A DNA stretch of 64,000 nucleotides, taken from positions 1 to 64,000 of the forward strand of contig CALMIL010000088.1 in assembly GCA_937864005.1 (NCBI GenBank). Direction: 5' to 3'. Shown here in pieces: positions 1-64,000 of this stretch. The notes beneath the pieces are model-generated. The model made no database searches. It was not told where the DNA came from and worked only from the letters and a program-made list of their open reading frames with translations. Each line of letters starts with the position of its first letter. Within the stretch, counting starts at the first letter, position 1. The position numbers and the translations under genes are program-made. Source of the DNA: an uncultured Burkholderiales bacterium (lineage in GTDB: Bacteria; Pseudomonadota; Gammaproteobacteria; Burkholderiales; Burkholderiaceae_C).

Positions 1-135
<135 letters not shown>

Positions 136-148
136 ACCTGGACTCGGC

Positions 149-595
149 TCAATCCCGCCGATACGGATCGGCGAAGCCGAGGCCGACGAGAATCCGGCTC
201 TCCAGCGCCTCCATCCGCTTCGCGTCGGCCGCGTCCTCGTGGTCGTGGCCCTGCGCGTGCAGCGTGCCGTGCACGAGCAGGTGCGCATAGTGATCGGCGA
301 GTCCGATGCCTTGCGCCGCTGCTTCGTCGGCGACGACCGGCGCGCAGACGACGATATCGGCGACGACGGCCGGCGCGTGCTCGTAGTCGAAGGTCAGCAC
401 GTTGGTCGCATAGTCCCGGCCGCGGTAGGCGCGGTTCAGCGCGCGCCCCTCGTCAAGGCCGACGATGCGCACCGTGATCACCGCCGGCGAGGCGAGCGCG
501 GCGCGGATCCAGCGCGCGACCGCGTGGCGCGGCAGCAGCGCCCGGTGCGCCCCGTCGGCGAACTGCAGCGACAGGGTCAGCGCCTGCCGCGTCAA
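149..595 (-). CDS. ybeY: Endoribonuclease YbeY (rRNA maturation factor)
   Basis: A 148-residue protein, the usual size for YbeY. It carries the metal-binding signature [16 protein letters not shown] near residues 104-119, where three histidines hold the zinc. YbeY is a single-strand-specific RNase that acts in 16S rRNA 3'-end maturation and ribosome quality control. The start is a TTG that overlaps the stop of upstream ybeZ as TTGA. It is the best start because the following residues (LTLSLQFAD) align with the normal family N-terminus. The ybeZ-ybeY pairing is conserved in proteobacteria; ybeX and lnt do not follow here. Confidence 0.93.
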
Positions 596-1617
596 GCGCG
601 GTCCCCGCCGCGATCGGCGGCGTCGTAGGCCTCGACGATGCGCGCGACGAGCGGGTGGCGCACGACGTCGGCGGCGCTAAAGTGGGTCGTCGCGATGCCG
701 CGCACCCGGCGCAGGATGCGCTCGGCCTCGACGAGGCCGCTTTCGGTACCGCGCGGCAGGTCGATCTGGCTCACGTCGCCATTGACGACGGCGCGCGAGC
801 CGAAGCCGATCCGGGTCAGGAACATCTTCATCTGCTCGCGCGTCGTATTCTGCGCCTCGTCGAGGATGACGAAGGCGTGGTTCAGCGTGCGCCCGCGCAT
901 GAAGGCGAGCGGCGCGATCTCGATCGACGCCTTCTCGAAGGCGCGCGTCACGCGATCGAACCCCATCAGGTCGTAGAGCGCGTCGTAGAGCGGGCGCAGA
1001 TAGGGATCGACCTTCTGCGCCAGGTCGCCGGGCAGGAAGCCGAGCCGCTCGCCGGCCTCGACCGCCGGGCGCGTCAGCACGATGCGCTGCACGCTGCTGC
1101 GCTCGAGCGCGTCGACCGCGCAGGCGACGGCGAGGAAGGTCTTGCCGGTGCCGGCCGGGCCGATGCCGAAGCTGATGTCGTGCGTCAGGATGCTGCGCAG
1201 ATAGCGCACCTGGTTGGGCGTGCGCCCCTGCAGGTCGGCGTGGCGCGTGCGCAGCACGATCGGCGCGTCGGCGGCGTCGTGCAGCGGGGTCGGCGCCGCC
1301 ACACCACGGCGGCGCGGCGGCGCGGCCAGATCGGCCGCCGCCTCGGTCAGCGCGAGCTGGAAGGCCTCGGCGGCGATCGGCTTTCTGGCGCGGTCGTAGA
1401 GCGACTGCAGCAGCGCGACGGCGCGCTCGGCGGCGCCCTTCGCGCCTTCGACGCGAAACGATTCGTTGCGCCGCGAGATGCGCACGTCCAGCGCCTCCTC
1501 GATGCCGCGCAGATGCTCGTCCAGGCTGCCGCACAGGTGCGCGAGCCGTACATTGTCGAGCGGGATGAAGGCGTGGCGAAGGATCAAGGCAGGGTGCGGC
1601 CGGCAGGCATGGCGCAT
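592..1617 (-). CDS. ybeZ: PhoH-family ATPase (YbeZ)
   Basis: About 341 residues from the ATG at 1617. The PhoH ATPase domain shows a Walker A motif (GPAGTGKT), the segment [19 protein letters not shown] typical of PhoH, and a Walker B-like VILDEAQN. The N-terminal part ([17 protein letters not shown]) is the usual YbeZ leader domain. YbeZ is a cytosolic NTPase thought to work with YbeY in RNA and ribosome metabolism. The reading frame stays open to 1755, but residues before 1617 do not look like the family. A TTG at 1587 would also fit family length, so the start is uncertain. No clear Shine-Dalgarno precedes either. It is translationally coupled to ybeY. Confidence 0.9.
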
Positions 1618-1784
1618 TGTCGCCGCAGTTCGCGCCCGGGCGGTGCCGCACGCCGGCAACGACGCACCGCCGGCTGCGGCAATGCGATGCCGCGGCGGTG
1701 CAGGCATGATGCGCATACGCGGCGATTGCGCAGGCTCAATGGCGGCGGCCGCCACTGCACCGAAACTCGACGAGGAGTGAAACG
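1618..1784. promoter_or_regulatory. Divergent intergenic region, ybeZ / universal stress protein
   Basis: This 167-bp gap separates two divergently transcribed genes and so should hold promoters for both. A good Shine-Dalgarno (GAGGAG at about 1771-1776) precedes the stress-protein ATG. No convincing -35/-10 pair was found. An ATTG-N8-CAAT inverted pair at 1725-1740 does not match the FNR/Anr consensus. Confidence 0.4.
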
Positions 1785-2273
1785 ATGAAGATATTGCTGC
1801 CCGTGGACGGCTCCGACGCCGCGCTCGATGCGGTGCGCTTTGCGGTCCGCCTGGCGCGCGAAGGGCTCGCCATCGAATGCGTGCTCGCCAATGTGCAGGA
1901 GCCGGCGACGCTGTACGAGATGGTCGTCGCCCACGACGCCGAGGTGCTGCACGAGATCAGCGATGCCGCCGGCGCGCACGCGATCGAGCCGGCCGCCGCG
2001 CTGCTGCGCGCCGCGGCCATCGATTGCACGAGCGAGGTCGCAAGCGGCGACCCGGGTCACAGCCTGGTCGAGCTGGCCGAGACGCTGGACTGCGCGATGA
2101 TCGTCATGAGCGCGCGCGGCATGGGCGCGCTGCGCCAGGCGCTGCTCGGCTCGGTGTCGCAGTCGGTGCTGCATTCGAGTTCGGTGCCGGTGCTGCTCGT
2201 CAAGCCGCCGCCCGAGCCCGAGGCCGAGCCCGACGAGATCGCGCGGTCGCTCGCCGACGAACCGCCGGCCTGA
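1785..2273 (+). CDS. Universal stress protein, UspA family
   Basis: 162 residues forming one Usp domain. It starts with the family's first strand ([20 protein letters not shown]). Near residues 105-135 it carries the nucleotide-binding pattern GxxG-x9-G(S/T) as [20 protein letters not shown], which suggests an ATP-binding Usp. These are small cytosolic proteins induced by starvation or redox stress; the exact role is unknown. The acidic, proline-rich C-terminal extension (about residues 144-162) is not part of the fold. A strong GAGGAG ribosome binding site supports the start. The next gene begins 21 bp downstream on the same strand. Confidence 0.9.
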
Positions 2274-2294
2274 GCCGCGGGCCGGGAATCCATC

Positions 2295-3728
2295 ATGGTG
2301 CACAGCGCCTTCGCCCCGCCGGTCTTCGATGCGCTGCGCCTGGCCGACGCGAGCCTGGATATCACGGCCACGCAGCGGCTCGGGGCGCGGGCGATCCGCA
2401 CCCGCCAGGCGAGCCGCCTGCGCGCGCTGCTCGACGCCGCGCGTTCGGGAACGCGCTTCTGGCGCGAGCGGCTGCCGGCGAGCTTGCCGGACGGCGGCGC
2501 GGAGATCGATCTCGCAACCCTGCCCGTCCTCACCAAGGCGCAGCTGATGGCGCGCTTCGACGACGCCGTCGCGCAGCCCGAGGTGACGCTCGCCGGGCTG
2601 CGCGAATTCGTCTCCGACCCGGCGCGCGTCGGCGAGGCCTTCCTCGGCCGCTATATCGTCTGGGAGAGCTCGGGCACGAGCGGCGAGTCCGGCATCTTCG
2701 TACAGGACGCCGCGACGATGGCCGTGCTCGACGCCCTCGAGGCGCTGCGCCGCCACACGCTGCGCCCGATGCGCCGGCTGTTCGATCCGCTGTACCTGAG
2801 CGAGCGGCTGGTCTTCGTTGGCGCGACCTGCGGCCACTTCGCGAGCGTCGTCTCGGTCGAGCGGTTGCGCCGCCTCAATCCGTGGATGGGGATGGCGTAT
2901 CACACGCTGTCGATCATGCGGCCGACGATCGAGATCGTCGCCGAACTGAACGCGCTGCAGCCGAGCATCCTCGTCAGCTACCCGACCGCCGTCGCGCTGC
3001 TCGCCGACCAGGCGCGCAGCGGCGCCCTGCAGATCCGCCCCGCCGAGATCTGGACCGGTGGCGAGACGCTGGCCGCCGATGTCCGCCGCCACATCGAGCA
3101 GACCTTCGGCTGCCCGGTGCGCAACAGCTACGGCGCGTCCGAGTTCCTGTCGATCGGCTGGGAGTGTGCCGAGGGCGCGATGCACGTCAACGCCGACTGG
3201 GTGATCTTGGAGCCGGTCGACGAGCGCATGCAGCCGGTGCCGCCCGGCACCGTCTCGCACACGACGCTGCTGACGAACCTGGCGAATCACCTGCAGCCCC
3301 TGATCCGCTACGACCTGGGCGACCGGCTGCGCGTGCAGCCCGGCGCCTGCGCCTGCGGCTCGCCGCTGCCGGTGATCGAGGTCCAGGGCCGGCAGGACGA
3401 TCCGCTCGTCTGGCGCGACGCGCACGGCGCCAGCGTCAGCTGGCTGCCGCTCGCCCTCTCGACGCTGCTCGAGGAAGAGTGCGGCGTGTTCGACTTTCAG
3501 CTCCGCCAGCAGGGCGACCGCACGCTATGCCTGCGCGTCGGTCTCGACGGCGAGGCGGCGCACGAGGCGCTCGCGCGCTGCCACCGCTCGCTCACCGCGC
3601 TGGCCCAGCGCGACCGCGTGGCGGGCCTGCGCATCGTCATGGAGCACGGCCAGCCGCTCCTGCGCGGCGCGAGCGGCAAGGTCAAGCGCGTGATCGGCGA
3701 CGCGCGCCGAATCAGGGTGCCGCGCTGA
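2295..3728 (+). CDS. Adenylate-forming enzyme, PaaK/CapK-like (phenylacetate-CoA ligase family)
   Basis: 477 residues. The adenylation motif appears as ESSGTSGESG near residue 123. Further family segments are RNSYGASEF (about residue 275) and LIRYDLGDR (about residue 335), which correspond to the ATP- and ribose-binding motifs of PaaK/CapK-like ligases. Such enzymes activate a carboxylic acid as an acyl-adenylate and often form a CoA thioester. The substrate cannot be told from sequence. No phenylacetate pathway genes lie next to it, so naming it paaK is not justified. It sits 21 bp after the stress protein and overlaps the convergent sorbosone dehydrogenase-like gene by 17 bp at its 3' end. 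Confidence 0.75.
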   Translation: MVHSAFAPPVFDALRLADASLDITATQRLGARAIRTRQASRLRALLDAARSGTRFWRERLPASLPDGGAEIDLATLPVLTKAQLMARFDDAVAQPEVTLAGLREFVSDPARVGEAFLGRYIVWESSGTSGESGIFVQDAATMAVLDALEALRRHTLRPMRRLFDPLYLSERLVFVGATCGHFASVVSVERLRRLNPWMGMAYHTLSIMRPTIEIVAELNALQPSILVSYPTAVALLADQARSGALQIRPAEIWTGGETLAADVRRHIEQTFGCPVRNSYGASEFLSIGWECAEGAMHVNADWVILEPVDERMQPVPPGTVSHTTLLTNLANHLQPLIRYDLGDRLRVQPGACACGSPLPVIEVQGRQDDPLVWRDAHGASVSWLPLALSTLLEEECGVFDFQLRQQGDRTLCLRVGLDGEAAHEALARCHRSLTALAQRDRVAGLRIVMEHGQPLLRGASGKVKRVIGDARRIRVPR

Positions 3729-4863
3729 TGCGGTAGACGGCGCCGTTCAGGTCGTCGCTGACGAGCAGCGAGCCGTCGCGGCGCACGAGGACATCGACCG
3801 GGCGGCCGAGAAAGGCATTGTTCTCGACCAGGCCGCCGAGGAAGGGCTCCATCTTCGCGATGCCGCCCCTGCCGTCGGGGAAGGCGACGACGACATCAGC
3901 GGCAAATTTCTGCGACCGGTTCCACGGGCCGTGGCGGGCGATGAAGATCGCGCCGCGATATTTCGGCGGGAACATGCCGCCTTCGTAGAAACGCATGCCG
4001 AGCGCCGCCGCGTGCGGCCCGAGCAGCAAAGCCGGCTGCGCGAAATCGGCGCAGTTCCTGCCGCGGCCGAACTCCGGGTCGGGCAGCATGCCCTGATGGC
4101 AGTACGGATAGCCGAAATGCTGCCTGCCGGGCTGCGTGAGGTGGTCGAGTTCGTCGTTCGGCAACTCGTCGCCCATCCAGTCGCGGCCGTTGTCGGTGAA
4201 CCAGAGGCTGCCGTCCTTCGGGTCGAAATCGAAGCCGACCGTATTGCGCACGCCCTCGGCGACCACGTCGATGCCGCTGCCGTCGAGATTCATGCGCCGG
4301 ATCTGCGCGAAGCCGGGCGGCGGCAGGCAGATATTGCACGGCGCGCCGATGCCGACGTAGAGCTTGCGGTCGGGGCCGATCGCGAGATAGCGCCACCCGT
4401 GCGCGCGCTTGTCGGGAAGCTGGTCGTAGACGGTCACCGGCTTGGGCGGGTCGTCGAGACGCTGCTCGATGGCGTCGAAACGCAGGATCATCGTCATCGT
4501 CGCGACGTAGAGAGCGCCCTTGTGGAACGCGATGCCGTTGGGCATCTCGAGGCCGGCGGCGATCGTCTTCACCTGCCGCCGGCCATCCTTCTCGACGATC
4601 GCATGGACCTTGCCCGCCGAGCGCGAGCTGACGAAGACGGTGCCGGCGTCGCCCTCGCGCAGGCTGCGCGCATCGGGCACGCCGGCGGCGAAGACCTCGG
4701 CCTTGAAGCCGGGCGGCAGCGTGATCCGTGCGAGCGGCAGCCTGTCGGCCGGCGTCGCGTCGGCCGCGGCGCCGGGCAGCCCGGTCAAACCGGCGAGCGC
4801 GGCGACGGCAAGCGCCGCGGCGACGCGCCACACGCCGGATCGAATCGACCGCGCCTGCGTCAT
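3712..4863 (-). CDS. Exported sorbosone/glucose dehydrogenase-like beta-propeller protein
   Basis: 383 residues from the ATG at 4863. A basic start followed by a hydrophobic stretch (VAAALAVAALAGLTGLPGAAA) is a clear Sec signal peptide, so the product should be periplasmic. The mature part resembles the GSDH/sorbosone dehydrogenase propeller: LPPGFKAEVFA, the repeat LEMPNGIAFHKGALYVA, GFDFDPKDGSLWFTDNGRDW, and FIARHGPWNRSQK near the end. Relatives are PQQ- or cation-dependent sugar oxidoreductases, but many have unknown substrates. It is the last gene of a thiolase-SDR-GSDH unit and its start overlaps the SDR stop as ATGA. PQQ use is inferred from the family. Confidence 0.8.
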   Translation of the reverse strand: MTQARSIRSGVWRVAAALAVAALAGLTGLPGAAADATPADRLPLARITLPPGFKAEVFAAGVPDARSLREGDAGTVFVSSRSAGKVHAIVEKDGRRQVKTIAAGLEMPNGIAFHKGALYVATMTMILRFDAIEQRLDDPPKPVTVYDQLPDKRAHGWRYLAIGPDRKLYVGIGAPCNICLPPPGFAQIRRMNLDGSGIDVVAEGVRNTVGFDFDPKDGSLWFTDNGRDWMGDELPNDELDHLTQPGRQHFGYPYCHQGMLPDPEFGRGRNCADFAQPALLLGPHAAALGMRFYEGGMFPPKYRGAIFIARHGPWNRSQKFAADVVVAFPDGRGGIAKMEPFLGGLVENNAFLGRPVDVLVRRDGSLLVSDDLNGAVYRISAAP

Positions 4864-5906
4864 CCCTGCGCAATCGCCGCGCCGGCGGCAGTCGCCAGCG
4901 CGATCAGCTCGGCCTCGCGCTGCGGCGCAAGCCTGCCCGCAAGGCGCGCGTCGCCGGCGGCCGGCAGCGGCTCGGCGAGCACGGCGCGCACCGTATCGCC
5001 GAGCGGCCGGGTGCGCAGGCCGTGCGCGATCGCGCGCGAAATATCGACCGCCATCAGGCCGGCCGTCTCGGCGTCGCCCGCCGCAACCCACAGCGGCAGT
5101 CCGGTCCACGGCGCGACATCCTGCGCCGTCAAGACCGACTCGGCGACCGCGACCGGTTCGGCCGGCGACCGGCCGATCGCGCGCGCGCCTTCACGGCAGG
5201 CGGCGATCAGCTCGGCCCAGCCGAGCGGCTTGCCGTCCGCCGGGCCGGTTGCGTTGAACGCGCCCGTCGCGCCATCTTCCAGCAGCGTCACCATCCAGCG
5301 TGCAAGATCGAATGCGTCGATGAACTGCAGGCGCGCGGCCGGCGCATCCGGCACCAGCATCGTCCCGCCCGCCGCGGCGCGCCACGGCCAGTAGGAAAAG
5401 CGCCCGCTCGGGTCGCCGCTGCCGACGATCAGCCCGGGCCGCACGACGATCAGCCGCGCGCCGAGCAGGCGGGATAGCACGCGCTCGGACTCGGCCTTCA
5501 GTGGGCCGTAGTTCTGCGCCGTCACGGCGGCGTCGGCGGCCAGCCCGTCGGCCGGCGCGAGCGGCGCGCTTTCGTCCAACCGCGGCGTCGCGAGCGACGC
5601 ATAGGCCGAGATGCTCGAGACGAACAGATAGCGTGCGAAGCCGGCCAGCGCCCGGGCGGTCGGCTCGACGTCGGCGGGGCAGTAGCCGCAGGTGTCGATC
5701 ACCGCATCCCAGCGGCCACGCCCGAGCGCGGCGAGGTCGCCGCGCCGGTCGCCGGTCAGCACCTGCACGCCGTGCGGCCAGTCGCGGCGCGCCTTGCCGC
5801 GGTTGAAGACGGTGACCGCGTGCCCGCGCGCGAGCGCCGCGTCGAGCAGCGCGCGGCCCAGAAAGACGCCGCCGCCGAGCAACAGGATATTCAACGCCGC
5901 GCCCAT
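4860..5906 (-). CDS. NAD-dependent epimerase/dehydratase-like SDR protein
   Basis: 348 residues from the ATG at 5906. The N-terminus holds an extended-SDR dinucleotide-binding motif (ILLLGGGVFLGRALLDAAL). Then come FNRGKAR, a segment typical of NAD(P)-binding reductases of this subfamily, a serine-rich strand (YLFVSSISAYASL), and YGPLKAESERVL where the catalytic YxxxK would lie. Here the tyrosine and lysine are spaced Y-G-P-L-K, so the pair is retained. The substrate is unknown. It follows the thiolase by 11 bp and overlaps the next gene by ATGA, so the three are probably one operon. Confidence 0.78.
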   Translation of the reverse strand: MGAALNILLLGGGVFLGRALLDAALARGHAVTVFNRGKARRDWPHGVQVLTGDRRGDLAALGRGRWDAVIDTCGYCPADVEPTARALAGFARYLFVSSISAYASLATPRLDESAPLAPADGLAADAAVTAQNYGPLKAESERVLSRLLGARLIVVRPGLIVGSGDPSGRFSYWPWRAAAGGTMLVPDAPAARLQFIDAFDLARWMVTLLEDGATGAFNATGPADGKPLGWAELIAACREGARAIGRSPAEPVAVAESVLTAQDVAPWTGLPLWVAAGDAETAGLMAVDISRAIAHGLRTRPLGDTVRAVLAEPLPAAGDARLAGRLAPQREAELIALATAAGAAIAQG

Positions 5907-5917
5907 GTCGCCGCGCC

Positions 5918-7120
<1,203 letters not shown>

Positions 7121-7192
7121 GGCGGATTCCGGTTTGCAGCGTGAGCCGCGATTGTCTCGCAGCCCGCGGCGGGCCGGACAAGACACCGCCGA

Positions 7193-7209
7193 GCGTGAAC
7201 GCTTCACGC
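7193..7209. promoter_or_regulatory. Perfect inverted repeat, candidate operator
   Basis: GCGTGAA-CGC-TTCACGC is a perfect 7-bp inverted repeat with a 3-bp centre. It lies in the 202-bp divergent gap between the thiolase operon (start 7120) and the HD-GYP gene (start 7323). The position suits an operator for the thiolase promoter. No regulator gene is adjacent. A GC-alternating run follows directly at about 7212-7227. Confidence 0.45.
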
Positions 7210-7322
7210 CCTGCGCGCGCGCGCGCCGCACCCCGCTGCGCTCAAGTCGCGCGCCGCGCGTGCCGATGATCCGTCCATGCCACCCACTTCACGGGCGGCG
7301 CGCCGTCCACACAACCCGAACG

Positions 7323-8783
7323 ATGAGCGAGAACGCTTCGCAACATTTCGCAGCCGTCGGCGAGCTTCGCGTCGGCATGTTCATCCACCTGAAGGGCGGC
7401 TGGCTTGCGCATCCCTTCCCGCTCAGCAATTTCAAGATCAGCTCGCCGCAGCAGATCGCGACGATCCGCTCGCTCGGCCTGAAGACGGTACGCTGGAGCC
7501 CCGAGAAGAGCGACCTCGACACCGCGCCCGAGACCTCCGACTTTGCCGACCGCGTGCCGGCAAAGAGCGCCGACGCTGCCGGCGCGGGCTCTCGGGTCGG
7601 CGCCGGTGGCGCGGCAGATTCGGCAGACGCAGCGCGGCGCGCGCCCATGCGCCCCGAACCGATCGAGGCCGCGCCGCGCGCCGCGGGCGGCGCCGCGGCG
7701 GGTGCGGCCATGCCGATCCCGCCCGTCTCGGCCGCACCGGTTCCTGCCGCCGCCCCGGCCGCGGCCCTGGCGGACGCCGAATCCCGCCGCCGCGGCGCGG
7801 TCGCCGCCCAGCGCGCGGCGCTGCAGCACTGCCAGCGCCAGTTCGCCGAGGCCAACCTCGCCTACCGGACGATGGCCGACCTCGTCACCGCCAAACCCAG
7901 GCTCGCGCGCGAGCAGTCCGAGGCGCTGTCGCGTGCGCTCGTCGACAAGATGCTCGGCTCGGGCGAGATCTGCATCCGGCTGCTCGCCGAGACCGCGGGC
8001 GACAAGGCGTCGGCGCATGCGATCAATGTCGCGGTCATCGCGCTGCTGCTGGGCAAGTCGTTCGGACTCGCCGAATCGGACATGCTCGATCTCGGGGTCG
8101 GCGCGATGCTGCACGATATCGGCAAGCTCGACCTGCCCGAGCGGCTGCGCCACCGCGAGGATCACTTCTCGCCGTCCGAGGCGCTGTACTACCAGGAGCA
8201 CGTGGCGCACGGCGCGGCGCACGCACGCCGCATGGGGCTTGCCGAAGGCGCGCTGTCGGTCATCGAGCAGCACCACGAGCACGCCGACGGCAGCGGCTTT
8301 CCGCTGCGCCTGACGAGCGCGCGCATGAGCGTCGCCGCGCGCATCGTCGCCCTCGTCAACCGCTACGACAACCTGTGCAATCCGCACGTGCCGTCGCGCG
8401 CGCTGACGCCGCACGAGGCGCTGTCGCTGCTGTTCGCGCAGGGCAAGAGCAAGTTCGACGCCACGATTCTGGGCGCCTTCGTGAAGATGATGGGTGTCTA
8501 TCCGCCGGGATCGGCGGTGCAGCTGACCGACGACCGCTTCGCGCTCGTCGTCGCCGTCAACTCGGACCGCCCGCTCAAGCCGCGGGTGCTGGTCCACGAG
8601 CAGGGCATCGCGGCCGCCGACACGCTGCTGCTCGACCTGGAGAACGAGCCCAAGCTCGGCATCCGGCGCAGCCTGAAGCCGCTTGCGCTGCCGCGCGACG
8701 CGCTCGAGTTTCTCGCCCCGCGTCCGCGCGTCGCCTACTTCTTCGAGCCGGCGCACGAACTCGAGGCGGAGGCGATCGGGTGA
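7323..8783 (+). CDS. HD-GYP domain c-di-GMP phosphodiesterase with DUF3391
   Basis: 486 residues from the ATG at 7323. Residues 10-60 (VGELRVGMFIHLKGGWLAHPF) match the DUF3391 domain found before HD-GYP domains. An Ala/Pro/Gly-rich low-complexity linker spans about 80-150. The HD-GYP domain follows, with the HD pair at His264-Asp265 (AMLHDIGKLDLP) and the signature HHEHADGSGFP at 317-327, where phenylalanine replaces the usual tyrosine. HD-GYP proteins open cyclic di-GMP in the cytoplasm. The metal ligands look present, so activity is likely. It overlaps the downstream GGDEF-EAL gene as GTGA. Confidence 0.88.
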   Translation: MSENASQHFAAVGELRVGMFIHLKGGWLAHPFPLSNFKISSPQQIATIRSLGLKTVRWSPEKSDLDTAPETSDFADRVPAKSADAAGAGSRVGAGGAADSADAARRAPMRPEPIEAAPRAAGGAAAGAAMPIPPVSAAPVPAAAPAAALADAESRRRGAVAAQRAALQHCQRQFAEANLAYRTMADLVTAKPRLAREQSEALSRALVDKMLGSGEICIRLLAETAGDKASAHAINVAVIALLLGKSFGLAESDMLDLGVGAMLHDIGKLDLPERLRHREDHFSPSEALYYQEHVAHGAAHARRMGLAEGALSVIEQHHEHADGSGFPLRLTSARMSVAARIVALVNRYDNLCNPHVPSRALTPHEALSLLFAQGKSKFDATILGAFVKMMGVYPPGSAVQLTDDRFALVVAVNSDRPLKPRVLVHEQGIAAADTLLLDLENEPKLGIRRSLKPLALPRDALEFLAPRPRVAYFFEPAHELEAEAIG

Positions 8784-10927
8784 CGCGCAGGGCGCGCAGG
8801 CAGGGCGCCCGCGGGTGCGATGCGCTGCGCATGCACGGCGCCGACCCCGGCGCGGCGCGGCGCGACGAAGCGAACGCCGCGCTGATCGAGGCGCTGCCCG
8901 AAGCAGTCTGGCTGGTCGACGCCGATACGCTGCGGGTGCGCGCCGCCAACAGCGCCGCCGCACGGCTGCTGGGGATGCCCGCGCAGGCCTTGTGCGGGCG
9001 CAGCATGAGCGAGCTGTGCGCGACGCCGGAAGACCTGTGCTTCTGGAGCGAGGTCGCGATCGGCGCGTCGGAGCGCATCGTCTCGGACAGCTGGGTGCAG
9101 CGCGCCGACGGCAGCCTGCTGCCCGTGACGCGCAGCGTCTCGCGCGCCGCGCAGGCGCACGGCGCGGCGCTCTTCGTCGTCGCGCTGCACGACCGAAGCG
9201 CCGAGGTGCGCGTCGCGCAGGAGAGCGAAGCCGCGCTCGCCGGGCTGCGCGCGACGCTCGAGTCGACCGCCGACGCCATCCTCGTGACCGATCTCGCCGG
9301 CCGCATCGTCACCTGCAACCGGCGCTTCGCCGCGCTCTGGAACCTGGACGCCGAACTGCTCGCGCGCTGCGACGATACCGGCGTGCGCGAATGGATGGCG
9401 CGCAACGTCGCCGACCCGGCTGCCTACGCCGAGCGGCTGGCGGCGATCGAGGAGGCCACGACGCTGCAGACGAGCGACGTCTTCAAGCTGCGCTCGGGGC
9501 GCATCGTCGAACGCGTCACGCTGCCGCAGATGAGCCGCGGGCAGCCGATCGGCCGCGTCTACTCGTTTCGCGACATCACCGCGCAGCTCGAAGCGCACCA
9601 GCGCATCGAGCAGCTCTCGCACACCGATCCGCTGACCGGGCTGCCGAACCGGCGGCTGCTCGCCGACCGCATCGAGCACGCGCTCGCGATGGCGCAGCGC
9701 GACGGCACGCCGTTTGCCGTGCTGTTCCTCGACCTGGACCGCTTCAAGCACATCAACGATTCGCTCGGCCACCAGTTCGGCGACCGCGTGCTGACCGAAG
9801 TGAGCGAGCGCATCAAGTCCTGCCTGCGCCAGGTCGACACCGTTGCCCGCCTCGGCGGCGACGAGTTCGTGATGGTCATGCACCAGGCCGACGCCGCCGG
9901 CGCGCAGGCCACCGCGCAACGCGTGATCGAGGCGATGTCGCGCCCCTTCGCGCAGGGCGGCCTGAGCTTCACGGTGACGTGCAGCATCGGCATCGCGCTC
10001 TATCCGAACGACGGCGAGACGCTGGACGAACTGCTGCGCCACGCCGACAAGGCGATGTACAGCGTGAAGGAAGGCGGCCGCGCCGGCTACCGCTTCCACC
10101 ATCCGCGCAAGGACGTGGATTTGAAGAGCCGCATGCGCATCGACCATGCGATGCGCCAGGGGCTCGCACGCGGGGACTTCCGGCTCGACTACCAGCCGCA
10201 GGTCGACTGTGCGAGCGGCCGCGTCGTCGGTGCCGAGGCGCTGCTGCGCTGGGACGACGCCGAACTCGGCGCGATGCTGCCGGCCGATTTCATTGGCGTC
10301 GCCGAGGAGAGCGGCTTCATCGTCGCGATCGGCGAATGGGTGCTCGGCGAGGCGGTGCGCCAGGCCGCGCAGTGGCGTGCGCGCGGGCTCGACATCGTCG
10401 TCGCGGTCAACGTCTCGGCGCTGCAGTTCCAGCGGCCCGATTTCGTCGACGGCGTCGCGCGCAGCCTGCAGGGCGCCGGCCTGCCCGCGCACGGGCTCGA
10501 ACTGGAGCTCACCGAATCGATCCTGATCCAGGATGCGCAGGAGGCGCTCGCACGGCTGCAGGCGCTGGCCCAACTCGGCGTGCGGCTCGCGATCGACGAC
10601 TTCGGCACCGGCTATTCGAGCCTCGCCTACCTGAAGCGCTTCCCGATCCGGCAGCTCAAGATCGACCGCAGCTTCATCGACGGTCTGCCCGGCGACGAAA
10701 GCGATGTCGCGATCGTGCGGGCGATCGTCAGCATGGGCCGCGCGCTGCACATGAGAATCATCGCCGAAGGCGTCGAGACCGAGGCGCAGCGCCGATTCCT
10801 GCAGTCCGCCGGCTGCGATCTGTACCAGGGCTTCGTCTTCGCGCCGGCGCTCGACGCGCAGCGCCTGTTCGAGCTTGCCAACGCGGCGGCGCGGCCGGCG
10901 TCGCGCGCCATCCGTCTCGTCGGCTGA
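8780..10927 (+). CDS. PAS-PAS-GGDEF-EAL signalling protein
   Basis: 715 residues from a GTG at 8780 that overlaps the HD-GYP stop as GTGA and has GGAGG 8-9 bases upstream. An ATG at 8831 is the alternative. Two PAS-like sensor regions occupy about 30-130 and 145-265. The GGDEF domain has the active motif RLGGDEF (GGDEF at 359-363) with an inhibitory I-site RQVD five residues before it. The EAL domain begins around 450 and has an intact E-A-L at 486-488 plus DDFGTGYSSL. Both cyclase and phosphodiesterase chemistry are therefore possible. No membrane segment is visible, so it is probably cytosolic. Confidence 0.9.
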   Translation: MTRRARRQGARGCDALRMHGADPGAARRDEANAALIEALPEAVWLVDADTLRVRAANSAAARLLGMPAQALCGRSMSELCATPEDLCFWSEVAIGASERIVSDSWVQRADGSLLPVTRSVSRAAQAHGAALFVVALHDRSAEVRVAQESEAALAGLRATLESTADAILVTDLAGRIVTCNRRFAALWNLDAELLARCDDTGVREWMARNVADPAAYAERLAAIEEATTLQTSDVFKLRSGRIVERVTLPQMSRGQPIGRVYSFRDITAQLEAHQRIEQLSHTDPLTGLPNRRLLADRIEHALAMAQRDGTPFAVLFLDLDRFKHINDSLGHQFGDRVLTEVSERIKSCLRQVDTVARLGGDEFVMVMHQADAAGAQATAQRVIEAMSRPFAQGGLSFTVTCSIGIALYPNDGETLDELLRHADKAMYSVKEGGRAGYRFHHPRKDVDLKSRMRIDHAMRQGLARGDFRLDYQPQVDCASGRVVGAEALLRWDDAELGAMLPADFIGVAEESGFIVAIGEWVLGEAVRQAAQWRARGLDIVVAVNVSALQFQRPDFVDGVARSLQGAGLPAHGLELELTESILIQDAQEALARLQALAQLGVRLAIDDFGTGYSSLAYLKRFPIRQLKIDRSFIDGLPGDESDVAIVRAIVSMGRALHMRIIAEGVETEAQRRFLQSAGCDLYQGFVFAPALDAQRLFELANAAARPASRAIRLVG

Positions 10928-10983
10928 TTGCCGCGCGATCGTTGCGCGGGCGCGGGGCCAATGGCCTTGCTCGGGGCACCGGC

Positions 10984-11013
10984 TTGCCACGCCGGCCGTT
11001 TCGTCCTTAGGAT
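10984..11013 (+). promoter_or_regulatory. Candidate sigma-70-type promoter for cfa
   Basis: TTGCCA (10984-10989) and TAGGAT (11008-11013) are separated by 18 bp in the 150-bp gap before cfa. The -10 lies 64 bp upstream of the ATG. This is a pattern match only. In E. coli one cfa promoter depends on the stationary-phase sigma factor, and that cannot be judged here. Confidence 0.35.
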
Positions 11014-11077
11014 GCGGCCTGCGCTGCGGCATCGCGCCGCGGCATCCACCGGCCCATCGGAGCGAAGCGCAAAGCGG

Positions 11078-12337
11078 ATGAACCCATTGCACGCCCTGCT
11101 CGAGCGCAAGCTCGAGACCCTCGGCACCGGACTGGCGGTCGTCCTGCCCGGCGGACAGCGCTTCGGCCCGGCCGACGCCAGGGTGCGGATCACGCTGCGC
11201 GAGCTGGCGCCGCTCGCCCACATCGCGAGCGGCGAGGTCGGCCGCGTCGCGCAGGACTATGTCGAGGGGCATCTCGATTTCGACGGCAGCGTGCGCGACC
11301 TGATGGACGTCGCGGCGCAGATGATCGAGGCCGATCCGACGATCGAGCACGCCGGCCGCGGGCCGCTTGGCTGGTGGCGCGGCATCTCGCTGCTGAGCCG
11401 TTCGCGCGCCCATCACAAGCCCGAGGCCGACGCGCGCCAGATCCAGTTCCACTACGACATCTCGGACGATTTCTACGCCCTCTGGCTCGATCCGCTGCGC
11501 GTCTATTCGTGCGCCTACTTCCGCGAGCCGGACATGACGCTGGCGCAGGCGCAGCAGGCCAAGCTCGACCACATCTGCCGCAAGCTGATGCTGCGCGAGG
11601 GCGAGCGCTTCCTCGATATCGGTGCCGGCTGGGGCGGCCTGCTGCTGTGGGCGGCCGAGCACTACGGCGTGCGTGCCAGCGGCATCACGCTGTCGAAGAA
11701 CCAGCACGCGCACGTGAACCGGCTGATAGACGAGCGCGGGCTGCGCGGCCGCGTCTCGATGGAACTGCGCGACTACCGCGAACTGGGCGAGGACGAGCCG
11801 TGGGAGAAGATCGCCTCGGTCGGCATGTTCGAGCACGTCGGCCGCGCGATGCTGCCGGGCTATTTCGCCAAGGTGCGCCGCCTGCTCGCGCCCGGCGGGC
11901 TGATGATGAACCACGGCATCACCGCCGGCGGCACGAAAAACGAGCACCTCGGCGCCGGGATGGGCGACTTCATCGAGCGCTATATCTTTCCGGGCGGCGA
12001 GCTCGAGCATGCTTCCTACGTGCTCGAAGTGCTGAGCGAGGCGGGGCTCGAAGCGGTCGACCTCGAGAACCTGCGCCCGCACTATGCGCGCACGCTGTGG
12101 CATTGGAGCGACGCCCTCGAGGCGCAATTGCCGCAGGCGCGCGAGTTGACGCGCGACAGCGTCGTGCGCGCCTACCGGCTCTACCTCGCCGGCTGCGCGA
12201 TGTGCTTCGAGCATGGCTGGATCTCGCTGTCGCAGTTCCTCACCGCCAATCCAACCGGCCGTGTCGGCGAGGGGCCGATGCGCGGCGCACAATCGGCCTA
12301 TCCGTTCAATCGCGCCTACGTCTACGCGAAGCGCTGA
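11078..12337 (+). CDS. cfa: Cyclopropane-fatty-acyl-phospholipid synthase
   Basis: 419 residues from the ATG at 11078. The central methyltransferase domain shows the SAM-binding motif FLDIGAGWGGLLLWAAEHYG near residues 181-200, then ASGITLSKNQ. Upstream is the family segment QFHYDISDDFYALWLDPLRVYSCAYF (first half near 125-140). The C-terminus has the conserved LAGCAMCFEHGWISLSQ. Cfa methylenates double bonds of unsaturated phospholipid acyl chains at the inner membrane. It is followed after 3 bp by the DUF1840 gene and then a phosphatase and a PLP enzyme on the same strand, likely one transcript. Confidence 0.93.
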   Translation: MNPLHALLERKLETLGTGLAVVLPGGQRFGPADARVRITLRELAPLAHIASGEVGRVAQDYVEGHLDFDGSVRDLMDVAAQMIEADPTIEHAGRGPLGWWRGISLLSRSRAHHKPEADARQIQFHYDISDDFYALWLDPLRVYSCAYFREPDMTLAQAQQAKLDHICRKLMLREGERFLDIGAGWGGLLLWAAEHYGVRASGITLSKNQHAHVNRLIDERGLRGRVSMELRDYRELGEDEPWEKIASVGMFEHVGRAMLPGYFAKVRRLLAPGGLMMNHGITAGGTKNEHLGAGMGDFIERYIFPGGELEHASYVLEVLSEAGLEAVDLENLRPHYARTLWHWSDALEAQLPQARELTRDSVVRAYRLYLAGCAMCFEHGWISLSQFLTANPTGRVGEGPMRGAQSAYPFNRAYVYAKR

Positions 12338-12340
12338 TCC

Positions 12341-12664
12341 ATGCTCTACAAATTCAAGTCCAAGGCGGCCGGCGACGTCGTCATGCTCGAGGAGAATGCG
12401 CACCAGGTGCTGCGCATCCTCGGCCGCGAGCCGCAGGCCAAGGGCATCCTCGAGGTCGCGGCGATGCCAGCGGCGACGGCGGCAATCGAAGCCGCGGTGG
12501 AGGAAGAAGAGCAGGCCCGCCGCGAGGCGCAGGCCGAGGCCGCGGCGAACGGCCGCAAGCTGCCGGCGCGCAGCGCCGTCACGCTGCGCCAGCGCACCTG
12601 GCCGCTGCTCGAGATGATCCGGCGCGCGCAGAAGGCGGGCGAAGTCATCGTCTGGGGCGTCTGA
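12341..12664 (+). CDS. DUF1840 domain protein
   Basis: 107 residues. It begins MLYKFKSKAAGDVVMLEENA and continues VLRILGREPQAKGIL, the typical start of DUF1840, a small cytosolic family common in betaproteobacteria. The middle (about residues 48-75) is rich in Ala, Glu and Arg and probably helical. The C-terminus has LRQRTWPLLEMIRRA. The function is unknown. It begins 3 bp after cfa and ends 9 bp before the phosphatase gene. Confidence 0.82.
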   Translation: MLYKFKSKAAGDVVMLEENAHQVLRILGREPQAKGILEVAAMPAATAAIEAAVEEEEQARREAQAEAAANGRKLPARSAVTLRQRTWPLLEMIRRAQKAGEVIVWGV

Positions 12665-12673
12665 TCCCCTGCA

Positions 12674-13342
12674 ATGCCGGATCACGCAACGCGCGTCATC
12701 GCGATCCGCCACGGCGAGACGGCGTGGAACGCCGACAAGCGGCTGCAAGGCCAGACCGACATCGAGTTGAACGATACCGGCCAGCGCCAGGCGCTGCGCC
12801 TGGCCGGCGCGCTGGCCGACGCCGGGATCACGAGCCTCTACGCGAGCGATCTGCGGCGGGCGATGCAGACCGCGCAGCCGATCGCCGCGCGCTGCGGCGT
12901 CGCACTCGGCACCGATGCCGGCCTGCGCGAGCGCAACTTCGGCATCTTCGAGGGCCAGCGCTGGGTCGATCTCGAGCGCCGGTGGCCCGAGCAGGCGCGG
13001 CGCTGGCGCGAACGCAACGGAGACTTCGCGCCCGACGGCGGCGAGACGCTGGCCGGCTTCTACGCGCGCTGCGTCGACAGCGCGACGCGCCTGGCGGTGC
13101 GCCATCCGGGCGAAACGATTGCCTTCGTCGCGCACGGCGGCGTGCTCGACTGCCTGTACCGCGCCGCGGCGCGCATTCCGCTCGAGGCGCCGCGCACATG
13201 GCAACTCGGCAACGCAAGCATCAACCGGCTGCTCTTCAACGGCGAATCGTTCACCCTCGTCGGCTGGAACGACAGCCGGCATCTGGACGCTGGGCTCGAC
13301 GACAACGACGAGGCGACCGCGGCCGCGGAGCGCGCCACATGA
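12674..13342 (+). CDS. Histidine phosphatase family protein (phosphoglycerate mutase-like)
   Basis: 222 residues. The RHG motif appears as IAIRHGETAWNADKRLQG at residues 9-26, where the histidine is the phospho-acceptor. LYASDLRRAMQTA (about 55-67) and a second catalytic histidine in FVAHGGVLDCLYR (about 153-165) complete the active site. Such proteins are cofactor-independent phosphatases of small phosphoesters; GpmB, CobC-like or other specificity cannot be assigned. The gene overlaps the next by ATGA. Confidence 0.87.
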   Translation: MPDHATRVIAIRHGETAWNADKRLQGQTDIELNDTGQRQALRLAGALADAGITSLYASDLRRAMQTAQPIAARCGVALGTDAGLRERNFGIFEGQRWVDLERRWPEQARRWRERNGDFAPDGGETLAGFYARCVDSATRLAVRHPGETIAFVAHGGVLDCLYRAAARIPLEAPRTWQLGNASINRLLFNGESFTLVGWNDSRHLDAGLDDNDEATAAAERAT

Positions 13343-14466
13343 CGCCGCCGCCGGCCCGCGCGGGCGACCCGATCGCCGCGATCGCGACGCCCGCGCTCGT
13401 CATCGACCAGGACGCCCTCGAGCGCAATATCGCGCGCATGGCGGCGTTCGCCCGCGAATGCGGGCTGCGCCTGCGGCCGCATGCGAAGACGCACAAGAGC
13501 GCGCAGATCGCGCGGATGCAGATCGCCGCCGGCGCCCTGGGCGTATGCGTGCAGAAGGTCTCGGAGGCCGAGGCGCTCGCCGCACGAGGCATAGCGGACC
13601 TCTATATCAGCAACGAGGTGGTCGCCGAAGACCGCGTCGCGCGCGTCGCAGCGCTTGCCGGCCAGGTGCGGCTTGCAATCGCGGCCGACTCGGCGCTCGG
13701 CATCGACCGGCTCGCGCGCGCGGTGCAGGCCGCGGGCAGCACGATCGACGTCTTCGTCGAGGTCGATGTCGGCCAGGGCCGCTGCGGCGCCGCGCCCGCG
13801 GGCGCGGGCAGCCTGGCGCGCCGCGTGGTCTCGCACGCCGGATTGCGGTTTGCCGGATTGCAGGCCTACCACGGCGGCGCGCAGCATATCCGCTCGAGCG
13901 CCGATCGCGAGGCGGCCATCCGCCGCGCGGTGGCGGCGGCGGCGGCGGCGCGCGCCGCCGTCACCTCGGCCGGCGTCGCCTGCCCGCTCGTCACCGGCGC
14001 CGGCAGCGGCAGCTTCGCCTTCGAGGCGGCCAGCGGCGTCTATGGCGAACTGCAGCCGGGTTCGTACGTCTTCCTCGACCGCGACTACGCGGCCAACGAG
14101 GCGGCGCCCAACACACCCGCGTTCGAGCACGCGCTCTTCGTGCTCAGCCGCGTGATGAGCCGCGGCGAGGCGCATGCGGTCGTCGATGCCGGGCACAAGT
14201 CGCACGCGATCGATTCGGGCCTGCCCGCGGTCTGGCAACGCGACCTCGACTTTGCCAACGGCGGCGACGAACACGGCATCCTGCTGCCGCGCGCCGGCAG
14301 CGGCTCGCATGCCTTGCCGGCGCTGGATGAAGTCGTCTGGCTCGTGCCGGGCCACTGCGACCCGACGGTCAACCTGCACGACCACTACGTGTGCGTTCGC
14401 GGCGGACTGCAGCAGGGCATCGTCGAGGCCGTCTGGCCGGTCGATGCGCGCGGTTGTGTCGCCTGA
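13339..14466 (+). CDS. D-threonine aldolase-like PLP enzyme (DSD1/alanine racemase-fold family)
   Basis: 375 residues; the ATG at 13339 overlaps the phosphatase stop. The fold-type III PLP enzyme shows its lysine in LRPHAKTHKSAQIA near residues 49-62. It also has the C-terminal metal site PGHCDPTVNLHDHY (His and Cys of GHC) typical of D-threonine aldolase, D-3-hydroxyaspartate dehydratase and D-serine dehydratase (DSD1). These enzymes need a divalent metal and act on D-beta-hydroxy amino acids. Which reaction is catalysed is unclear. It converges on fimT. Confidence 0.83.
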   Translation: MTPPPARAGDPIAAIATPALVIDQDALERNIARMAAFARECGLRLRPHAKTHKSAQIARMQIAAGALGVCVQKVSEAEALAARGIADLYISNEVVAEDRVARVAALAGQVRLAIAADSALGIDRLARAVQAAGSTIDVFVEVDVGQGRCGAAPAGAGSLARRVVSHAGLRFAGLQAYHGGAQHIRSSADREAAIRRAVAAAAAARAAVTSAGVACPLVTGAGSGSFAFEAASGVYGELQPGSYVFLDRDYAANEAAPNTPAFEHALFVLSRVMSRGEAHAVVDAGHKSHAIDSGLPAVWQRDLDFANGGDEHGILLPRAGSGSHALPALDEVVWLVPGHCDPTVNLHDHYVCVRGGLQQGIVEAVWPVDARGCVA

Positions 14467-14470
14467 CTCG

Positions 14471-14487
14471 CGGCGCTTATAGCGCCG
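14471..14487. terminator. Short perfect hairpin between convergent genes
   Basis: CGGCGCT-TAT-AGCGCCG is a perfect 7-bp stem with a 3-base loop. It sits just after the D-threonine aldolase-like stop (14466) and spans the fimT stop. It could slow transcripts from both sides. There is no T-run, so intrinsic termination is uncertain. Confidence 0.35.
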
Positions 14488-15082
14488 ACGCGGTGCAGCC
14501 GTCATCGCCCGGCTTGCACACGCGCAGGCGGCCCGACGGGTTGGAGATGATGCGCCGTGTCTGGCTGCTGTTCTTGAAGTCGAGCGACGACGACTGGAAC
14601 GCCCCCGACACCAGCCGCGGATAACCCGAGCCGTTGAACATCATGTAGAGCTTGCCGTTGTTCGGGTCCTTGAAGCCTTCGGGCGCACTGCCGGTCTTGA
14701 CAGTCACGGCTTCGGGAACCTTGGGCTCACACGACAGGATATCGTCACCCGAATTCAAGCTCTGCGAGCCGTTGTTGTCGACGAATACGAGCCAGCCCTG
14801 GGTCCAGTCGTCGCCCCAGGTCTTGCAGTCCGCCGTCGGCACGACGAATGTATTGCGGCCGCGTTTCATCGCCTCGCTGCGCGCCGACGACAGCGATGCG
14901 AGCATCGTGTTGGCAACGCCCGTCAGCTCGGAGTTGCGCTGAAACGCGGTGAAGCTCGGCGCGGCGAGCGTGAGGATGATGACGATGATCGCAACCGTCG
15001 TCAGCAGCTCGATCAGCGTGAAGCCGCCGGCGCGGCGCCGATGATCGTGAAGCTTGTGCTCGCGCACGATGGCCGGCTTCAT
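14477..15082 (-). CDS. fimT: Type IV minor pilin, FimT/GspH family
   Basis: 201 residues from the ATG at 15082. A type III (prepilin) leader ends in Gly before [20 protein letters not shown], with Glu at mature position 5 and the hydrophobic N-terminal helix. The C-terminal part ([11 protein letters not shown] near residue 75) fits the GspH/FimT pilin domain, and several Cys residues could form disulfides. As a minor pilin it would help prime pilus assembly. It is the last gene of the minor pilin operon and its start overlaps the pilE stop as ATGA. In Pseudomonas the equivalent fimU/fimT gene comes first instead. Confidence 0.88.
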
Positions 15083-15528
15083 TTCCAGCACAGCTGCGGC
15101 TTGGCGCCGGTGCAGTCGCGCGGCCCGGTGCTCATGATGCGCAGCGTGCCGCCGTCGTCGTCGGTGAACTGCGGCACGGCGACGACGCGCACGCACTCGC
15201 GCATCGAAGGCGCGGGCGTGCCGGGGCAGGCCTCGGCACCGATCTTGTACGCCGGGCTCGTCGCGTTGTCGCCCGAGAAGGTCTTGAACGCGACGCCCGT
15301 CTGGCCGGGCGTGACGACCGAATAGCTGCCGGTCTGCGTCAGAAAGCGCTCCTGCTGCTGCATGAAGTCGATCAGCGCGCTGCGCCCTTCGGCGCGCTTG
15401 CCCTTCCTCACCGAGTCCTGATACGACGGGTAGGCGATCGCGGCGAGGATGCCGACGATCGCCACCGTGATCATCAGCTCGATCAGCGTGAAGCCGCGCC
15501 GCGCCGCCGGGCGATCGCGATGCGTCAT
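15079..15528 (-). CDS. pilE: Type IV minor pilin PilE
   Basis: 149 residues. The prepilin leader is short and basic ([12 protein letters not shown]), cut before [20 protein letters not shown] with Glu5 present. After the helix come [21 protein letters not shown] and a Tyr/Gly region (QTGSYSV), both typical of PilE minor pilins. Two Cys pairs at the C-terminus ([23 protein letters not shown]) probably form the D-region disulfide. It would be placed in the inner membrane, processed by PilD and incorporated at the pilus base or tip complex. The start overlaps pilY1 and the stop overlaps fimT, both by ATGA. Confidence 0.9.
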
Positions 15529-18500
15529 GGCGCCGCCCTCACTTCCTCGTAGTTGTTGATCTGGCGCCAGCTCATGCGGAAGACCGTCGCGACCGCCGTC
15601 GTGCTCCTGAGGTTCTTCAGCGAGCCCGAGCCCTGCAGCACGATGCGCCCGGTCGTCGTGCGCGTGCCCTGGTCGACCGAATTGCTCTTGGTCAGCACGT
15701 CGTTGCCGACGGCGAGCACGAACGGCTCGCCGAGGATGCCGACGTCCGACGTGGTGCTCGATCCGGTGCCGGTGAAGAGGTTGATCTCGTAGCTGCGCCC
15801 GCTGCCCAGCTCGCAACTCGTGGCCGGCGGGATGACGGTGCCCGAATAGACCTTGTCGCCGAACACGGTGAAGCTGCTGATCTGGCGCTCGCCGGTGCTG
15901 GCCGAGCTCGGCATGTCGAAATACCACCCTGCTCGCAGGCTCGTGTCGGCGTCGGAGCTCGGCCGGCCCCATTTGAACGCGCTGTTCGTGATCGTGCCGG
16001 CGCTGTTCGCGGTCGCCATCTGCAGCCGGCCGCGGCCAGCGATCGCGCTCGAGCTCGAATCGACCGTCGGCTGGTTGTTGTCGAGCAGCGCATAGACCGA
16101 CTGCGCCTTGAACGGACTGGAGTTGTCGCTCGTCTCGAGATATTTGCCGGTGCCGAAGGCAACGATCAGCGTGCGGTTCGGCCCGTACGCAAGATACGGC
16201 GCCATCGTGATCGGCTGCAGATTGGCCGAGCCGTCCTGCGCGATGTACATCGGGATCGGCGTGCTGCCGCTCTTGTAGAAGCTGAGCTTGTCGAGCGTCC
16301 AGTCGGTCGGATATTTGTTCGTGAAATCGAGCTTCCACAGGTTGCCCTGCAGGTCGCCCGCGAACAGCAGCCTGGTCTCGTCCGCGAGGCCGCTCGTCGT
16401 CGTGAAATTGGCGACGCCCGAGGCGATCGTCGTGCTCGCGATCGGCAGCTCGATCTTGTAGTAGTTCGAATTCAGCACCCACGCCGCGGCCGGCGCCTTG
16501 GCCAGGTCGAGGATGAAGATCGCCGGCTTGCCCGTCGTGCTGAAACGACCATCGTCGACATAGTTGTTGACGCCGCTGGCAACGACCGCGTAGTACTTGT
16601 AGCTCGTCGCGCTGTCCTTGAACTTCAGGATCGCCGGTCGGCCGATCACGTTGCCGAGCGAGGCGTCGTCCTTGTCGGTGAACTCCCACATCACCTTGCT
16701 GGCGTCGAACGCGGACGGGTCGCTCACGTCGAGCGCATAGACGCCCTGGCCGCCGCCGCCGGTGCCACCGACGAGCACGGTCTTCCAGTCGGCGCCGACC
16801 TTCGCTTCGGCGACGACCGGGCTCGCATCGACATACGTCTGGTGCTGGTAGGTCGTCGACGAGAGCGCGTTCAGGCGCGGCACGAGCCAGCTGGGGATAT
16901 AGCCGAACAGTTCGTCGCCGTTGTCGGAGTCGAAGGCGTGCAGCATGCCGTCGTTGGCGCCGACGAAGAGCGTCTTCTTGCGATTCTTGTAGGTCGCCGC
17001 GAAGCCCGAGACGTAGCCCGCGTCGTTGATCCGCAGGCTCGGCGCACCGGAGTACGCGACGCCCGAATTGACGATGTCGCCGAGCACCTTGCCGCGCTTG
17101 CGCAGCGTGCCGTTGGGTGCCTCCTTGGTGCGCACGCCGCGCACGAAGTCGAGCCGGTCCTGGCCGACGGCGATCGGGTCCATCGGGTCGCCTTGTTTCG
17201 CGCCGGGCGGCAGGCGCAGGAAATCCTGCGTATCGCTGTCCAGGCTCGCCCACTTGAACTCGGTCGCCGCCGACGAGTTGGGCGTCGTCTTGCCGACGTA
17301 GATCTTGCGCGTCGCCGGGTCCCGCGCGTCGAGCATCTTCGCCGCCGTCCACGGCGCGGCGTCCGCGTCGCCGATCGTGATGTCGTTGCCGCCGACCAGC
17401 GTGACCGGGTACGGAATCAGGTCGCCGCTCCAGTCGGCGGGATCGAACTGGGCCTGGAAGATGAAGCCGCCAACCGAGGTCAGGCGCTGCGTCGAGATCG
17501 CGCCGCCGGCGATCGAGTTCGCCTCTTTCGCGATATTGGCGAAGATATTGTCGAGCGCGTCGAGCACGGCGCGGGCCGAACTCGCGAGGAAGTAGTTCTT
17601 CGGGTCGCCCGGGATGGTCTGGCTCTCCCAGTTCGCATTCGTGTCGGTCATGTCTGCCGCCTTGAACGGGTTGCCGGTGCCGCTTGCGTCCTTGAAGCCG
17701 CCGTACTTGGCGGTCAGGAAGTACTGCCTCTGCTTGCGAGTGGCCTGATCCGAATCAGTCCCGTTCTCGTTCACATCGAGCACGTAGGTAGTGACGCGCA
17801 TCCCGAGCCGGCGCTTGTCGGCATCCGACCAGTTGGCGCCGCGGATGTCGTGCGTATTCGCCCAGTACGCAGCGCCAGCCATGTAGTAGGACGCGGCGCT
17901 CGAGCCGGTGTCCTGCGTCTCCATGCCCCAGCGTGCGGCGTTGTACGGCGCATTGACAAGGATATTGGAAGTCTTCTGATCCACGCCGCGCCCATCCTTG
18001 TAGGACACCGAGTTGTTCGACTCGAAGCCGCCGACGACCTTGGTCCAGAACATGAAGTCGGGCTCATTCGAAGAGTCGCTCGCGGAGCGCGTCGAATCAT
18101 TGGAATCACTGCGCGTGTTGCCCGGGAAGAACTTGTCGTTATGGGTATACACATCTCCGATCGCGACGATGTTGTTGCGCACGCAGGAGTAGTCGGTCAT
18201 GCCGGTGACGGCTGGGTGCGGGTCGGTCCACGTCGTGTAGACCGGGAAGCCGTCCTTCATCGCGGTCGTCACGCTGCTCACAGCGGACGACGTCGGCGGC
18301 AGACCTTGAAGGTAGCGCAGCGCCTCGTAATACAGCTCGCCGACCGGGTCGTAGCGCTTGTAGTTGCCCTCGGTCGCGCCGGTGCGGCCGAACTGGTTCA
18401 GGTAGTTCGCGACGCCGCTCTTGCCCTCGGTCGCCTTATCGGGGTTCGGGAGGAAGATGCCGGTGTCGGTATTCCACTCCTGCGCCGGATTGGCGCCCGA

Positions 18501-19742
18501 GACGAGCTGGAAATTGGCATCGAATGCCTTCGGGCCAACGTACTTCATCGGCGCGCGCAGCACGCCCCCATTACGTTGCGGATTGCCGTTGTCGATCAGG
18601 TAGCCGAAGGCGGCGACACGCACGCGGTCGCTGTATTTCTGCAGGTTGCCAACCGGCTTGTAGTTCCCGCTCGGGTAGCGCATGCACAGGTCGATGCGCG
18701 GGTCGGACAGCTTGCCCGAGCCATCGACGCCGCACACCGAGACGCGCGCATAGGACATTCCCGGCGTCCAGGAGGTCGGGTCGGCGCGCGTGTAGCACTT
18801 CTTGCCGGTGCCGCCAGGATCGCCGAAGACTGCGGTGCTGCACGCCGTGCCGTCCTTCGCCGTCATGAACTTCCAATTCGTTCCCGTGCCGTAAGCGACT
18901 TGCTTGATGCCGGTGAACGAGCAGGTGCTGCCGTCGCTCGCACACGCTGTCTTGAAAAAGTCGCTAGGCAACGAACCCGAGTAGTCCGTCACCGGACCAT
19001 GCAGCGCCGCCACGAGATCCGAGTTGTTCCCCGGGGCATCGCAGCTTCCGGCCTGCGCGGTGCCGAAGAAAATGCGGTTCTTGCAGTTCGCGATATGCAG
19101 GTCGCCCTTGTAGCTACCGAGCAGCGTCGCCGGAACGGCGCCGGCGGCGACCGTATTCGTCACCTGCTTGGCTGGGAAGTAGGCGTCTTTGTTCCAGAAG
19201 GCGCTGGGCTCGTTGTCGCCGTTCGTGGGAAGGTAGGCGCGCTGCAGCACCGTGAGATTGTTGGTATCGACGACGCGGTCGCCGCCTGTCAGGCCGTAGC
19301 GCAGGATGTCGATTGACGAGCCCATCGCCCAGTTCATGAAGTTGCCAGAGAATCCGGTTCCGCCGCATGTGCGGTTCGTCGCCGGGCCGCTGCGGTCGAA
19401 ACGTGGCAGGTTTGCGTCGGTGAAGTTCTCGTAGTTGTAGACGTAGCAGCTCTCGGTGTCGAAATAGCCGATGTACTCCTTGGTGGTTGAATACTGGTCG
19501 CGGTACTGCGCACCCACGGTCGGATATTCGACCGACAGCGCCAGCGTCAGCGTCGGCTTGGCGCGTGCGCTTTGCGCGTAGAGCGGCTCGGCGGCGAGCG
19601 GGATCGAAGGGATGGCCGGCGGCGTCGGGCCGCTGACGGCAACGCCGACGGCGCCGAGCGCCACCAGTGCCAGCACGCCGATCCGCACCCGCAGGTCGCA
19701 GGCGAGCGTGCGCATCGTTGTCAGTACGGGTTGCATGTTCAT
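15525..19742 (-). CDS. pilY1: Type IV pilus tip-associated adhesin PilY1
   Basis: 1405 residues. A signal-like hydrophobic segment lies near residues 20-40 ([16 protein letters not shown]), so the protein is exported. The N-terminal half is variable. The C-terminal half, from about residue 885, is the PilY1/PilC beta-propeller: [43 protein letters not shown] and SPVVAEAKV are hallmark segments. PilY1 sits at the pilus tip, promotes extension against PilT retraction, and can act in adhesion and surface sensing. It lies between pilX and pilE with ATGA overlaps on both sides. Calcium binding is known for the family; I did not confirm the exact loop. Confidence 0.92.
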
Positions 19743-20365
19743 TCCTTCTTGAAAGCAATCTGCAGCACGACCTGAACGTCCTCGCGCGGGCCGAAGCCCA
19801 TCGAGGTGATGCGGTACATGATCGGCGCCGGCTTGCTGCCGGTGTTGGACGCGGCGCTGCCCATCGGCGTCTGGTCGCGAACGACCTCGATCATGTAGCG
19901 CGGCGCGCGCGCCGGCTTCACGCCGGTGGTGCCCGAGTCGAACGCGCGGCCGGTGAAGGTGCCGTAGGCGACGGTCGGCGCGCTGTTGCTGTCATCGAGA
20001 AAATCGACCTGCGCCCAGACCGGCTTGCCTTCGTTCGGCGTGCACAGGCCGCGAAAGTCGGTGCTCTTGTTGCAGCCGGGAACGAAGTTGGAAATATCGT
20101 CCGGCGTGAAGAGCGCGACGCGGCTCTTGGAGGATGCGTTGGGCCCGCGGATGTCGAACTGGGCATCCATCAGCGCCGCCTCGGCGGCCTGCCAGGCGAT
20201 CTGGTAGTCGCGCTCGTTGCGCGTCGTGCGCTCGCCCTGCAGCGCGATGCGCGCCGCGCCGACGCCGAGCAGCGTGACGATGACGAGCAGCATCAGCACG
20301 ATCACGAGCGTGACGCCACGCTGGCGGCGGAGGTGGGGGTTTCGGTGCATCACAAGATGCCTCAT
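19739..20365 (-). CDS. pilX: Type IV minor pilin PilX
   Basis: 208 residues from the ATG at 20365, chosen because it overlaps the pilW stop as ATGA like the other junctions. An ATG at 20350 is possible. The leader ends RRQRG and the mature start is VTLVIVLMLLVIVTLLGVGA, with isoleucine where most pilins have Glu5. That is usual for PilX, which resembles GspK. ERDYQIAWQAAEAAL after the helix is a PilX hallmark. PilX is part of the minor-pilin priming complex with PilV, PilW and PilY1. Confidence 0.9.
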   Translation of the reverse strand: MRHLVMHRNPHLRRQRGVTLVIVLMLLVIVTLLGVGAARIALQGERTTRNERDYQIAWQAAEAALMDAQFDIRGPNASSKSRVALFTPDDISNFVPGCNKSTDFRGLCTPNEGKPVWAQVDFLDDSNSAPTVAYGTFTGRAFDSGTTGVKPARAPRYMIEVVRDQTPMGSAASNTGSKPAPIMYRITSMGFGPREDVQVVLQIAFKKE

Positions 20366-21357
20366 GGATTGCGCAGGTGGACGTTGAACACCATCGCCTG
20401 GCGCATGCGTCCGTCGGCCGGCACGGTGAGCTGGGACTTGGTGTCGGCCGAGACCGAAAAGCCGGCGCCGAGCACGTCGTAGGTCGCGGCCGTCGCGGCG
20501 CGGTCCTGCGCGCCGCCTACGGGTCCGCGAAACAGCAAGCCGATGCGCAGGCTGCGCACGCGGCGCCAGTTGGCAAGCGTCGCCGCCGCATCGCCGGAGA
20601 CGACGAGCTGCGATGCGCGCAGATAGCGGTCGGGCACCGAATCGGTGCCGCCGCTGGGTGGCGCGGTGTTGGGCGTGACGGCATCGACCCCATACAGCAC
20701 CTGCATCGCCTCGACGCCGGGGACGAGCGCTGCCGTCTTCCAGTTGCCGCTGCCGTCGCGGTAGGTGCAGGCAAGCGTCGGCTCGCCGTCGGCGCCGCGG
20801 ATGATGTGAAAGACGCTCGTCGACATCGCCGTGCCTTCGGGCTCGCCGATGCCGGCGCAGTTGATCATCGAGCCGTCGGCAACGCTCGGGTCGGTGCCTG
20901 GCGACGTGCCCCAGAAGCGCACGACAAGTGCATCGCTGCCATTCACGCAACTCGTATCGGTAACGCCGCCGCAGCCGCTCGAGCGGCTGCCGTTGGCGAG
21001 GCCGGCGGGGTCGGTATCGGCGGCCAGGATCGCATCGTCGAAACCCTGGATCGCGGGCGGCTTGTCGTCCGGCGGCACGATCGAGAAGCCGCGCCCGGCG
21101 ACGTCCTCGAAGCCGGCCTGCACCGCCAGGCGCTGGATCAGGTCGGACGTGAAGCGCGCGTTCTCGCGCAACTGGGCGGTCGAATCGACCGTCGTGAAGC
21201 CGTTGCGCGCGACGAGCAGCGCGGCGACGGCGGCAGCAGCAACGACGAGCCCGATGACGAGCGCAACCATCAGCTCGACGAGCGTCAGGCCGCTCTGGCC
21301 GGTCTTGCCGGTCCGGCCCGTCCGCGCGCGCATCTGCGCTATCGGCGGCCGCGTCAT
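20362..21357 (-). CDS. pilW: Type IV minor pilin PilW
   Basis: 331 residues from the ATG at 21357. The prepilin leader ends in Gly before LTLVELMVALVIGLVVAAA with Glu5. The body has the PilW pattern (ENARFTSDLIQRLAVQAGFED) followed by a long variable globular part with several Cys. PilW joins PilV, PilX and PilY1 in the tip-priming complex. The start overlaps pilV and the stop overlaps pilX, both by ATGA. Confidence 0.9.
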   Translation of the reverse strand: MTRPPIAQMRARTGRTGKTGQSGLTLVELMVALVIGLVVAAAAVAALLVARNGFTTVDSTAQLRENARFTSDLIQRLAVQAGFEDVAGRGFSIVPPDDKPPAIQGFDDAILAADTDPAGLANGSRSSGCGGVTDTSCVNGSDALVVRFWGTSPGTDPSVADGSMINCAGIGEPEGTAMSTSVFHIIRGADGEPTLACTYRDGSGNWKTAALVPGVEAMQVLYGVDAVTPNTAPPSGGTDSVPDRYLRASQLVVSGDAAATLANWRRVRSLRIGLLFRGPVGGAQDRAATAATYDVLGAGFSVSADTKSQLTVPADGRMRQAMVFNVHLRNP

Positions 21358-21974
21358 GTGGAACTCCCCGCCACCAGGGGAAGCACGACGCCCGGGCGCA
21401 CGGCGCGCGCCAGGCCGCCGGAGCCGACGCCGCTCGAGCCGGTCGCGGCGTGGTCGGTCGTGGTCTGCGTCCAGCCGATCTTGACGACCGTCGTGCCGCC
21501 GCTGGCCGTGCAATTCCATTGCGGAAGGCCGCCGCTGTCATAAGGCTTGCTGTCGATGCAGACCGAGACGCGCGCGCCCGGCAGTTCGGCGTTGACGCGC
21601 GTCAGCCAGTCCCAGATCTGGAAGGCGGCGACCTCCTTGGTCGTCGGGCACGCGCCGGCGAAGCAGTCGGTGCCTTTGGAAGGCAGGGTGCCGGTGAAAT
21701 CGACCAGATACGGGTTGTCGGCGCTCGAGGTCAGGATCGCGATGTCCTTGTTGCCGCGCATCATCTCGGCCAGCTCGCGCGCGAGACGCGTCGCCGAGGC
21801 CTGATAGCGCGCCTCCTTGTTCGACTGCAGCGCCGCCGCCTGCAGCCCGACGACGCCGAGCATGCCGAAGCACAGCACGACGATCGCGACCAGGCTTTCG
21901 ATCATCGTCATGCCGCGCTCGCCGCGGCGCGTCGGGCAGGCGGATCGGCGCCGGCAGGAGTGAAGTGGTTTCAT
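21354..21974 (-). CDS. pilV: Type IV minor pilin PilV
   Basis: 206 residues from the ATG at 21974. A basic leader (about 22 residues) ends RRGERG before MTMIESLVAIVVLCFGMLGV, with Glu5 present. LQAAALQSNKEARYQASAT follows, typical of PilV. It is the first gene of the minor pilin operon, so the promoter should lie in the 302-bp gap upstream. The PilV-W-X-Y1-E set is required for efficient type IV pilus assembly and twitching in relatives. Confidence 0.9.
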   Translation of the reverse strand: MKPLHSCRRRSACPTRRGERGMTMIESLVAIVVLCFGMLGVVGLQAAALQSNKEARYQASATRLARELAEMMRGNKDIAILTSSADNPYLVDFTGTLPSKGTDCFAGACPTTKEVAAFQIWDWLTRVNAELPGARVSVCIDSKPYDSGGLPQWNCTASGGTTVVKIGWTQTTTDHAATGSSGVGSGGLARAVRPGVVLPLVAGSST

Positions 21975-22276
21975 GACAATTCGGAGCCTTGGATCGGCGG
22001 CGTGCCCGCAAGACACGCCCTTCGGTCGTTCGTTATCGGCCATCGGCGGCGCGCCTGAAGCGCGCGGGACGGGTGGATCGGTGCGCCAGTATCCCGGCCG
22101 CGGCGATCCGCGGCCAGCCCGCTCGTCGCCGCGCATCCGACCGTTCATCGCTTCGCGGCCGGCGTTTCGTGCACTGCGTCACACGCGGCGCGCCGCGCAA
22201 GGCGCGGCATCCGGGTCAACCCTGATGCGACGTTTCGATCCCTAGAATCGGCGATCCAGCGCAGCACACGGTTGCC
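21975..22276. promoter_or_regulatory. Divergent intergenic region, pilV operon / sterol desaturase gene
   Basis: This 302-bp gap must carry the promoter of the six-gene pil operon and of the divergent membrane protein. I saw no sigma-54 GG-N10-GC element in the expected form. A -10-like TAGAAT (22243-22248, plus strand) could serve the sterol desaturase gene, without a good -35. A perfect hairpin sits at 22096-22115. No small open reading frame here looks like a gene. Confidence 0.4.
22096..22115. other. Perfect GC-rich inverted repeat upstream of pilV
   Basis: GGCCGCGG-CGAT-CCGCGGCC is a perfect 8-bp inverted repeat with a 4-base centre, about 120 bp upstream of the pilV start. It could be an mRNA leader hairpin or a protein site. 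GC-rich chance palindromes are common in this genome, so its meaning is open. Confidence 0.45.
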
Positions 22277-23371
22277 ATGCAGGGCTCGCAAGTCATCGTT
22301 CTCGCCACGCCGGTCTTTCTGTTGCTGATGGCGATCGAGTGGTGGGTCGGGATGGCCCGCGGCCGCAATACCTATCGGCTGAACGACGCGCTGTCCAGCA
22401 TCGGCCTCGGGATCATGAGCGAGATCGTCGGCATCTTCACGCGCCTGATGAAGATCGGCATCTACGCGCTGGTGTTCGACCACGTCGCGCTGCGCAAGCT
22501 GCCGGTCGATACCTGGTGGGTCTGGCTCGCGGCGCTCGTGATGTACGACTTCCTGTATTACTGGAAGCATCGCGCCGGCCATCGCATCGCGCTCATGTGG
22601 GCCGCGCACGCGGTGCACCACCAGAGCGAGGAGTACAACCTCTCGACCGCGCTGCGCCAGACCTCGAGCGACTGGATCGCCGGCTGGGTGTTCTACCTGC
22701 CGATGGCGGTGCTCGGCTTTCCGCCGCTCGTCTTCGCGGTCGTCGTGCTCGTCGACCTGCTCTACCAGTTCTGGCCGCACACGCGCCAGATCGGCAAGCT
22801 CGGCTGGTTCGACCGCTGGTTCTGCTCGCCGAGCAACCACCGCGTGCACCATGCCGTGAACGACAAGTACGTCGACCGCAACTTCGGCGGCATCCTGATC
22901 GTCTGGGACCGGCTGTTCGGCACTTTCGCCGAGGAGGACGATGCCGAGCCCTGCGTCTACGGCACGCGCAAGCCCTTGCGCAGCTGGAACCCGCTGTGGG
23001 CGAACCTGCAGGTCTACGCCGATCTGGCGCGCGACAGCCGGCATGCACGCGGCATCGGCGATAAGCTGCGCGTCTGGTTCGCGCCGCCCGGCTGGCGGCC
23101 GGCCGATGTCGCGGCGCGCCATCCGCGGCCGGCGTTCGCGCTGCACGCCGTGCAGACCTACGACCCACAGGTCAGTCGCACGGCGCTTGGTGCGGCGGCG
23201 CTCGTCTTCGTGCTGCTGCTGGGTGCGACGACCGCCTTCCTCTGGACCGCGCACACCCTCGCGCTGCCGCTGCAGATCGGCGCCGCGGCGGCGATCATCG
23301 CCGCGCTCGGGCTCGTCGGGCTGCTTTGCGAAGGCGGCGCGCAGGCGTCGATCACACCTGCACGCGGCTAG
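22277..23371 (+). CDS. Sterol desaturase / fatty acid hydroxylase family membrane protein
   Basis: 364 residues with several hydrophobic segments: N-terminal helices around 5-22 and 70-95, a hairpin near 140-165, and two at about 300-350. The three di-iron histidine clusters are visible: HRAGH (about 98-102), HAVHHQSEE (about 111-119) and HRVHH (about 192-196). These enzymes use O2 at a membrane-bound di-iron centre to hydroxylate or desaturate lipids. Bacterial members act on varied lipids and the substrate here is unknown. The C-terminal membrane pair beyond the catalytic domain is an extra. Confidence 0.85.
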   Translation: MQGSQVIVLATPVFLLLMAIEWWVGMARGRNTYRLNDALSSIGLGIMSEIVGIFTRLMKIGIYALVFDHVALRKLPVDTWWVWLAALVMYDFLYYWKHRAGHRIALMWAAHAVHHQSEEYNLSTALRQTSSDWIAGWVFYLPMAVLGFPPLVFAVVVLVDLLYQFWPHTRQIGKLGWFDRWFCSPSNHRVHHAVNDKYVDRNFGGILIVWDRLFGTFAEEDDAEPCVYGTRKPLRSWNPLWANLQVYADLARDSRHARGIGDKLRVWFAPPGWRPADVAARHPRPAFALHAVQTYDPQVSRTALGAAALVFVLLLGATTAFLWTAHTLALPLQIGAAAAIIAALGLVGLLCEGGAQASITPARG

Positions 23372-23484
23372 GACAAACACGTAGGGGCCGCGCGCGGCGC
23401 TGCGCTCGCGGCTATCATCGGCGCGCCTTGGAGACAGGCCGCGCGACAAGCGGCAACAAGAGCAGTACGAAGGCCACCGCGCGC

Positions 23485-24261
23485 ATGAGCAGTGAGTTCA
23501 TTCTCGAAACCCGCGATCTGACGAAGGAGTTCAAGGGCTTCGTCGCGGTCGACGGCGTGAACTTGAAGGTCCGGCGCGGCAGCATCCACGCGCTGATCGG
23601 CCCGAACGGGGCCGGCAAGACGACCTGCTTCAACCTGCTGACCAAATTCCTCGATCCGACGCGCGGGCAGATCCTGTTCGAGGGCGAGGACATCACGCGC
23701 GAGAAGCCGGCGCAGATCGCCCGCCGCGGGGTGATCCGCAGCTTCCAGATCTCGGCCACCTTCCCGCACCTGACGGTGCTCGAGAACGTGCGCGTCGCGT
23801 TGCAGCGCCGGCTCGGCAGCGCATTCCACTTCTGGAAGAGCGAGCGCACGCTCGAGCAGCTGCACCCGCGCGTGCTCGAATTGCTGGATACCGTCGGACT
23901 GCGCGAGTTCGCCGCCGAGACGACGGTCAATCTGCCGTACGGCCGCAAGCGCGCGCTCGAGATCGCGACGACGCTCGCGATGGACCCCAAGCTGATGCTG
24001 CTCGACGAGCCGACGCAGGGCATGGGCCACGAGGACGTCGAGCTGGTCACGCAGCTGATCAAGAAGGTCGCCGCGAATCGCACCGTGCTGATGGTCGAGC
24101 ACAACATGAGCGTCGTGTCGTCGATCGCCGACCGCATCACCGTGCTGGCGCGCGGCGCGGTGATCGCCGAAGGCCCGTACGCCGAGGTCTCGCGCGACCC
24201 CGAGGTGCTGCAGGCCTACATGGGCAGCGAAGACGCCGAACTGCAGGGCGCGCATGGCTGA
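23485..24261 (+). CDS. livG: Branched-chain amino acid-type ABC transporter ATPase (LivG-like)
   Basis: 258 residues. Walker A is GPNGAGKTTCFNLLTKF (about residue 39), the signature is LPYGRKRALEIATTLA and Walker B is LMLLDEPTQGMGHEDV. The LPYG-type signature and the long insert before it are typical of LivG. It would power uptake at the inner membrane together with LivF and the two permeases downstream. The substrate is not determined by the ATPase. Its last 8 bp overlap livF. A GAAGG about 11 bases upstream is a weak ribosome site. Confidence 0.9.
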   Translation: MSSEFILETRDLTKEFKGFVAVDGVNLKVRRGSIHALIGPNGAGKTTCFNLLTKFLDPTRGQILFEGEDITREKPAQIARRGVIRSFQISATFPHLTVLENVRVALQRRLGSAFHFWKSERTLEQLHPRVLELLDTVGLREFAAETTVNLPYGRKRALEIATTLAMDPKLMLLDEPTQGMGHEDVELVTQLIKKVAANRTVLMVEHNMSVVSSIADRITVLARGAVIAEGPYAEVSRDPEVLQAYMGSEDAELQGAHG

Positions 24262-24958
24262 AACCCTGCTCGAGATGAAGGACGTGCACGCCTGGTACGG
24301 CGAATCGCACATCCTGCACGGCGTCAACCTCTCGGTGAACAAGGGCGAGGTCGTGACCCTGCTCGGCCGCAACGGCGCCGGGCGCACGACGACGCTGAAG
24401 GCGATCCTCGGCCTCGTCGGCCGGCGCAACGGCTCGATCCGCATCGAAGGGGTCGAGACGGCCGCCCTGCCGCCGCACAGAATCGCGCACATGGGGCTCG
24501 GCTACTGCCCCGAGGAGCGCGGCATCTTCACCAGCCTGTCGTGCGAGGAAAACCTGCTGCTGCCGCCGCCGGTGGCCGAAGGCGGCATGGGCCTGGACGA
24601 GATCTACGCGATGTTCCCGAACCTGAAGGAGCGCCGCGCCAGCCCCGGCGGTCGCCTGTCGGGCGGCGAACAGCAGATGCTCGCGGTGGCGCGCATCCTG
24701 CGCACCGGCGCCAAGCTGCTGCTGCTCGACGAGATCTCGGAAGGCCTGGCGCCGGTCATCGTGCAGACGCTGGCGCGCATGATCCAGCAACTGCGCGAGC
24801 GCGGCTTCACGATCCTGATGGTGGAGCAGAACTTCCGCTTCGCCGCCCCGCTGGCCGACCGCTTCTACATCATGGAGCGCGGCCTTGTCCATCGCGAACT
24901 CGGCGCCGCTGAACTGCAGGACCAGATGCCGCTGCTGCATCAGCTCCTGGGCGTCTGA
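24254..24958 (+). CDS. livF: Branched-chain amino acid-type ABC transporter ATPase (LivF-like), Arg in Walker A
   Basis: 234 residues. The P-loop reads LLGRNGAGRTTTLKAILG, so the invariant Walker A lysine is replaced by arginine (codon CGC in GGG-CGC-ACG). The signature RLSGGEQQMLAVARIL and Walker B LLLLDEISEGL are intact. It pairs with LivG as the second ATPase. If arginine weakens ATP hydrolysis, one site of the heterodimer would be degenerate, as in several asymmetric ABC transporters. It overlaps livG by 8 bp; the substrate-binding protein gene follows after 46 bp. Confidence 0.9.
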   Translation: MAETLLEMKDVHAWYGESHILHGVNLSVNKGEVVTLLGRNGAGRTTTLKAILGLVGRRNGSIRIEGVETAALPPHRIAHMGLGYCPEERGIFTSLSCEENLLLPPPVAEGGMGLDEIYAMFPNLKERRASPGGRLSGGEQQMLAVARILRTGAKLLLLDEISEGLAPVIVQTLARMIQQLRERGFTILMVEQNFRFAAPLADRFYIMERGLVHRELGAAELQDQMPLLHQLLGV

Positions 24959-25004
24959 GTCCATCCTGTCCAACAGTTCGTCACCAAGCGGAAGGAATGT
25001 CCAC

Positions 25005-26216
25005 ATGAAACTCAAACTGCTGTTCACCCTGCTCGCCGCCGCCGGCCTCGCGGGCACGGCGCAAGCGGAGATCTCCGGCGGCGTCGTGAAGGTCGGCGTC
25101 CTGAACGACATGTCCGGCCCCTACGCCGACCTCGCCGGCCAGGGCTCGGTCGTCGCCGCCAAGATGGCGGCCGAGGACTACGTCAAGGCCACCGGCTCCA
25201 AGCTGAAGATCGAGATCGTCTCCGCCGACCACCAGAACAAGCCCGATGTCGGCTCGAGCATCACGCGCAAATGGATCGACGCCGACGGCGTGGACATGAT
25301 CCTCGACGTGCCGACATCGTCGGTCGCGCTCGCGGTCGCGCAGATCGTCAAGGAAAAGAACAGCGTGATGGTCAATTCCGGCGCCGGCTCGTCCGACCTG
25401 ACCGGCAAGGCCTGCACGCCCAATACCGTGCACTGGACCTACGACACCTGGATGCTCGCGCACGGCACCGGCTCGGCGGTCGTCAAGAACGGCGGCGATA
25501 CCTGGTTCTTCCTGACCGCCGACTATGCCTTCGGCCACGCGCTCGAGCGCGATACCTCCGAGGTCGTCACCGCCTCGGGCGGCAAGGTGCTCGGCAGCGT
25601 CAAGGTGCCGCTCGGCACGCAGGACTTCTCGTCCTTCCTGCTGCAGGCGCAGGCGTCCAAGGCGAAGATCATCGGCCTGGCCAATGCCGGCGCCGATACC
25701 ATCAACTCGATCAAGCAGGCGTCGGAGTTCGGCATCGTCAAGGGCGGCCAGAAATTGGCCGGCCTGCTCGTGTTCCTCTCCGACATCCACGGCCTGGGGC
25801 TGCAGACCGCGCAGGGCCTGCAGCTGACCGAAACCTTCTACTGGGACATGAACGAGGGCACGCGCGCCTGGTCCAAGCGCTTCGGTGCGCAGCAAGGCGG
25901 CAAGATGCCGACCATGGTGCAGGCCGGCGTCTACTCCGGCATGCTGCACTACCTGAAGGCGGTCGACGCGATCCAGGAAGACAAGGACGGCGCCAAGGTG
26001 GTGGCCGAGATGAAGAAGCTGCCCGTCGACGATCCGCTGTTCGGCAAGGGCACGATCCGCGCCGACGGCCGCAATATCCACCCGGCCTATCTGTTCGAAG
26101 TGAAGAAGCCGAGCGAGTCCAAATATCCGTGGGACTACTACAAGCTGCTGCAGACGATTCCGGCCGACAAGGCGTTTCGCCCGCTCGCCGACGGCGGCTG
26201 CCCGCTGGTGAAGTAG
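25005..26216 (+). CDS. Periplasmic substrate-binding protein of the Liv-type ABC transporter
   Basis: 403 residues from the ATG at 25005, preceded by GGAAGGA. The signal peptide MKLKLLFTLLAAAGLAGTAQA is followed by ISGGVVKVGVLNDMSGPYAD, the start of the type I periplasmic binding fold used for amino acids and amides. It should capture a solute in the periplasm and deliver it to LivH/LivM. Specificity for leucine-type amino acids, aromatic acids or amides cannot be read from the sequence. It lies between the ATPase and permease genes, as in many betaproteobacterial clusters. Confidence 0.9.
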   Translation: MKLKLLFTLLAAAGLAGTAQAEISGGVVKVGVLNDMSGPYADLAGQGSVVAAKMAAEDYVKATGSKLKIEIVSADHQNKPDVGSSITRKWIDADGVDMILDVPTSSVALAVAQIVKEKNSVMVNSGAGSSDLTGKACTPNTVHWTYDTWMLAHGTGSAVVKNGGDTWFFLTADYAFGHALERDTSEVVTASGGKVLGSVKVPLGTQDFSSFLLQAQASKAKIIGLANAGADTINSIKQASEFGIVKGGQKLAGLLVFLSDIHGLGLQTAQGLQLTETFYWDMNEGTRAWSKRFGAQQGGKMPTMVQAGVYSGMLHYLKAVDAIQEDKDGAKVVAEMKKLPVDDPLFGKGTIRADGRNIHPAYLFEVKKPSESKYPWDYYKLLQTIPADKAFRPLADGGCPLVK

Positions 26217-26243
26217 GCGCGGCGCCGAGGCAAGGCATAGACC

Positions 26244-27128
26244 ATGGAGATCTTCGGCATCCCGGTGCAGGCCCTGATGGGCCAGTTGCTGATCGGGCTG
26301 ATCAACGGCTCCTTCTATGCCTTGCTGTCGTTGGGCCTGGCCGTCATCTTCGGCATGCTCAACATCATCAATTTCGCGCACGGCGCGCAGTACATGATGG
26401 GCGCCTTCGCCGCCTATCTGCTGCTCGCCAAGCTGGGGCTGAACTACTGGTGGTCGCTGCTCGTCGTGCCGCTGCTGGTCGGCGCCTTCGGCATGCTGAT
26501 CGAGCGCACGATGCTCAAGCCGCTGTACAAGCTCGACCACATCTACGGGTTGCTGCTGACCTTCGGCCTTGCGCTGATCCTCGAGGGGCTGTTCCGCAAC
26601 GAGTACGGTGCCTCCGGCCTGCCCTACGCCATCCCGCCGCAGCTCGGCGGCGGCGTCAACCTCGGCTTCATGTTTCTGCCGAACTACCGCGGCTGGGTCA
26701 TCGTCGCCTCGATCGTGATCTGCCTCGCGACCTGGTACGTGATCGAGCGCACCCGGCTCGGCGGCTATCTGCGCGCCGCGACCGAGAACCCGCAACTGGT
26801 GCAGGCCTTCGGCATCAACGTGCCGCGCATGATCACGCTGACCTACGGCTTCGGCGTCGCGCTGGCGGCGCTGGCCGGCGTGATGGCGGCGCCGATCTAC
26901 CAGGTCAGCCCGCAGATGGGGTCGCAGATGATCATCGTCGTCTTCGCGGTGGTCGTGATCGGCGGCATGGGTTCGATCCTCGGCGCCATCGTCACCGGTT
27001 TCGGGCTCGGGTTGCTCGAAGGCCTGACCAAGGTCTTCTACCCCGAGGCGTCGACGACGGTGATCTTCGTCATCATGGCGATCGTGCTGCTGCTGCGGCC
27101 GGCGGGCCTGTTCGGAACCCAGAAATGA
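26244..27128 (+). CDS. livH: Liv-type ABC transporter inner-membrane permease (LivH-like)
   Basis: 294 residues, about eight hydrophobic segments. It begins with QALMGQLLIGLINGSFYALL, contains the LivH motif NIINFAHGAQYMMGA (about residues 38-52) and ends in the cytoplasmic-loop region LGAIVTGFGLGLLEGL that contacts the ATPases. It forms half of the transmembrane channel. It starts 27 bp after the binding-protein gene and overlaps livM by ATGA. Confidence 0.92.
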   Translation: MEIFGIPVQALMGQLLIGLINGSFYALLSLGLAVIFGMLNIINFAHGAQYMMGAFAAYLLLAKLGLNYWWSLLVVPLLVGAFGMLIERTMLKPLYKLDHIYGLLLTFGLALILEGLFRNEYGASGLPYAIPPQLGGGVNLGFMFLPNYRGWVIVASIVICLATWYVIERTRLGGYLRAATENPQLVQAFGINVPRMITLTYGFGVALAALAGVMAAPIYQVSPQMGSQMIIVVFAVVVIGGMGSILGAIVTGFGLGLLEGLTKVFYPEASTTVIFVIMAIVLLLRPAGLFGTQK

Positions 27129-28081
27129 ACGCTCCTTCCGCAGCGTCCGGCAAGCGCAATGACCTGATCGCGTTCGCGGTGCTTGCGCTCGTGCTGGCGA
27201 TCGCGCCGGCCGTCGTCTACCCGGTCTTCATGATGAAGGTGATGTGCTTCGCGCTGTTCGCGTGCGCCTTCAACCTTCTGCTCGGCTTCGGCGGCCTGCT
27301 GTCGTTCGGCCACGCGATGTTCATCGGCTCGGCAGGCTACGTCTGCGCGCACGCGGCCAAGGTCTGGGGGCTGACGCCCGAACTGGCGATCCTCGCCGGC
27401 ACCGCCAGCGCGGCGCTGCTCGGCTGGCTGGCGGGCCTGCTGGCGATCCGCCGCCAGGGCATCTACTTCGCGATGATCACGCTCGCGCTGGCGCAGATGG
27501 TGTTCTTCTTCAGCCTGCAGGCGCCGTTCACCGGCGGCGAGGACGGCATCCAGGCGGTGCCGCGCGGCCACCTGTTCGGCGTCGTCGATCTCGATCAGCC
27601 GATGGCCATGTATGCGCTCGTGCTGACGATCTTCCTCGGCGGCTTCGGCCTCATCTACCGCATCATCCACTCGCCCTTCGGCCAGGTGCTCAAGGCGATC
27701 CGCGAGAACGAGCAGCGCGCGATCTCGCTCGGCTACGACACGGATCGCGTCAAGCTCGTCGCCTTCGTCTTGAGCGCCACCCTCGCCGGGCTGGCCGGCG
27801 CGACGAAGGCGATCGTCTTCCAGCTCGCCTCGCTCACCGACGTGCACTGGTCGATGAGCGGCGAGGTCGTGCTGATGACGCTGCTCGGCGGCATGGGTAC
27901 CGTCTTCGGACCGGTGGTCGGCGCGGCGCTGATCGTCACGATGCAGAACTACCTCGCCCAGCTCGGCGCCTGGGTCACCGTGGTGCAGGGCGCGATCTTC
28001 GTCATCTGCGTCCTCGCGTTCCGGCGCGGCTTCGTCGGCGAACTGCTCGCCTGGCGCGAACGCAGGCGCGCCGGCCGCTGA
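27125..28081 (+). CDS. livM: Liv-type ABC transporter inner-membrane permease (LivM-like)
   Basis: 318 residues from the ATG at 27125, overlapping livH by ATGA. Hydrophobic segments cover most of the length. Family motifs are NLLLGFGGLLSFGHAMFIG (about 45-63), RRQGIYFAMITLALAQM and the EAA-like loop KAIRENEQRAISLGYDTDR (about 184-202). It makes the second half of the channel. The C-terminus is short and basic. It is the last recognisable gene of the transporter cluster. Confidence 0.92.
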   Translation: MNAPSAASGKRNDLIAFAVLALVLAIAPAVVYPVFMMKVMCFALFACAFNLLLGFGGLLSFGHAMFIGSAGYVCAHAAKVWGLTPELAILAGTASAALLGWLAGLLAIRRQGIYFAMITLALAQMVFFFSLQAPFTGGEDGIQAVPRGHLFGVVDLDQPMAMYALVLTIFLGGFGLIYRIIHSPFGQVLKAIRENEQRAISLGYDTDRVKLVAFVLSATLAGLAGATKAIVFQLASLTDVHWSMSGEVVLMTLLGGMGTVFGPVVGAALIVTMQNYLAQLGAWVTVVQGAIFVICVLAFRRGFVGELLAWRERRRAGR

Positions 28082-28106
28082 TGCGCGCCGCGCAGCGGCG
28101 AAAGCC

Positions 28107-28634
28107 ATGCGCCGCCACGTTGATGCAGCCGGCGCCGTCGTGCCGCTTCGAATCGGCCTCGCCCTGCTTGGCGCGTCGCTGATCGTCGCCCACGGCCACG
28201 CCGACGAGCCGTCACGCAGCAACGTCTTCGACGACCCTTTCGTGCAGGTGAGCGCGGGCCTGCCGGACTGTCCGGTTCCCGACGTGCCGGGCGTGACCGC
28301 GCAGGAGGCCCGCGAGCTTGCGCACGACCGCGCGCAGCGCGGCGTCAGCTGCTGGCTCGCCGGGCGCTGCCGGCTCGCGAATGCCTACCTCTACGACGCC
28401 GAGATCATCCCGCGCGTGCAGCAGGCGCTGCGCTACAGCGGGCGCTTCGCCGACACCAGCATCTGGGCCAGCGGACAGCGCCGCATCGTCTGGCTGCAGG
28501 GCTGCGTCTCGAGCGCCGGGCAGGCGGCCGATGCCGAGCAGTTCGTGCGCCGCATCGACGATGTCGAGGGCGTCGTCAACCAGTTGATGATCGGCACCGG
28601 CGGCGCTCCAGCCTATCGCGTCGCACCGCGCTGA
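28107..28634 (+). CDS. Exported BON-like domain protein, unknown function
   Basis: 175 residues. A hydrophobic segment (PLRIGLALLGASLIVAHGHA) near residues 13-32 looks like a signal peptide. The C-terminal half has the outline of a BON domain: IIPRVQQALRYSGRFAD, then RRIVWLQGCVSS and EQFVRRIDDVEGVVNQL. BON domains bind phospholipid or other envelope components in periplasmic proteins. The region with two Cys (residues 65-90) is unlike known relatives. It starts 25 bp after livM and may be co-transcribed. It converges on ruvB. Confidence 0.6.
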   Translation: MRRHVDAAGAVVPLRIGLALLGASLIVAHGHADEPSRSNVFDDPFVQVSAGLPDCPVPDVPGVTAQEARELAHDRAQRGVSCWLAGRCRLANAYLYDAEIIPRVQQALRYSGRFADTSIWASGQRRIVWLQGCVSSAGQAADAEQFVRRIDDVEGVVNQLMIGTGGAPAYRVAPR

Positions 28635-28646
28635 CTCGGGGAGTCA
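28632..28646. other. Perfect inverted repeat spanning two convergent stop codons
   Basis: TGACTC-GGG-GAGTCA is a perfect 6-bp inverted repeat. Its two ends are the TGA stop codons of the BON-like gene (28632-28634) and of ruvB (28644-28646, minus strand). It is short and lacks a T-run, so terminator function is only possible. Confidence 0.4.
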
Positions 28647-29714
28647 CTCGCCGAACAGATCGGGCGCCGCGTCGCGCTGCGGCGGCGCGACGCCCAGGTG
28701 CCGGTACGCGGCGAGCGTCGCGATGCGCCCGCGCGGCGTGCGCTGCAGGTAGCCCTGCTGGATCAGGAACGGCTCGATCACGTCCTCGATCGTTCCCGGC
28801 TCTTCGCCGATCGCGGCGGCGACATTGTCGAGACCGACCGGGCCGCCGTCGAAGCGGTGGATCACGGCTTCGAGCAGCTTGCGGTCCATGACGTCGAAGC
28901 CCTTGGCGTCGACGTCGAGCATCGCGAGCGCGCTTTCGGCGAGCCTCTTGCCGATGCGGCCGTCGCCCTTCACGTCGGCATAGTCGCGCACGCGGCGCAG
29001 CAGGCGGTTCGCGATGCGCGGCGTGCCGCGCGAGCGGCGCGCGATCTCGAATGCGCCTTCGGCATCGGCGGCGACCTCGAGCAGTCCGGCCGAGCGGGTG
29101 ACGATACGCGCGAGTTCGTCCGCGCTGTAGAACTCGAGCCGGGCAACGATGCCGAAGCGGTCGCGCAGCGGGTTCGTCAGCATGCCGGCGCGGGTCGTCG
29201 CGCCGACGAGAGTGAACGGCTGCAGCTCGAGCTTGATCGAGCGCGCCGCCGGACCTTCGCCGATCATGATGTCGATCTGGTAGTCCTCGAGCGCGGGGTA
29301 CAGGATCTCCTCGACGACCGGCGACAGGCGGTGGATCTCGTCGATGAAGAGGACGTCGTTGCGCTCGAGGTTGGTCAGGATCGCGGCCAGGTCCCTGGGT
29401 TTTTCGAGCACCGGGCCCGAGGTCTGGCGCAGCTTGACGCCGAGCTCGTGGGCGATGATGTGCGACAGCGTCGTCTTGCCCAGGCCCGGCGGGCCGAACA
29501 GCAGCACATGGTCCATCGCCTCGCCGCGCTTTCTGGCCGCGCCGATGAAGATCTCGAGCTGCTCGCGCGCCTTCGCCTGGCCGACATATTCCTGCAGCCC
29601 CTTCGGCCGCAGCGCGCGCTCGATCGCCGCCTCGTTCGGCGACAGCGGCGCCGCGCCGACCATGCGCGACGCGCCCGGCGACGCCGCCGCGAAATCGTCG
29701 ATCTGGATGCTCAT
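28644..29714 (-). CDS. ruvB: Holliday junction branch-migration ATPase RuvB
   Basis: 356 residues. AAA+ domain with Walker [14 protein letters not shown] (about residue 73), Walker [12 protein letters not shown], sensor and arginine-finger region [18 protein letters not shown], and the winged-helix C-terminus ending [12 protein letters not shown]. RuvB hexamers drive branch migration of recombination intermediates with RuvA. It lies 57 bp downstream of ruvA on the same strand. ruvC is not in the cluster. Confidence 0.96.
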
Positions 29715-29771
29715 GGCGCATTATCGCGGCGCGCGATGGCGGATGCGCCGCGCGCGCGCCGGACGATCGAT

Positions 29772-30344
29772 CTATCGGGCCAGCGCGCGCAGCGCGAGCT
29801 TGATACCGTCGCTGACGCCGATATCGGCCGCCAGCGCCTTGCAGGCGGCGGCCGCCTCGCGCTCGCTGTAGCCGAGCGCGAGCAGCGCCTGCAGGATGTC
29901 GCCGTGGCTGCCCGCGGCGGGCACCGCGGGCGGCACGGCGTCGCTGCCGAGCTTGCCCTTCAGCTCGAGCAGCAGCCGCTCGGCGGTCTTCTTGCCGATG
30001 CCGGGCACCTTCACGAGGCGCGCCGATTCCTGCCGGCTCACGGCGTGCTCGAGTTCGGCGACCGACAGTCCGGAAAGAATGGCCAGCGCGGTGCGCGGGC
30101 CGATCCCCGATATCTTCACCAGGTGGCGAAAGGTCGTGCGCTCCGGCGCGGTGAGGAAGCCGAACAGCACCTGCGCATCCTCGCGGACGACGAAGTGCGT
30201 CAACAGCGTCACGCGCTCGCCGATCGCGGGCAGGTTGTAGAAGCTGCTCATCGGCACGTCGACCTCGTAGCCGACGCCGCCGACGTCGATCAGCAACTGC
30301 GGCGGATGCTTCGCCGCCAGCACGCCCGTGAGGCGACCGATCAT
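29772..30344 (-). CDS. ruvA: Holliday junction DNA-binding protein RuvA
   Basis: 190 residues, the usual length. It begins [20 protein letters not shown] (OB fold), has the helix-hairpin-helix segments [18 protein letters not shown] and [19 protein letters not shown], and ends in the UBA-like domain III ([16 protein letters not shown]) that contacts RuvB. RuvA clamps Holliday junctions. The start lies only 4 bp after the stop of the response regulator gene, so the three genes are probably one transcript. Confidence 0.96.
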
Positions 30345-30348
30345 GAGC

Positions 30349-31002
30349 TCAGGGACTCTTCGCGAAGAGGCCCAGACGCTGTGCCTCGAGCGCCGCCTCG
30401 GCGCGCGAACTCACATTGAGCTTGCGGTAGATCTGCTTCACATAGTCGGCGATCGTGTGGCGCGACAGGCTCAGCTGGACGCCGATCTCGGGCAGCGTAT
30501 AGCCCTTGGCGACGCGCAGCAGCACTTCGCTTTCGCGCTCGGTGAGCTGCACGCGCGGCACCGCGTTCTGCTGCGGCCTGGCCTGCGCCGCGAAATAGGC
30601 GATGACGCGGCGCGCGATCGAAGGCGACAGCGGCGGCTCGCCCTGGCTGATGCGCTGCAGCTGGTCGGTGAAGTGCTCGCGCGGCTGCTCCTTGAGCACA
30701 TAGCCGAAGGCGCCTGCCTGCAGGGCCGGGAAGAGATGCTCGTCGTCGTCGTGGATCGTGACGACGACCGACTGCACCTCTGGCTGCGACTCGCGCAGCG
30801 CGGCGACGACGTCCACGCCCGAGCCGTCTGGCAGGCCGAGATCGACGAGCGCGAGGTCGAACTTGATCGCCGAGACCAGGCCGAGCGCATCGTGCACGCG
30901 CGCCGACTCGCAGATATGGGCGCGCGGAAAAACCTGCAGCACGAGCGCCTTGATCCAGGCCCGGATCTCGGGCAGGTCTTCGAGCAGCAGGATATTGTTC
31001 AT
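30349..31002 (-). CDS. LuxR/NarL-family response regulator
   Basis: 217 residues from the ATG at 31002. The receiver domain begins [16 protein letters not shown], with the phospho-acceptor Asp54 in [10 protein letters not shown] and the switch lysine in FGYVLKEQ (about residue 103). The C-terminal HTH is [37 protein letters not shown] (read from about 153), the NarL/LuxR DNA-binding pattern. The histidine kinase gene lies just upstream (72-bp gap), so the two probably form a two-component system. ruvA starts 4 bp downstream. Targets are unknown. Confidence 0.9.
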
Positions 31003-31074
31003 GACGGCGTATCGGCGGCTTGCTTCGGAACTCCAAGCCATGCTAGCAGCGCCGCGGCCGCGCGGCGCACCGCA

Positions 31075-32970
31075 TTACAGCGGAAGCGTGAGGCGGATCA
31101 CGGTTCCATAGCCGGGGCCGGATTCGACCAGGCATTGGCCGCGCATCTGCTTGGCGCGGTGCTTCATGCTCGACATGCCGTGGCCGCGGTCGAGCCGGCC
31201 GTCGAGCTCGAGCGGGATGCCGCGCCCGTTGTCCTGCACGACGAGGTTCACGTCGTCGGCGCTGATCATGCAGCTCACCTTGCAGTGCGACGCGCCGCTG
31301 TGCTTGATGATGTTGTTCACCGCCTCGCGCAGGATGCGCGTCGTCTGCACGAAGGCGCGCGCCGACATCAGCTGCTCGGAATCATCGGTCGGGCCGGTCC
31401 ATTCGGCCTCGATATTGGCCTGTCCGAGGCGCGAGACGGTCTCGGCGCGCCAGTCGGCGAGCGCATCGGCGACGCGCATCGCCCTGCCCGTCATGCCGCG
31501 CACCGACAGGCGCATCTCCTCGAGCGCCTCACGCGCGAGGGTCGAGATGCGCTCGGACTCGCTCGTATGCACGATGGTCAGCAGCTTGGCGCCGAGGTCG
31601 TCGTGCAGGTCGGAGGCGATGCGTTTGCGCTCCTTCTCGGTCACCTGCTCGACGCGCAGTTCGGCAAGCTGGGCGAAGTTGCGTTCGATCTCCTGCGTCG
31701 CCTCCTGGATGCGCGCCTCGAGCGTGCTGCGTCCCGCCTCGGCCGCGCGCAGCGCGCGCGCGAAGACCTGGACGAGCCGAAAGCTCACGACCAGCACGAA
31801 GACCGGAAAGGCGAAGCGCAGCGCGTGGCCGCGCCAGATGCCGCCGCCGGCGGCGTGCTGCACCGCCTCGAGCACCACCATGCACGCGAACAGCACGAGG
31901 ATCGCGCTCATGACCCAGAATTCGTTGCGCTGGCTGGCCCAGCTCACGCGCAGATAGACCACCGTCGCGCCGAGCAGCTCGAGGCCGAGCATCCAGTACC
32001 AGAACGTGACCCCGGCGTACAGCCGGTCGGGCCCGAGCACGGCCAGCGACAGCGGCATCACGAAGCACTGCGCGATCAGCGCGATGTCGAGCGGCCGGCG
32101 CTTGATGCGCGCATAGCGCAGCAGGAAGACGATCGCGAAGCCGACGATCGGCGCGAAGCCGAGCGTGACGGCAAACTCCGCGGCGCGGTTCGACAGCGGC
32201 GGGTCGGCGAGCCAGATGCGCGCCGTCAGCAGCGACCAGATGATGGACATGGTGCCGAAATACATCAGGTAGCTCGCGCGCCGGTTGAACCAGCCGACGC
32301 CGATCATGAAGACGCCGAGCACGAACAGCGTGACGCCGAGCAGCTGCGGCGCCGTGACGTTCCAGAACTGCTGGGCGCGCCAGGCCGGCGCGAGCGCGGC
32401 CATCGGTCCGATGCGAAGCACGGACAAGCCAGCCGCGCGCTGGCGCGAAGCGACCCGCTCGAGCGCGTGGCCGCGCAGTTTCAGGTCGAGCGTATTGCCC
32501 TGCGCGCGCAGCAGCGCCGCCGGCAGCGCGACGAGCTGAGGCTGATAGCAATTGCGTGTCACGGGCTCGCCCATGCGCCCGCCGCTGTAGACGCGGTGGC
32601 CGTTCAGATGCACCTCGAGGTTGGTGCACGCGCGCTCGACGTAGAGCGCCAATACCGCCTCCGGGTCGGCGAGCGGCGGCGCGTCGAAGTGCACCCGGTA
32701 CCAGACGACGCCGTCGAACCCGGGGCGGCTCGCGGCCCAGTCGTCGGGCAGCGCCTGCACCGTCTGCGGCGCATCTTCTGGAAAGCTGTGCGTATCGCCC
32801 GCCGCCACGATCGCTTCGGCAAAAGTGCGCGTGGGTTCCGATCCCGGTGTCGCGCCGGCGGCCGGACCGGCCAGCACGAGCAGCGCAGCGCCGGCCGCCA
32901 CGCCGGCCCACAGCATGGCGCGCAGCAGGGCGATCAACGAGGCGATCAACGAGGCGCGCAGCATCGGCAT
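31075..32970 (-). CDS. Membrane sensor histidine kinase, 7TM-type with HisKA_3-like domain
   Basis: 631 residues from the ATG at 32970; a GTG at 33006 is a weaker choice. The N-terminus is a signal-like hydrophobic stretch. Residues about 45-185 form a periplasmic beta-sandwich resembling 7TMR-DISMED2 (WYRVHFDAPP, LEVHLNGHRVYSGG). Seven hydrophobic segments follow at about 205-400, then a coiled coil. The H-box is ERKRIASDLHDDLG with the predicted phospho-acceptor His456. The HATPase part shows ILREAVNNIIKHSGA (N-box), VQDNGRGIP and GHGMSSMKHRAKQM. It should phosphorylate the downstream NarL-type regulator. The sensed signal is unknown. Confidence 0.88.
   Translation of the reverse strand: MPMLRASLIASLIALLRAMLWAGVAAGAALLVLAGPAAGATPGSEPTRTFAEAIVAAGDTHSFPEDAPQTVQALPDDWAASRPGFDGVVWYRVHFDAPPLADPEAVLALYVERACTNLEVHLNGHRVYSGGRMGEPVTRNCYQPQLVALPAALLRAQGNTLDLKLRGHALERVASRQRAAGLSVLRIGPMAALAPAWRAQQFWNVTAPQLLGVTLFVLGVFMIGVGWFNRRASYLMYFGTMSIIWSLLTARIWLADPPLSNRAAEFAVTLGFAPIVGFAIVFLLRYARIKRRPLDIALIAQCFVMPLSLAVLGPDRLYAGVTFWYWMLGLELLGATVVYLRVSWASQRNEFWVMSAILVLFACMVVLEAVQHAAGGGIWRGHALRFAFPVFVLVVSFRLVQVFARALRAAEAGRSTLEARIQEATQEIERNFAQLAELRVEQVTEKERKRIASDLHDDLGAKLLTIVHTSESERISTLAREALEEMRLSVRGMTGRAMRVADALADWRAETVSRLGQANIEAEWTGPTDDSEQLMSARAFVQTTRILREAVNNIIKHSGASHCKVSCMISADDVNLVVQDNGRGIPLELDGRLDRGHGMSSMKHRAKQMRGQCLVESGPGYGTVIRLTLPL
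32930..32953. repeat. 12-bp tandem duplication inside the kinase signal segment
   Basis: GCGATCAACGAG is present twice in tandem within the start of the histidine kinase gene. On the coding strand it gives a repeated Leu-Ile-Ala-Ser-type tetrapeptide in the N-terminal hydrophobic stretch. The duplication stays in frame and only lengthens the segment. Confidence 0.8.
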
Positions 32971-33022
32971 GGGGCGTGATTGTGCAGGACCGTGCGCGCG
33001 CGGCACGCCGGCAGTGCGCGCC

Positions 33023-33379
33023 CTATTTCACGCCTGCCGCCGCACCCGGATGCCGTGCGAGCCAGCGTTCCACGGCCTCGGGTGGTGCATCGATCGCGAT
33101 CGTCTTGCAGCGCGCGCTCTCGCCGCGCACGAGGCGCAGCGCTCGGCGCGGCAGATCGAGCTCGTGCGCCAGCCAGGCCAGCAGCAGCGCGTTGGCGCGG
33201 CCGTCGACCGGCGGCGCGGCAAGCCGCACCCGCAGCGCGCCATCGTGCAGGCCGTCGGCGCCGCTGCGCCGCGCATTCGGAACAACGTGGACCGCGAGTC
33301 GCACGCCGCCGTCGCAGGCAGTGAGGCAAGGCCACTGCGCGGCCGGCCGGGCGGGCGCCGAATTCGAGCGTGCCGCCAT
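33023..33379 (-). CDS. DUF167 (YggU) family protein
   Basis: 118 residues from the ATG at 33379. The DUF167 core is VRLAVHVVPNARRSGADG, LRVRLAAPPVDGRANALLL and LVRGESARCKTIAI, a small alpha/beta fold with a conserved Asn and Gly-Arg-Ala-Asn motif. The function is unknown; relatives are small cytosolic proteins. The N-terminal 22 residues are a low-complexity extension, so the start could be later. It follows topB by 26 bp on the same strand. Confidence 0.85.
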   Translation of the reverse strand: MAARSNSAPARPAAQWPCLTACDGGVRLAVHVVPNARRSGADGLHDGALRVRLAAPPVDGRANALLLAWLAHELDLPRRALRLVRGESARCKTIAIDAPPEAVERWLARHPGAAAGVK

Positions 33380-33405
33380 CGCGAGGTCGAAGGCGCGGCC
33401 CCGCC

Positions 33406-36066
<2,661 letters not shown>

Positions 36067-36122
36067 GGCTGTTCCGTTGTGTTCCCTGCGCTGTCGCGCC
36101 TGCCTACAATCTGCCCTCACGC

Positions 36123-36152
36123 GTGCGCGCGCCTGCACGCATGCGCGCGCAC
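36123..36152. other. Inverted repeat upstream of the SET-domain gene
   Basis: GTGCGCGCG (36123-36131) and CGCGCGCAC (36144-36152) form a 9-bp inverted repeat around a 12-base loop. It follows a -10-like TACAAT at 36105-36110 and lies just before the SET-domain start. It may form a leader hairpin. The alternating purine-pyrimidine arms also resemble Z-DNA-prone sequence. Confidence 0.4.
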
Positions 36153-36183
36153 ACCCACGAATTCAATGTACCCAAAGTCGACC

Positions 36184-36720
36184 ATGACGCAAGCCGCGAT
36201 GCGAAACCACCCCGAGAACCACGCCGAGCCGCAGGCGCCGGACGGGGCAGCGCCGCAAGCCGCGTCGCACAAGGGCGGGCGCCGCATCCAGGTGCGCCGC
36301 TCGGGCGTGCACGGCAAGGGCGTCTTCGCCGTGGCGCCGATCGCCAAGGGCTCGCGCGTGATCGAATATCTCGGCGAGGTCATCAGCTGGCGCGAAGCGC
36401 TGCGCCGCCATCCGCACGATCCGAGCGACCCGAACCACACCTTCTTTTTCCACATCGACGACAAGCACGTCATCGATGCGAGCGTGCGCGGCAACGCGGC
36501 GCGCTGGATCAACCATGCGTGCACGCCCAACTGCGAGGCCGACGAGATCGACGGCCGCGTCTTCGTCAACGCACTCACCGATATCGCGCCCGGCGAGGAG
36601 CTCTTCTACGACTACGGCCTCGTCATCGACGAGCGCTATACGAAGAAGCTGAAGGCGCAGTTCGCCTGCCGCTGCGGCTCGCCGCGCTGCCGCGGCACGA
36701 TGCTCGCGCCGAAGCGATGA
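36184..36720 (+). CDS. SET-domain protein lysine methyltransferase-like protein
   Basis: 178 residues from the ATG at 36184; an ATG at 36166 is also in frame. The SET domain covers about 34-160: RRSGVHGKGVFAVAPI (SAM-binding start), SARWINHACTPNCEA-like RWINHACTPNCEA and GEELFYDYGL with the catalytic tyrosine. A post-SET cysteine cluster follows as FACRCGSPRCRGTM (CxCx4C). This is the full eukaryote-like SET/post-SET layout. Bacterial targets are poorly known; ribosomal and nucleoid proteins have been proposed. It overlaps birA by ATGA. Confidence 0.88.
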   Translation: MTQAAMRNHPENHAEPQAPDGAAPQAASHKGGRRIQVRRSGVHGKGVFAVAPIAKGSRVIEYLGEVISWREALRRHPHDPSDPNHTFFFHIDDKHVIDASVRGNAARWINHACTPNCEADEIDGRVFVNALTDIAPGEELFYDYGLVIDERYTKKLKAQFACRCGSPRCRGTMLAPKR

Positions 36721-37682
36721 CCGCGGCGCGAGGCACGGTGCCGTCCACCGGCGGCCGCTGGCATTGGGATGCACCGGCGCTCTGGGCGCAGCTCGAGCCG
36801 CGCCTGCCCGGGCTGAGCGTCGAAGTGCTGGCGCGCGCGCCGTCGACCAATACCGTGCTGCTGGAGCGGGCGCGTGTCGCGCCGCATGCGCGCGACGGCG
36901 GCTTCGGCCGCCCGCCCGAGACGAGCGAGCGCGTCGGCCGGCGCCAGGCCGACATGCAGCCCTGCCTGCTCGTCGCCGAACACCAGACAGCCGGGCGCGG
37001 CCGGCTCGGCCGGGGCTGGCGGTCGGCGCGCGGCGCATCGCTCACGTTCTCGCTCGCACTGCCCTTGGCGCCCGCCGACTGGTCCGGCCTGTCGCTCGCG
37101 GTCGGCGTCGCGCTCGCCGACGCGTTGCAACCCGAGGCCGCACCTTCGACGCCGTCGATCGCGCTGAAATGGCCGAACGATCTGTGGCTCGCGCCTCCTG
37201 CCGAACAGGGGCCGCCGGCCGACGGCAGCCTCGGGCGCAAGCTCGGCGGCATCCTGATCGAAACCCTCGCCAGAGGCAGCCAGCGGCTGGCGGTGATCGG
37301 CGTCGGGCTCAACGTGGCACCGCTGCCCGAGCCGCTGCCGATCGATCTGCACGGCCGCATGGCGTCGATCTCCGAAATCGATCCCGGCGCCGATGCACCG
37401 GCGGTGCTGGCACGCGTCGCGCTGCCGCTGGTCGAGGCGCTGCAGGCGTTCGAGCGCGATGGCTTTGCCGCGTTTGCCGAGCGCTTCGCGGCACGCGACC
37501 TGCTGCGCGGCCAGGCGGTGCGCACGACCGCCGCCGATACGCCGGAAGGCACGGCGCGCGGCGTCGACGCGCACGGTGCGCTGCTGATCGATACGGCCGA
37601 CGGGCGACACGCGATCACGAGCGGCGAAGTCAGCGTCCGGCCGGCCGGCGGCCCCGATACGATCCCTTCGCCTGCGCCATGA
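36717..37682 (+). CDS. birA: Biotin--[acetyl-CoA-carboxylase] ligase, lacking the HTH domain
   Basis: 321 residues from the ATG at 36717. The ligase motifs are APSTNTVLLERA, TAGRGRLGRGWRSARGASLT (biotinyl-AMP loop) and ALKWPNDLWLA, then GGILIETL and IGVGLNV. The C-terminal domain follows. No N-terminal winged helix is present, so it should biotinylate carboxylase carrier protein without repressing bio genes. A ~25-residue Gly/Arg-rich insert (about 57-80) precedes the ligase loop. coaX, which often follows birA in this group, is absent. A SPOR-like gene starts with ATGA overlap. Confidence 0.9.
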   Translation: MTAARGTVPSTGGRWHWDAPALWAQLEPRLPGLSVEVLARAPSTNTVLLERARVAPHARDGGFGRPPETSERVGRRQADMQPCLLVAEHQTAGRGRLGRGWRSARGASLTFSLALPLAPADWSGLSLAVGVALADALQPEAAPSTPSIALKWPNDLWLAPPAEQGPPADGSLGRKLGGILIETLARGSQRLAVIGVGLNVAPLPEPLPIDLHGRMASISEIDPGADAPAVLARVALPLVEALQAFERDGFAAFAERFAARDLLRGQAVRTTAADTPEGTARGVDAHGALLIDTADGRHAITSGEVSVRPAGGPDTIPSPAP

Positions 37683-38098
37683 AGCTGCGCGCACTGGCGC
37701 TGCTGCTGGTGCTCGCCAATCTGGGCTTCTACATCTGGTCGCAGGGATGGCTCGACGCCCTGACGGGCGCCCACGGAGCGGGCGAACCCGAGCGCATGGC
37801 GCGTCAGGTCAATCCGCAATTGCTGCGCGTCCTGCCCGGGGCGCAAGGGGTCGCGGCGATGGCGGGGTCGGCGCTGGCCGCCGCCTGCCTCGAAGCGGGC
37901 CCGTTCACCACGGCCGAGGCCGGCGCGGCGCTCGCGCAGTGGCGCGCGCGCGGGGTGCCGACCGCTCGCTTCGCGACGCGCGAGCTGCCGGGCGACGCGG
38001 CCATGCTGCGCATCGAAGACGCCGATGCGGCGCTCGCCGCACAACTGGCGCAAGGCGCCGCCCCGTTCGGCAAGGCGTTCGCGCCGTGTGCGAAATAG
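37679..38098 (+). CDS. SPOR-like domain protein with N-terminal membrane anchor
   Basis: 139 residues from the ATG at 37679, overlapping birA by ATGA. The N-terminus (MKLRALALLLVLANLGFYIW) is a single membrane anchor. The C-terminal part (CLEAGPFTTAEAGAALAQW ... LRIEDADAALAAQL) is the shape of the SPOR-type fold, with two Cys that may pair. Similar genes follow birA or coaX in other betaproteobacteria. Binding to peptidoglycan is inferred only from the fold, and the match is weak. Confidence 0.6.
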   Translation: MKLRALALLLVLANLGFYIWSQGWLDALTGAHGAGEPERMARQVNPQLLRVLPGAQGVAAMAGSALAAACLEAGPFTTAEAGAALAQWRARGVPTARFATRELPGDAAMLRIEDADAALAAQLAQGAAPFGKAFAPCAK

Positions 38099-38135
38099 CC
38101 TGCGTGTCGATCGTTGCTTCGTTGTCCGCGCCCAC

Positions 38136-39959
38136 TCAGCCGCGGCGGCGAAACGCGCGTGCCACCGCGGCGACCGAGAGCGTCAGCCCGAGCAGCCACA
38201 GCGGCCCGACCGCACCGCCGCCGCCACCGGCTGAGGCGAGCGTGCTTTCGGTGGCAGGGGGCGGCACATCGACACCGAGCGCGACGGCTTTGCTCACCTC
38301 GGCATTGGCGATCACCTCGACCGGCCAGCGCCTGGGCGTGAAGGTCGTTTGCTGCGCGATCGTCTGCGCATAGCGCACCGCCTCGGCGACGTCGAGGATG
38401 CCGGCGCCGCAGGTCTGCGTGGTGCAGATGCAGCGCCCGGGGTTGTCCGGCGAGCAGCCGCCGATCACCGGCGATGTGACGTGCGGACGCGCACTCTGGC
38501 GCAGGCCGGCGACGATCTGGGCCGGCGTCAGGCCCGGGTTCGCGCTCAGCATCAGGCTGACCGCGCCGGCGACGATCGGCGCCGAGAAGCTCGACCCGTA
38601 GACACGCACATAGCCGCCCGCCGCCGGGCCGGTGCGGCCGGCATTGCCGAGCGTGACGATGCCGTCGTCGCCGACGACCGCGCCCCACGCGCCTTCGTCG
38701 TCCGGGTCGCCGCCGACCGTCGCGACGGCCAGCCCGGCACCGAAATTCGAATAGGTTGCCTTGAAGCCGTCGCGATTCAGTGCCGCGACGCCGATCACGC
38801 CCTTGCAGTTGGCCGGACGCATCGGCGCCGCATGCTGGTTGCCGGCCGCGGCGACGACGACGACGCCGTGCTCGGCGAGTTCGTCGATCGTCGATTGGTA
38901 CGCCGGGTTGCACGCCGCGCTGCTGCCGAAGCTGATGCTGATGATGCGCGCCGGGTTCGGGTTCGCCGGCAGGAAGCCGCCGCCCGCCTTCGCGACCGCG
39001 AGCCCCGCCGCCCAGCGCATGCCGTCGATGATGTCGGCCACCTCGGCGCCGCATTTGCCGGCGACGCGCACCGGCAGCAGGCGAGCGTCCCAGCTTGTCG
39101 AAGCGATGCCTTGCGCGTTGTCCGTCGCCGCGGCGACGAGGCCGGCGATCTGCGTGCCGTGCCACGAGCTGTCCTGCACGTCGCAGCCGTCGAACAGCGC
39201 CGGGGCGGCCTGCCGATCGGCGGCGCTGACCCAGTCGCCCGGGTCGCTCGGATCGGCGTCGCGGCCGTCGCCGTCGTTCGCATATTCGATCGTCGAGACG
39301 AAGTCGTAGCCGGCCAGCACATGGCCGGCAAGATCGGGATGGCGGGTGATGCCGGTATCGAGGACGGCGACGATCGCCGCCGCACGGCCCCGCTCGAGCG
39401 CCCAGGCGCCCTCGAATCCCGGCAGGCCGCGCCGCCGCGCCGCCAGCGCGTTCGAGTTGCTGCCGCCAGGATTGGCGAGCCACCATTGCTGCGCGAAATA
39501 GGGGTCGCTCGGCGTCGCGGCCAGCAGCCGCTGCTCGCGCTCGTTGGCGACGACCCATTCGACGTCCGGATCGGCGCGCAGCTGGGCGGCGATGCGCGCC
39601 GCTTCCGCGCCGCCGAGGACGCGCCCGAAATCCAGGCGCTGCGCGGCGCGGCCGGCCGGCTGCGCGCTGTAGCCGCCGATGCCCGCATGGCCGAGCACGC
39701 GCTGCAGGCGCGAGCCTTGCGCATCGTCGGCCTTCGCGACGCCAAGGGCCTGGGCGCGCTCGTGCGCCGGCGCATCCCTCAATTTGACGATCAGGCCGTT
39801 CGCGGCGCGCGGCTCGCCCTCGGCCCGCGCCGGCCATGCGGCCAGCACGCTGCAGCCGAGGACGGCGGCGGCGATCGTGCGCCCGATGCGACGGCGCGGC
39901 GCGGCGCGCCACGCCGCACCCCTTGCCGCACCGTCTATCCTGAAATCTTGATTGCCCAA
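38136..39959 (-). CDS. Exported subtilisin-like serine protease with GlyGly-CTERM-like tail (copy 1)
   Basis: 607 residues from a TTG at 39959, chosen because GGAGG lies 6 bases upstream; no ATG or GTG is near the signal peptide (IGRTIAAAVLGCSVLAAWPARA). The S8 triad is Asp201 (VAVLDTGITRHPD), His267 (SSWHGTQIAG) and Ser457 (GSSFSAPIVAG). A propeptide-like region covers about 50-140. The C-terminus has Gly578-Gly582, a hydrophobic stretch 584-600 and RAFRRRG, the GlyGly-CTERM layout. It should be exported and probably held at the envelope until cleaved there. A second S8 gene lies upstream on the same strand. Confidence 0.88.
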   Translation of the reverse strand: MGNQDFRIDGAARGAAWRAAPRRRIGRTIAAAVLGCSVLAAWPARAEGEPRAANGLIVKLRDAPAHERAQALGVAKADDAQGSRLQRVLGHAGIGGYSAQPAGRAAQRLDFGRVLGGAEAARIAAQLRADPDVEWVVANEREQRLLAATPSDPYFAQQWWLANPGGSNSNALAARRRGLPGFEGAWALERGRAAAIVAVLDTGITRHPDLAGHVLAGYDFVSTIEYANDGDGRDADPSDPGDWVSAADRQAAPALFDGCDVQDSSWHGTQIAGLVAAATDNAQGIASTSWDARLLPVRVAGKCGAEVADIIDGMRWAAGLAVAKAGGGFLPANPNPARIISISFGSSAACNPAYQSTIDELAEHGVVVVAAAGNQHAAPMRPANCKGVIGVAALNRDGFKATYSNFGAGLAVATVGGDPDDEGAWGAVVGDDGIVTLGNAGRTGPAAGGYVRVYGSSFSAPIVAGAVSLMLSANPGLTPAQIVAGLRQSARPHVTSPVIGGCSPDNPGRCICTTQTCGAGILDVAEAVRYAQTIAQQTTFTPRRWPVEVIANAEVSKAVALGVDVPPPATESTLASAGGGGGAVGPLWLLGLTLSVAAVARAFRRRG

Positions 39960-39990
39960 CGCCGGCCTCCATCGCCCGTCTGCGCGCCCT

Positions 39991-40163
39991 GAGAGCACCC
40001 CCAAGGGCCGGGCCTTGCCCGTCCCGGCCCCCCGCGGGGGCGCAAGAAAACTTGGGGCGGCCCGGCGTTTTCTTGAGAGCACCCCCAAGGGCCGGGCCTT
40101 GCCCGTCCCGGCCCCCGCGGGGGCGCAAGAAAACCTGGGGCGGCCCGGCGTTTTCTTGAGAGC
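39991..40163. repeat. Tandem 84/83-bp intergenic repeat with three hairpins per unit
   Basis: Two head-to-tail copies, 39991-40074 (84 bp) and 40075-40157 (83 bp), followed by six bases of a third (GAGAGC, 40158-40163). The copies differ by one C in a C-run and one C/T. Each unit contains GGGCCGGG-N10-CCCGGCCC, the palindrome CCCCCGCGGGGG, and CAAGAAAAC-N15/16-GTTTTCTTG, whose T-rich arm could terminate transcription on either strand. It lies between the two subtilase genes. It looks like a dispersed extragenic palindromic element; no other copy was seen in this window. Confidence 0.9.
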
Positions 40164-40227
40164 GGGCACGCCTGGCGCGGATGATGACCCGGTCAGGCTG
40201 GAGGCGATGGGATCAACAGGCCGACGT

Positions 40228-42195
40228 TCACGCCGCAGTTTCGCGCCGCCGGGCGCGGCCGACGGCGATCACCGAGGCCAGCAGTCCGGCGAGCCAGGCC
40301 GGGCCGAGCGCGCCGCCGCCGCCGGAGGACGCCGGCCAAGCGACGGCGATGCCGTCGCTGGCGACCGCGCTCTTGCCCTGATCGTCGGTCACCGTCAGCC
40401 GCACGCCGAAGTGTCCGCTGTCGCTTGCGACGACCTCGGCCGTCTGCTGATTCGTCGCGCCGACGAAGCCCGAGACGATGCCGCCGCCGTCGGTCAGTTC
40501 CCAGCGCCAGCTTGCAATCGTGCGCCCCGGGCCGACCAGGCTGCCGGCGGCGCTCAGCGTGATCGTCTGCCCGGGCGATGGGGTGGCGGGCGAGACGCCG
40601 ATGCGCGCGACGACCGAATCGGTTGCGGCCGCCGCCTTCAGCGCCGCGCCGGCGTCGAGCATGCCGGCGCCGCAGGTGCTGGTCGTGCAATAGCACTGCA
40701 GCTGGTCGAAGTCGCCGGGCGCGGTGCAGACCGGAACGACGCTGCCGTCGCCGTTGTCGCCGCCCGTCTTCGGAAACGTCCGTGCGCTCGACTGCAGCAG
40801 GCTGCGCAGGTCGGCCGGCCGCAATGCGGGGCGCGCCGAGACCATCAGCGCCGCCGTGCCGGCGACGAGCGGCGCGGCAAAGCTCGTACCGGCGGCGTAG
40901 TTCCAGGCGTCGCTGTAGATCGAGCTGTTGGCGACCGGCGTCGTCTTGCCGGCGTTCAGCGCGGTGATGATCGGATACAGGCAGGGTTCGTCGGAGCCCA
41001 GATTCACGCAGTTGCCGGCCGGTGCGCTGATCGCGACCTGCGGGCCGAGGTCGGAATAGCCGACCTTGGTGCCGGCGTGGCGCAGCCCGCCGACCGCAAG
41101 CACGCCGGGGCAGTTGGCCGGCGTGCCGACCGCGCGCCCGGCGCTGTTGCCGGCGGCGGCGACGACGAGCACGCCGGCCGCCGTCACTTCGCCGACGACC
41201 GAGACATAGCTGCTCGAGCACCCACCGTCGCTGCCCAGGCTCATGCTGATGACGGCCGCCGGCGTCGGGTTCGCGGGCACGCCGGGAACGTCGAGCCCCG
41301 CCGCCCAGCGCATCGCGGCCTGGATGTCGGAGTCGTAGCCGCCGCACTTGCCCAGCACGCGCAGCGGCAGCACGCGCACGTTGCGGCCGATGCTGGCCAT
41401 GCCGATGCCGTTGCCGGTCGCGGCGCCGACGAGGCTCGCGGTCTGCGTGCCGTGCCAGGAGCTGTCGCTGATATCGCAGCCGTCGAAGGTGGAAGGATGG
41501 GCCGCCTTGTCGGCCGCCGAGACGTAGTCGCCGGGGTCGCTCGGGTCGGCGTCGCGGCCGTCGCCGTCGCCGGCGATGACGGGGTCGGAAATCATGTCGT
41601 AGCCGGGCAGCAGCTTGGTCTTCAGGTCGGCATGGTCGAAGCGCACGCCGGTATCGAGCACGGCGACGATCACATTCGGATTGCCGGTCGTCACCGCCCA
41701 CGCCGTCTCGGCGTCGATCGACGATTTCACGTCGCCCGCGGGCGCGCGCAGATACCACTGGCCGACGACGGGGCCCGGATCGACCGGCTGGCCGGCCGGG
41801 TAGAGCGGGTCGTTCGGCGCGCTGTAGCGATGGCGCCGGACGTCGATGACCGCCGATTCGACGTCGGCATCGGCTGCAAGCTTGCGCACGAGCTGCTCGG
41901 AGCTGATGCCGCTGGCGAGCACGACCTGGGTGCGATCCGAGACGTTGGCGCCGCCGCGCAGCGCAAGCCCGATGCGCTTGCCGAGCACGCCGGCGCGCTC
42001 GGTGCTGCGCTGCGCGGCGGTCTCTGCGCGGCTCGCAGAGCCGAGTACCTGCTGGCGCGCGATCGCCGAATCGGCCTTGAAGGTGACGATCACGCGCGCA
42101 TCGGCGGCCGGTGCCGCCATTGCCGGCGCATGAAGCGACAGCTGCGCCGCCGAGGCGATCGCGAGAGCGGCCAGGAAGGTCAGGGGCAGACGCAT
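40228..42195 (-). CDS. Exported subtilisin-like serine protease with GlyGly-CTERM-like tail (copy 2)
   Basis: 655 residues with signal peptide MRLPLTFLAALAIASAAQLS and an Ala-rich cleavage region. S8 triad: Asp181 (VAVLDTGVRFDH), His248 (SSWHGTQTASL) and Ser438 (AGTSFAAPLVAG). A PKD-like domain follows at about 532-620 (TPSPGQTITLSAAGS, WRWELTDGG, FGVRLTVTDDQG). The tail is SSGGGGALGPAWLAGLLASV then ARRR, matching copy 1. Both copies share DGDGRDADPSDPGD, so they are paralogues. It begins 87 bp after gap on the same strand. Confidence 0.9.
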   Translation of the reverse strand: MRLPLTFLAALAIASAAQLSLHAPAMAAPAADARVIVTFKADSAIARQQVLGSASRAETAAQRSTERAGVLGKRIGLALRGGANVSDRTQVVLASGISSEQLVRKLAADADVESAVIDVRRHRYSAPNDPLYPAGQPVDPGPVVGQWYLRAPAGDVKSSIDAETAWAVTTGNPNVIVAVLDTGVRFDHADLKTKLLPGYDMISDPVIAGDGDGRDADPSDPGDYVSAADKAAHPSTFDGCDISDSSWHGTQTASLVGAATGNGIGMASIGRNVRVLPLRVLGKCGGYDSDIQAAMRWAAGLDVPGVPANPTPAAVISMSLGSDGGCSSSYVSVVGEVTAAGVLVVAAAGNSAGRAVGTPANCPGVLAVGGLRHAGTKVGYSDLGPQVAISAPAGNCVNLGSDEPCLYPIITALNAGKTTPVANSSIYSDAWNYAAGTSFAAPLVAGTAALMVSARPALRPADLRSLLQSSARTFPKTGGDNGDGSVVPVCTAPGDFDQLQCYCTTSTCGAGMLDAGAALKAAAATDSVVARIGVSPATPSPGQTITLSAAGSLVGPGRTIASWRWELTDGGGIVSGFVGATNQQTAEVVASDSGHFGVRLTVTDDQGKSAVASDGIAVAWPASSGGGGALGPAWLAGLLASVIAVGRARRRETAA

Positions 42196-42282
42196 GGGAA
42201 CTCCCGGAAGGGGCGGTGGCGCCAGTCTATGAACGGCTTGTGTCGCGAGTGTTTCCGCGCACGCGGCGGGCCGCGCAGCCGC

Positions 42283-43326
<1,044 letters not shown>

Positions 43327-45345
43327 CTAGCGGCCAAGCACCTTGCGCACCGTATCCGCCACGTTGCGGGCCGTGAATCCGAAATACTCGAAGAGCGCCG
43401 CCGCGGGCGCCGATTCGCCGAAGGTATCGATGCCGACGACGGCGGCGCAGCCGTACTTCCACCAGCCGTCGGTAACGCCCATCTCGACGGCGATGCGCGG
43501 CACGCCGGCGGGCAGCACGCCTTGCTGGTAGGCGACGCTCTGGCGTCCGAAGACGCTCGTCGAGGGCATGCTGACGACGCGCACCGCGATGCCGCTCTCG
43601 GCGAGCAGTTGCTGCGCGTGCAGCGCAAGCTGGACCTCGGAGCCGGTCGCGATGATGACGGCCTGCGCCTTCTTCGCGAGGCCCACCTCGGCCGGCTCGG
43701 CGAGCACGTAGGCACCCTTGGCGATGTCGGCCAGCCCGCTCTTGGGCAGGTAGGGCAGGTTCTGGCGACTCAGCAGCAGCGCCGTCGGGCGCGCCTTGTT
43801 CTCGATCGCGGCGACCCAGGCGACGACGGTTTCGGCGGTATCGGCCGGGCGCCAGACATCGAGCCCCGGGATCAGCCGCAGCGACCAGGCATGTTCGATC
43901 GCCTGGTGCGTCGGGCCGTCCTCGCCGAGGCCGATCGAGTCGTGCGTGAAGACGTAGACGACGCGCTGCTTCATCAGCGCCGCCATGCGCAGTGCGTTGC
44001 GGCAGTAGTCCGAGAACGTCAGGAAGGTGCCGCCGTAGGGGAGATAGCCGCCGTGCAGCGCGATGCCGCTCATCACCGCCATCATGCCGAACTCGCGCAC
44101 GCCGTAGTTGATGTGGCGCCCGCCGTTGGGCGCTCCGGCGTCGTCGAAGCGCAGCGCCGGCGTGTGGCTGGTATTCGTCAGGTTCGATCCGGTCAGGTCG
44201 GCACTGCCGCCGAGCATTTCGGGCAGCGCCAGCGTGAAGGCCTCGAGCGCGATCTGGCTCGCCTTGCGGCTGGCGACGGTCTCGGCCTTCGCGTGGGCGG
44301 CGATCGCGGCGTCGACCGCCGTCTGCGTCCAGTTTGCCGGCAGCGCGCCGCTCGTGCGGCGTGCGAACTCGGCGGCGAGTTGCGGATACGCGGTGCGGTA
44401 GGCGTCGAACGCATCGTTCCACGCGGTCTGCGCCGCGATGCCGGCAGCGCGCGCGTCCCACGCCGCGTAGACCGTCTCCGGGATCACGAACGGCTCGTAG
44501 GGCCAGCCGATCGCCTCGCGCGTGAGCTTCACCTCCTCCGCGCCGAGCGCCTCGCCGTGCGCCTTCGCGGTGCCGGCGCGATGCGGCGAACCCTCGCCGA
44601 TCGTCGTCTTGCAGCAAATCAGCGTCGGCCGGTCGGTGACGGCGTGCGCCGCATTGATCGCGGCATCGACCGCGTCGACGTCCTGGCCGTCGATATCGTC
44701 GATCACGTGCCAGCCGTGGGCCTCGAAGCGGCGCGCCGTATCGTCGATGAACCAGGGCTTGACCTCGCCGTCGATCGAGATGCCGTTGTGGTCGTAGAGC
44801 GCCGTCAGCTTGCCGAGCTTCCAGGCGCCGGCCAGGCCGCAGGCTTCGTGGCTGATGCCTTCCATCATGCAGCCGTCGCCCATGAAGACGTAGGTGCGGT
44901 GGTCGACGATCGTGTGACCGTCGCGGTTGAACTCGTGCGCCAGCAGCTTCTCGGCGAGCGCCATGCCGACGGCGTTCGCGAAACCCTGGCCGAGCGGGCC
45001 GGTCGTCGTCTCGACGCCGGGCGTCAGGCCGTGCTCGGGGTGGCCGGGCGTCTTGCTGTGGAGCTGGCGGAAGTTGCGCAGCTCGGCGATCGGCAGCGCG
45101 TAGCCGGTCAGGTGCAGCACGGCGTACAGCATCATCGACGCGTGGCCGTTCGAGAGCACGAAGCGGTCGCGGTTCGCCCAGTGCGGGTCGGCCGGGTTGT
45201 GGCGCAGGTGGCGCGACCAGAGCGCGACCGCCATCTCGGCCATGCCCATCGGCGCGCCCGGGTGGCCGGAGTTGGCCTGCTGCACGGCGTCCATCGCCAG
45301 CGCGCGGATCGCGTTGGCCATCAGGGTGGTTGGGGTCGAGGCCAT
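43327..45345 (-). CDS. tkt: Transketolase
   Basis: 672 residues. The TPP-binding motif is [20 protein letters not shown] (about 157-176). Early family segments are [16 protein letters not shown] and [36 protein letters not shown] and [15 protein letters not shown] are in the pyrimidine domain. It moves two-carbon units between sugar phosphates in the pentose phosphate or Calvin cycle. It lies 106 bp downstream of the rhombosortase-like gene and upstream of gap. Confidence 0.96.
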
Positions 45346-45377
45346 GCGGCTTGTGTGCGTAGCGGTGTGAGGCTCGC

Positions 45378-45383
45378 ATTTTA
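45378..45383 (-). promoter_or_regulatory. Candidate -10 element upstream of tkt
   Basis: On the minus strand TAAAAT (45383 to 45378) lies 32 bp before the tkt start in the 106-bp gap after the rhombosortase-like gene. No good -35 was found. It suggests that tkt-gap has its own promoter. Confidence 0.3.
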
Positions 45384-45451
45384 CGGGCCGGGTCTTGCGC
45401 CCCTCGGCGCGCGGCCTTTCGCGCCAAGCGGGAACCGCGCTGCGCGAAACG

Positions 45452-46078
45452 TCAGTCGGTCGCCCAGCGGCGCGCCACCGTCTCGGCCACCGCGCAGCAC
45501 AGCAGCCCGGCCGCGACGCCTGTCACGTGGGCGAGCGGTGCGAGCGCGATATCCCAGCCCGCCTCGTGGCGCAGCGGCGCACCGAACGGCGATTCGGTCG
45601 CGAGCTTGACGAACAGCATCGCGAGCACCGTGCCGCCGATCCGCCAGTGCCCGACGAGGATCACGTACAGCGTGACGATCGCGACCCCTGCATGGACGAC
45701 GCCCGAGAGGCCGCCGTAGTGCACGAGCGCGGGCTGCGCGAGCAGCCCGAACTGCGTCAGCGGCCAGGCGACGAGCCAGGCCAGCGCAAGGCGCGGCGGC
45801 ACGCGCGCGGCAACGCCGTAGGCGGCGGCCAGCGCCAGGCCGGCAGCATTGCCGAGCAAGTGCAGATCGCTGTAGTGGACGAAGGCCGCGCTGACCGCGC
45901 GCCAGGGTTCGGCAAATGCGAGGCCGGGCTGCCAGTCGACGGCGGCGAGTGCCGCCGGCGAGGCTATGTGCGCGATCGCGCTGCCCAGCGCGAGCAGCAG
46001 CGCGACCGCGAGCCAGGCGCGGCCGCCGCGCCGCCACCAGGCGGCTTGCGCGCCGGCGCCGCGCGGGCCTTCGTTCAC
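45452..46078 (-). CDS. rrtA: Rhomboid-family intramembrane serine protease, rhombosortase-like
   Basis: About 208 residues from a GTG at 46078, 16 bp after glnE. A longer reading frame to 46153 would overlap glnE and adds Arg-rich sequence. Six hydrophobic segments are visible. Rhomboid features are [17 protein letters not shown] (about 68-84), the catalytic Ser125 in [13 protein letters not shown] and His184 in [12 protein letters not shown] in the last helix. The short size and the GLSGVVH pattern fit rhombosortases, predicted to process GlyGly-CTERM proteins, rather than the longer GlpG/AarA type. Two subtilases with matching tails lie 3.3-8 kb away. Confidence 0.8.
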
Positions 46079-46094
46079 GCCGCGGCGCAGCGCT

Positions 46095-48848
46095 TCACGC
46101 CTGCGCGCCGAAGACGCTGCGCCACAGCGCGAGGACGGCGTCGCGCGGCGCACTCATCGCGCCGGGGTCGACCTGGGTCGGCTTCTCGTCGAGCCGTGCC
46201 TGATGCTGTGCGCGGCGCAGTTCGCGGTAGGCGTCGGCCGCCGCGGCGCCGACCCCCGCCGGCAGCAGTGCGCACGCTTCGGCGCGCTGCAGGAGCGCGA
46301 TATTGCCGGCGTTGTCGAGCAGTTCGGCGTGCGCCGCGCCGTGCAGGAGGACGAGGTACTGGACGGCGAACTCGGCATCGAGCATGCCGCCCGGACTGTG
46401 CTTGACGTCGAACAGCCCCGCCTTCACCGGCCGCGCGGCGCGCATCTTGTCGCGCATCGCACGCACCTCGGCGCCGAGCGCGGCGGCGTCGCGCGGCGCG
46501 GCGAGCACGGCGCGGCGCGCGGACTCGAAGCGGGGCCCGAGCGCCGGCCAGCCGGCGCAATAGCGCGCCCGCGTCAGCGCCTGGTGCTCCCAGGTCCACG
46601 CGGTATTGCTGCCACGCCCTTCCTGGTAGCGCTCGAAGGTGCTCATCGATGTCACGAGCAGGCCCGAATTGCCGTTCGGGCGCAGCGCGGTATCGATATC
46701 GAACAGTTCGCCCGCCGCGGTGCGCAGCGTGAGCCAGCCGATCAGCTTGCGCACGAAGGCGGCGTAGATCTCGGCCAGCCGGTCCGCATCGGCGCGATCG
46801 TCGTTCTCGTCGTAGACGAAGACGACGTCGAGGTCGCTGCCGTAGCCGAGCTCCTTGCCGCCGAGCTTGCCGTAGGCGATGACGCCGAACTGCGGCGTCG
46901 CGCGATGCGCCTGCCTGAAATGCTTCCAGGCCCAGCGGATCGTGCAATCCAGCGTCGCGTCGGCGAGCGCCGAGAGGTCGTCCGCGACCTGCTCGACGGT
47001 GATGTGGCCCTCGACGTCGCGCACCAGGGTGCGGAAGACCTCGGCGTGATGCGCGCGGCGCAGCGTATCGAGCAGCGACTCCTCGTCGGCCTCGCCGGCG
47101 CGCTGCCACGCCGCATGGCGCGCCTCGAGGTCGGCGAGCAGCGCGGCGCCGTCGAAGCGGCCGTGCAGCAAGCGCTCGTCGGCGAGTTCGTCGATCACCC
47201 CGGGGTGGCGCATCAGATAGCGCATCGGCCAGCGCGCGATGCCGAGCAGGCGCAGCAGGCGGCGCAGCACCTCGGGCCGCTCGACGAGCAGCGCGAGATA
47301 GCTTTCGCGCCGCAACAGCGGCTCGATCCAGTCGATGAAGCGCGTCGCCGCGTCCGCCGTGCAGGCGCCCTCTTCCACCGCGGCGGCGGCGCCGCCGATC
47401 AGCCGCGCCAGGCGCAGCTTGCTCTCATCGCGCAGCGCCTGGACCCTCGGTTGCGCACACCAGGCGCGCACGGTGGCAGCAAGCGATTCGGGCAGCTGGG
47501 CGATGAACTCCTCGCTGTCGACCGCGAGCGGCGTGCTGCCGCAGTTGCGGCAGCCGCCGTTGCCGTTGGCCGGCGCGCGGCCGTCGTGCAGCAGGGCATC
47601 GAATTCGGTGGCGACGAATTCGCGCGCCTCGCCGAGCTGGTGCAGCAGATCGCAGGCCGTCGCGCGGCGCGCGGGGTCGAGGCTGCGCGCGATCCATTCG
47701 AGGTCGGCGTCATCCTCCGGCAGCAGATGCGTCTGCCGGTCGTCCAGATACTGGATGCGGTGCTCGACGCGGCGCAGCAGCGTATAGGCGTCGGCCAGGC
47801 GCGCGGCGCTCTCGGCCTTCATCAGGCCGGCGCCCGCCAGCTTGCGCAGCGCCGACAGGGTCGAGCGGGTGCGGATCTCCGGAAACTGGCCGCCGCGCAC
47901 GACGAGCAGCAGCTGGACGATGAACTCGATCTCGCGGATGCCGCCGCGCGAGAGCTTGACGTCGTTGGCGCGCGCCGGCCGGCCCGCGGCGCGGCGCTGC
48001 GCCTCGTCGCGCACCTTGCGGTGCAGCTGGCGCAGGCCCTCGAAGACGCCGTAGTCGAGATATTTGCGATAGACGAACGAGGTCACCGTCGAGCGCAGCG
48101 CGAGCGCGTGGCCGCTGGCCACGCTGTCAAGCGGCGCGACGACGCGGCTCTTCAGCCACGCGAAGCGTTCCCACTCGCGGCCCTGGACCATGAAATATTC
48201 CTCGAGCATCGCCAGGCTCACGACCGACGGCCCCGAATTGCCGTTCGGACGCAATGCGAGGTCGACGCGAAAGACGAAGCCGTCCTCGGTCGTCTCGCCG
48301 ATCAAGGCATAGAGGCTCTTCGCGAGCTGGGCGAAATATTCGTGCGCGCTCGAGGACTGCGCGCCGTCGGTCATGCCGTCGTCTTCGTAGACATAGACGA
48401 GGTCGATGTCGGACGAGACATTCAGCTCGCGCGCACCGAGCTTGCCCATGCCGACGATCCAGAACTCGATCGGCGCGCCGCTTGCATCGCGCGGCACGCC
48501 GCTGCGCGCGTCGAGCCTGCGGCGGGCGTCGGCGAGCGCGAGGTCGAGCGTCGTCTCGGCCAGTGCGGTCATCGCGCCGGTGATCTCCGCCATCGGCGCC
48601 TGCCGTTCGACATCCAGCACGGCCAGACGCTCGAGCACGAGCTGGCGCGCGACGCGCATCGACTGCGCGAGGTCGCGCCCGTCGGCCTGCAGGGACGCGA
48701 TCAGCGCCGCAATCGAATCGCGCTCCGGCAGCCCCGGGGCGAGGCGCGCGAGCTCGCTCGCGTAGCGGCGGCGCACGCGTTGAACGAACCGGCTGTGCGC
48801 CGCGGATGCGGCCTGGATCGGCACGATCGGTTGCGGCGTCGATTCCAT
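46095..48848 (-). CDS. glnE: Bifunctional glutamine synthetase adenylyltransferase/deadenylase
   Basis: 917 residues from the ATG at 48848. Two nucleotidyltransferase domains are visible: GMGKLGARELNVSSDIDLVY with a SRGGIREIEFIVQ helix in the N-terminal (deadenylating) half, and AYGKLGGKELGYGSDLDVVF near residue 670 in the C-terminal (adenylylating) half. DVKHSPGGMLDAEFAVQ near the end matches the second GlnE helical block. GlnE turns glutamine synthetase off or on in response to nitrogen, with PII. It is divergent from yhdP, with a 134-bp gap. Confidence 0.94.
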   Translation of the reverse strand: MESTPQPIVPIQAASAAHSRFVQRVRRRYASELARLAPGLPERDSIAALIASLQADGRDLAQSMRVARQLVLERLAVLDVERQAPMAEITGAMTALAETTLDLALADARRRLDARSGVPRDASGAPIEFWIVGMGKLGARELNVSSDIDLVYVYEDDGMTDGAQSSSAHEYFAQLAKSLYALIGETTEDGFVFRVDLALRPNGNSGPSVVSLAMLEEYFMVQGREWERFAWLKSRVVAPLDSVASGHALALRSTVTSFVYRKYLDYGVFEGLRQLHRKVRDEAQRRAAGRPARANDVKLSRGGIREIEFIVQLLLVVRGGQFPEIRTRSTLSALRKLAGAGLMKAESAARLADAYTLLRRVEHRIQYLDDRQTHLLPEDDADLEWIARSLDPARRATACDLLHQLGEAREFVATEFDALLHDGRAPANGNGGCRNCGSTPLAVDSEEFIAQLPESLAATVRAWCAQPRVQALRDESKLRLARLIGGAAAAVEEGACTADAATRFIDWIEPLLRRESYLALLVERPEVLRRLLRLLGIARWPMRYLMRHPGVIDELADERLLHGRFDGAALLADLEARHAAWQRAGEADEESLLDTLRRAHHAEVFRTLVRDVEGHITVEQVADDLSALADATLDCTIRWAWKHFRQAHRATPQFGVIAYGKLGGKELGYGSDLDVVFVYDENDDRADADRLAEIYAAFVRKLIGWLTLRTAAGELFDIDTALRPNGNSGLLVTSMSTFERYQEGRGSNTAWTWEHQALTRARYCAGWPALGPRFESARRAVLAAPRDAAALGAEVRAMRDKMRAARPVKAGLFDVKHSPGGMLDAEFAVQYLVLLHGAAHAELLDNAGNIALLQRAEACALLPAGVGAAAADAYRELRRAQHQARLDEKPTQVDPGAMSAPRDAVLALWRSVFGAQA

Positions 48849-48982
48849 GTGGTGCGCGGCGACCCCTGTGCTAGATTGAGCCGCGATGCGCACCGCGATC
48901 CGCGTCGCGCCCGGCGCAGGCGGGCGACGCCGGCCCCGAGTTGCGGTGCGCCGCCCGGCCCGTCCGGCCTTCCCGAATTTGC

Positions 48983-51900
48983 ATGGCTGCTGATTCCCTT
49001 CCCGTCGCTGCGTCCCGGCCCCTCTGGCGGGCTCGCGCATGGCGTCTGGCACGCGCCATGGCGTGGCTTGTCGCGGTGGCGTCGTGCCTCGCGCTCCTGG
49101 GCTGGCTCGCGTTGCAGTGGGCGATTCTGCCGCACGTCGACCGCTGGCGCCCGCAGATCGAGGCGAAGACCAGCCAGGCGCTGGGGACGCCGGTGCGGAT
49201 TGCCGGCATCGAGGTGGAATCGGGCGCCTTCGGCGCGCTGCTGACGCTGCGCGATGTCGCGCTGCTCGATGCGCAGCATCGGCCGGCGCTGCAGTTGCCG
49301 CATGTCGAGGCGTCGATCTCGCTGCGTTCGATGCTGGCGTCGATCGTCCATCGCGAACTGCGGCTCGCCAAGCTGCAGATCGACGGCGCCGCGCTCGATG
49401 TGCGGCGCGATGCCGCCGGACGCCTGCTCGTCGCCGGCATCGTCTTAGACGACGCCCGATCCGATGGCGCCGCCGATGCGATCGACGCCTTCTTGCGGAT
49501 CAGCGAGTTCGCGCTGCGCGGCGGCTCGCTGCGCTGGACCGACGAGATGCACGGCGCGCCGCCGCTCGAACTGGGCGCAGTCGACATCGTCTTGCGCAAT
49601 GCGCTGCGCAGCCACAAGCTGCAACTCGATGCGACCCCGCCGCCCGAGCTGGGCGATCGCTTCGAGCTGCGCGGCAGCTTCACCCAGGCGCTGCTGGCGC
49701 GGCCCGGCGACTGGCGGCACTGGTCGGGCCGACTCGACGCCGATGCACCGCGCATCGATCTCGGCCGCGTCGCGCGCGGCATCGAGCTGCCTTTCGAACT
49801 GGAACGCGGCGCCGGCAGCGCGCACGCCTCGTTCGAACTGAAGGACGGCGTACTGCACAGCGTCACCGCCGACCTCGCGCTGCACGATGCCGCGGCGCGC
49901 CTGGCGAAGGATCTGGAGCCGATCGAGGTCAAGGCCTTGCAGGGGCGCATCGGCGCGACGCGCGAGGCGGGCGCGACGAGCGTCTCGCTGCGCGGCGTGA
50001 CGATCGTCGACGGCAACGGCGTGCCCTGGTCGCCGGGCACGCTCGACGCCCGCTGGACGCACGGCGCCGACGGCATCCCGACCGGCGGCAAGCTCGACGC
50101 CGAGCGCATCGATCTCGGCGTCCTCGCGCGCACCGCGCAGCGCCTGCCGCTCGGCGCCGCGCTGCGCCGGCTACTCGCGCAGCTCGAGCCGCAGGGCATC
50201 GCCAGCGGCGTCGCCATTTCGTGGCAGGGCGCGATCGATGCGCCCGCGCAGTATCGCGCCGCGGCAAGACTCGACGGGCTGTCGATCGCCGCCGCCGACG
50301 CGCGCGACGGCGTCGGCCGCCCGGGGCTGCGCAACGCCGCGCTGCAGTTCGCGGCGACCGACAAGGGCGGGCAGGCGACGATCGCGATCAAGGACGGCGC
50401 GATCGAACTGCCGGGGGTCTTCGAGGAAGCCGTCGTCCCGCTGATCGAACTCTCGGCGCAGCTCGACTGGCGCATCGAGCCGCGCGCCGATGCGCCGCCG
50501 CTCATCGAGCTGAAGGTCAGCCATGGCCGGATCGCCAACGCCGACGCCCGCGGCGAGGTGACTGCGAGCTGGTCGTCGGGATCGACGCGCGAGGCGCAGG
50601 CGCATCTGCCCGGCATCCTCGACCTCGACGCGACGCTCGAATCGGGCGACGCGACGCGCCTCGCGCGCTACCTGCCGCTGGCGATGCCCGAAGGCGCGCG
50701 CCGCTATATCGGGCAGGCGGTGCGCGGCGGCCGCCTCGAAAATGTCGCGATCCGCGTCAAGGGGCCGCTCGAGGCGTTTCCGTTCCGCGCCCATCGCAGC
50801 GGTGAATTCCGGGTCGCCGCCAAGGTCCGCGACCTGTCGCTCGACTACATGCCCGCGAGCGGCGCAACGACGCGGGACGGCGCGCCGCCCGCATCGGCCT
50901 GGCCGCCGCTGACGCAGGCCGGAGGCGAAATCGTCCTCGACCGCGGCGCGCTCGAATTCTCGGCGTCCGAGGCGCAGCTTGCGGGCGTCGCGATCAGCCA
51001 CCTGAAGGGCGGCATCGCCGATCTCTTCGAGCGCCGCGTGCTCGCCGTGCAGGGACAGGCGCACGGCGCGGTCGCCGACATGCTGCATTTTGTCGCGACG
51101 ACGCCGATCGACGGCTGGACGGGCGGTGCGCTGCGCGAGGCGACGGCCAGCGGGCAAGGCGACCTTTCACTCGCATTCGAACTGCCGTTGAATGCGGCGG
51201 GCCACGCCAGCGCGAGCGGCAGTCTGCAACTCGCCGGAAGCGACGTGCGCCTGCGCCACGACCTGCCGCTGCTGGGTGCGGCGCGCGGCCGGATCGGCTT
51301 CAAGGACCAGGGCTTCACGCTCGACAAGCTCACGGCGCAGCTGTTCGGCGGCGAGGTCGTGATCGACGGCGGCACGCAGGCCGACGGCGCGCTGCGCGTC
51401 ACCGCGCAGGGCGCGGCGAGCGTCGAGGCGCTGCGCGGCGTCGCCGATCTGCCCTGGCTCGCGCCGCTGGCGCGGTCGCTGCGCGGTCAGGCGCGCTACA
51501 AGGCGTCGTTCGCGCGGGTCAAGGGGCGGCCCGAGTTCGAGCTGACGAGCGATCTGGTCGGCGTCGCGTCGAGCCTGCCGGCGCCGCTGGCGAAGGCGGC
51601 CGAGGCGCCGCTCGCGCTGCACGTCCAGCTCGCACCTGCGCCCGCCGCGCAGCGCGATACGCTGCGCGCCGAGCTTGGCAAGGTGATGCAGGCGCAGTTC
51701 GAGCGCGACCTCTCGGCGGCCGAACCGCGCGTGCTGCGCGGCGGCATCGGCATCTTCGAGCCCGCGCCAACGCCGGATCGCGGCGTCGCGGCGCAGGTGA
51801 GTCTGAAGTCGCTCGATATCGACGCCTGGCGGGCGACGTTCGGTGCGGCGCCCGACGCCGCGCGCGGCGCGGGCACGAGCAACGCCGGCAGCGGCTACGC

Positions 51901-53038
51901 GCCGACGCGGATCGGCCTGAACGTCGAAACGCTCGTCGTCGACGGCCGCCGCCTGTCGCACCTGACCGCGGGCATCTCGTCGTTCGAAGGCCGCTGGCGG
52001 GCGACGCTGCAGGCCGACCAGCTCGAGGGCTACCTCGAATATGGCGAAGCGCCCGCCGATACGGCCCTGGGCAGCCCGAGCGGCCACGTGCAGGCGCGCC
52101 TGACGCGGCTCGATCTGCCGCGCAGCGAGGTCGACGACGTCACGCGTCTGCTCGATCGCCCGCCGGTGAGCCTGCCGTCGCTCGATATCGTGATCGACGA
52201 CTTCACGCTCGGCGCGCGCCGCCTCGGGCGACTCGAAGTGCTGGCCGTAAACCGCCCGCCGCCGGCCAGCGAATGGGAGCTGACGCGGCTGCGCCTGGGC
52301 ATGCCCGACGCCAGCCTCGACGCGACCGGCCGCTGGACGAAGCTGGCGGCCGGCGCAGGCAGCGACACGCGCCGCCGCGCCGCGTTCGACTTCAAGCTTG
52401 CCCTCGCCGACAGCGGCGCCTTTCTCGACCGGATCGGCACCCCCGGCGTGATCCGCGGCGGCAAGGGCAGCCTCGCGGGCCAAGTCTCCTGGCTCGGCAC
52501 GCCGTTCACGCTGGACTATCCGAGCATGACCGGAAAGGTCTCGCTCGATATCGCCGACGGGCAGTTCCTGCAGGCGCAGCCCGGCGTCGCGCGGCTGCTC
52601 GGCGTGCTCAGCCTGCAATCGCTCGCGCGCCGGCTGACGCTCGACTTCCGCGACGTCTTCGCCGACGGCTTCGCGTTCGACAGCATCGCAGGCGACGTGC
52701 GCATCGACACCGGCATCGCCAGCACCGACAAGCTCGCGATGACCGGCCCGCAGGCGACGGTGCTGATGGCGGGCAGCGCCGATCTGGCGCGCGAGACGCA
52801 GGACCTGCACATCGTCGTCGTCCCCGAGATCAACGCCGAGGCGGCGTCGCTCGCGGTCGCCGCGATCAACCCGGCGATCGGCCTGGGCACGTTCCTCGCC
52901 CAGATCCTGCTGCGTCAGCCGCTGGCCGAAGCCGGCACGCGCGAATTCCGGGTCACCGGAACGTGGACCGAGCCGGTCGTCGAACCGGTGCCGCGCAGCG
53001 CGCCGCCCGCCGCGGGTGCATCATCACCCGATCGATGA
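48983..53038 (+). CDS. yhdP: YhdP-family AsmA-like envelope protein
   Basis: 1351 residues from the ATG at 48983. One N-terminal membrane helix (WLVAVASCLALLGWLALQWA, about 28-47) anchors it in the inner membrane with the rest in the periplasm. The DUF3971/AsmA-like body shows RWRPQIEAKTSQALGTPVRI at the start and IALTFLDIADG-type repeats; the end has LSLQSLARRLTLDFRDVF and VVPEINAEAASLAVAAINPA, both YhdP hallmarks. YhdP proteins form long beta grooves implicated in phospholipid transport to the outer membrane. The next gene is 28 bp downstream. The glnE-yhdP-nitrilase order is common in betaproteobacteria. Confidence 0.92.
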   Translation: MAADSLPVAASRPLWRARAWRLARAMAWLVAVASCLALLGWLALQWAILPHVDRWRPQIEAKTSQALGTPVRIAGIEVESGAFGALLTLRDVALLDAQHRPALQLPHVEASISLRSMLASIVHRELRLAKLQIDGAALDVRRDAAGRLLVAGIVLDDARSDGAADAIDAFLRISEFALRGGSLRWTDEMHGAPPLELGAVDIVLRNALRSHKLQLDATPPPELGDRFELRGSFTQALLARPGDWRHWSGRLDADAPRIDLGRVARGIELPFELERGAGSAHASFELKDGVLHSVTADLALHDAAARLAKDLEPIEVKALQGRIGATREAGATSVSLRGVTIVDGNGVPWSPGTLDARWTHGADGIPTGGKLDAERIDLGVLARTAQRLPLGAALRRLLAQLEPQGIASGVAISWQGAIDAPAQYRAAARLDGLSIAAADARDGVGRPGLRNAALQFAATDKGGQATIAIKDGAIELPGVFEEAVVPLIELSAQLDWRIEPRADAPPLIELKVSHGRIANADARGEVTASWSSGSTREAQAHLPGILDLDATLESGDATRLARYLPLAMPEGARRYIGQAVRGGRLENVAIRVKGPLEAFPFRAHRSGEFRVAAKVRDLSLDYMPASGATTRDGAPPASAWPPLTQAGGEIVLDRGALEFSASEAQLAGVAISHLKGGIADLFERRVLAVQGQAHGAVADMLHFVATTPIDGWTGGALREATASGQGDLSLAFELPLNAAGHASASGSLQLAGSDVRLRHDLPLLGAARGRIGFKDQGFTLDKLTAQLFGGEVVIDGGTQADGALRVTAQGAASVEALRGVADLPWLAPLARSLRGQARYKASFARVKGRPEFELTSDLVGVASSLPAPLAKAAEAPLALHVQLAPAPAAQRDTLRAELGKVMQAQFERDLSAAEPRVLRGGIGIFEPAPTPDRGVAAQVSLKSLDIDAWRATFGAAPDAARGAGTSNAGSGYAPTRIGLNVETLVVDGRRLSHLTAGISSFEGRWRATLQADQLEGYLEYGEAPADTALGSPSGHVQARLTRLDLPRSEVDDVTRLLDRPPVSLPSLDIVIDDFTLGARRLGRLEVLAVNRPPPASEWELTRLRLGMPDASLDATGRWTKLAAGAGSDTRRRAAFDFKLALADSGAFLDRIGTPGVIRGGKGSLAGQVSWLGTPFTLDYPSMTGKVSLDIADGQFLQAQPGVARLLGVLSLQSLARRLTLDFRDVFADGFAFDSIAGDVRIDTGIASTDKLAMTGPQATVLMAGSADLARETQDLHIVVVPEINAEAASLAVAAINPAIGLGTFLAQILLRQPLAEAGTREFRVTGTWTEPVVEPVPRSAPPAAGASSPDR

Positions 53039-53066
53039 TCTCGCGCCGCGCATGGAGGAACCGGAT

Positions 53067-53918
53067 ATGAGGATTGCCGCCGTCCAGATGGTCTCGACGC
53101 CCGATGTCGGGCGCAACCTCGCCGCCGCACGCCGCCTCGTCGCTCGGGCGGCGGCCGACGGCGCGGCGCTCGTCGCGCTGCCCGAATATTTCTGCCTGCT
53201 CGGCCACCACGAGCGCGACAAGATCGCGCTCGCCGAGGCGCCGGGCGACGGCACTATCCAGCACGCGCTTTCCGCGATGGCACGCGAGAGCGGCGTCTGG
53301 CTGGTCGGCGGCACGCTGCCGATGCGCATCGAAGGCGTTTCCGATCGCGCCCTCAACGCCTGCTGCGTTTACGCGCCCGACGGCGCGCTCGCAGCGCGCT
53401 ACGACAAGATGCACCTGTTCTCGTTCAAGACCGCAGGCGAGGATCACGACGAATCGCGCGTGCTGCGCGCCGGCGACAGGCCCGTCGCGTTCGATGCCGC
53501 CGTCGCGCCCGGCGCCACGCTGCGCGTCGGTCTGAGCATCTGCTACGACCTGCGCTTTCCCGAGTTGTACCGGGCGCTCGGCGCGCCGGCGCCGTGCGAC
53601 CTGCTGTGCGTGCCGGCCGCGTTCACCTACCCGACCGGCGAGGCGCACTGGGAACTGCTGCTGCGCGCGCGGGCGGTCGAGAACCAGTGCTACGTGATCG
53701 CCGCCGCGCAGGGCGGGCGCCACGAGAACGGCCGGCGCACCTGGGGCCACAGCATGATCGTCGATCCGTGGGGCGAGGTGCTCGCCTGCCTCGCCGAGGG
53801 CGAAGGCGTGGTCGGCGCCGAACTCGACCTCGAGCGCATCGCCGGCGTGCGCCGCCGGCTGCCGGCGCTTGCCCACCGGCGCGCCGATCTGGCCGGCGCG
53901 CCGGACGCCGCGCGCTGA
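53067..53918 (+). CDS. Carbon-nitrogen hydrolase (nitrilase superfamily, Nit1-like)
   Basis: 283 residues from the ATG at 53067, preceded by GGAGGA 8 bases upstream. The catalytic Glu is in LVALPEYFCLLG (about residue 40), the Lys in RYDKMHLFSFKT (about 114) and the Cys in GLSICYDLRFPELYR (about 156). This is the nitrilase triad, with the pattern of Nit1-type deaminated glutathione amidases. The role would be repair of side products of transaminases in the cytosol. tldD, which often follows, is absent. It converges on the lipoprotein gene. Confidence 0.9.
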   Translation: MRIAAVQMVSTPDVGRNLAAARRLVARAAADGAALVALPEYFCLLGHHERDKIALAEAPGDGTIQHALSAMARESGVWLVGGTLPMRIEGVSDRALNACCVYAPDGALAARYDKMHLFSFKTAGEDHDESRVLRAGDRPVAFDAAVAPGATLRVGLSICYDLRFPELYRALGAPAPCDLLCVPAAFTYPTGEAHWELLLRARAVENQCYVIAAAQGGRHENGRRTWGHSMIVDPWGEVLACLAEGEGVVGAELDLERIAGVRRRLPALAHRRADLAGAPDAAR

Positions 53919-53925
53919 CGCGACT

Positions 53926-54591
53926 TCAGTTCACCGCGAAGCAGTAGAGCAGCCCGGCGCCGCCGGTGCTCTTGAGCGCATCCATGCTGCAGCCGCGCGA
54001 CTGGTGCGACGAATTCCACGACCTGGCAGGCACGCTGTCGTCGAGCCCCTTGCGGTCGCTGTGACCGGCCATCGCCGCGCCCGCGCCGTCCTTCGTCCAG
54101 TTGCCGCAGTTGGTATCGACCCCCACGCCGGCGATCGCGGTGCCGTTCGGCTGCGAGCCGGTCAGGATATCGTGCATGTTGGGCGTATCGCCAATGCCGC
54201 CCACGACTTGCCCCTTCTCGGTCAGCGCGGTCTGCTTGTTCAGATTGTTGTCGCCGTGGAGCTGGGCGAGGTTCGTCGCGATCACATCGCCGCGCGCGTT
54301 CTGCCACGGGCCGCTGCCGATGCGGTCGCGGGCGTTGACCTTGGGCACGCCGTTCTCGGTCGTGCTGAGGTAGGCGCGCCAGGTGCGCTTGCCGGCGCCG
54401 ACCGCCGTCGCGAGCGCCTGGCAGTGCGCGTCGGCGCCGGCGAGGCCGCCGAAGTCGGCACCCTTGCCGGGGTTCACGCTGGTGACGAAGAAAGTCATCT
54501 TCTCCTGCGGCGTGGAAGGCGGCGTCGCGCACGCAGCGAGCAGCGCGAGTGATGCGAGGGCGGTGATGCGGTTCGGTGTGCCAAGCTTCAA
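53926..54591 (-). CDS. Lipoprotein resembling the DUF1554/endostatin-like lectin family
   Basis: 221 residues from a TTG at 54591, with AGGAG 6 bases upstream. The signal peptide ends in a lipobox (SLALLAAC, Cys about 21), so it should be a lipid-anchored envelope protein. The body has FFVTSVNPGKGADFGGL, DAHCQALATAVGAGKRTWRA, YLSTTENG, DRIGSGPWQNARG and, at the end, RSWNSSHQSRGCSMD and LLYCFAVN. These features resemble DUF1554/endostatin-type lipoproteins known from Leptospira and some proteobacteria. The function is unknown. It converges on the nitrilase gene, 7 bp apart. Confidence 0.6.
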   Translation of the reverse strand: MKLGTPNRITALASLALLAACATPPSTPQEKMTFFVTSVNPGKGADFGGLAGADAHCQALATAVGAGKRTWRAYLSTTENGVPKVNARDRIGSGPWQNARGDVIATNLAQLHGDNNLNKQTALTEKGQVVGGIGDTPNMHDILTGSQPNGTAIAGVGVDTNCGNWTKDGAGAAMAGHSDRKGLDDSVPARSWNSSHQSRGCSMDALKSTGGAGLLYCFAVN

Positions 54592-54874
54592 GGTCGACTC
54601 CTGCGGCAGATGGTTGGGTGGCGCAGACTAACCGATGCGCGGCCGTGCTGCAATGCGAGGCGAGCGAGCGAGGTGAGCAGATGCGAGGCGGGTACGCGCC
54701 GCAATCGCGTACCGCAATCGCGCCGCAATCTCTACATTCGGTTCGGTCCGGTATCAGCCCGCCCGGCAATGGCCGAGCATTCCGAGGTGCGCCGCACGCT
54801 GCTATCAAGGCGTGCTCAGGCGAACCCATGAGCGATCGGGGTGCGAAGGCGTCTCGAACTGACCTCTGGCCCCG

Positions 54875-55129
54875 TCAGGCCGGCTCGTCGCCCTTGCGCG
54901 GCGGATTGCCCTTGCCCGCACGCTTCAGGACCGCCTTGGCCCGCCCCGGGGTCGCGCGTTTGGCGCGGGCCGCGAAATAGCGTTCCGCCTCGGCGATCGC
55001 GCCCACGCGCGCCGCGAGCGCCGTGGCAATGAACTGATTCATGCTCACGCCTGAGGCGCTGGCCTGTTTCGCTGCTGCATCCTTGAGCTCGGCGGGCAGC
55101 CGCAACGGGAAACTGGCGATGGTGTTCAT
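54875..55129 (-). CDS. Ribbon-helix-helix antitoxin (HicB/toxin-antitoxin family)
   Basis: 84 residues from the ATG at 55129, overlapping the PIN gene stop as ATGA. The N-terminal half is an RHH pattern: ASFPLRLPAELKDAAAKQAS then SMNQFIATALAARVGAI. The C-terminus is basic (AERYFAARAKRATPGRAK...KG) and may bind the toxin or nucleic acid. It should be the antitoxin and autoregulator of the pair. In most such pairs the antitoxin gene comes first; here the toxin is first. Confidence 0.82.
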   Translation of the reverse strand: MNTIASFPLRLPAELKDAAAKQASASGVSMNQFIATALAARVGAIAEAERYFAARAKRATPGRAKAVLKRAGKGNPPRKGDEPA

Positions 55130-55551
55130 GCACGTATCCTCTGTAGACAAGGCGCGGGACGCTCGGCAACGATGCCAAAGGCTTCGCATGCCGTGCGCAT
55201 GTGACGGATGTTGAACGTCGCGATCATGTCGGCCTGGCCGTTGATCGCGGTTTCGATCACCAACTCGTCATCCTTGTCCGCCCCGCTGGGCCGCCAGCGA
55301 AAATCGAATGCCACCGGCACACAAACACCCGCCAGTTCGTCCAGCACGTCGATCACGTCGCGCTGACTCAACCTCGCTGCGGCAAGATGCTGCGGCCTCG
55401 ACAGGACGGCTTCGTACTCGAGGAGCAGCGGCACGGCCAGCAGCAAGCTGAACTTGGCGTCCAGCGCGTCCAGAAGCAACTGGCGCGATGCGCCAGCGTC
55501 GCTCAGGAACGCTGCCAGCACCACGTCCGTGTCCAGCACCAGCCGGGTCAT
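55126..55551 (-). CDS. PIN-domain toxin (VapC-like, COG1569 type)
   Basis: 141 residues. The PIN fold starts MTRLVLDTDVVLAAFLSDAG with Asp7. LLEYEAVLSRPQHL (Glu about 47) and the acidic KDDELVIETAINGQADMIAT (about 93-112) supply the remaining metal ligands. PIN toxins are Mg-dependent RNases that cut tRNA or rRNA. It has no Shine-Dalgarno; its ATG lies directly next to a 22-bp palindrome with a -10-like TATGAT, which suggests a leaderless transcript. It overlaps the antitoxin gene by ATGA. Confidence 0.85.
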   Translation of the reverse strand: MTRLVLDTDVVLAAFLSDAGASRQLLLDALDAKFSLLLAVPLLLEYEAVLSRPQHLAAARLSQRDVIDVLDELAGVCVPVAFDFRWRPSGADKDDELVIETAINGQADMIATFNIRHMRTACEAFGIVAERPAPCLQRIRA

Positions 55552-55552
55552 A

Positions 55553-55574
55553 CTGACATCATATACGATGTTAG
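55553..55574. promoter_or_regulatory. 22-bp palindrome at the toxin-antitoxin promoter, candidate operator
   Basis: CTGACATC-ATATAC-GATGTTAG (plus strand) is an 8-bp inverted repeat with one mismatch around a 6-bp centre. It ends one base before the PIN toxin start codon at 55551. On the minus strand the centre contains TATGAT (55563 to 55558), a good -10. An autoregulating RHH antitoxin binding here would block RNA polymerase directly. Confidence 0.6.
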
Positions 55575-55761
55575 TGGCTCGGCGAGGGCAGGGTATCAGC
55601 GCACAGGGTGCCAGCGCCTGCAGGGCGAACGCGCGATGCCGTTCGAGTTGACCCGCCGAGATGCGGCCGCGCGGTCAGCGTTCCGAAGATTCCACCGCGG
55701 CCCATCTTGCCCGACCCCGTCGCACGGATCGGCGAAGTGTCCGGCATCGTCACGTCTCGGG

Positions 55762-57207
55762 TCAATGGGACATGACCACGCAGCCGCGCCGTCCGGCGCT
55801 CTTGGCGCGCATGGCCTCGTCCCCTGTCGCGGCGATGGCGGACTCGACCGCCGCGCCCGCGCGAACGACACCGACGGAGACGAGGACCGTGATCTGCTTG
55901 TCCGGCCCGCCATCGGCATGCGCGATGCCGAGCTGCGCGATCTTCTTGCGCATCCGCTCCGCCACCACCAACGCGACCGGAAAGTCGGTGCAGGGCAGGA
56001 CCACGACGAATTCCTCACCCCCCTTGCGATAGACGAGGTCGGTGTCGCGCGCCGACGCCTGCAGGGTTGCAGCGATGGTCCGAAGCGCGGCGTCCCCCGC
56101 CTTGTCGCCATACAGGTGGTTGTAGCGGCCGAAGTGGTCGACGTCGATGAAGAGCACCGCACACGTCGCCCATCGGCTGCCGGGATTGCCGACGACGAGC
56201 GGCTCGACCTCGGCCAATGCACGCCGGTTGGCCAGGCCGGTGAGCGCGTCGGTGCGCGCCTCGGCATGCAGGCGCCGGTTCGCTTCCTCGAGTTCGTACA
56301 ACGCCTCGCCGTGCGCGCGGTAGTTCTCGAGCTCCTGCGCGGCGCCGGCATCGTAGGCCACGACCTGTCGCCGTCCGCGCAGCTTGGCAACGAATACCGC
56401 GACGTCGACCTCCCCGACGACGGCATCGAGTCGCCTCTTCCTGCCCAGGGTCACACCGACCGACGCGGTGACCGCGCCGAACTCTGCACCGGCTTCTTCA
56501 GGATCGAGTTCCGGCCGCGCCAGTCGCCCGATCGCCTCCTGCAGCGAAGGCGTCAGCGACCCCGGAATCATCGCCATGAACTCGTCGCCGCCCACTCGCC
56601 AGGCCTCGGCACCGCCGGGCAGCGCGGCGGTCAGGCAGGCGGCAAATGCCTTCAATACCCGATCGCCCCGATCGTGGCCGAGGCGGTCGTTGACGCTCTT
56701 GAATTGATCGAGGTCGACTGCGCAAACGACACACTCCGGCAGCTCCCGCAGCGCGACCTCGAGACGCTGCATGCACTGCCTGCGGTTGCCCAGGCCGGTG
56801 ATCGGATCGGTGACGCCCAGTCGTGCAAGCTCCTCGATCTGCTGCCGATGCGGCGTGGCGTCGACCAGATGCAGCGCCAGACCCCGGACTCGAGGGTGCC
56901 GAGCGAGGTTCACCCCCTGGCACTCGATCCATACGCCCCGGCCATCCAAGTGCCGGAACTCGCCGGCGAAGAACATCGTCGCCGGCGGCTCGGTGGCGAA
57001 AAGCGCTGCCCGGTAGGCGGTAAACGCATCCCGCGCCGACGGCGATACGAGTTCGTCGAGCACGACGCCGACCGGATCGAGCCCGAAGAGGCGCACGGCA
57101 CCCGGATTCGCAAATGCCACCAGCCCATGTGCGCCGACGACGACGAATGCCGCGGGCGCGAGGCTCAGCAGCGCGTGTTCCAACGATCCCGACTCGCGTG
57201 ATTGCAT
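55762..57207 (-). CDS. PAS and double-GGDEF domain protein
   Basis: 481 residues from the ATG at 57207; a GTG at 57297 is possible but adds atypical residues. A PAS-like region covers about 10-125. The first GGDEF domain (about 130-290) has VGGDEFMAMI without a clear RxxD I-site. The second (about 325-480) has KGGEEFVVVLP with an I-site RDTD five residues before it. Between them is a helical linker. Both half-sites look intact, so it is probably a diguanylate cyclase; tandem GGDEF domains are unusual. It lies 108 bp after the glutamate dehydrogenase gene. Confidence 0.85.
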   Translation of the reverse strand: MQSRESGSLEHALLSLAPAAFVVVGAHGLVAFANPGAVRLFGLDPVGVVLDELVSPSARDAFTAYRAALFATEPPATMFFAGEFRHLDGRGVWIECQGVNLARHPRVRGLALHLVDATPHRQQIEELARLGVTDPITGLGNRRQCMQRLEVALRELPECVVCAVDLDQFKSVNDRLGHDRGDRVLKAFAACLTAALPGGAEAWRVGGDEFMAMIPGSLTPSLQEAIGRLARPELDPEEAGAEFGAVTASVGVTLGRKRRLDAVVGEVDVAVFVAKLRGRRQVVAYDAGAAQELENYRAHGEALYELEEANRRLHAEARTDALTGLANRRALAEVEPLVVGNPGSRWATCAVLFIDVDHFGRYNHLYGDKAGDAALRTIAATLQASARDTDLVYRKGGEEFVVVLPCTDFPVALVVAERMRKKIAQLGIAHADGGPDKQITVLVSVGVVRAGAAVESAIAATGDEAMRAKSAGRRGCVVMSH

Positions 57208-57315
57208 GCCGATCGAATTCTTCCATTCGATCGCACCCGCCGACAGGCCGAAGTGGGCCGGGTTGCGGCCGCATTTGCGGCGCAAGCTCCTGCCCACGAC
57301 GCGCGCTGATGCCGC

Positions 57316-60300
57316 TCAGGTCTGCAAGGCGCGCAGCTCGCGCAGCGTCACCGACAGCATTGCCGTATCGGCTGCCGGCGCGGCGCGCACTTCGGTCATC
57401 AATTGCGCGGCGCGCTGCAGCGCGCGGCCGTTCGCGTTCTGCCACGCTTCGATGCGCCCGGCGGCGGGCGTGCCGCGCGCGCCGCAGGCGAGGACGGCGG
57501 CCGTGATCGCACGCTGCAGGCCCGACAGATCGTCCTGCATCGCGACCCTGGCGAGGTTGCGCCAGTGCTGGTCGCCGGGCAGGGCGCCGATCCTGTCGTG
57601 CAGCCACGGCAGGCCGAGGCGGTTGCCGATCTCGAAATAGATCGCGGCGACGAGTTCGACCGCCTCGCCGGCATCGGCCGCGACCTCGGCGATATCGAGC
57701 GTCGCATGCAGCGAGTCGAAGGTCGCGACGCGCAGCGCCAGATCGCGCGGCACGCCTTCGCTTTCGTATTGCCGCACGACGGCCTCGACGCCGGGGTTGG
57801 CCTCGGCGCTGTGAAGCTCGCGCAGCCGCGCGCCGAGCGCCTCGACCCCGGGCTGGAAGTAGGCGACGGTATCGGCCATATCGTCGGCGAGCCGCCGCGA
57901 GCGCAGCAGCCAGGTCGTGCCGCGTTCGAGCTGGGCGCTGGTGTGGATCAGCATGCGCGCCTGCACGTCGTCGGCGACCCGGTTGTCGAGCGCCTCGATC
58001 GCGTGCCACATCGGCACCAGGCCGAAGATATCGCGGCTCATCAGGTAGGCGCGCACGACTTCGTCGGCACGCGCACCGGTCGACTCGACGAGCCGGTAGA
58101 CGTAGGTGCTGCCGACGCGGTTGAGCATGCTGTTGGTGACGTAGGTGGCGATGATCTCGCGCCCGAGCGGATGGCGCGGCATCCACTGCGTGAAGCGCTC
58201 GCGCAGCCGCTTCGGGAAGTAGCGCGTCAGCGTGACCGCGAGCCGCGGGTCATCTGGCAGCGGCGACGCGAGAAGCTCGTCGTAGAGCCAGATCTTGCTG
58301 TAGGCGAGCAGCACGGCGCGCTCGGGCGTCGTCAGGCCGAGGCCCTCGGCGCGGCGCTCGGCGAGCTGTTCGTCGCTCGGCAGATACTCGATCGCGCGGT
58401 TCAGGCGGCCGGCCTTCTCGAGGAACTGCATGAAGCGCGTCTGGGCGTCGAGCATCTGCGGCGCGATGCGGCCGGTGACCGAGAGCACCTGGGTCTGGAA
58501 GACGTTGTCGCGCAGCACGAGGGCGGCGACTTCGTCGGTCATCTCGGGCAGCAGCGCGTTGCGCTGCTTCTCGGTCATCTCGCCTTCGGCGACCGGCAGC
58601 CCGAGCAGGATCTTGATATTGACCTCGTGATCCGAGGTGTCGACGCCGGCCGAGTTGTCGATCGCGTCGGTATTGATGCGCCCGCCGGCAAGCGCATATT
58701 CGATCCGCCCGCGCTGGGTACAGCCGAGGTTGCCGCCTTCGACGAAGACCTTGCAGCGCAGCTCGCGGCCGTCGACGCGCAGCACATCGTTGGCACGGTC
58801 GCCGACCTGCGCGTGCGACTCGTCGCTCGCCTTCACGTAGGTGCCGATGCCGCCGTTGTAGATCAGGTCGACCGGCGCCTTCAGGATCGCATGCACGAGC
58901 TCGGTCGGCGTCAGCGTCTCGGCATCGATGCCGAGCGCGGCCTTCACCTCGGGCGTGATCGCGATCGACTTCGCACTTCGCGCGTGCACGCCGCCGCCGG
59001 CCGAGATCAGCGCCGCGTCGTAGTCGGCCCACGACGAGCGCGGCAGCGCGAAGAGCCGCTCGCGCTCGGCGAAGCTGCGCGCCGCGTCGGGGCTCGGGTC
59101 GAGGAAGACGTGGCGGTGGTCGAAGGCGGCGACGAGCCGGATATGACGCGACAGCAGCATGCCGTTGCCGAACACGTCGCCCGACATGTCGCCGATGCCG
59201 GCGACCGTGAAATCGGTCGATTGCGTGTCGACACCGAACTCGCGGAAGTGGCGCTTGGCCGACTCCCACGCGCCGCGCGCGGTGATGCCCATGCCCTTGT
59301 GGTCGTAGCCGACCGAGCCGCCCGACGCGAAGGCGTCGCCGAGCCAGAAGCCGTACTCCTTGCTGATGCCGTTGGCATAGTCGGAAAAGCTCGCCGTGCC
59401 CTTGTCGGCGGCAACGACGAGATAGGGGTCGTCGTCGTCGTGGCGCACAACCTGCGGCGGCGGCACGATCGCCGTGCCGACCCGGTTGTCGGTGACGTCG
59501 AGCAGGCCGCGCAGATAGTCCTTGTAGCAGGCAACGCCCTCGGCGAGGAAGGCATCGCGGTCTGCTGCCGGCGGCGCCTTCTTCAGCACGAAGCCGCCCT
59601 TCGAGCCGACCGGCACGATGACCGTGTTCTTCACCATCTGCGCCTTCACGAGGCCGAGCACCTCGGTGCGGAAATCCTCCGGCCGGTCCGACCAGCGCAG
59701 CCCGCCGCGCGCGACGCGCCCGCCGCGCAGATGCACTCCCTCGAAGCGCGTCGAGTAGACGAAGATCTCGAACATCGGCTTCGGTTCGGGCAGCCCCGGC
59801 ACCTTGCTCGGGTCGAACTTGAACGAGACGAAGCCGCGTCGTTCGCCCGCCGCACCGCGGCGCCAGTAGTTGGTGCGCGTCGTCGCCAGGATGAGCGCCA
59901 TATATTGGCGCAGCACGCGATCCTCGGAAAGGTTGTCCACCCCTTCGAGCGCAGCCTCGATCGCGGCAACGTGCTCGGGCGCCCGCGCATCGGCGCCGGC
60001 CGGCGCGTCCGGATCGAAGCGCGCCTTGAAGAGCGCGACGAGGTGGCGTGCGATCTGCGGATGGGCGGCGAGCGTGGCCCGGATGAAGGCCTGCGACAGC
60101 GCGAAGCCGATCTGGCGCATGTATTTCGCGTAGGCGCGCAGGACGACGATCTCGGCCGCCGGCAGCAGCGCGCCGACGACGAGCCGGTTGAAATCGTCGT
60201 TCTCGACCTCGCCGGCGAGGATCGCGCCGAACGCCTCCTCGAATACCGGGCGCAGCGTGTCGATCTCGAGGTCGGCATCGCCCTGGCCGCTGTCGAGCCC

Positions 60301-62157
60301 GAAATCGTGGATCCAGATCGGCGCGCCGTCCTGCGTCGCGACGCGGTAGGGATGCTCGTCGAGCACCTTCAGGCCCATATGCTCGAGCATCGGCAGGCTG
60401 CCCGACAGCGTCAGCGGCTGCGCAAGGCGCAGCAGCTTGAAGCGCAGCGCGCCGGGCGGCGCTTCGAGCGGCCGGTACAGCGTCATCGCGACCGGCCGGG
60501 CCTCGCTCATCTGTGCCATCAGCTCGATATCGGGGACCGCGGCGCGGGCCGCGAAATCGGACCGGTAGGCGGCCGGAAAGGCATTGCAGAAGCGGCGCAG
60601 CAGGGCGTTGCCGCGCGCCTCGCCGGCGGCTTCGATCAGCGCCGCCTTCAGATCGTCGTCCCAGCGCCGCGCCGAGGCGACCAGCCGCTGCTCGATCTCG
60701 CGCGCGTCGTAGTCGGGAATCTGCCCCGGCCGGGTGCGCACCAGGATCTGGATGCGCGCGAGGACCGACTCCGTCAGGTGGACGTTGAACTCCGAGCTGA
60801 CGCCGTTGAAGGCCTTGACGAGGATCGCCTGCCACTTCTCGCGCAGCTCGGTCGTGTAGTTCTCGCGCGGCGCGTAGATCAGGCACGACAGGAAGCGCTC
60901 GAACGGGTCGCGCCGGATGAAGAGGCGAAAGCGCTGCCGCTCGTCGAGGTGCAGGATGCCGATCGCGGTGCGCAGCAGGTTGTCTTCGCCGGTCTGGAAC
61001 AGCTCGTCGCGCGGATAGGTCTCGAGGATGTGGGCGAGCGCCTTGCCGGTATGGCCGCCGGCAGGCAGCCCGGCGCGCTCGATGACGTTGGCGATCTTGC
61101 GCCGCAGCAGCGGAATCTGGGCCGGGCTCGCGTTGTAGGCGGTCGAGGTGAAGAGGCCGAGGAAGCGATCCTCGCCGATCACCTCGCCGTCGGCACCGAA
61201 GCGCTTGACGGCGATGTAGTCGAGGTAGCCGGGGCGATGCACCGTCGAGCGCGCGGTCGACTTGGTGACGACGAGCAGTTCGGGCCGGCGCGCATAGGCG
61301 CGCACCTCGGGCGGCAGCGCGGCAAAGCCGGAAGCGACGACCTTGACGTTCGCGGGGTCGGTCTCGCGCAGGATGCCGAGGCTCGAATCGGGGACGATGC
61401 GCAGGGTGTCGACGCCGTCCTGGACCACCAGGTCGTGCGAGCGGCTGCCGAGGAAGGTGAAATGGTTGTCGGCGAGCCATTCGAGAAAGGCGCGGCCCTC
61501 GTCGAGCTCGGCCGCCGGCATCGGCAGGGTCCGCGTCGACAGGCCATGGATGATGCCGAGCACGCGATCACGCATCGCCGGCCAGTCCTCGACCGTCTGG
61601 CGCACATCGCCGAGCACGCGCTCGAGGTCGGCGGCGAGTTCCTCGAGCAGCTCGGCGTCGGGCACGCGATCGACCTCGACGTGAATGAAGGACTCGCGCC
61701 GCGCGGCCGGGTCCGACGCCTCGGCGAGCCCGGCGAGCGTGCCGTCGCCCGCGCGCCGCACGGCGAGCACCGGATGGATGATCAGGTGCAGCGTCAGCCC
61801 GTGGCGGTTGACCTCCATCGTGACGGTATCGACGAGGAAGGGCATATCGTCGTTCACGATCTCGACGATCGTGTGCGTCGATTGCCAGCCGTGCTCGGCG
61901 ACCGTCGGGTTGAAGGCGCGCACGCGCACCTTGCCCGGCGCACGGCGGCGCGCGAAGCTCCAGTGCGACAGCAGCGCGCCATACAGATCGGGCACCTCGC
62001 GCTCGTCGAGATCCTCGGGATCGACCTGGCCGAAATACTGGCGCGCAAAGGCCTCCAGCAGATCGCGCTGATCGGCACTCAGCTTCGCGCGCAGTAGCGC
62101 GGCGACCTGCTCCAGACGCTCGGATCGCTGTTCGGTGTCGCTCGATGGTCTTGGCAT
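57316..62157 (-). CDS. gdhB: NAD-specific glutamate dehydrogenase, large (180 kDa) type
   Basis: 1613 residues from the ATG at 62157, preceded by GGAGA. It matches the L180 family: N-terminal ACT-like regions (VEIVNDDMPFLVDTVTMEVN), the catalytic segment SKGGFVLKK and KDYLRGLLDVTDN, the Rossmann part FGNGMLLSRHIRLVAAFDHRH, and the long C-terminal helical domain with AQLERGTTWLLR. It oxidises glutamate to 2-oxoglutarate with NAD+ in the cytosol, mainly for catabolism, and the large flanks give allosteric control. A TAAATT at 62236-62231 (minus) is a possible -10. The next gene upstream is a ModE-like regulator. Confidence 0.94.
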   Translation of the reverse strand: MPRPSSDTEQRSERLEQVAALLRAKLSADQRDLLEAFARQYFGQVDPEDLDEREVPDLYGALLSHWSFARRRAPGKVRVRAFNPTVAEHGWQSTHTIVEIVNDDMPFLVDTVTMEVNRHGLTLHLIIHPVLAVRRAGDGTLAGLAEASDPAARRESFIHVEVDRVPDAELLEELAADLERVLGDVRQTVEDWPAMRDRVLGIIHGLSTRTLPMPAAELDEGRAFLEWLADNHFTFLGSRSHDLVVQDGVDTLRIVPDSSLGILRETDPANVKVVASGFAALPPEVRAYARRPELLVVTKSTARSTVHRPGYLDYIAVKRFGADGEVIGEDRFLGLFTSTAYNASPAQIPLLRRKIANVIERAGLPAGGHTGKALAHILETYPRDELFQTGEDNLLRTAIGILHLDERQRFRLFIRRDPFERFLSCLIYAPRENYTTELREKWQAILVKAFNGVSSEFNVHLTESVLARIQILVRTRPGQIPDYDAREIEQRLVASARRWDDDLKAALIEAAGEARGNALLRRFCNAFPAAYRSDFAARAAVPDIELMAQMSEARPVAMTLYRPLEAPPGALRFKLLRLAQPLTLSGSLPMLEHMGLKVLDEHPYRVATQDGAPIWIHDFGLDSGQGDADLEIDTLRPVFEEAFGAILAGEVENDDFNRLVVGALLPAAEIVVLRAYAKYMRQIGFALSQAFIRATLAAHPQIARHLVALFKARFDPDAPAGADARAPEHVAAIEAALEGVDNLSEDRVLRQYMALILATTRTNYWRRGAAGERRGFVSFKFDPSKVPGLPEPKPMFEIFVYSTRFEGVHLRGGRVARGGLRWSDRPEDFRTEVLGLVKAQMVKNTVIVPVGSKGGFVLKKAPPAADRDAFLAEGVACYKDYLRGLLDVTDNRVGTAIVPPPQVVRHDDDDPYLVVAADKGTASFSDYANGISKEYGFWLGDAFASGGSVGYDHKGMGITARGAWESAKRHFREFGVDTQSTDFTVAGIGDMSGDVFGNGMLLSRHIRLVAAFDHRHVFLDPSPDAARSFAERERLFALPRSSWADYDAALISAGGGVHARSAKSIAITPEVKAALGIDAETLTPTELVHAILKAPVDLIYNGGIGTYVKASDESHAQVGDRANDVLRVDGRELRCKVFVEGGNLGCTQRGRIEYALAGGRINTDAIDNSAGVDTSDHEVNIKILLGLPVAEGEMTEKQRNALLPEMTDEVAALVLRDNVFQTQVLSVTGRIAPQMLDAQTRFMQFLEKAGRLNRAIEYLPSDEQLAERRAEGLGLTTPERAVLLAYSKIWLYDELLASPLPDDPRLAVTLTRYFPKRLRERFTQWMPRHPLGREIIATYVTNSMLNRVGSTYVYRLVESTGARADEVVRAYLMSRDIFGLVPMWHAIEALDNRVADDVQARMLIHTSAQLERGTTWLLRSRRLADDMADTVAYFQPGVEALGARLRELHSAEANPGVEAVVRQYESEGVPRDLALRVATFDSLHATLDIAEVAADAGEAVELVAAIYFEIGNRLGLPWLHDRIGALPGDQHWRNLARVAMQDDLSGLQRAITAAVLACGARGTPAAGRIEAWQNANGRALQRAAQLMTEVRAAPAADTAMLSVTLRELRALQT

Positions 62158-62261
62158 GCTCGTCTCCGTTATCTTCGTCTCGACGGCTCGCGGCGCGCCT
62201 GCAATGCCCGGGCGCCGGCCGTGGCGTCGTAATTTACCCCCGAAGCGCTGCCCCCGTTCCC

Positions 62262-63371
62262 CTATCGCGTTGCCGGCCGCTTGGGCTTGCGAAAGGTCCA
62301 CCACGGCAGCACGCGGCGCAGCGACAGCACCTCGCCGCTGTCGCCCGCCTCGTAGCCCGGCAGGGCATTCAGCTGGGCGCGCCATTGCGCGCTTTGCAGC
62401 AGCCCGAGCAAAGTCTGCACCTGCGGCTGCACGAGCGCGTGCTGCAGCGTGACGAGGAAATACTGCTCCTGCACGAGCGGCACGAAACCCATGCCGCGCG
62501 CCCTTGCCGCCGCCTCGATGCCGAGCGCGGCGTCGGCGCTGCCGCTGGCCACCGCCTCGGCGGCCGAGCGGTGCGATGGCTCGGTGCGGTCGTAGCCGGC
62601 GATGTACTGGGGGTTGATTCCCTGCGCCGCGAGCAGCTCGTCGAAGACGACGCGCGTTCCGGTGCCGCGTGCCCGATTCGCGAAGCGGATGCCGTGGCGG
62701 CACAGATCGGCGAGCAGCGTGATCTCGTGCGGATTGCCGGGCGCGACGATCAGCCCCTGCGTGCGCCGCGCGAAGGCGACGAGCTTGTGACGCCCGGGCT
62801 TGAGCATGCCGCGGTAGACGCGCGCCGTCGGCGAGCGCAGCGGCGATTCGACGAGGGCGTGAAAGCCCGCCATCAGGCAGCGCCCGTCGTTGAGCGCGGC
62901 GAGCGCATCGACGCTGCCCGAGAAACCGATGTCCAGGTGCAGCCGGTGGCGCTCGCGCGCCAGCGTGCGCAGCAGCGGCAGCGCATCGTCGTGGCTGGCG
63001 ACGATCGGGATGACGCCCGCGCCGTCGTCGAAGGCGATCGCGAAGGCCTGCTCGAGTTCGGCGCGCAGCGCCTCGATCTGCGGCGCCAGGCGCGCCTGGG
63101 CGCGGCGCTCGGCCCACAAGAGCTTCTCGCCGAACGGCGACAGCACGGCCGGCCGGCCCTTGTTCCAGACGACGAGCGTCTGACCGAGTTCCTGCTCCCA
63201 GCGCTTGAGCTCGCCCCAGACGTGGCGATACGACAGCGCGAGCCGGCGCGCCGCGCCGTTGATCGACCCGCTGTCGTGCACCGCGCCGAGCAGCGCGAGC
63301 AGCGGATGGTGCAGTTCGCGCTGCTGCGGTTCGACGCCGACGAGGCTGTAGGTCAGGTTGACTCTATGCAT
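62262..63371 (-). CDS. ModE-like HTH regulator with periplasmic-binding-protein-like ligand domain
   Basis: 369 residues. The N-terminus (about 20-95) is a ModE/LysR-type winged helix: HPLLALLGAVHDSGSINGAA and RRLALSYRHVWGELKRWEQELG. The C-terminal part (about 110-340) resembles the PBP-like domain of molybdate/tungstate regulators (VASHDDALPLLRTLAR, LIVAPGNPHEITLLADL, GTGTRVVFDELL). It is divergent from the tungstate-type permease gene tupB with a 63-bp gap, so it probably senses tungstate or molybdate and controls that operon. The ligand is inferred. Confidence 0.82.
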   Translation of the reverse strand: MHRVNLTYSLVGVEPQQRELHHPLLALLGAVHDSGSINGAARRLALSYRHVWGELKRWEQELGQTLVVWNKGRPAVLSPFGEKLLWAERRAQARLAPQIEALRAELEQAFAIAFDDGAGVIPIVASHDDALPLLRTLARERHRLHLDIGFSGSVDALAALNDGRCLMAGFHALVESPLRSPTARVYRGMLKPGRHKLVAFARRTQGLIVAPGNPHEITLLADLCRHGIRFANRARGTGTRVVFDELLAAQGINPQYIAGYDRTEPSHRSAAEAVASGSADAALGIEAAARARGMGFVPLVQEQYFLVTLQHALVQPQVQTLLGLLQSAQWRAQLNALPGYEAGDSGEVLSLRRVLPWWTFRKPKRPATR

Positions 63372-63434
63372 GACTGTTCATATGTGCGGATCACAGAACG
63401 CCGCCGAGAATGGCGCGAGCCCGAGCCTAACCCG

Positions 63435-64000
63435 ATGAGTGCATTCGCCGAGAGCTTCCATACCGCCGCCCGATTGATCCTGCAGGCCGACTCGGTCCTC
63501 GTTCACACCGTCGCGCTCTCGCTCACCGTCAGCGGCAGCGCGACGCTGATCGCCTCCTGCCTCGGCCTCGCATTCGGCGCCTGGATGGCGGTCGCGCATT
63601 TCCCGGGGCACCGCCAGCTGACGCTCTTCGTCAATACCATGCTCGCGCTGCCGGCGGTCGTCGTCGGTCTGATCGTCTATCTGCTGCTGTCGCGCAGCGG
63701 GCCGCTCGGCGTCTTCGGCATCCTCTTCACGCCGGCGGCGATGGTGATCGCGCAGACCGTGCTCGTGCTGCCGATCATCGTCGCGCTGACGCGCCAGCTC
63801 GTTGCCGACGCCTTGCGCGACGGCGGCGACCAGCTGCTCTCGATGGGCGCGCGCCCGCTGACCTGTGCGCTCCTGATGCTCGTGCACAGCCGCTGGGCGG
63901 TGCTGACGGTACTGATCGCCGCCTTCGGGCGCGCGATCTCCGAGGTCGGCGCGGTGATGATCGTCGGCGGCAATATCGACGGCTTCACGCGCGTGATCAC
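63435..64000 (+). CDS. tupB: Tungstate-type ABC transporter permease, partial
   Basis: 188 codons visible; the gene runs off the window end. It has about five hydrophobic segments. The C-terminal visible block RAISEVGAVMIVGGNIDGFT is the EAA-type loop pattern of TupB permeases. It would import tungstate with TupA and TupC, expected just outside the window. The ATG at 63435 gives MSAFAESFHTAARLI. It is divergent from the ModE-like regulator. Molybdate specificity is a possible alternative. Confidence 0.88.
   Translation, partial: MSAFAESFHTAARLILQADSVLVHTVALSLTVSGSATLIASCLGLAFGAWMAVAHFPGHRQLTLFVNTMLALPAVVVGLIVYLLLSRSGPLGVFGILFTPAAMVIAQTVLVLPIIVALTRQLVADALRDGGDQLLSMGARPLTCALLMLVHSRWAVLTVLIAAFGRAISEVGAVMIVGGNIDGFTRVI

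What the first reader, a model, noticed from the sequence alone, without database searches (positions are those of the whole stretch)
36184..36720. Bacterial SET/post-SET methyltransferase next to topB and coupled to birA
The protein has a complete SET domain and a post-SET CxCx4C cluster. It is divergent from a topoisomerase III with a Lys/Ala-rich, histone-like tail, which makes the tail a possible substrate for methylation. This is a speculative link, but the proximity is suggestive.
Basis: inference. Interest (0 to 1): 0.5.

Follow-up and report, generated by a model that had tools for sequence, protein, structure and literature searches.

The report
Conserved bacterial SET methyltransferase beside topB
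A histone-methyltransferase-like enzyme sits beside a DNA topoisomerase gene in nearly all sampled members of one bacterial family; it probably methylates lysines on the bacterium's own proteins, but its target, including the topoisomerase tail first suggested, is unproven.

Summary
36184-36720 (+) encodes a 178-aa SET protein with the expected catalytic motifs and a CxCx4C post-SET cluster. It is divergent from topB (117 bp gap) and overlaps birA by ATGA. Its AlphaFold model matches MLL/COMPASS H3K4 methyltransferases (Z about 20, 34-41% identity, through post-SET). SET is present in 34 of 36 sampled genomes of its family; the order topB-SET-birA holds in 109 of 110 loci.

The proposed link to the TopB tail is not supported as stated. 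Basic TopB tails are as common without SET (28 of 32) as with it (28 of 29); of two family genomes lacking SET, one keeps the Lys/Ala-rich tail and one does not. The same AKK/APKK motif is carried by an H1-like HC2 protein and a SWIB protein in this genome, and in three relatives by the SET protein's own N-terminus.

Outside the family, SET lies in dnaN-gyrB-SET-topB-dprA or directly after gyrB in some genomes. Twenty of 36 family genomes carry a TopB-SWIB fusion, echoing the published chlamydial SET/SWIB/topoisomerase set.

Best reading: an endogenous protein-lysine methyltransferase, perhaps acting on H1-like tails of nucleoid proteins. The substrate is inferred, not shown.

The parts
36184..36720 (+). 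SET/post-SET protein, predicted lysine methyltransferase (178 aa)
   Evidence: PF00856 1.9e-23; family alignment; AlphaFold mean pLDDT 87.4, best PDB matches MLL1/MLL3/COMPASS Z 19-20
36313..36618 (+). SET domain proper (residues 44-145)
   Evidence: Pfam limits; residues
36667..36690 (+). post-SET CxCx4C (C162, C164, C169), presumed zinc site with C117
   Evidence: C162, C164, C169 invariant in 57 sequences; zinc role recalled from eukaryotic SET structures
33406..36066 (-). topB, DNA topoisomerase III, 886 aa
   Evidence: NF011313 1581 bits, PF01131 4.9e-113
33409..33498 (-). Lys/Ala-rich C-terminal tail of TopB (about 30 aa)
   Evidence: sequence; tail comparison
36067..36183 (.). 117-bp divergent intergenic region topB/SET
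   Evidence: no promoter-like consensus match
36717..37682 (+). birA, biotin-protein ligase, ATGA overlap with SET
   Evidence: PF03099 8.5e-14, TIGR00121 7.3e-37
37679..38098 (+). 139-aa ORF of unknown family, ATGA overlap with birA
   Evidence: no Pfam or NCBIfam hit; tblastn relatives follow birA in many of the 110 loci

Best explanation
An endogenous SAM-dependent protein-lysine methyltransferase of the MLL-like SET/post-SET type, encoded with birA and divergent from topB. SAM binds the SET core (HGxG, NHxCxPNC); a substrate lysine enters the channel closed by the post-SET zinc cluster and is methylated next to Y142/Y144 (mechanism recalled from eukaryotic SET enzymes). The most likely substrates are lysine-rich disordered AKK/APKK tails of the cell's own nucleoid and DNA-topology proteins (HC2/H1-like protein, SWIB protein, possibly TopB), tuning DNA binding or partner recruitment. 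Shown by computation: predicted fold, complete active-site motifs, conservation, synteny. Inferred: methyltransferase activity, lysine specificity, endogenous substrates, nucleoid role. My estimates: protein-lysine methyltransferase 0.85; endogenous substrate 0.75; nucleoid/topology tails as main substrates 0.4; TopB tail as the dedicated substrate 0.1-0.15.
For: Model aligns with MLL1, MLL3 and yeast COMPASS over 130-139 residues including the post-SET (Z 19.3-20.2, rmsd 1.6-2.0, 34-41% identity; profile E 9e-42 to MLL1). N110, H111, C113, E139, Y144 and the post-SET cysteines invariant in 57 sequences. Present in 34 of 36 family genomes and 48 of 200 genomes of the order. topB adjacent in 110 of 110 loci and birA in 109 of 110. 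SET and TopB distances correlate over 60 loci (Mantel r 0.42, 0 of 999 permutations). SET lies next to topB in 4 of 4 genomes of family f6, with gyrB on its other side in the 3 whose contig shows it, and directly after gyrB in 2 of 2 genomes of genus g65. SET carries an AKK/APKK N-tail in 3 of 5 genomes of family f13 (HC2 E 6e-05 for one, below its cut-off). This genome encodes an HC2 protein (9.2e-18) and a SWIB protein with AKKAPAKK tails. Within seven families that vary for close SET, SET+ genomes have more AKK motifs (p 0.008). Only 3 of 39 SET+ relatives have a type III HrcV over cut-off. Published parallel: SET, SWIB and topoisomerase-SWIB in Chlamydiae (PMC6426960, passages seen).
Against: No biochemical evidence for this protein. 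The within-family AKK excess falls to p 0.07 per Mb, and genome size differs as well (p 0.005); in a logistic model over the order AKK adds nothing (p 0.99). The SET-SWIB association (39 of 47 vs 34 of 152) vanishes within families (p 0.51); the four SET+ genomes of f32 have no SWIB. TopB tails do not track SET. G030 lacks SET but keeps tail and SWIB. The SET-domain enzyme BurB methylates free methionine (PMC12542666), so a SET fold does not prove a protein substrate. In 27 of 34 genomes read outside the family SET was not within about 10 kb of topB, though many of these assemblies are fragmented.
Confidence: 0.4

Rival explanations
1. Dedicated TopB methyltransferase: SET methylates the TopB Lys/Ala tail to control its DNA binding.
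For: Divergent neighbours in 110 of 110 loci; in family f6 adjacent in another arrangement, convergent (4 of 4); TopB tail is basic.
Against: Tails equally common and lysine-rich without SET; G030 keeps the tail without SET; f6 TopB tails are short and end Arg-rich although SET is adjacent; other proteins have longer AKK tails. For it: G028, which lacks SET, also lacks the Lys-rich tail.
Confidence: 0.12
2. Endogenous protein-lysine methyltransferase acting on a non-nucleoid protein (ribosomal protein, elongation factor, or the biotin carrier modified by the neighbour BirA).
For: Co-directional with birA in the 109 of 110 loci where birA is on the contig; an in-frame birA start lies within 30 nt of the SET stop in 77 of 106 loci (which took the nearest possible start and so favours short gaps); some bacterial lysine methylations are on translation proteins (recalled).
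Against: No birA match beside SET in any of the 34 genomes read outside the family; no sequence clue to a substrate.
Confidence: 0.3
3. Small-molecule methyltransferase like BurB (methionine to S-methylmethionine).
For: BurB is a SET enzyme of similar size, 172 aa, from Burkholderia (PMC12542666; abstract, part of results and mechanism section seen).
Against: Model and profile point first to histone methyltransferases with post-SET; the post-SET cysteines are invariant here; the genes beside SET are topB, birA and an unknown ORF. The BurB sequence could not be compared.
Confidence: 0.06
4. Secreted effector that methylates host histones, like BtSET or LegAS4.
For: Weak match to the LegAS4 model (40.6 bits, cut-off 550); reviews name BtSET of Burkholderia and a Bordetella relative as nucleolar effectors (PMC3980110 and PMC7279228, passages seen).
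Against: Near-core gene of its family (34 of 36) beside housekeeping genes; HrcV over cut-off in only 3 of 39 SET+ relatives. Other secretion routes were not tested.
Confidence: 0.06

Closest known systems
MLL/KMT2-COMPASS SET domains
   Same: SET core, NHxCxPNC, GEELxYDY, post-SET CxCx4C; Z 19-20, 34-41% identity
   Different: Free-standing 178-aa bacterial protein; the RbBP5/ASH2L partners and histone substrate of the eukaryotic enzymes are not expected in this cell (recalled, not searched)
SET domain-containing protein-lysine N-methyltransferase of Burkholderiales (product name on Paraburkholderia plasmids)
   Same: About 55-59% identity over 80-83% of the protein in the 15 records listed
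   Different: Plasmid-borne; their neighbours were not read
Chlamydial SET (NUE/cpnSET) with SWIB and topoisomerase I-SWIB
   Same: Same three ingredients: SET, stand-alone SWIB, topoisomerase-SWIB fusion (PMC6426960 passages)
   Different: Here the topoisomerase is TopB (III) and SET is physically next to it; the window's own TopB has no SWIB; common descent of the set not tested
LegAS4/RomA and BtSET effectors
   Same: SET domain; partial match to the LegAS4 model
   Different: Far under the LegAS4 cut-off, conserved housekeeping neighbourhood, 36 of 39 SET+ relatives without HrcV over cut-off; BtSET sequence not compared
BurB
   Same: Small Burkholderia SET enzyme (PMC12542666)
   Different: Methylates methionine; sequence not compared here

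Membership tests
SET domain family PF00856 | Match above Pfam gathering score over the whole domain | tested here: met
   83.3 bits vs 22.4, profile 1-105 of 105
SET protein-lysine methyltransferase with post-SET | Catalytic motifs NHxCxPN and GExxxxY plus post-SET CxCx4C (motifs recalled) | tested here: met
   aligned with MLL1
SET protein-lysine methyltransferase with post-SET | Fold like solved lysine methyltransferases including post-SET | tested here: met
   MLL1 7w67_C Z 20.2, rmsd 2.0, 139 residues aligned, model 31-174
SET protein-lysine methyltransferase with post-SET | SAM-dependent methylation of lysine on a protein | not testable with these tools
   needs enzyme assay
LegAS4/AnkI effector family NF043024 | Score above curated cut-off | tested here: not met
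   40.6 vs 550 bits
T3SS effector BtSET-type | Carriers encode a non-flagellar type III secretion system | tested here: not met
   HrcV TIGR01399 over cut-off in 3 of 39 SET+ relatives (G019, G022, G034); own genome has two fragments below cut-off at contig ends, so own absence is less certain
BurB-type methionine S-methyltransferase | Sequence/substrate pocket of BurB | tested here: inconclusive
   BurB (9L4T, 9L4V) not among the 50-60 rows shown; no BurB sequence at hand
Chlamydia-like SET/SWIB/topoisomerase set | SET, SWIB and topoisomerase-SWIB in one genome | tested here: inconclusive
   SWIB in 36 of 36 and TopB-SWIB fusion in 20 of 36 family genomes; own genome has SET and one stand-alone SWIB but no fusion

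The most novel reading that the evidence does not exclude
Burkholderiales run a chromatin-like lysine-methylation system of their own: a SET enzyme, ancestrally encoded among dnaN-gyrB-topB-dprA, writes methyl marks on H1-like AKK/APKK tails of HC2, SWIB and TopB(-SWIB) proteins to set nucleoid compaction or topology. The reported host-histone activity of relatives would then be a by-product or a later reuse.
Probability: 0.22. Interest if true: 0.8.

Novelty: new member of a known kind. Interest (0 to 1): 0.42.

Why it matters
In the reviews seen here (passages only) bacterial SET proteins appear mainly as weapons against host chromatin. A SET gene kept beside topoisomerase genes in nearly every sampled member of a family that includes Rhizobacter, Rubrivivax, Hydrogenophaga and Polaromonas (largely soil and water bacteria, recalled) suggests that the primary job is inside the bacterium. 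If its target is a nucleoid-protein tail, bacteria would have a histone-tail-like lysine mark, and the question of what bacterial SET enzymes are for becomes testable in a culturable host.

Tried and rejected
TopB tail as diagnostic partner: rejected as a correlate. Hc1 (PF07432) as partner: in only 2 of 200 genomes. SWIB as obligate partner: strong across the order, absent within families. Phage carriage: no match in 50,697 phage records. Plasmid copies: 48 of 72,556 records, all under 60% identity, not followed. Promoter scan of the gap: nothing. Literature: searches for SWIB with topoisomerase III and bacteria, and for SET domain with methyltransferase, Betaproteobacteria and nucleoid, gave 0 papers; the library is open-access PMC only, so this is weak evidence of absence. 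Other searches were seen as listings, apart from the four papers opened. Li et al. 2013 on BtSET/LegAS4 was not read; it is known here through reviews. BurB was not listed, which show 50-60 rows each.

Row choices. The 80 named loci are the best 80 of 563 confirmed relatives, and the 30 unnamed ones the best of 39 genomes, so both favour near relatives. A1 uses 57 sequences chosen mainly from the 88 left after an 80% identity cut; L039 and L007 were dropped as mis-parsed, others to keep the set small. For TopB tails I fetched 60 stretches and used 6 loci already held, out of the strong TopB matches; the test left out four weak-SET genomes and one tail near a contig end, leaving 29 and 32. The Mantel test used the first 60 loci with a complete TopB. 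Presence tables were copied by hand into; G000 was left out, so n is 199. 'Close SET' there means 37 genomes, after setting 10 weak hits aside.

Full report
What is there. The ORF at 36184-36720 (+) encodes 178 aa with a full SET domain (PF00856, 1.9e-23) and a post-SET CxCx4C. topB (33406-36066, -) is a complete topoisomerase III, divergent with 117 bp between start codons. birA overlaps the SET stop by ATGA and itself overlaps a 139-aa ORF with no Pfam or NCBIfam match.

What the protein is. In 57 aligned relatives N110, H111, C113, E139, Y144 and the three post-SET cysteines are invariant, C117 nearly so. The AlphaFold model (mean pLDDT 87.4; about the first 30 residues low) is nearest to MLL1, MLL3 and yeast COMPASS, Z 19-20 over 130-139 residues including the post-SET (Foldseek agrees); sequence profiles agree (MLL1 9e-42). 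It matches the LegAS4 effector model only at 40.6 bits against a cut-off of 550. Paraburkholderia plasmid relatives of about 55-59% identity are annotated 'SET domain-containing protein-lysine N-methyltransferase'. So it is a member of a known kind; the activity itself is inferred.

Distribution and neighbourhood. Among 60 relatives (window's genome included) 39 have it, 34 of 36 in the same family; in 200 genomes of the order, 48; in 274 genomes of the class, 70 match the profile, most of them weakly. In 110 loci (30 unnamed, 80 named) topB is the divergent neighbour in 110 and birA follows in 109, the exception being a contig end. An in-frame birA start lies within 30 nt of the SET stop in 77 of 106 loci, 24 with the ATGA overlap; the script took the nearest start, which favours short gaps. 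In the two family genomes without SET, topB and birA face each other directly, as a clean loss would leave them.

Outside the family I read the neighbours in 34 genomes. In family f6, SET is convergent to topB in 4 of 4, with dprA beyond topB in all 4 and dnaN-gyrB upstream of SET in the 3 whose contig reaches that far. In genus g65 (small genomes of f32), SET follows gyrB directly in 2 of 2, with dprA-topB near the other end of the same contig. topB lies within about 10 kb in 3 more genomes. No birA match lies beside SET in any of the 34. The simplest account is an ancestral dnaN-gyrB-SET-topB-dprA stretch, from which the window's family kept topB-SET and gained birA. SET is on opposite sides of topB in the two families, so this needs at least one rearrangement, and two separate associations are not excluded. 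No dprA, gyrB or dnaN match was found in the 69 named family loci of 6 kb or more. The proximity is real but does not show a functional pair.

Testing the TopB tail. Tails were compared in 61 genomes outside the family: basic tails in 28 of 29 with a close SET and 28 of 32 without; lysine share 0.78 vs 0.85, AK/PK density 0.090 vs 0.081, length 60 vs 33.5, none significantly different. In f6, where SET is adjacent, tails are short and end Arg-rich. G030 lacks SET yet keeps linker and SWIB; G028 lacks SET and has a short Arg-rich tail. The tail is thus a general feature of these TopB proteins, not a mark of SET.

Other candidates. A search of the window's genome for an AAKK-x3-KK pattern found ten sites in three places and none with the pattern reversed: an HC2/H1-like protein (PF07382, 9.2e-18) beside what looks by eye like a ribonucleotide reductase small-subunit gene, a SWIB protein with the same N-tail (PF02201, 2.3e-27), and a MazG/PIN7 protein. 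TopB was not among them. In family f13 the SET protein itself carries such a tail in 3 of 5 genomes (HC2 match below cut-off in one, none in another). SWIB is in 36 of 36 family genomes and fused to the end of TopB in 20. Chlamydiae have the same set with topoisomerase I, for which a chromatin-modifying complex was proposed (PMC6426960, passages seen); reports on methylation of chlamydial Hc1 conflict (same passages; PMC3980110 passages).

Co-occurrence, told both ways. SWIB is in 39 of 47 SET+ and 34 of 152 SET- genomes (Fisher 8e-14); for close SET it survives genome size in a logistic model (p 0.0006), while AKK counts add nothing there (p 0.99). Within the seven families that vary, SWIB shows no link (p 0.51), AKK counts do (p 0.008), genome size does too (p 0.005), and AKK per Mb is borderline (p 0.07). 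So the nucleoid-tail reading is plausible, not established.

Not an effector in the main. Non-flagellar HrcV passes its cut-off in 5 of 60 relatives, and in 3 of the 39 with SET. The core is under purifying selection (dN/dS 0.12-0.41) and its distances follow those of TopB (Mantel r 0.42). Whether BtSET is an ortholog could not be tested; I only suspect it from its origin in Burkholderia.

Verdict. Real, conserved, correctly described; an endogenous protein-lysine methyltransferase is the best reading. The TopB-tail link is one possibility among several and gained no support. The wider pattern, SET with topoisomerase genes, SWIB fusions and H1-like tails, is the part worth an experiment.

Noticed in passing
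L228, L121, L227 (G095, G047, G139): SET proteins with a Lys-rich AKK/APKK H1-like N-terminal extension of roughly 60-90 aa in family f13.
   Followed up: partly
G000 C214:7635-7868 (L196): 131-aa AKKAPAKK-repeat HC2/H1-like protein next to a probable ribonucleotide reductase small-subunit gene (identified by eye) in the window's genome.
   Followed up: partly
e.g. L036, L086: TopB with a C-terminal SWIB domain in 20 of 36 family genomes; no paper found on SWIB with topoisomerase III.
   Followed up: partly
G000 C173 (L195:694-2019): MazG-like plus PIN7 protein with an AKK-rich stretch.
   Followed up: no
window 38136-40046 and 40228-42195 (-): Two adjacent subtilase genes (PF00082), the second with a PKD domain, convergent to the birA operon.
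   Followed up: no
further hits in G001, G002, G009, G011, G015, G017, G032: A second, divergent SET protein (31-43% identity) in several family genomes, at other places.
   Followed up: no
Paraburkholderia and Caballeronia plasmids carry SET relatives, 7 places in one record.
   Followed up: no
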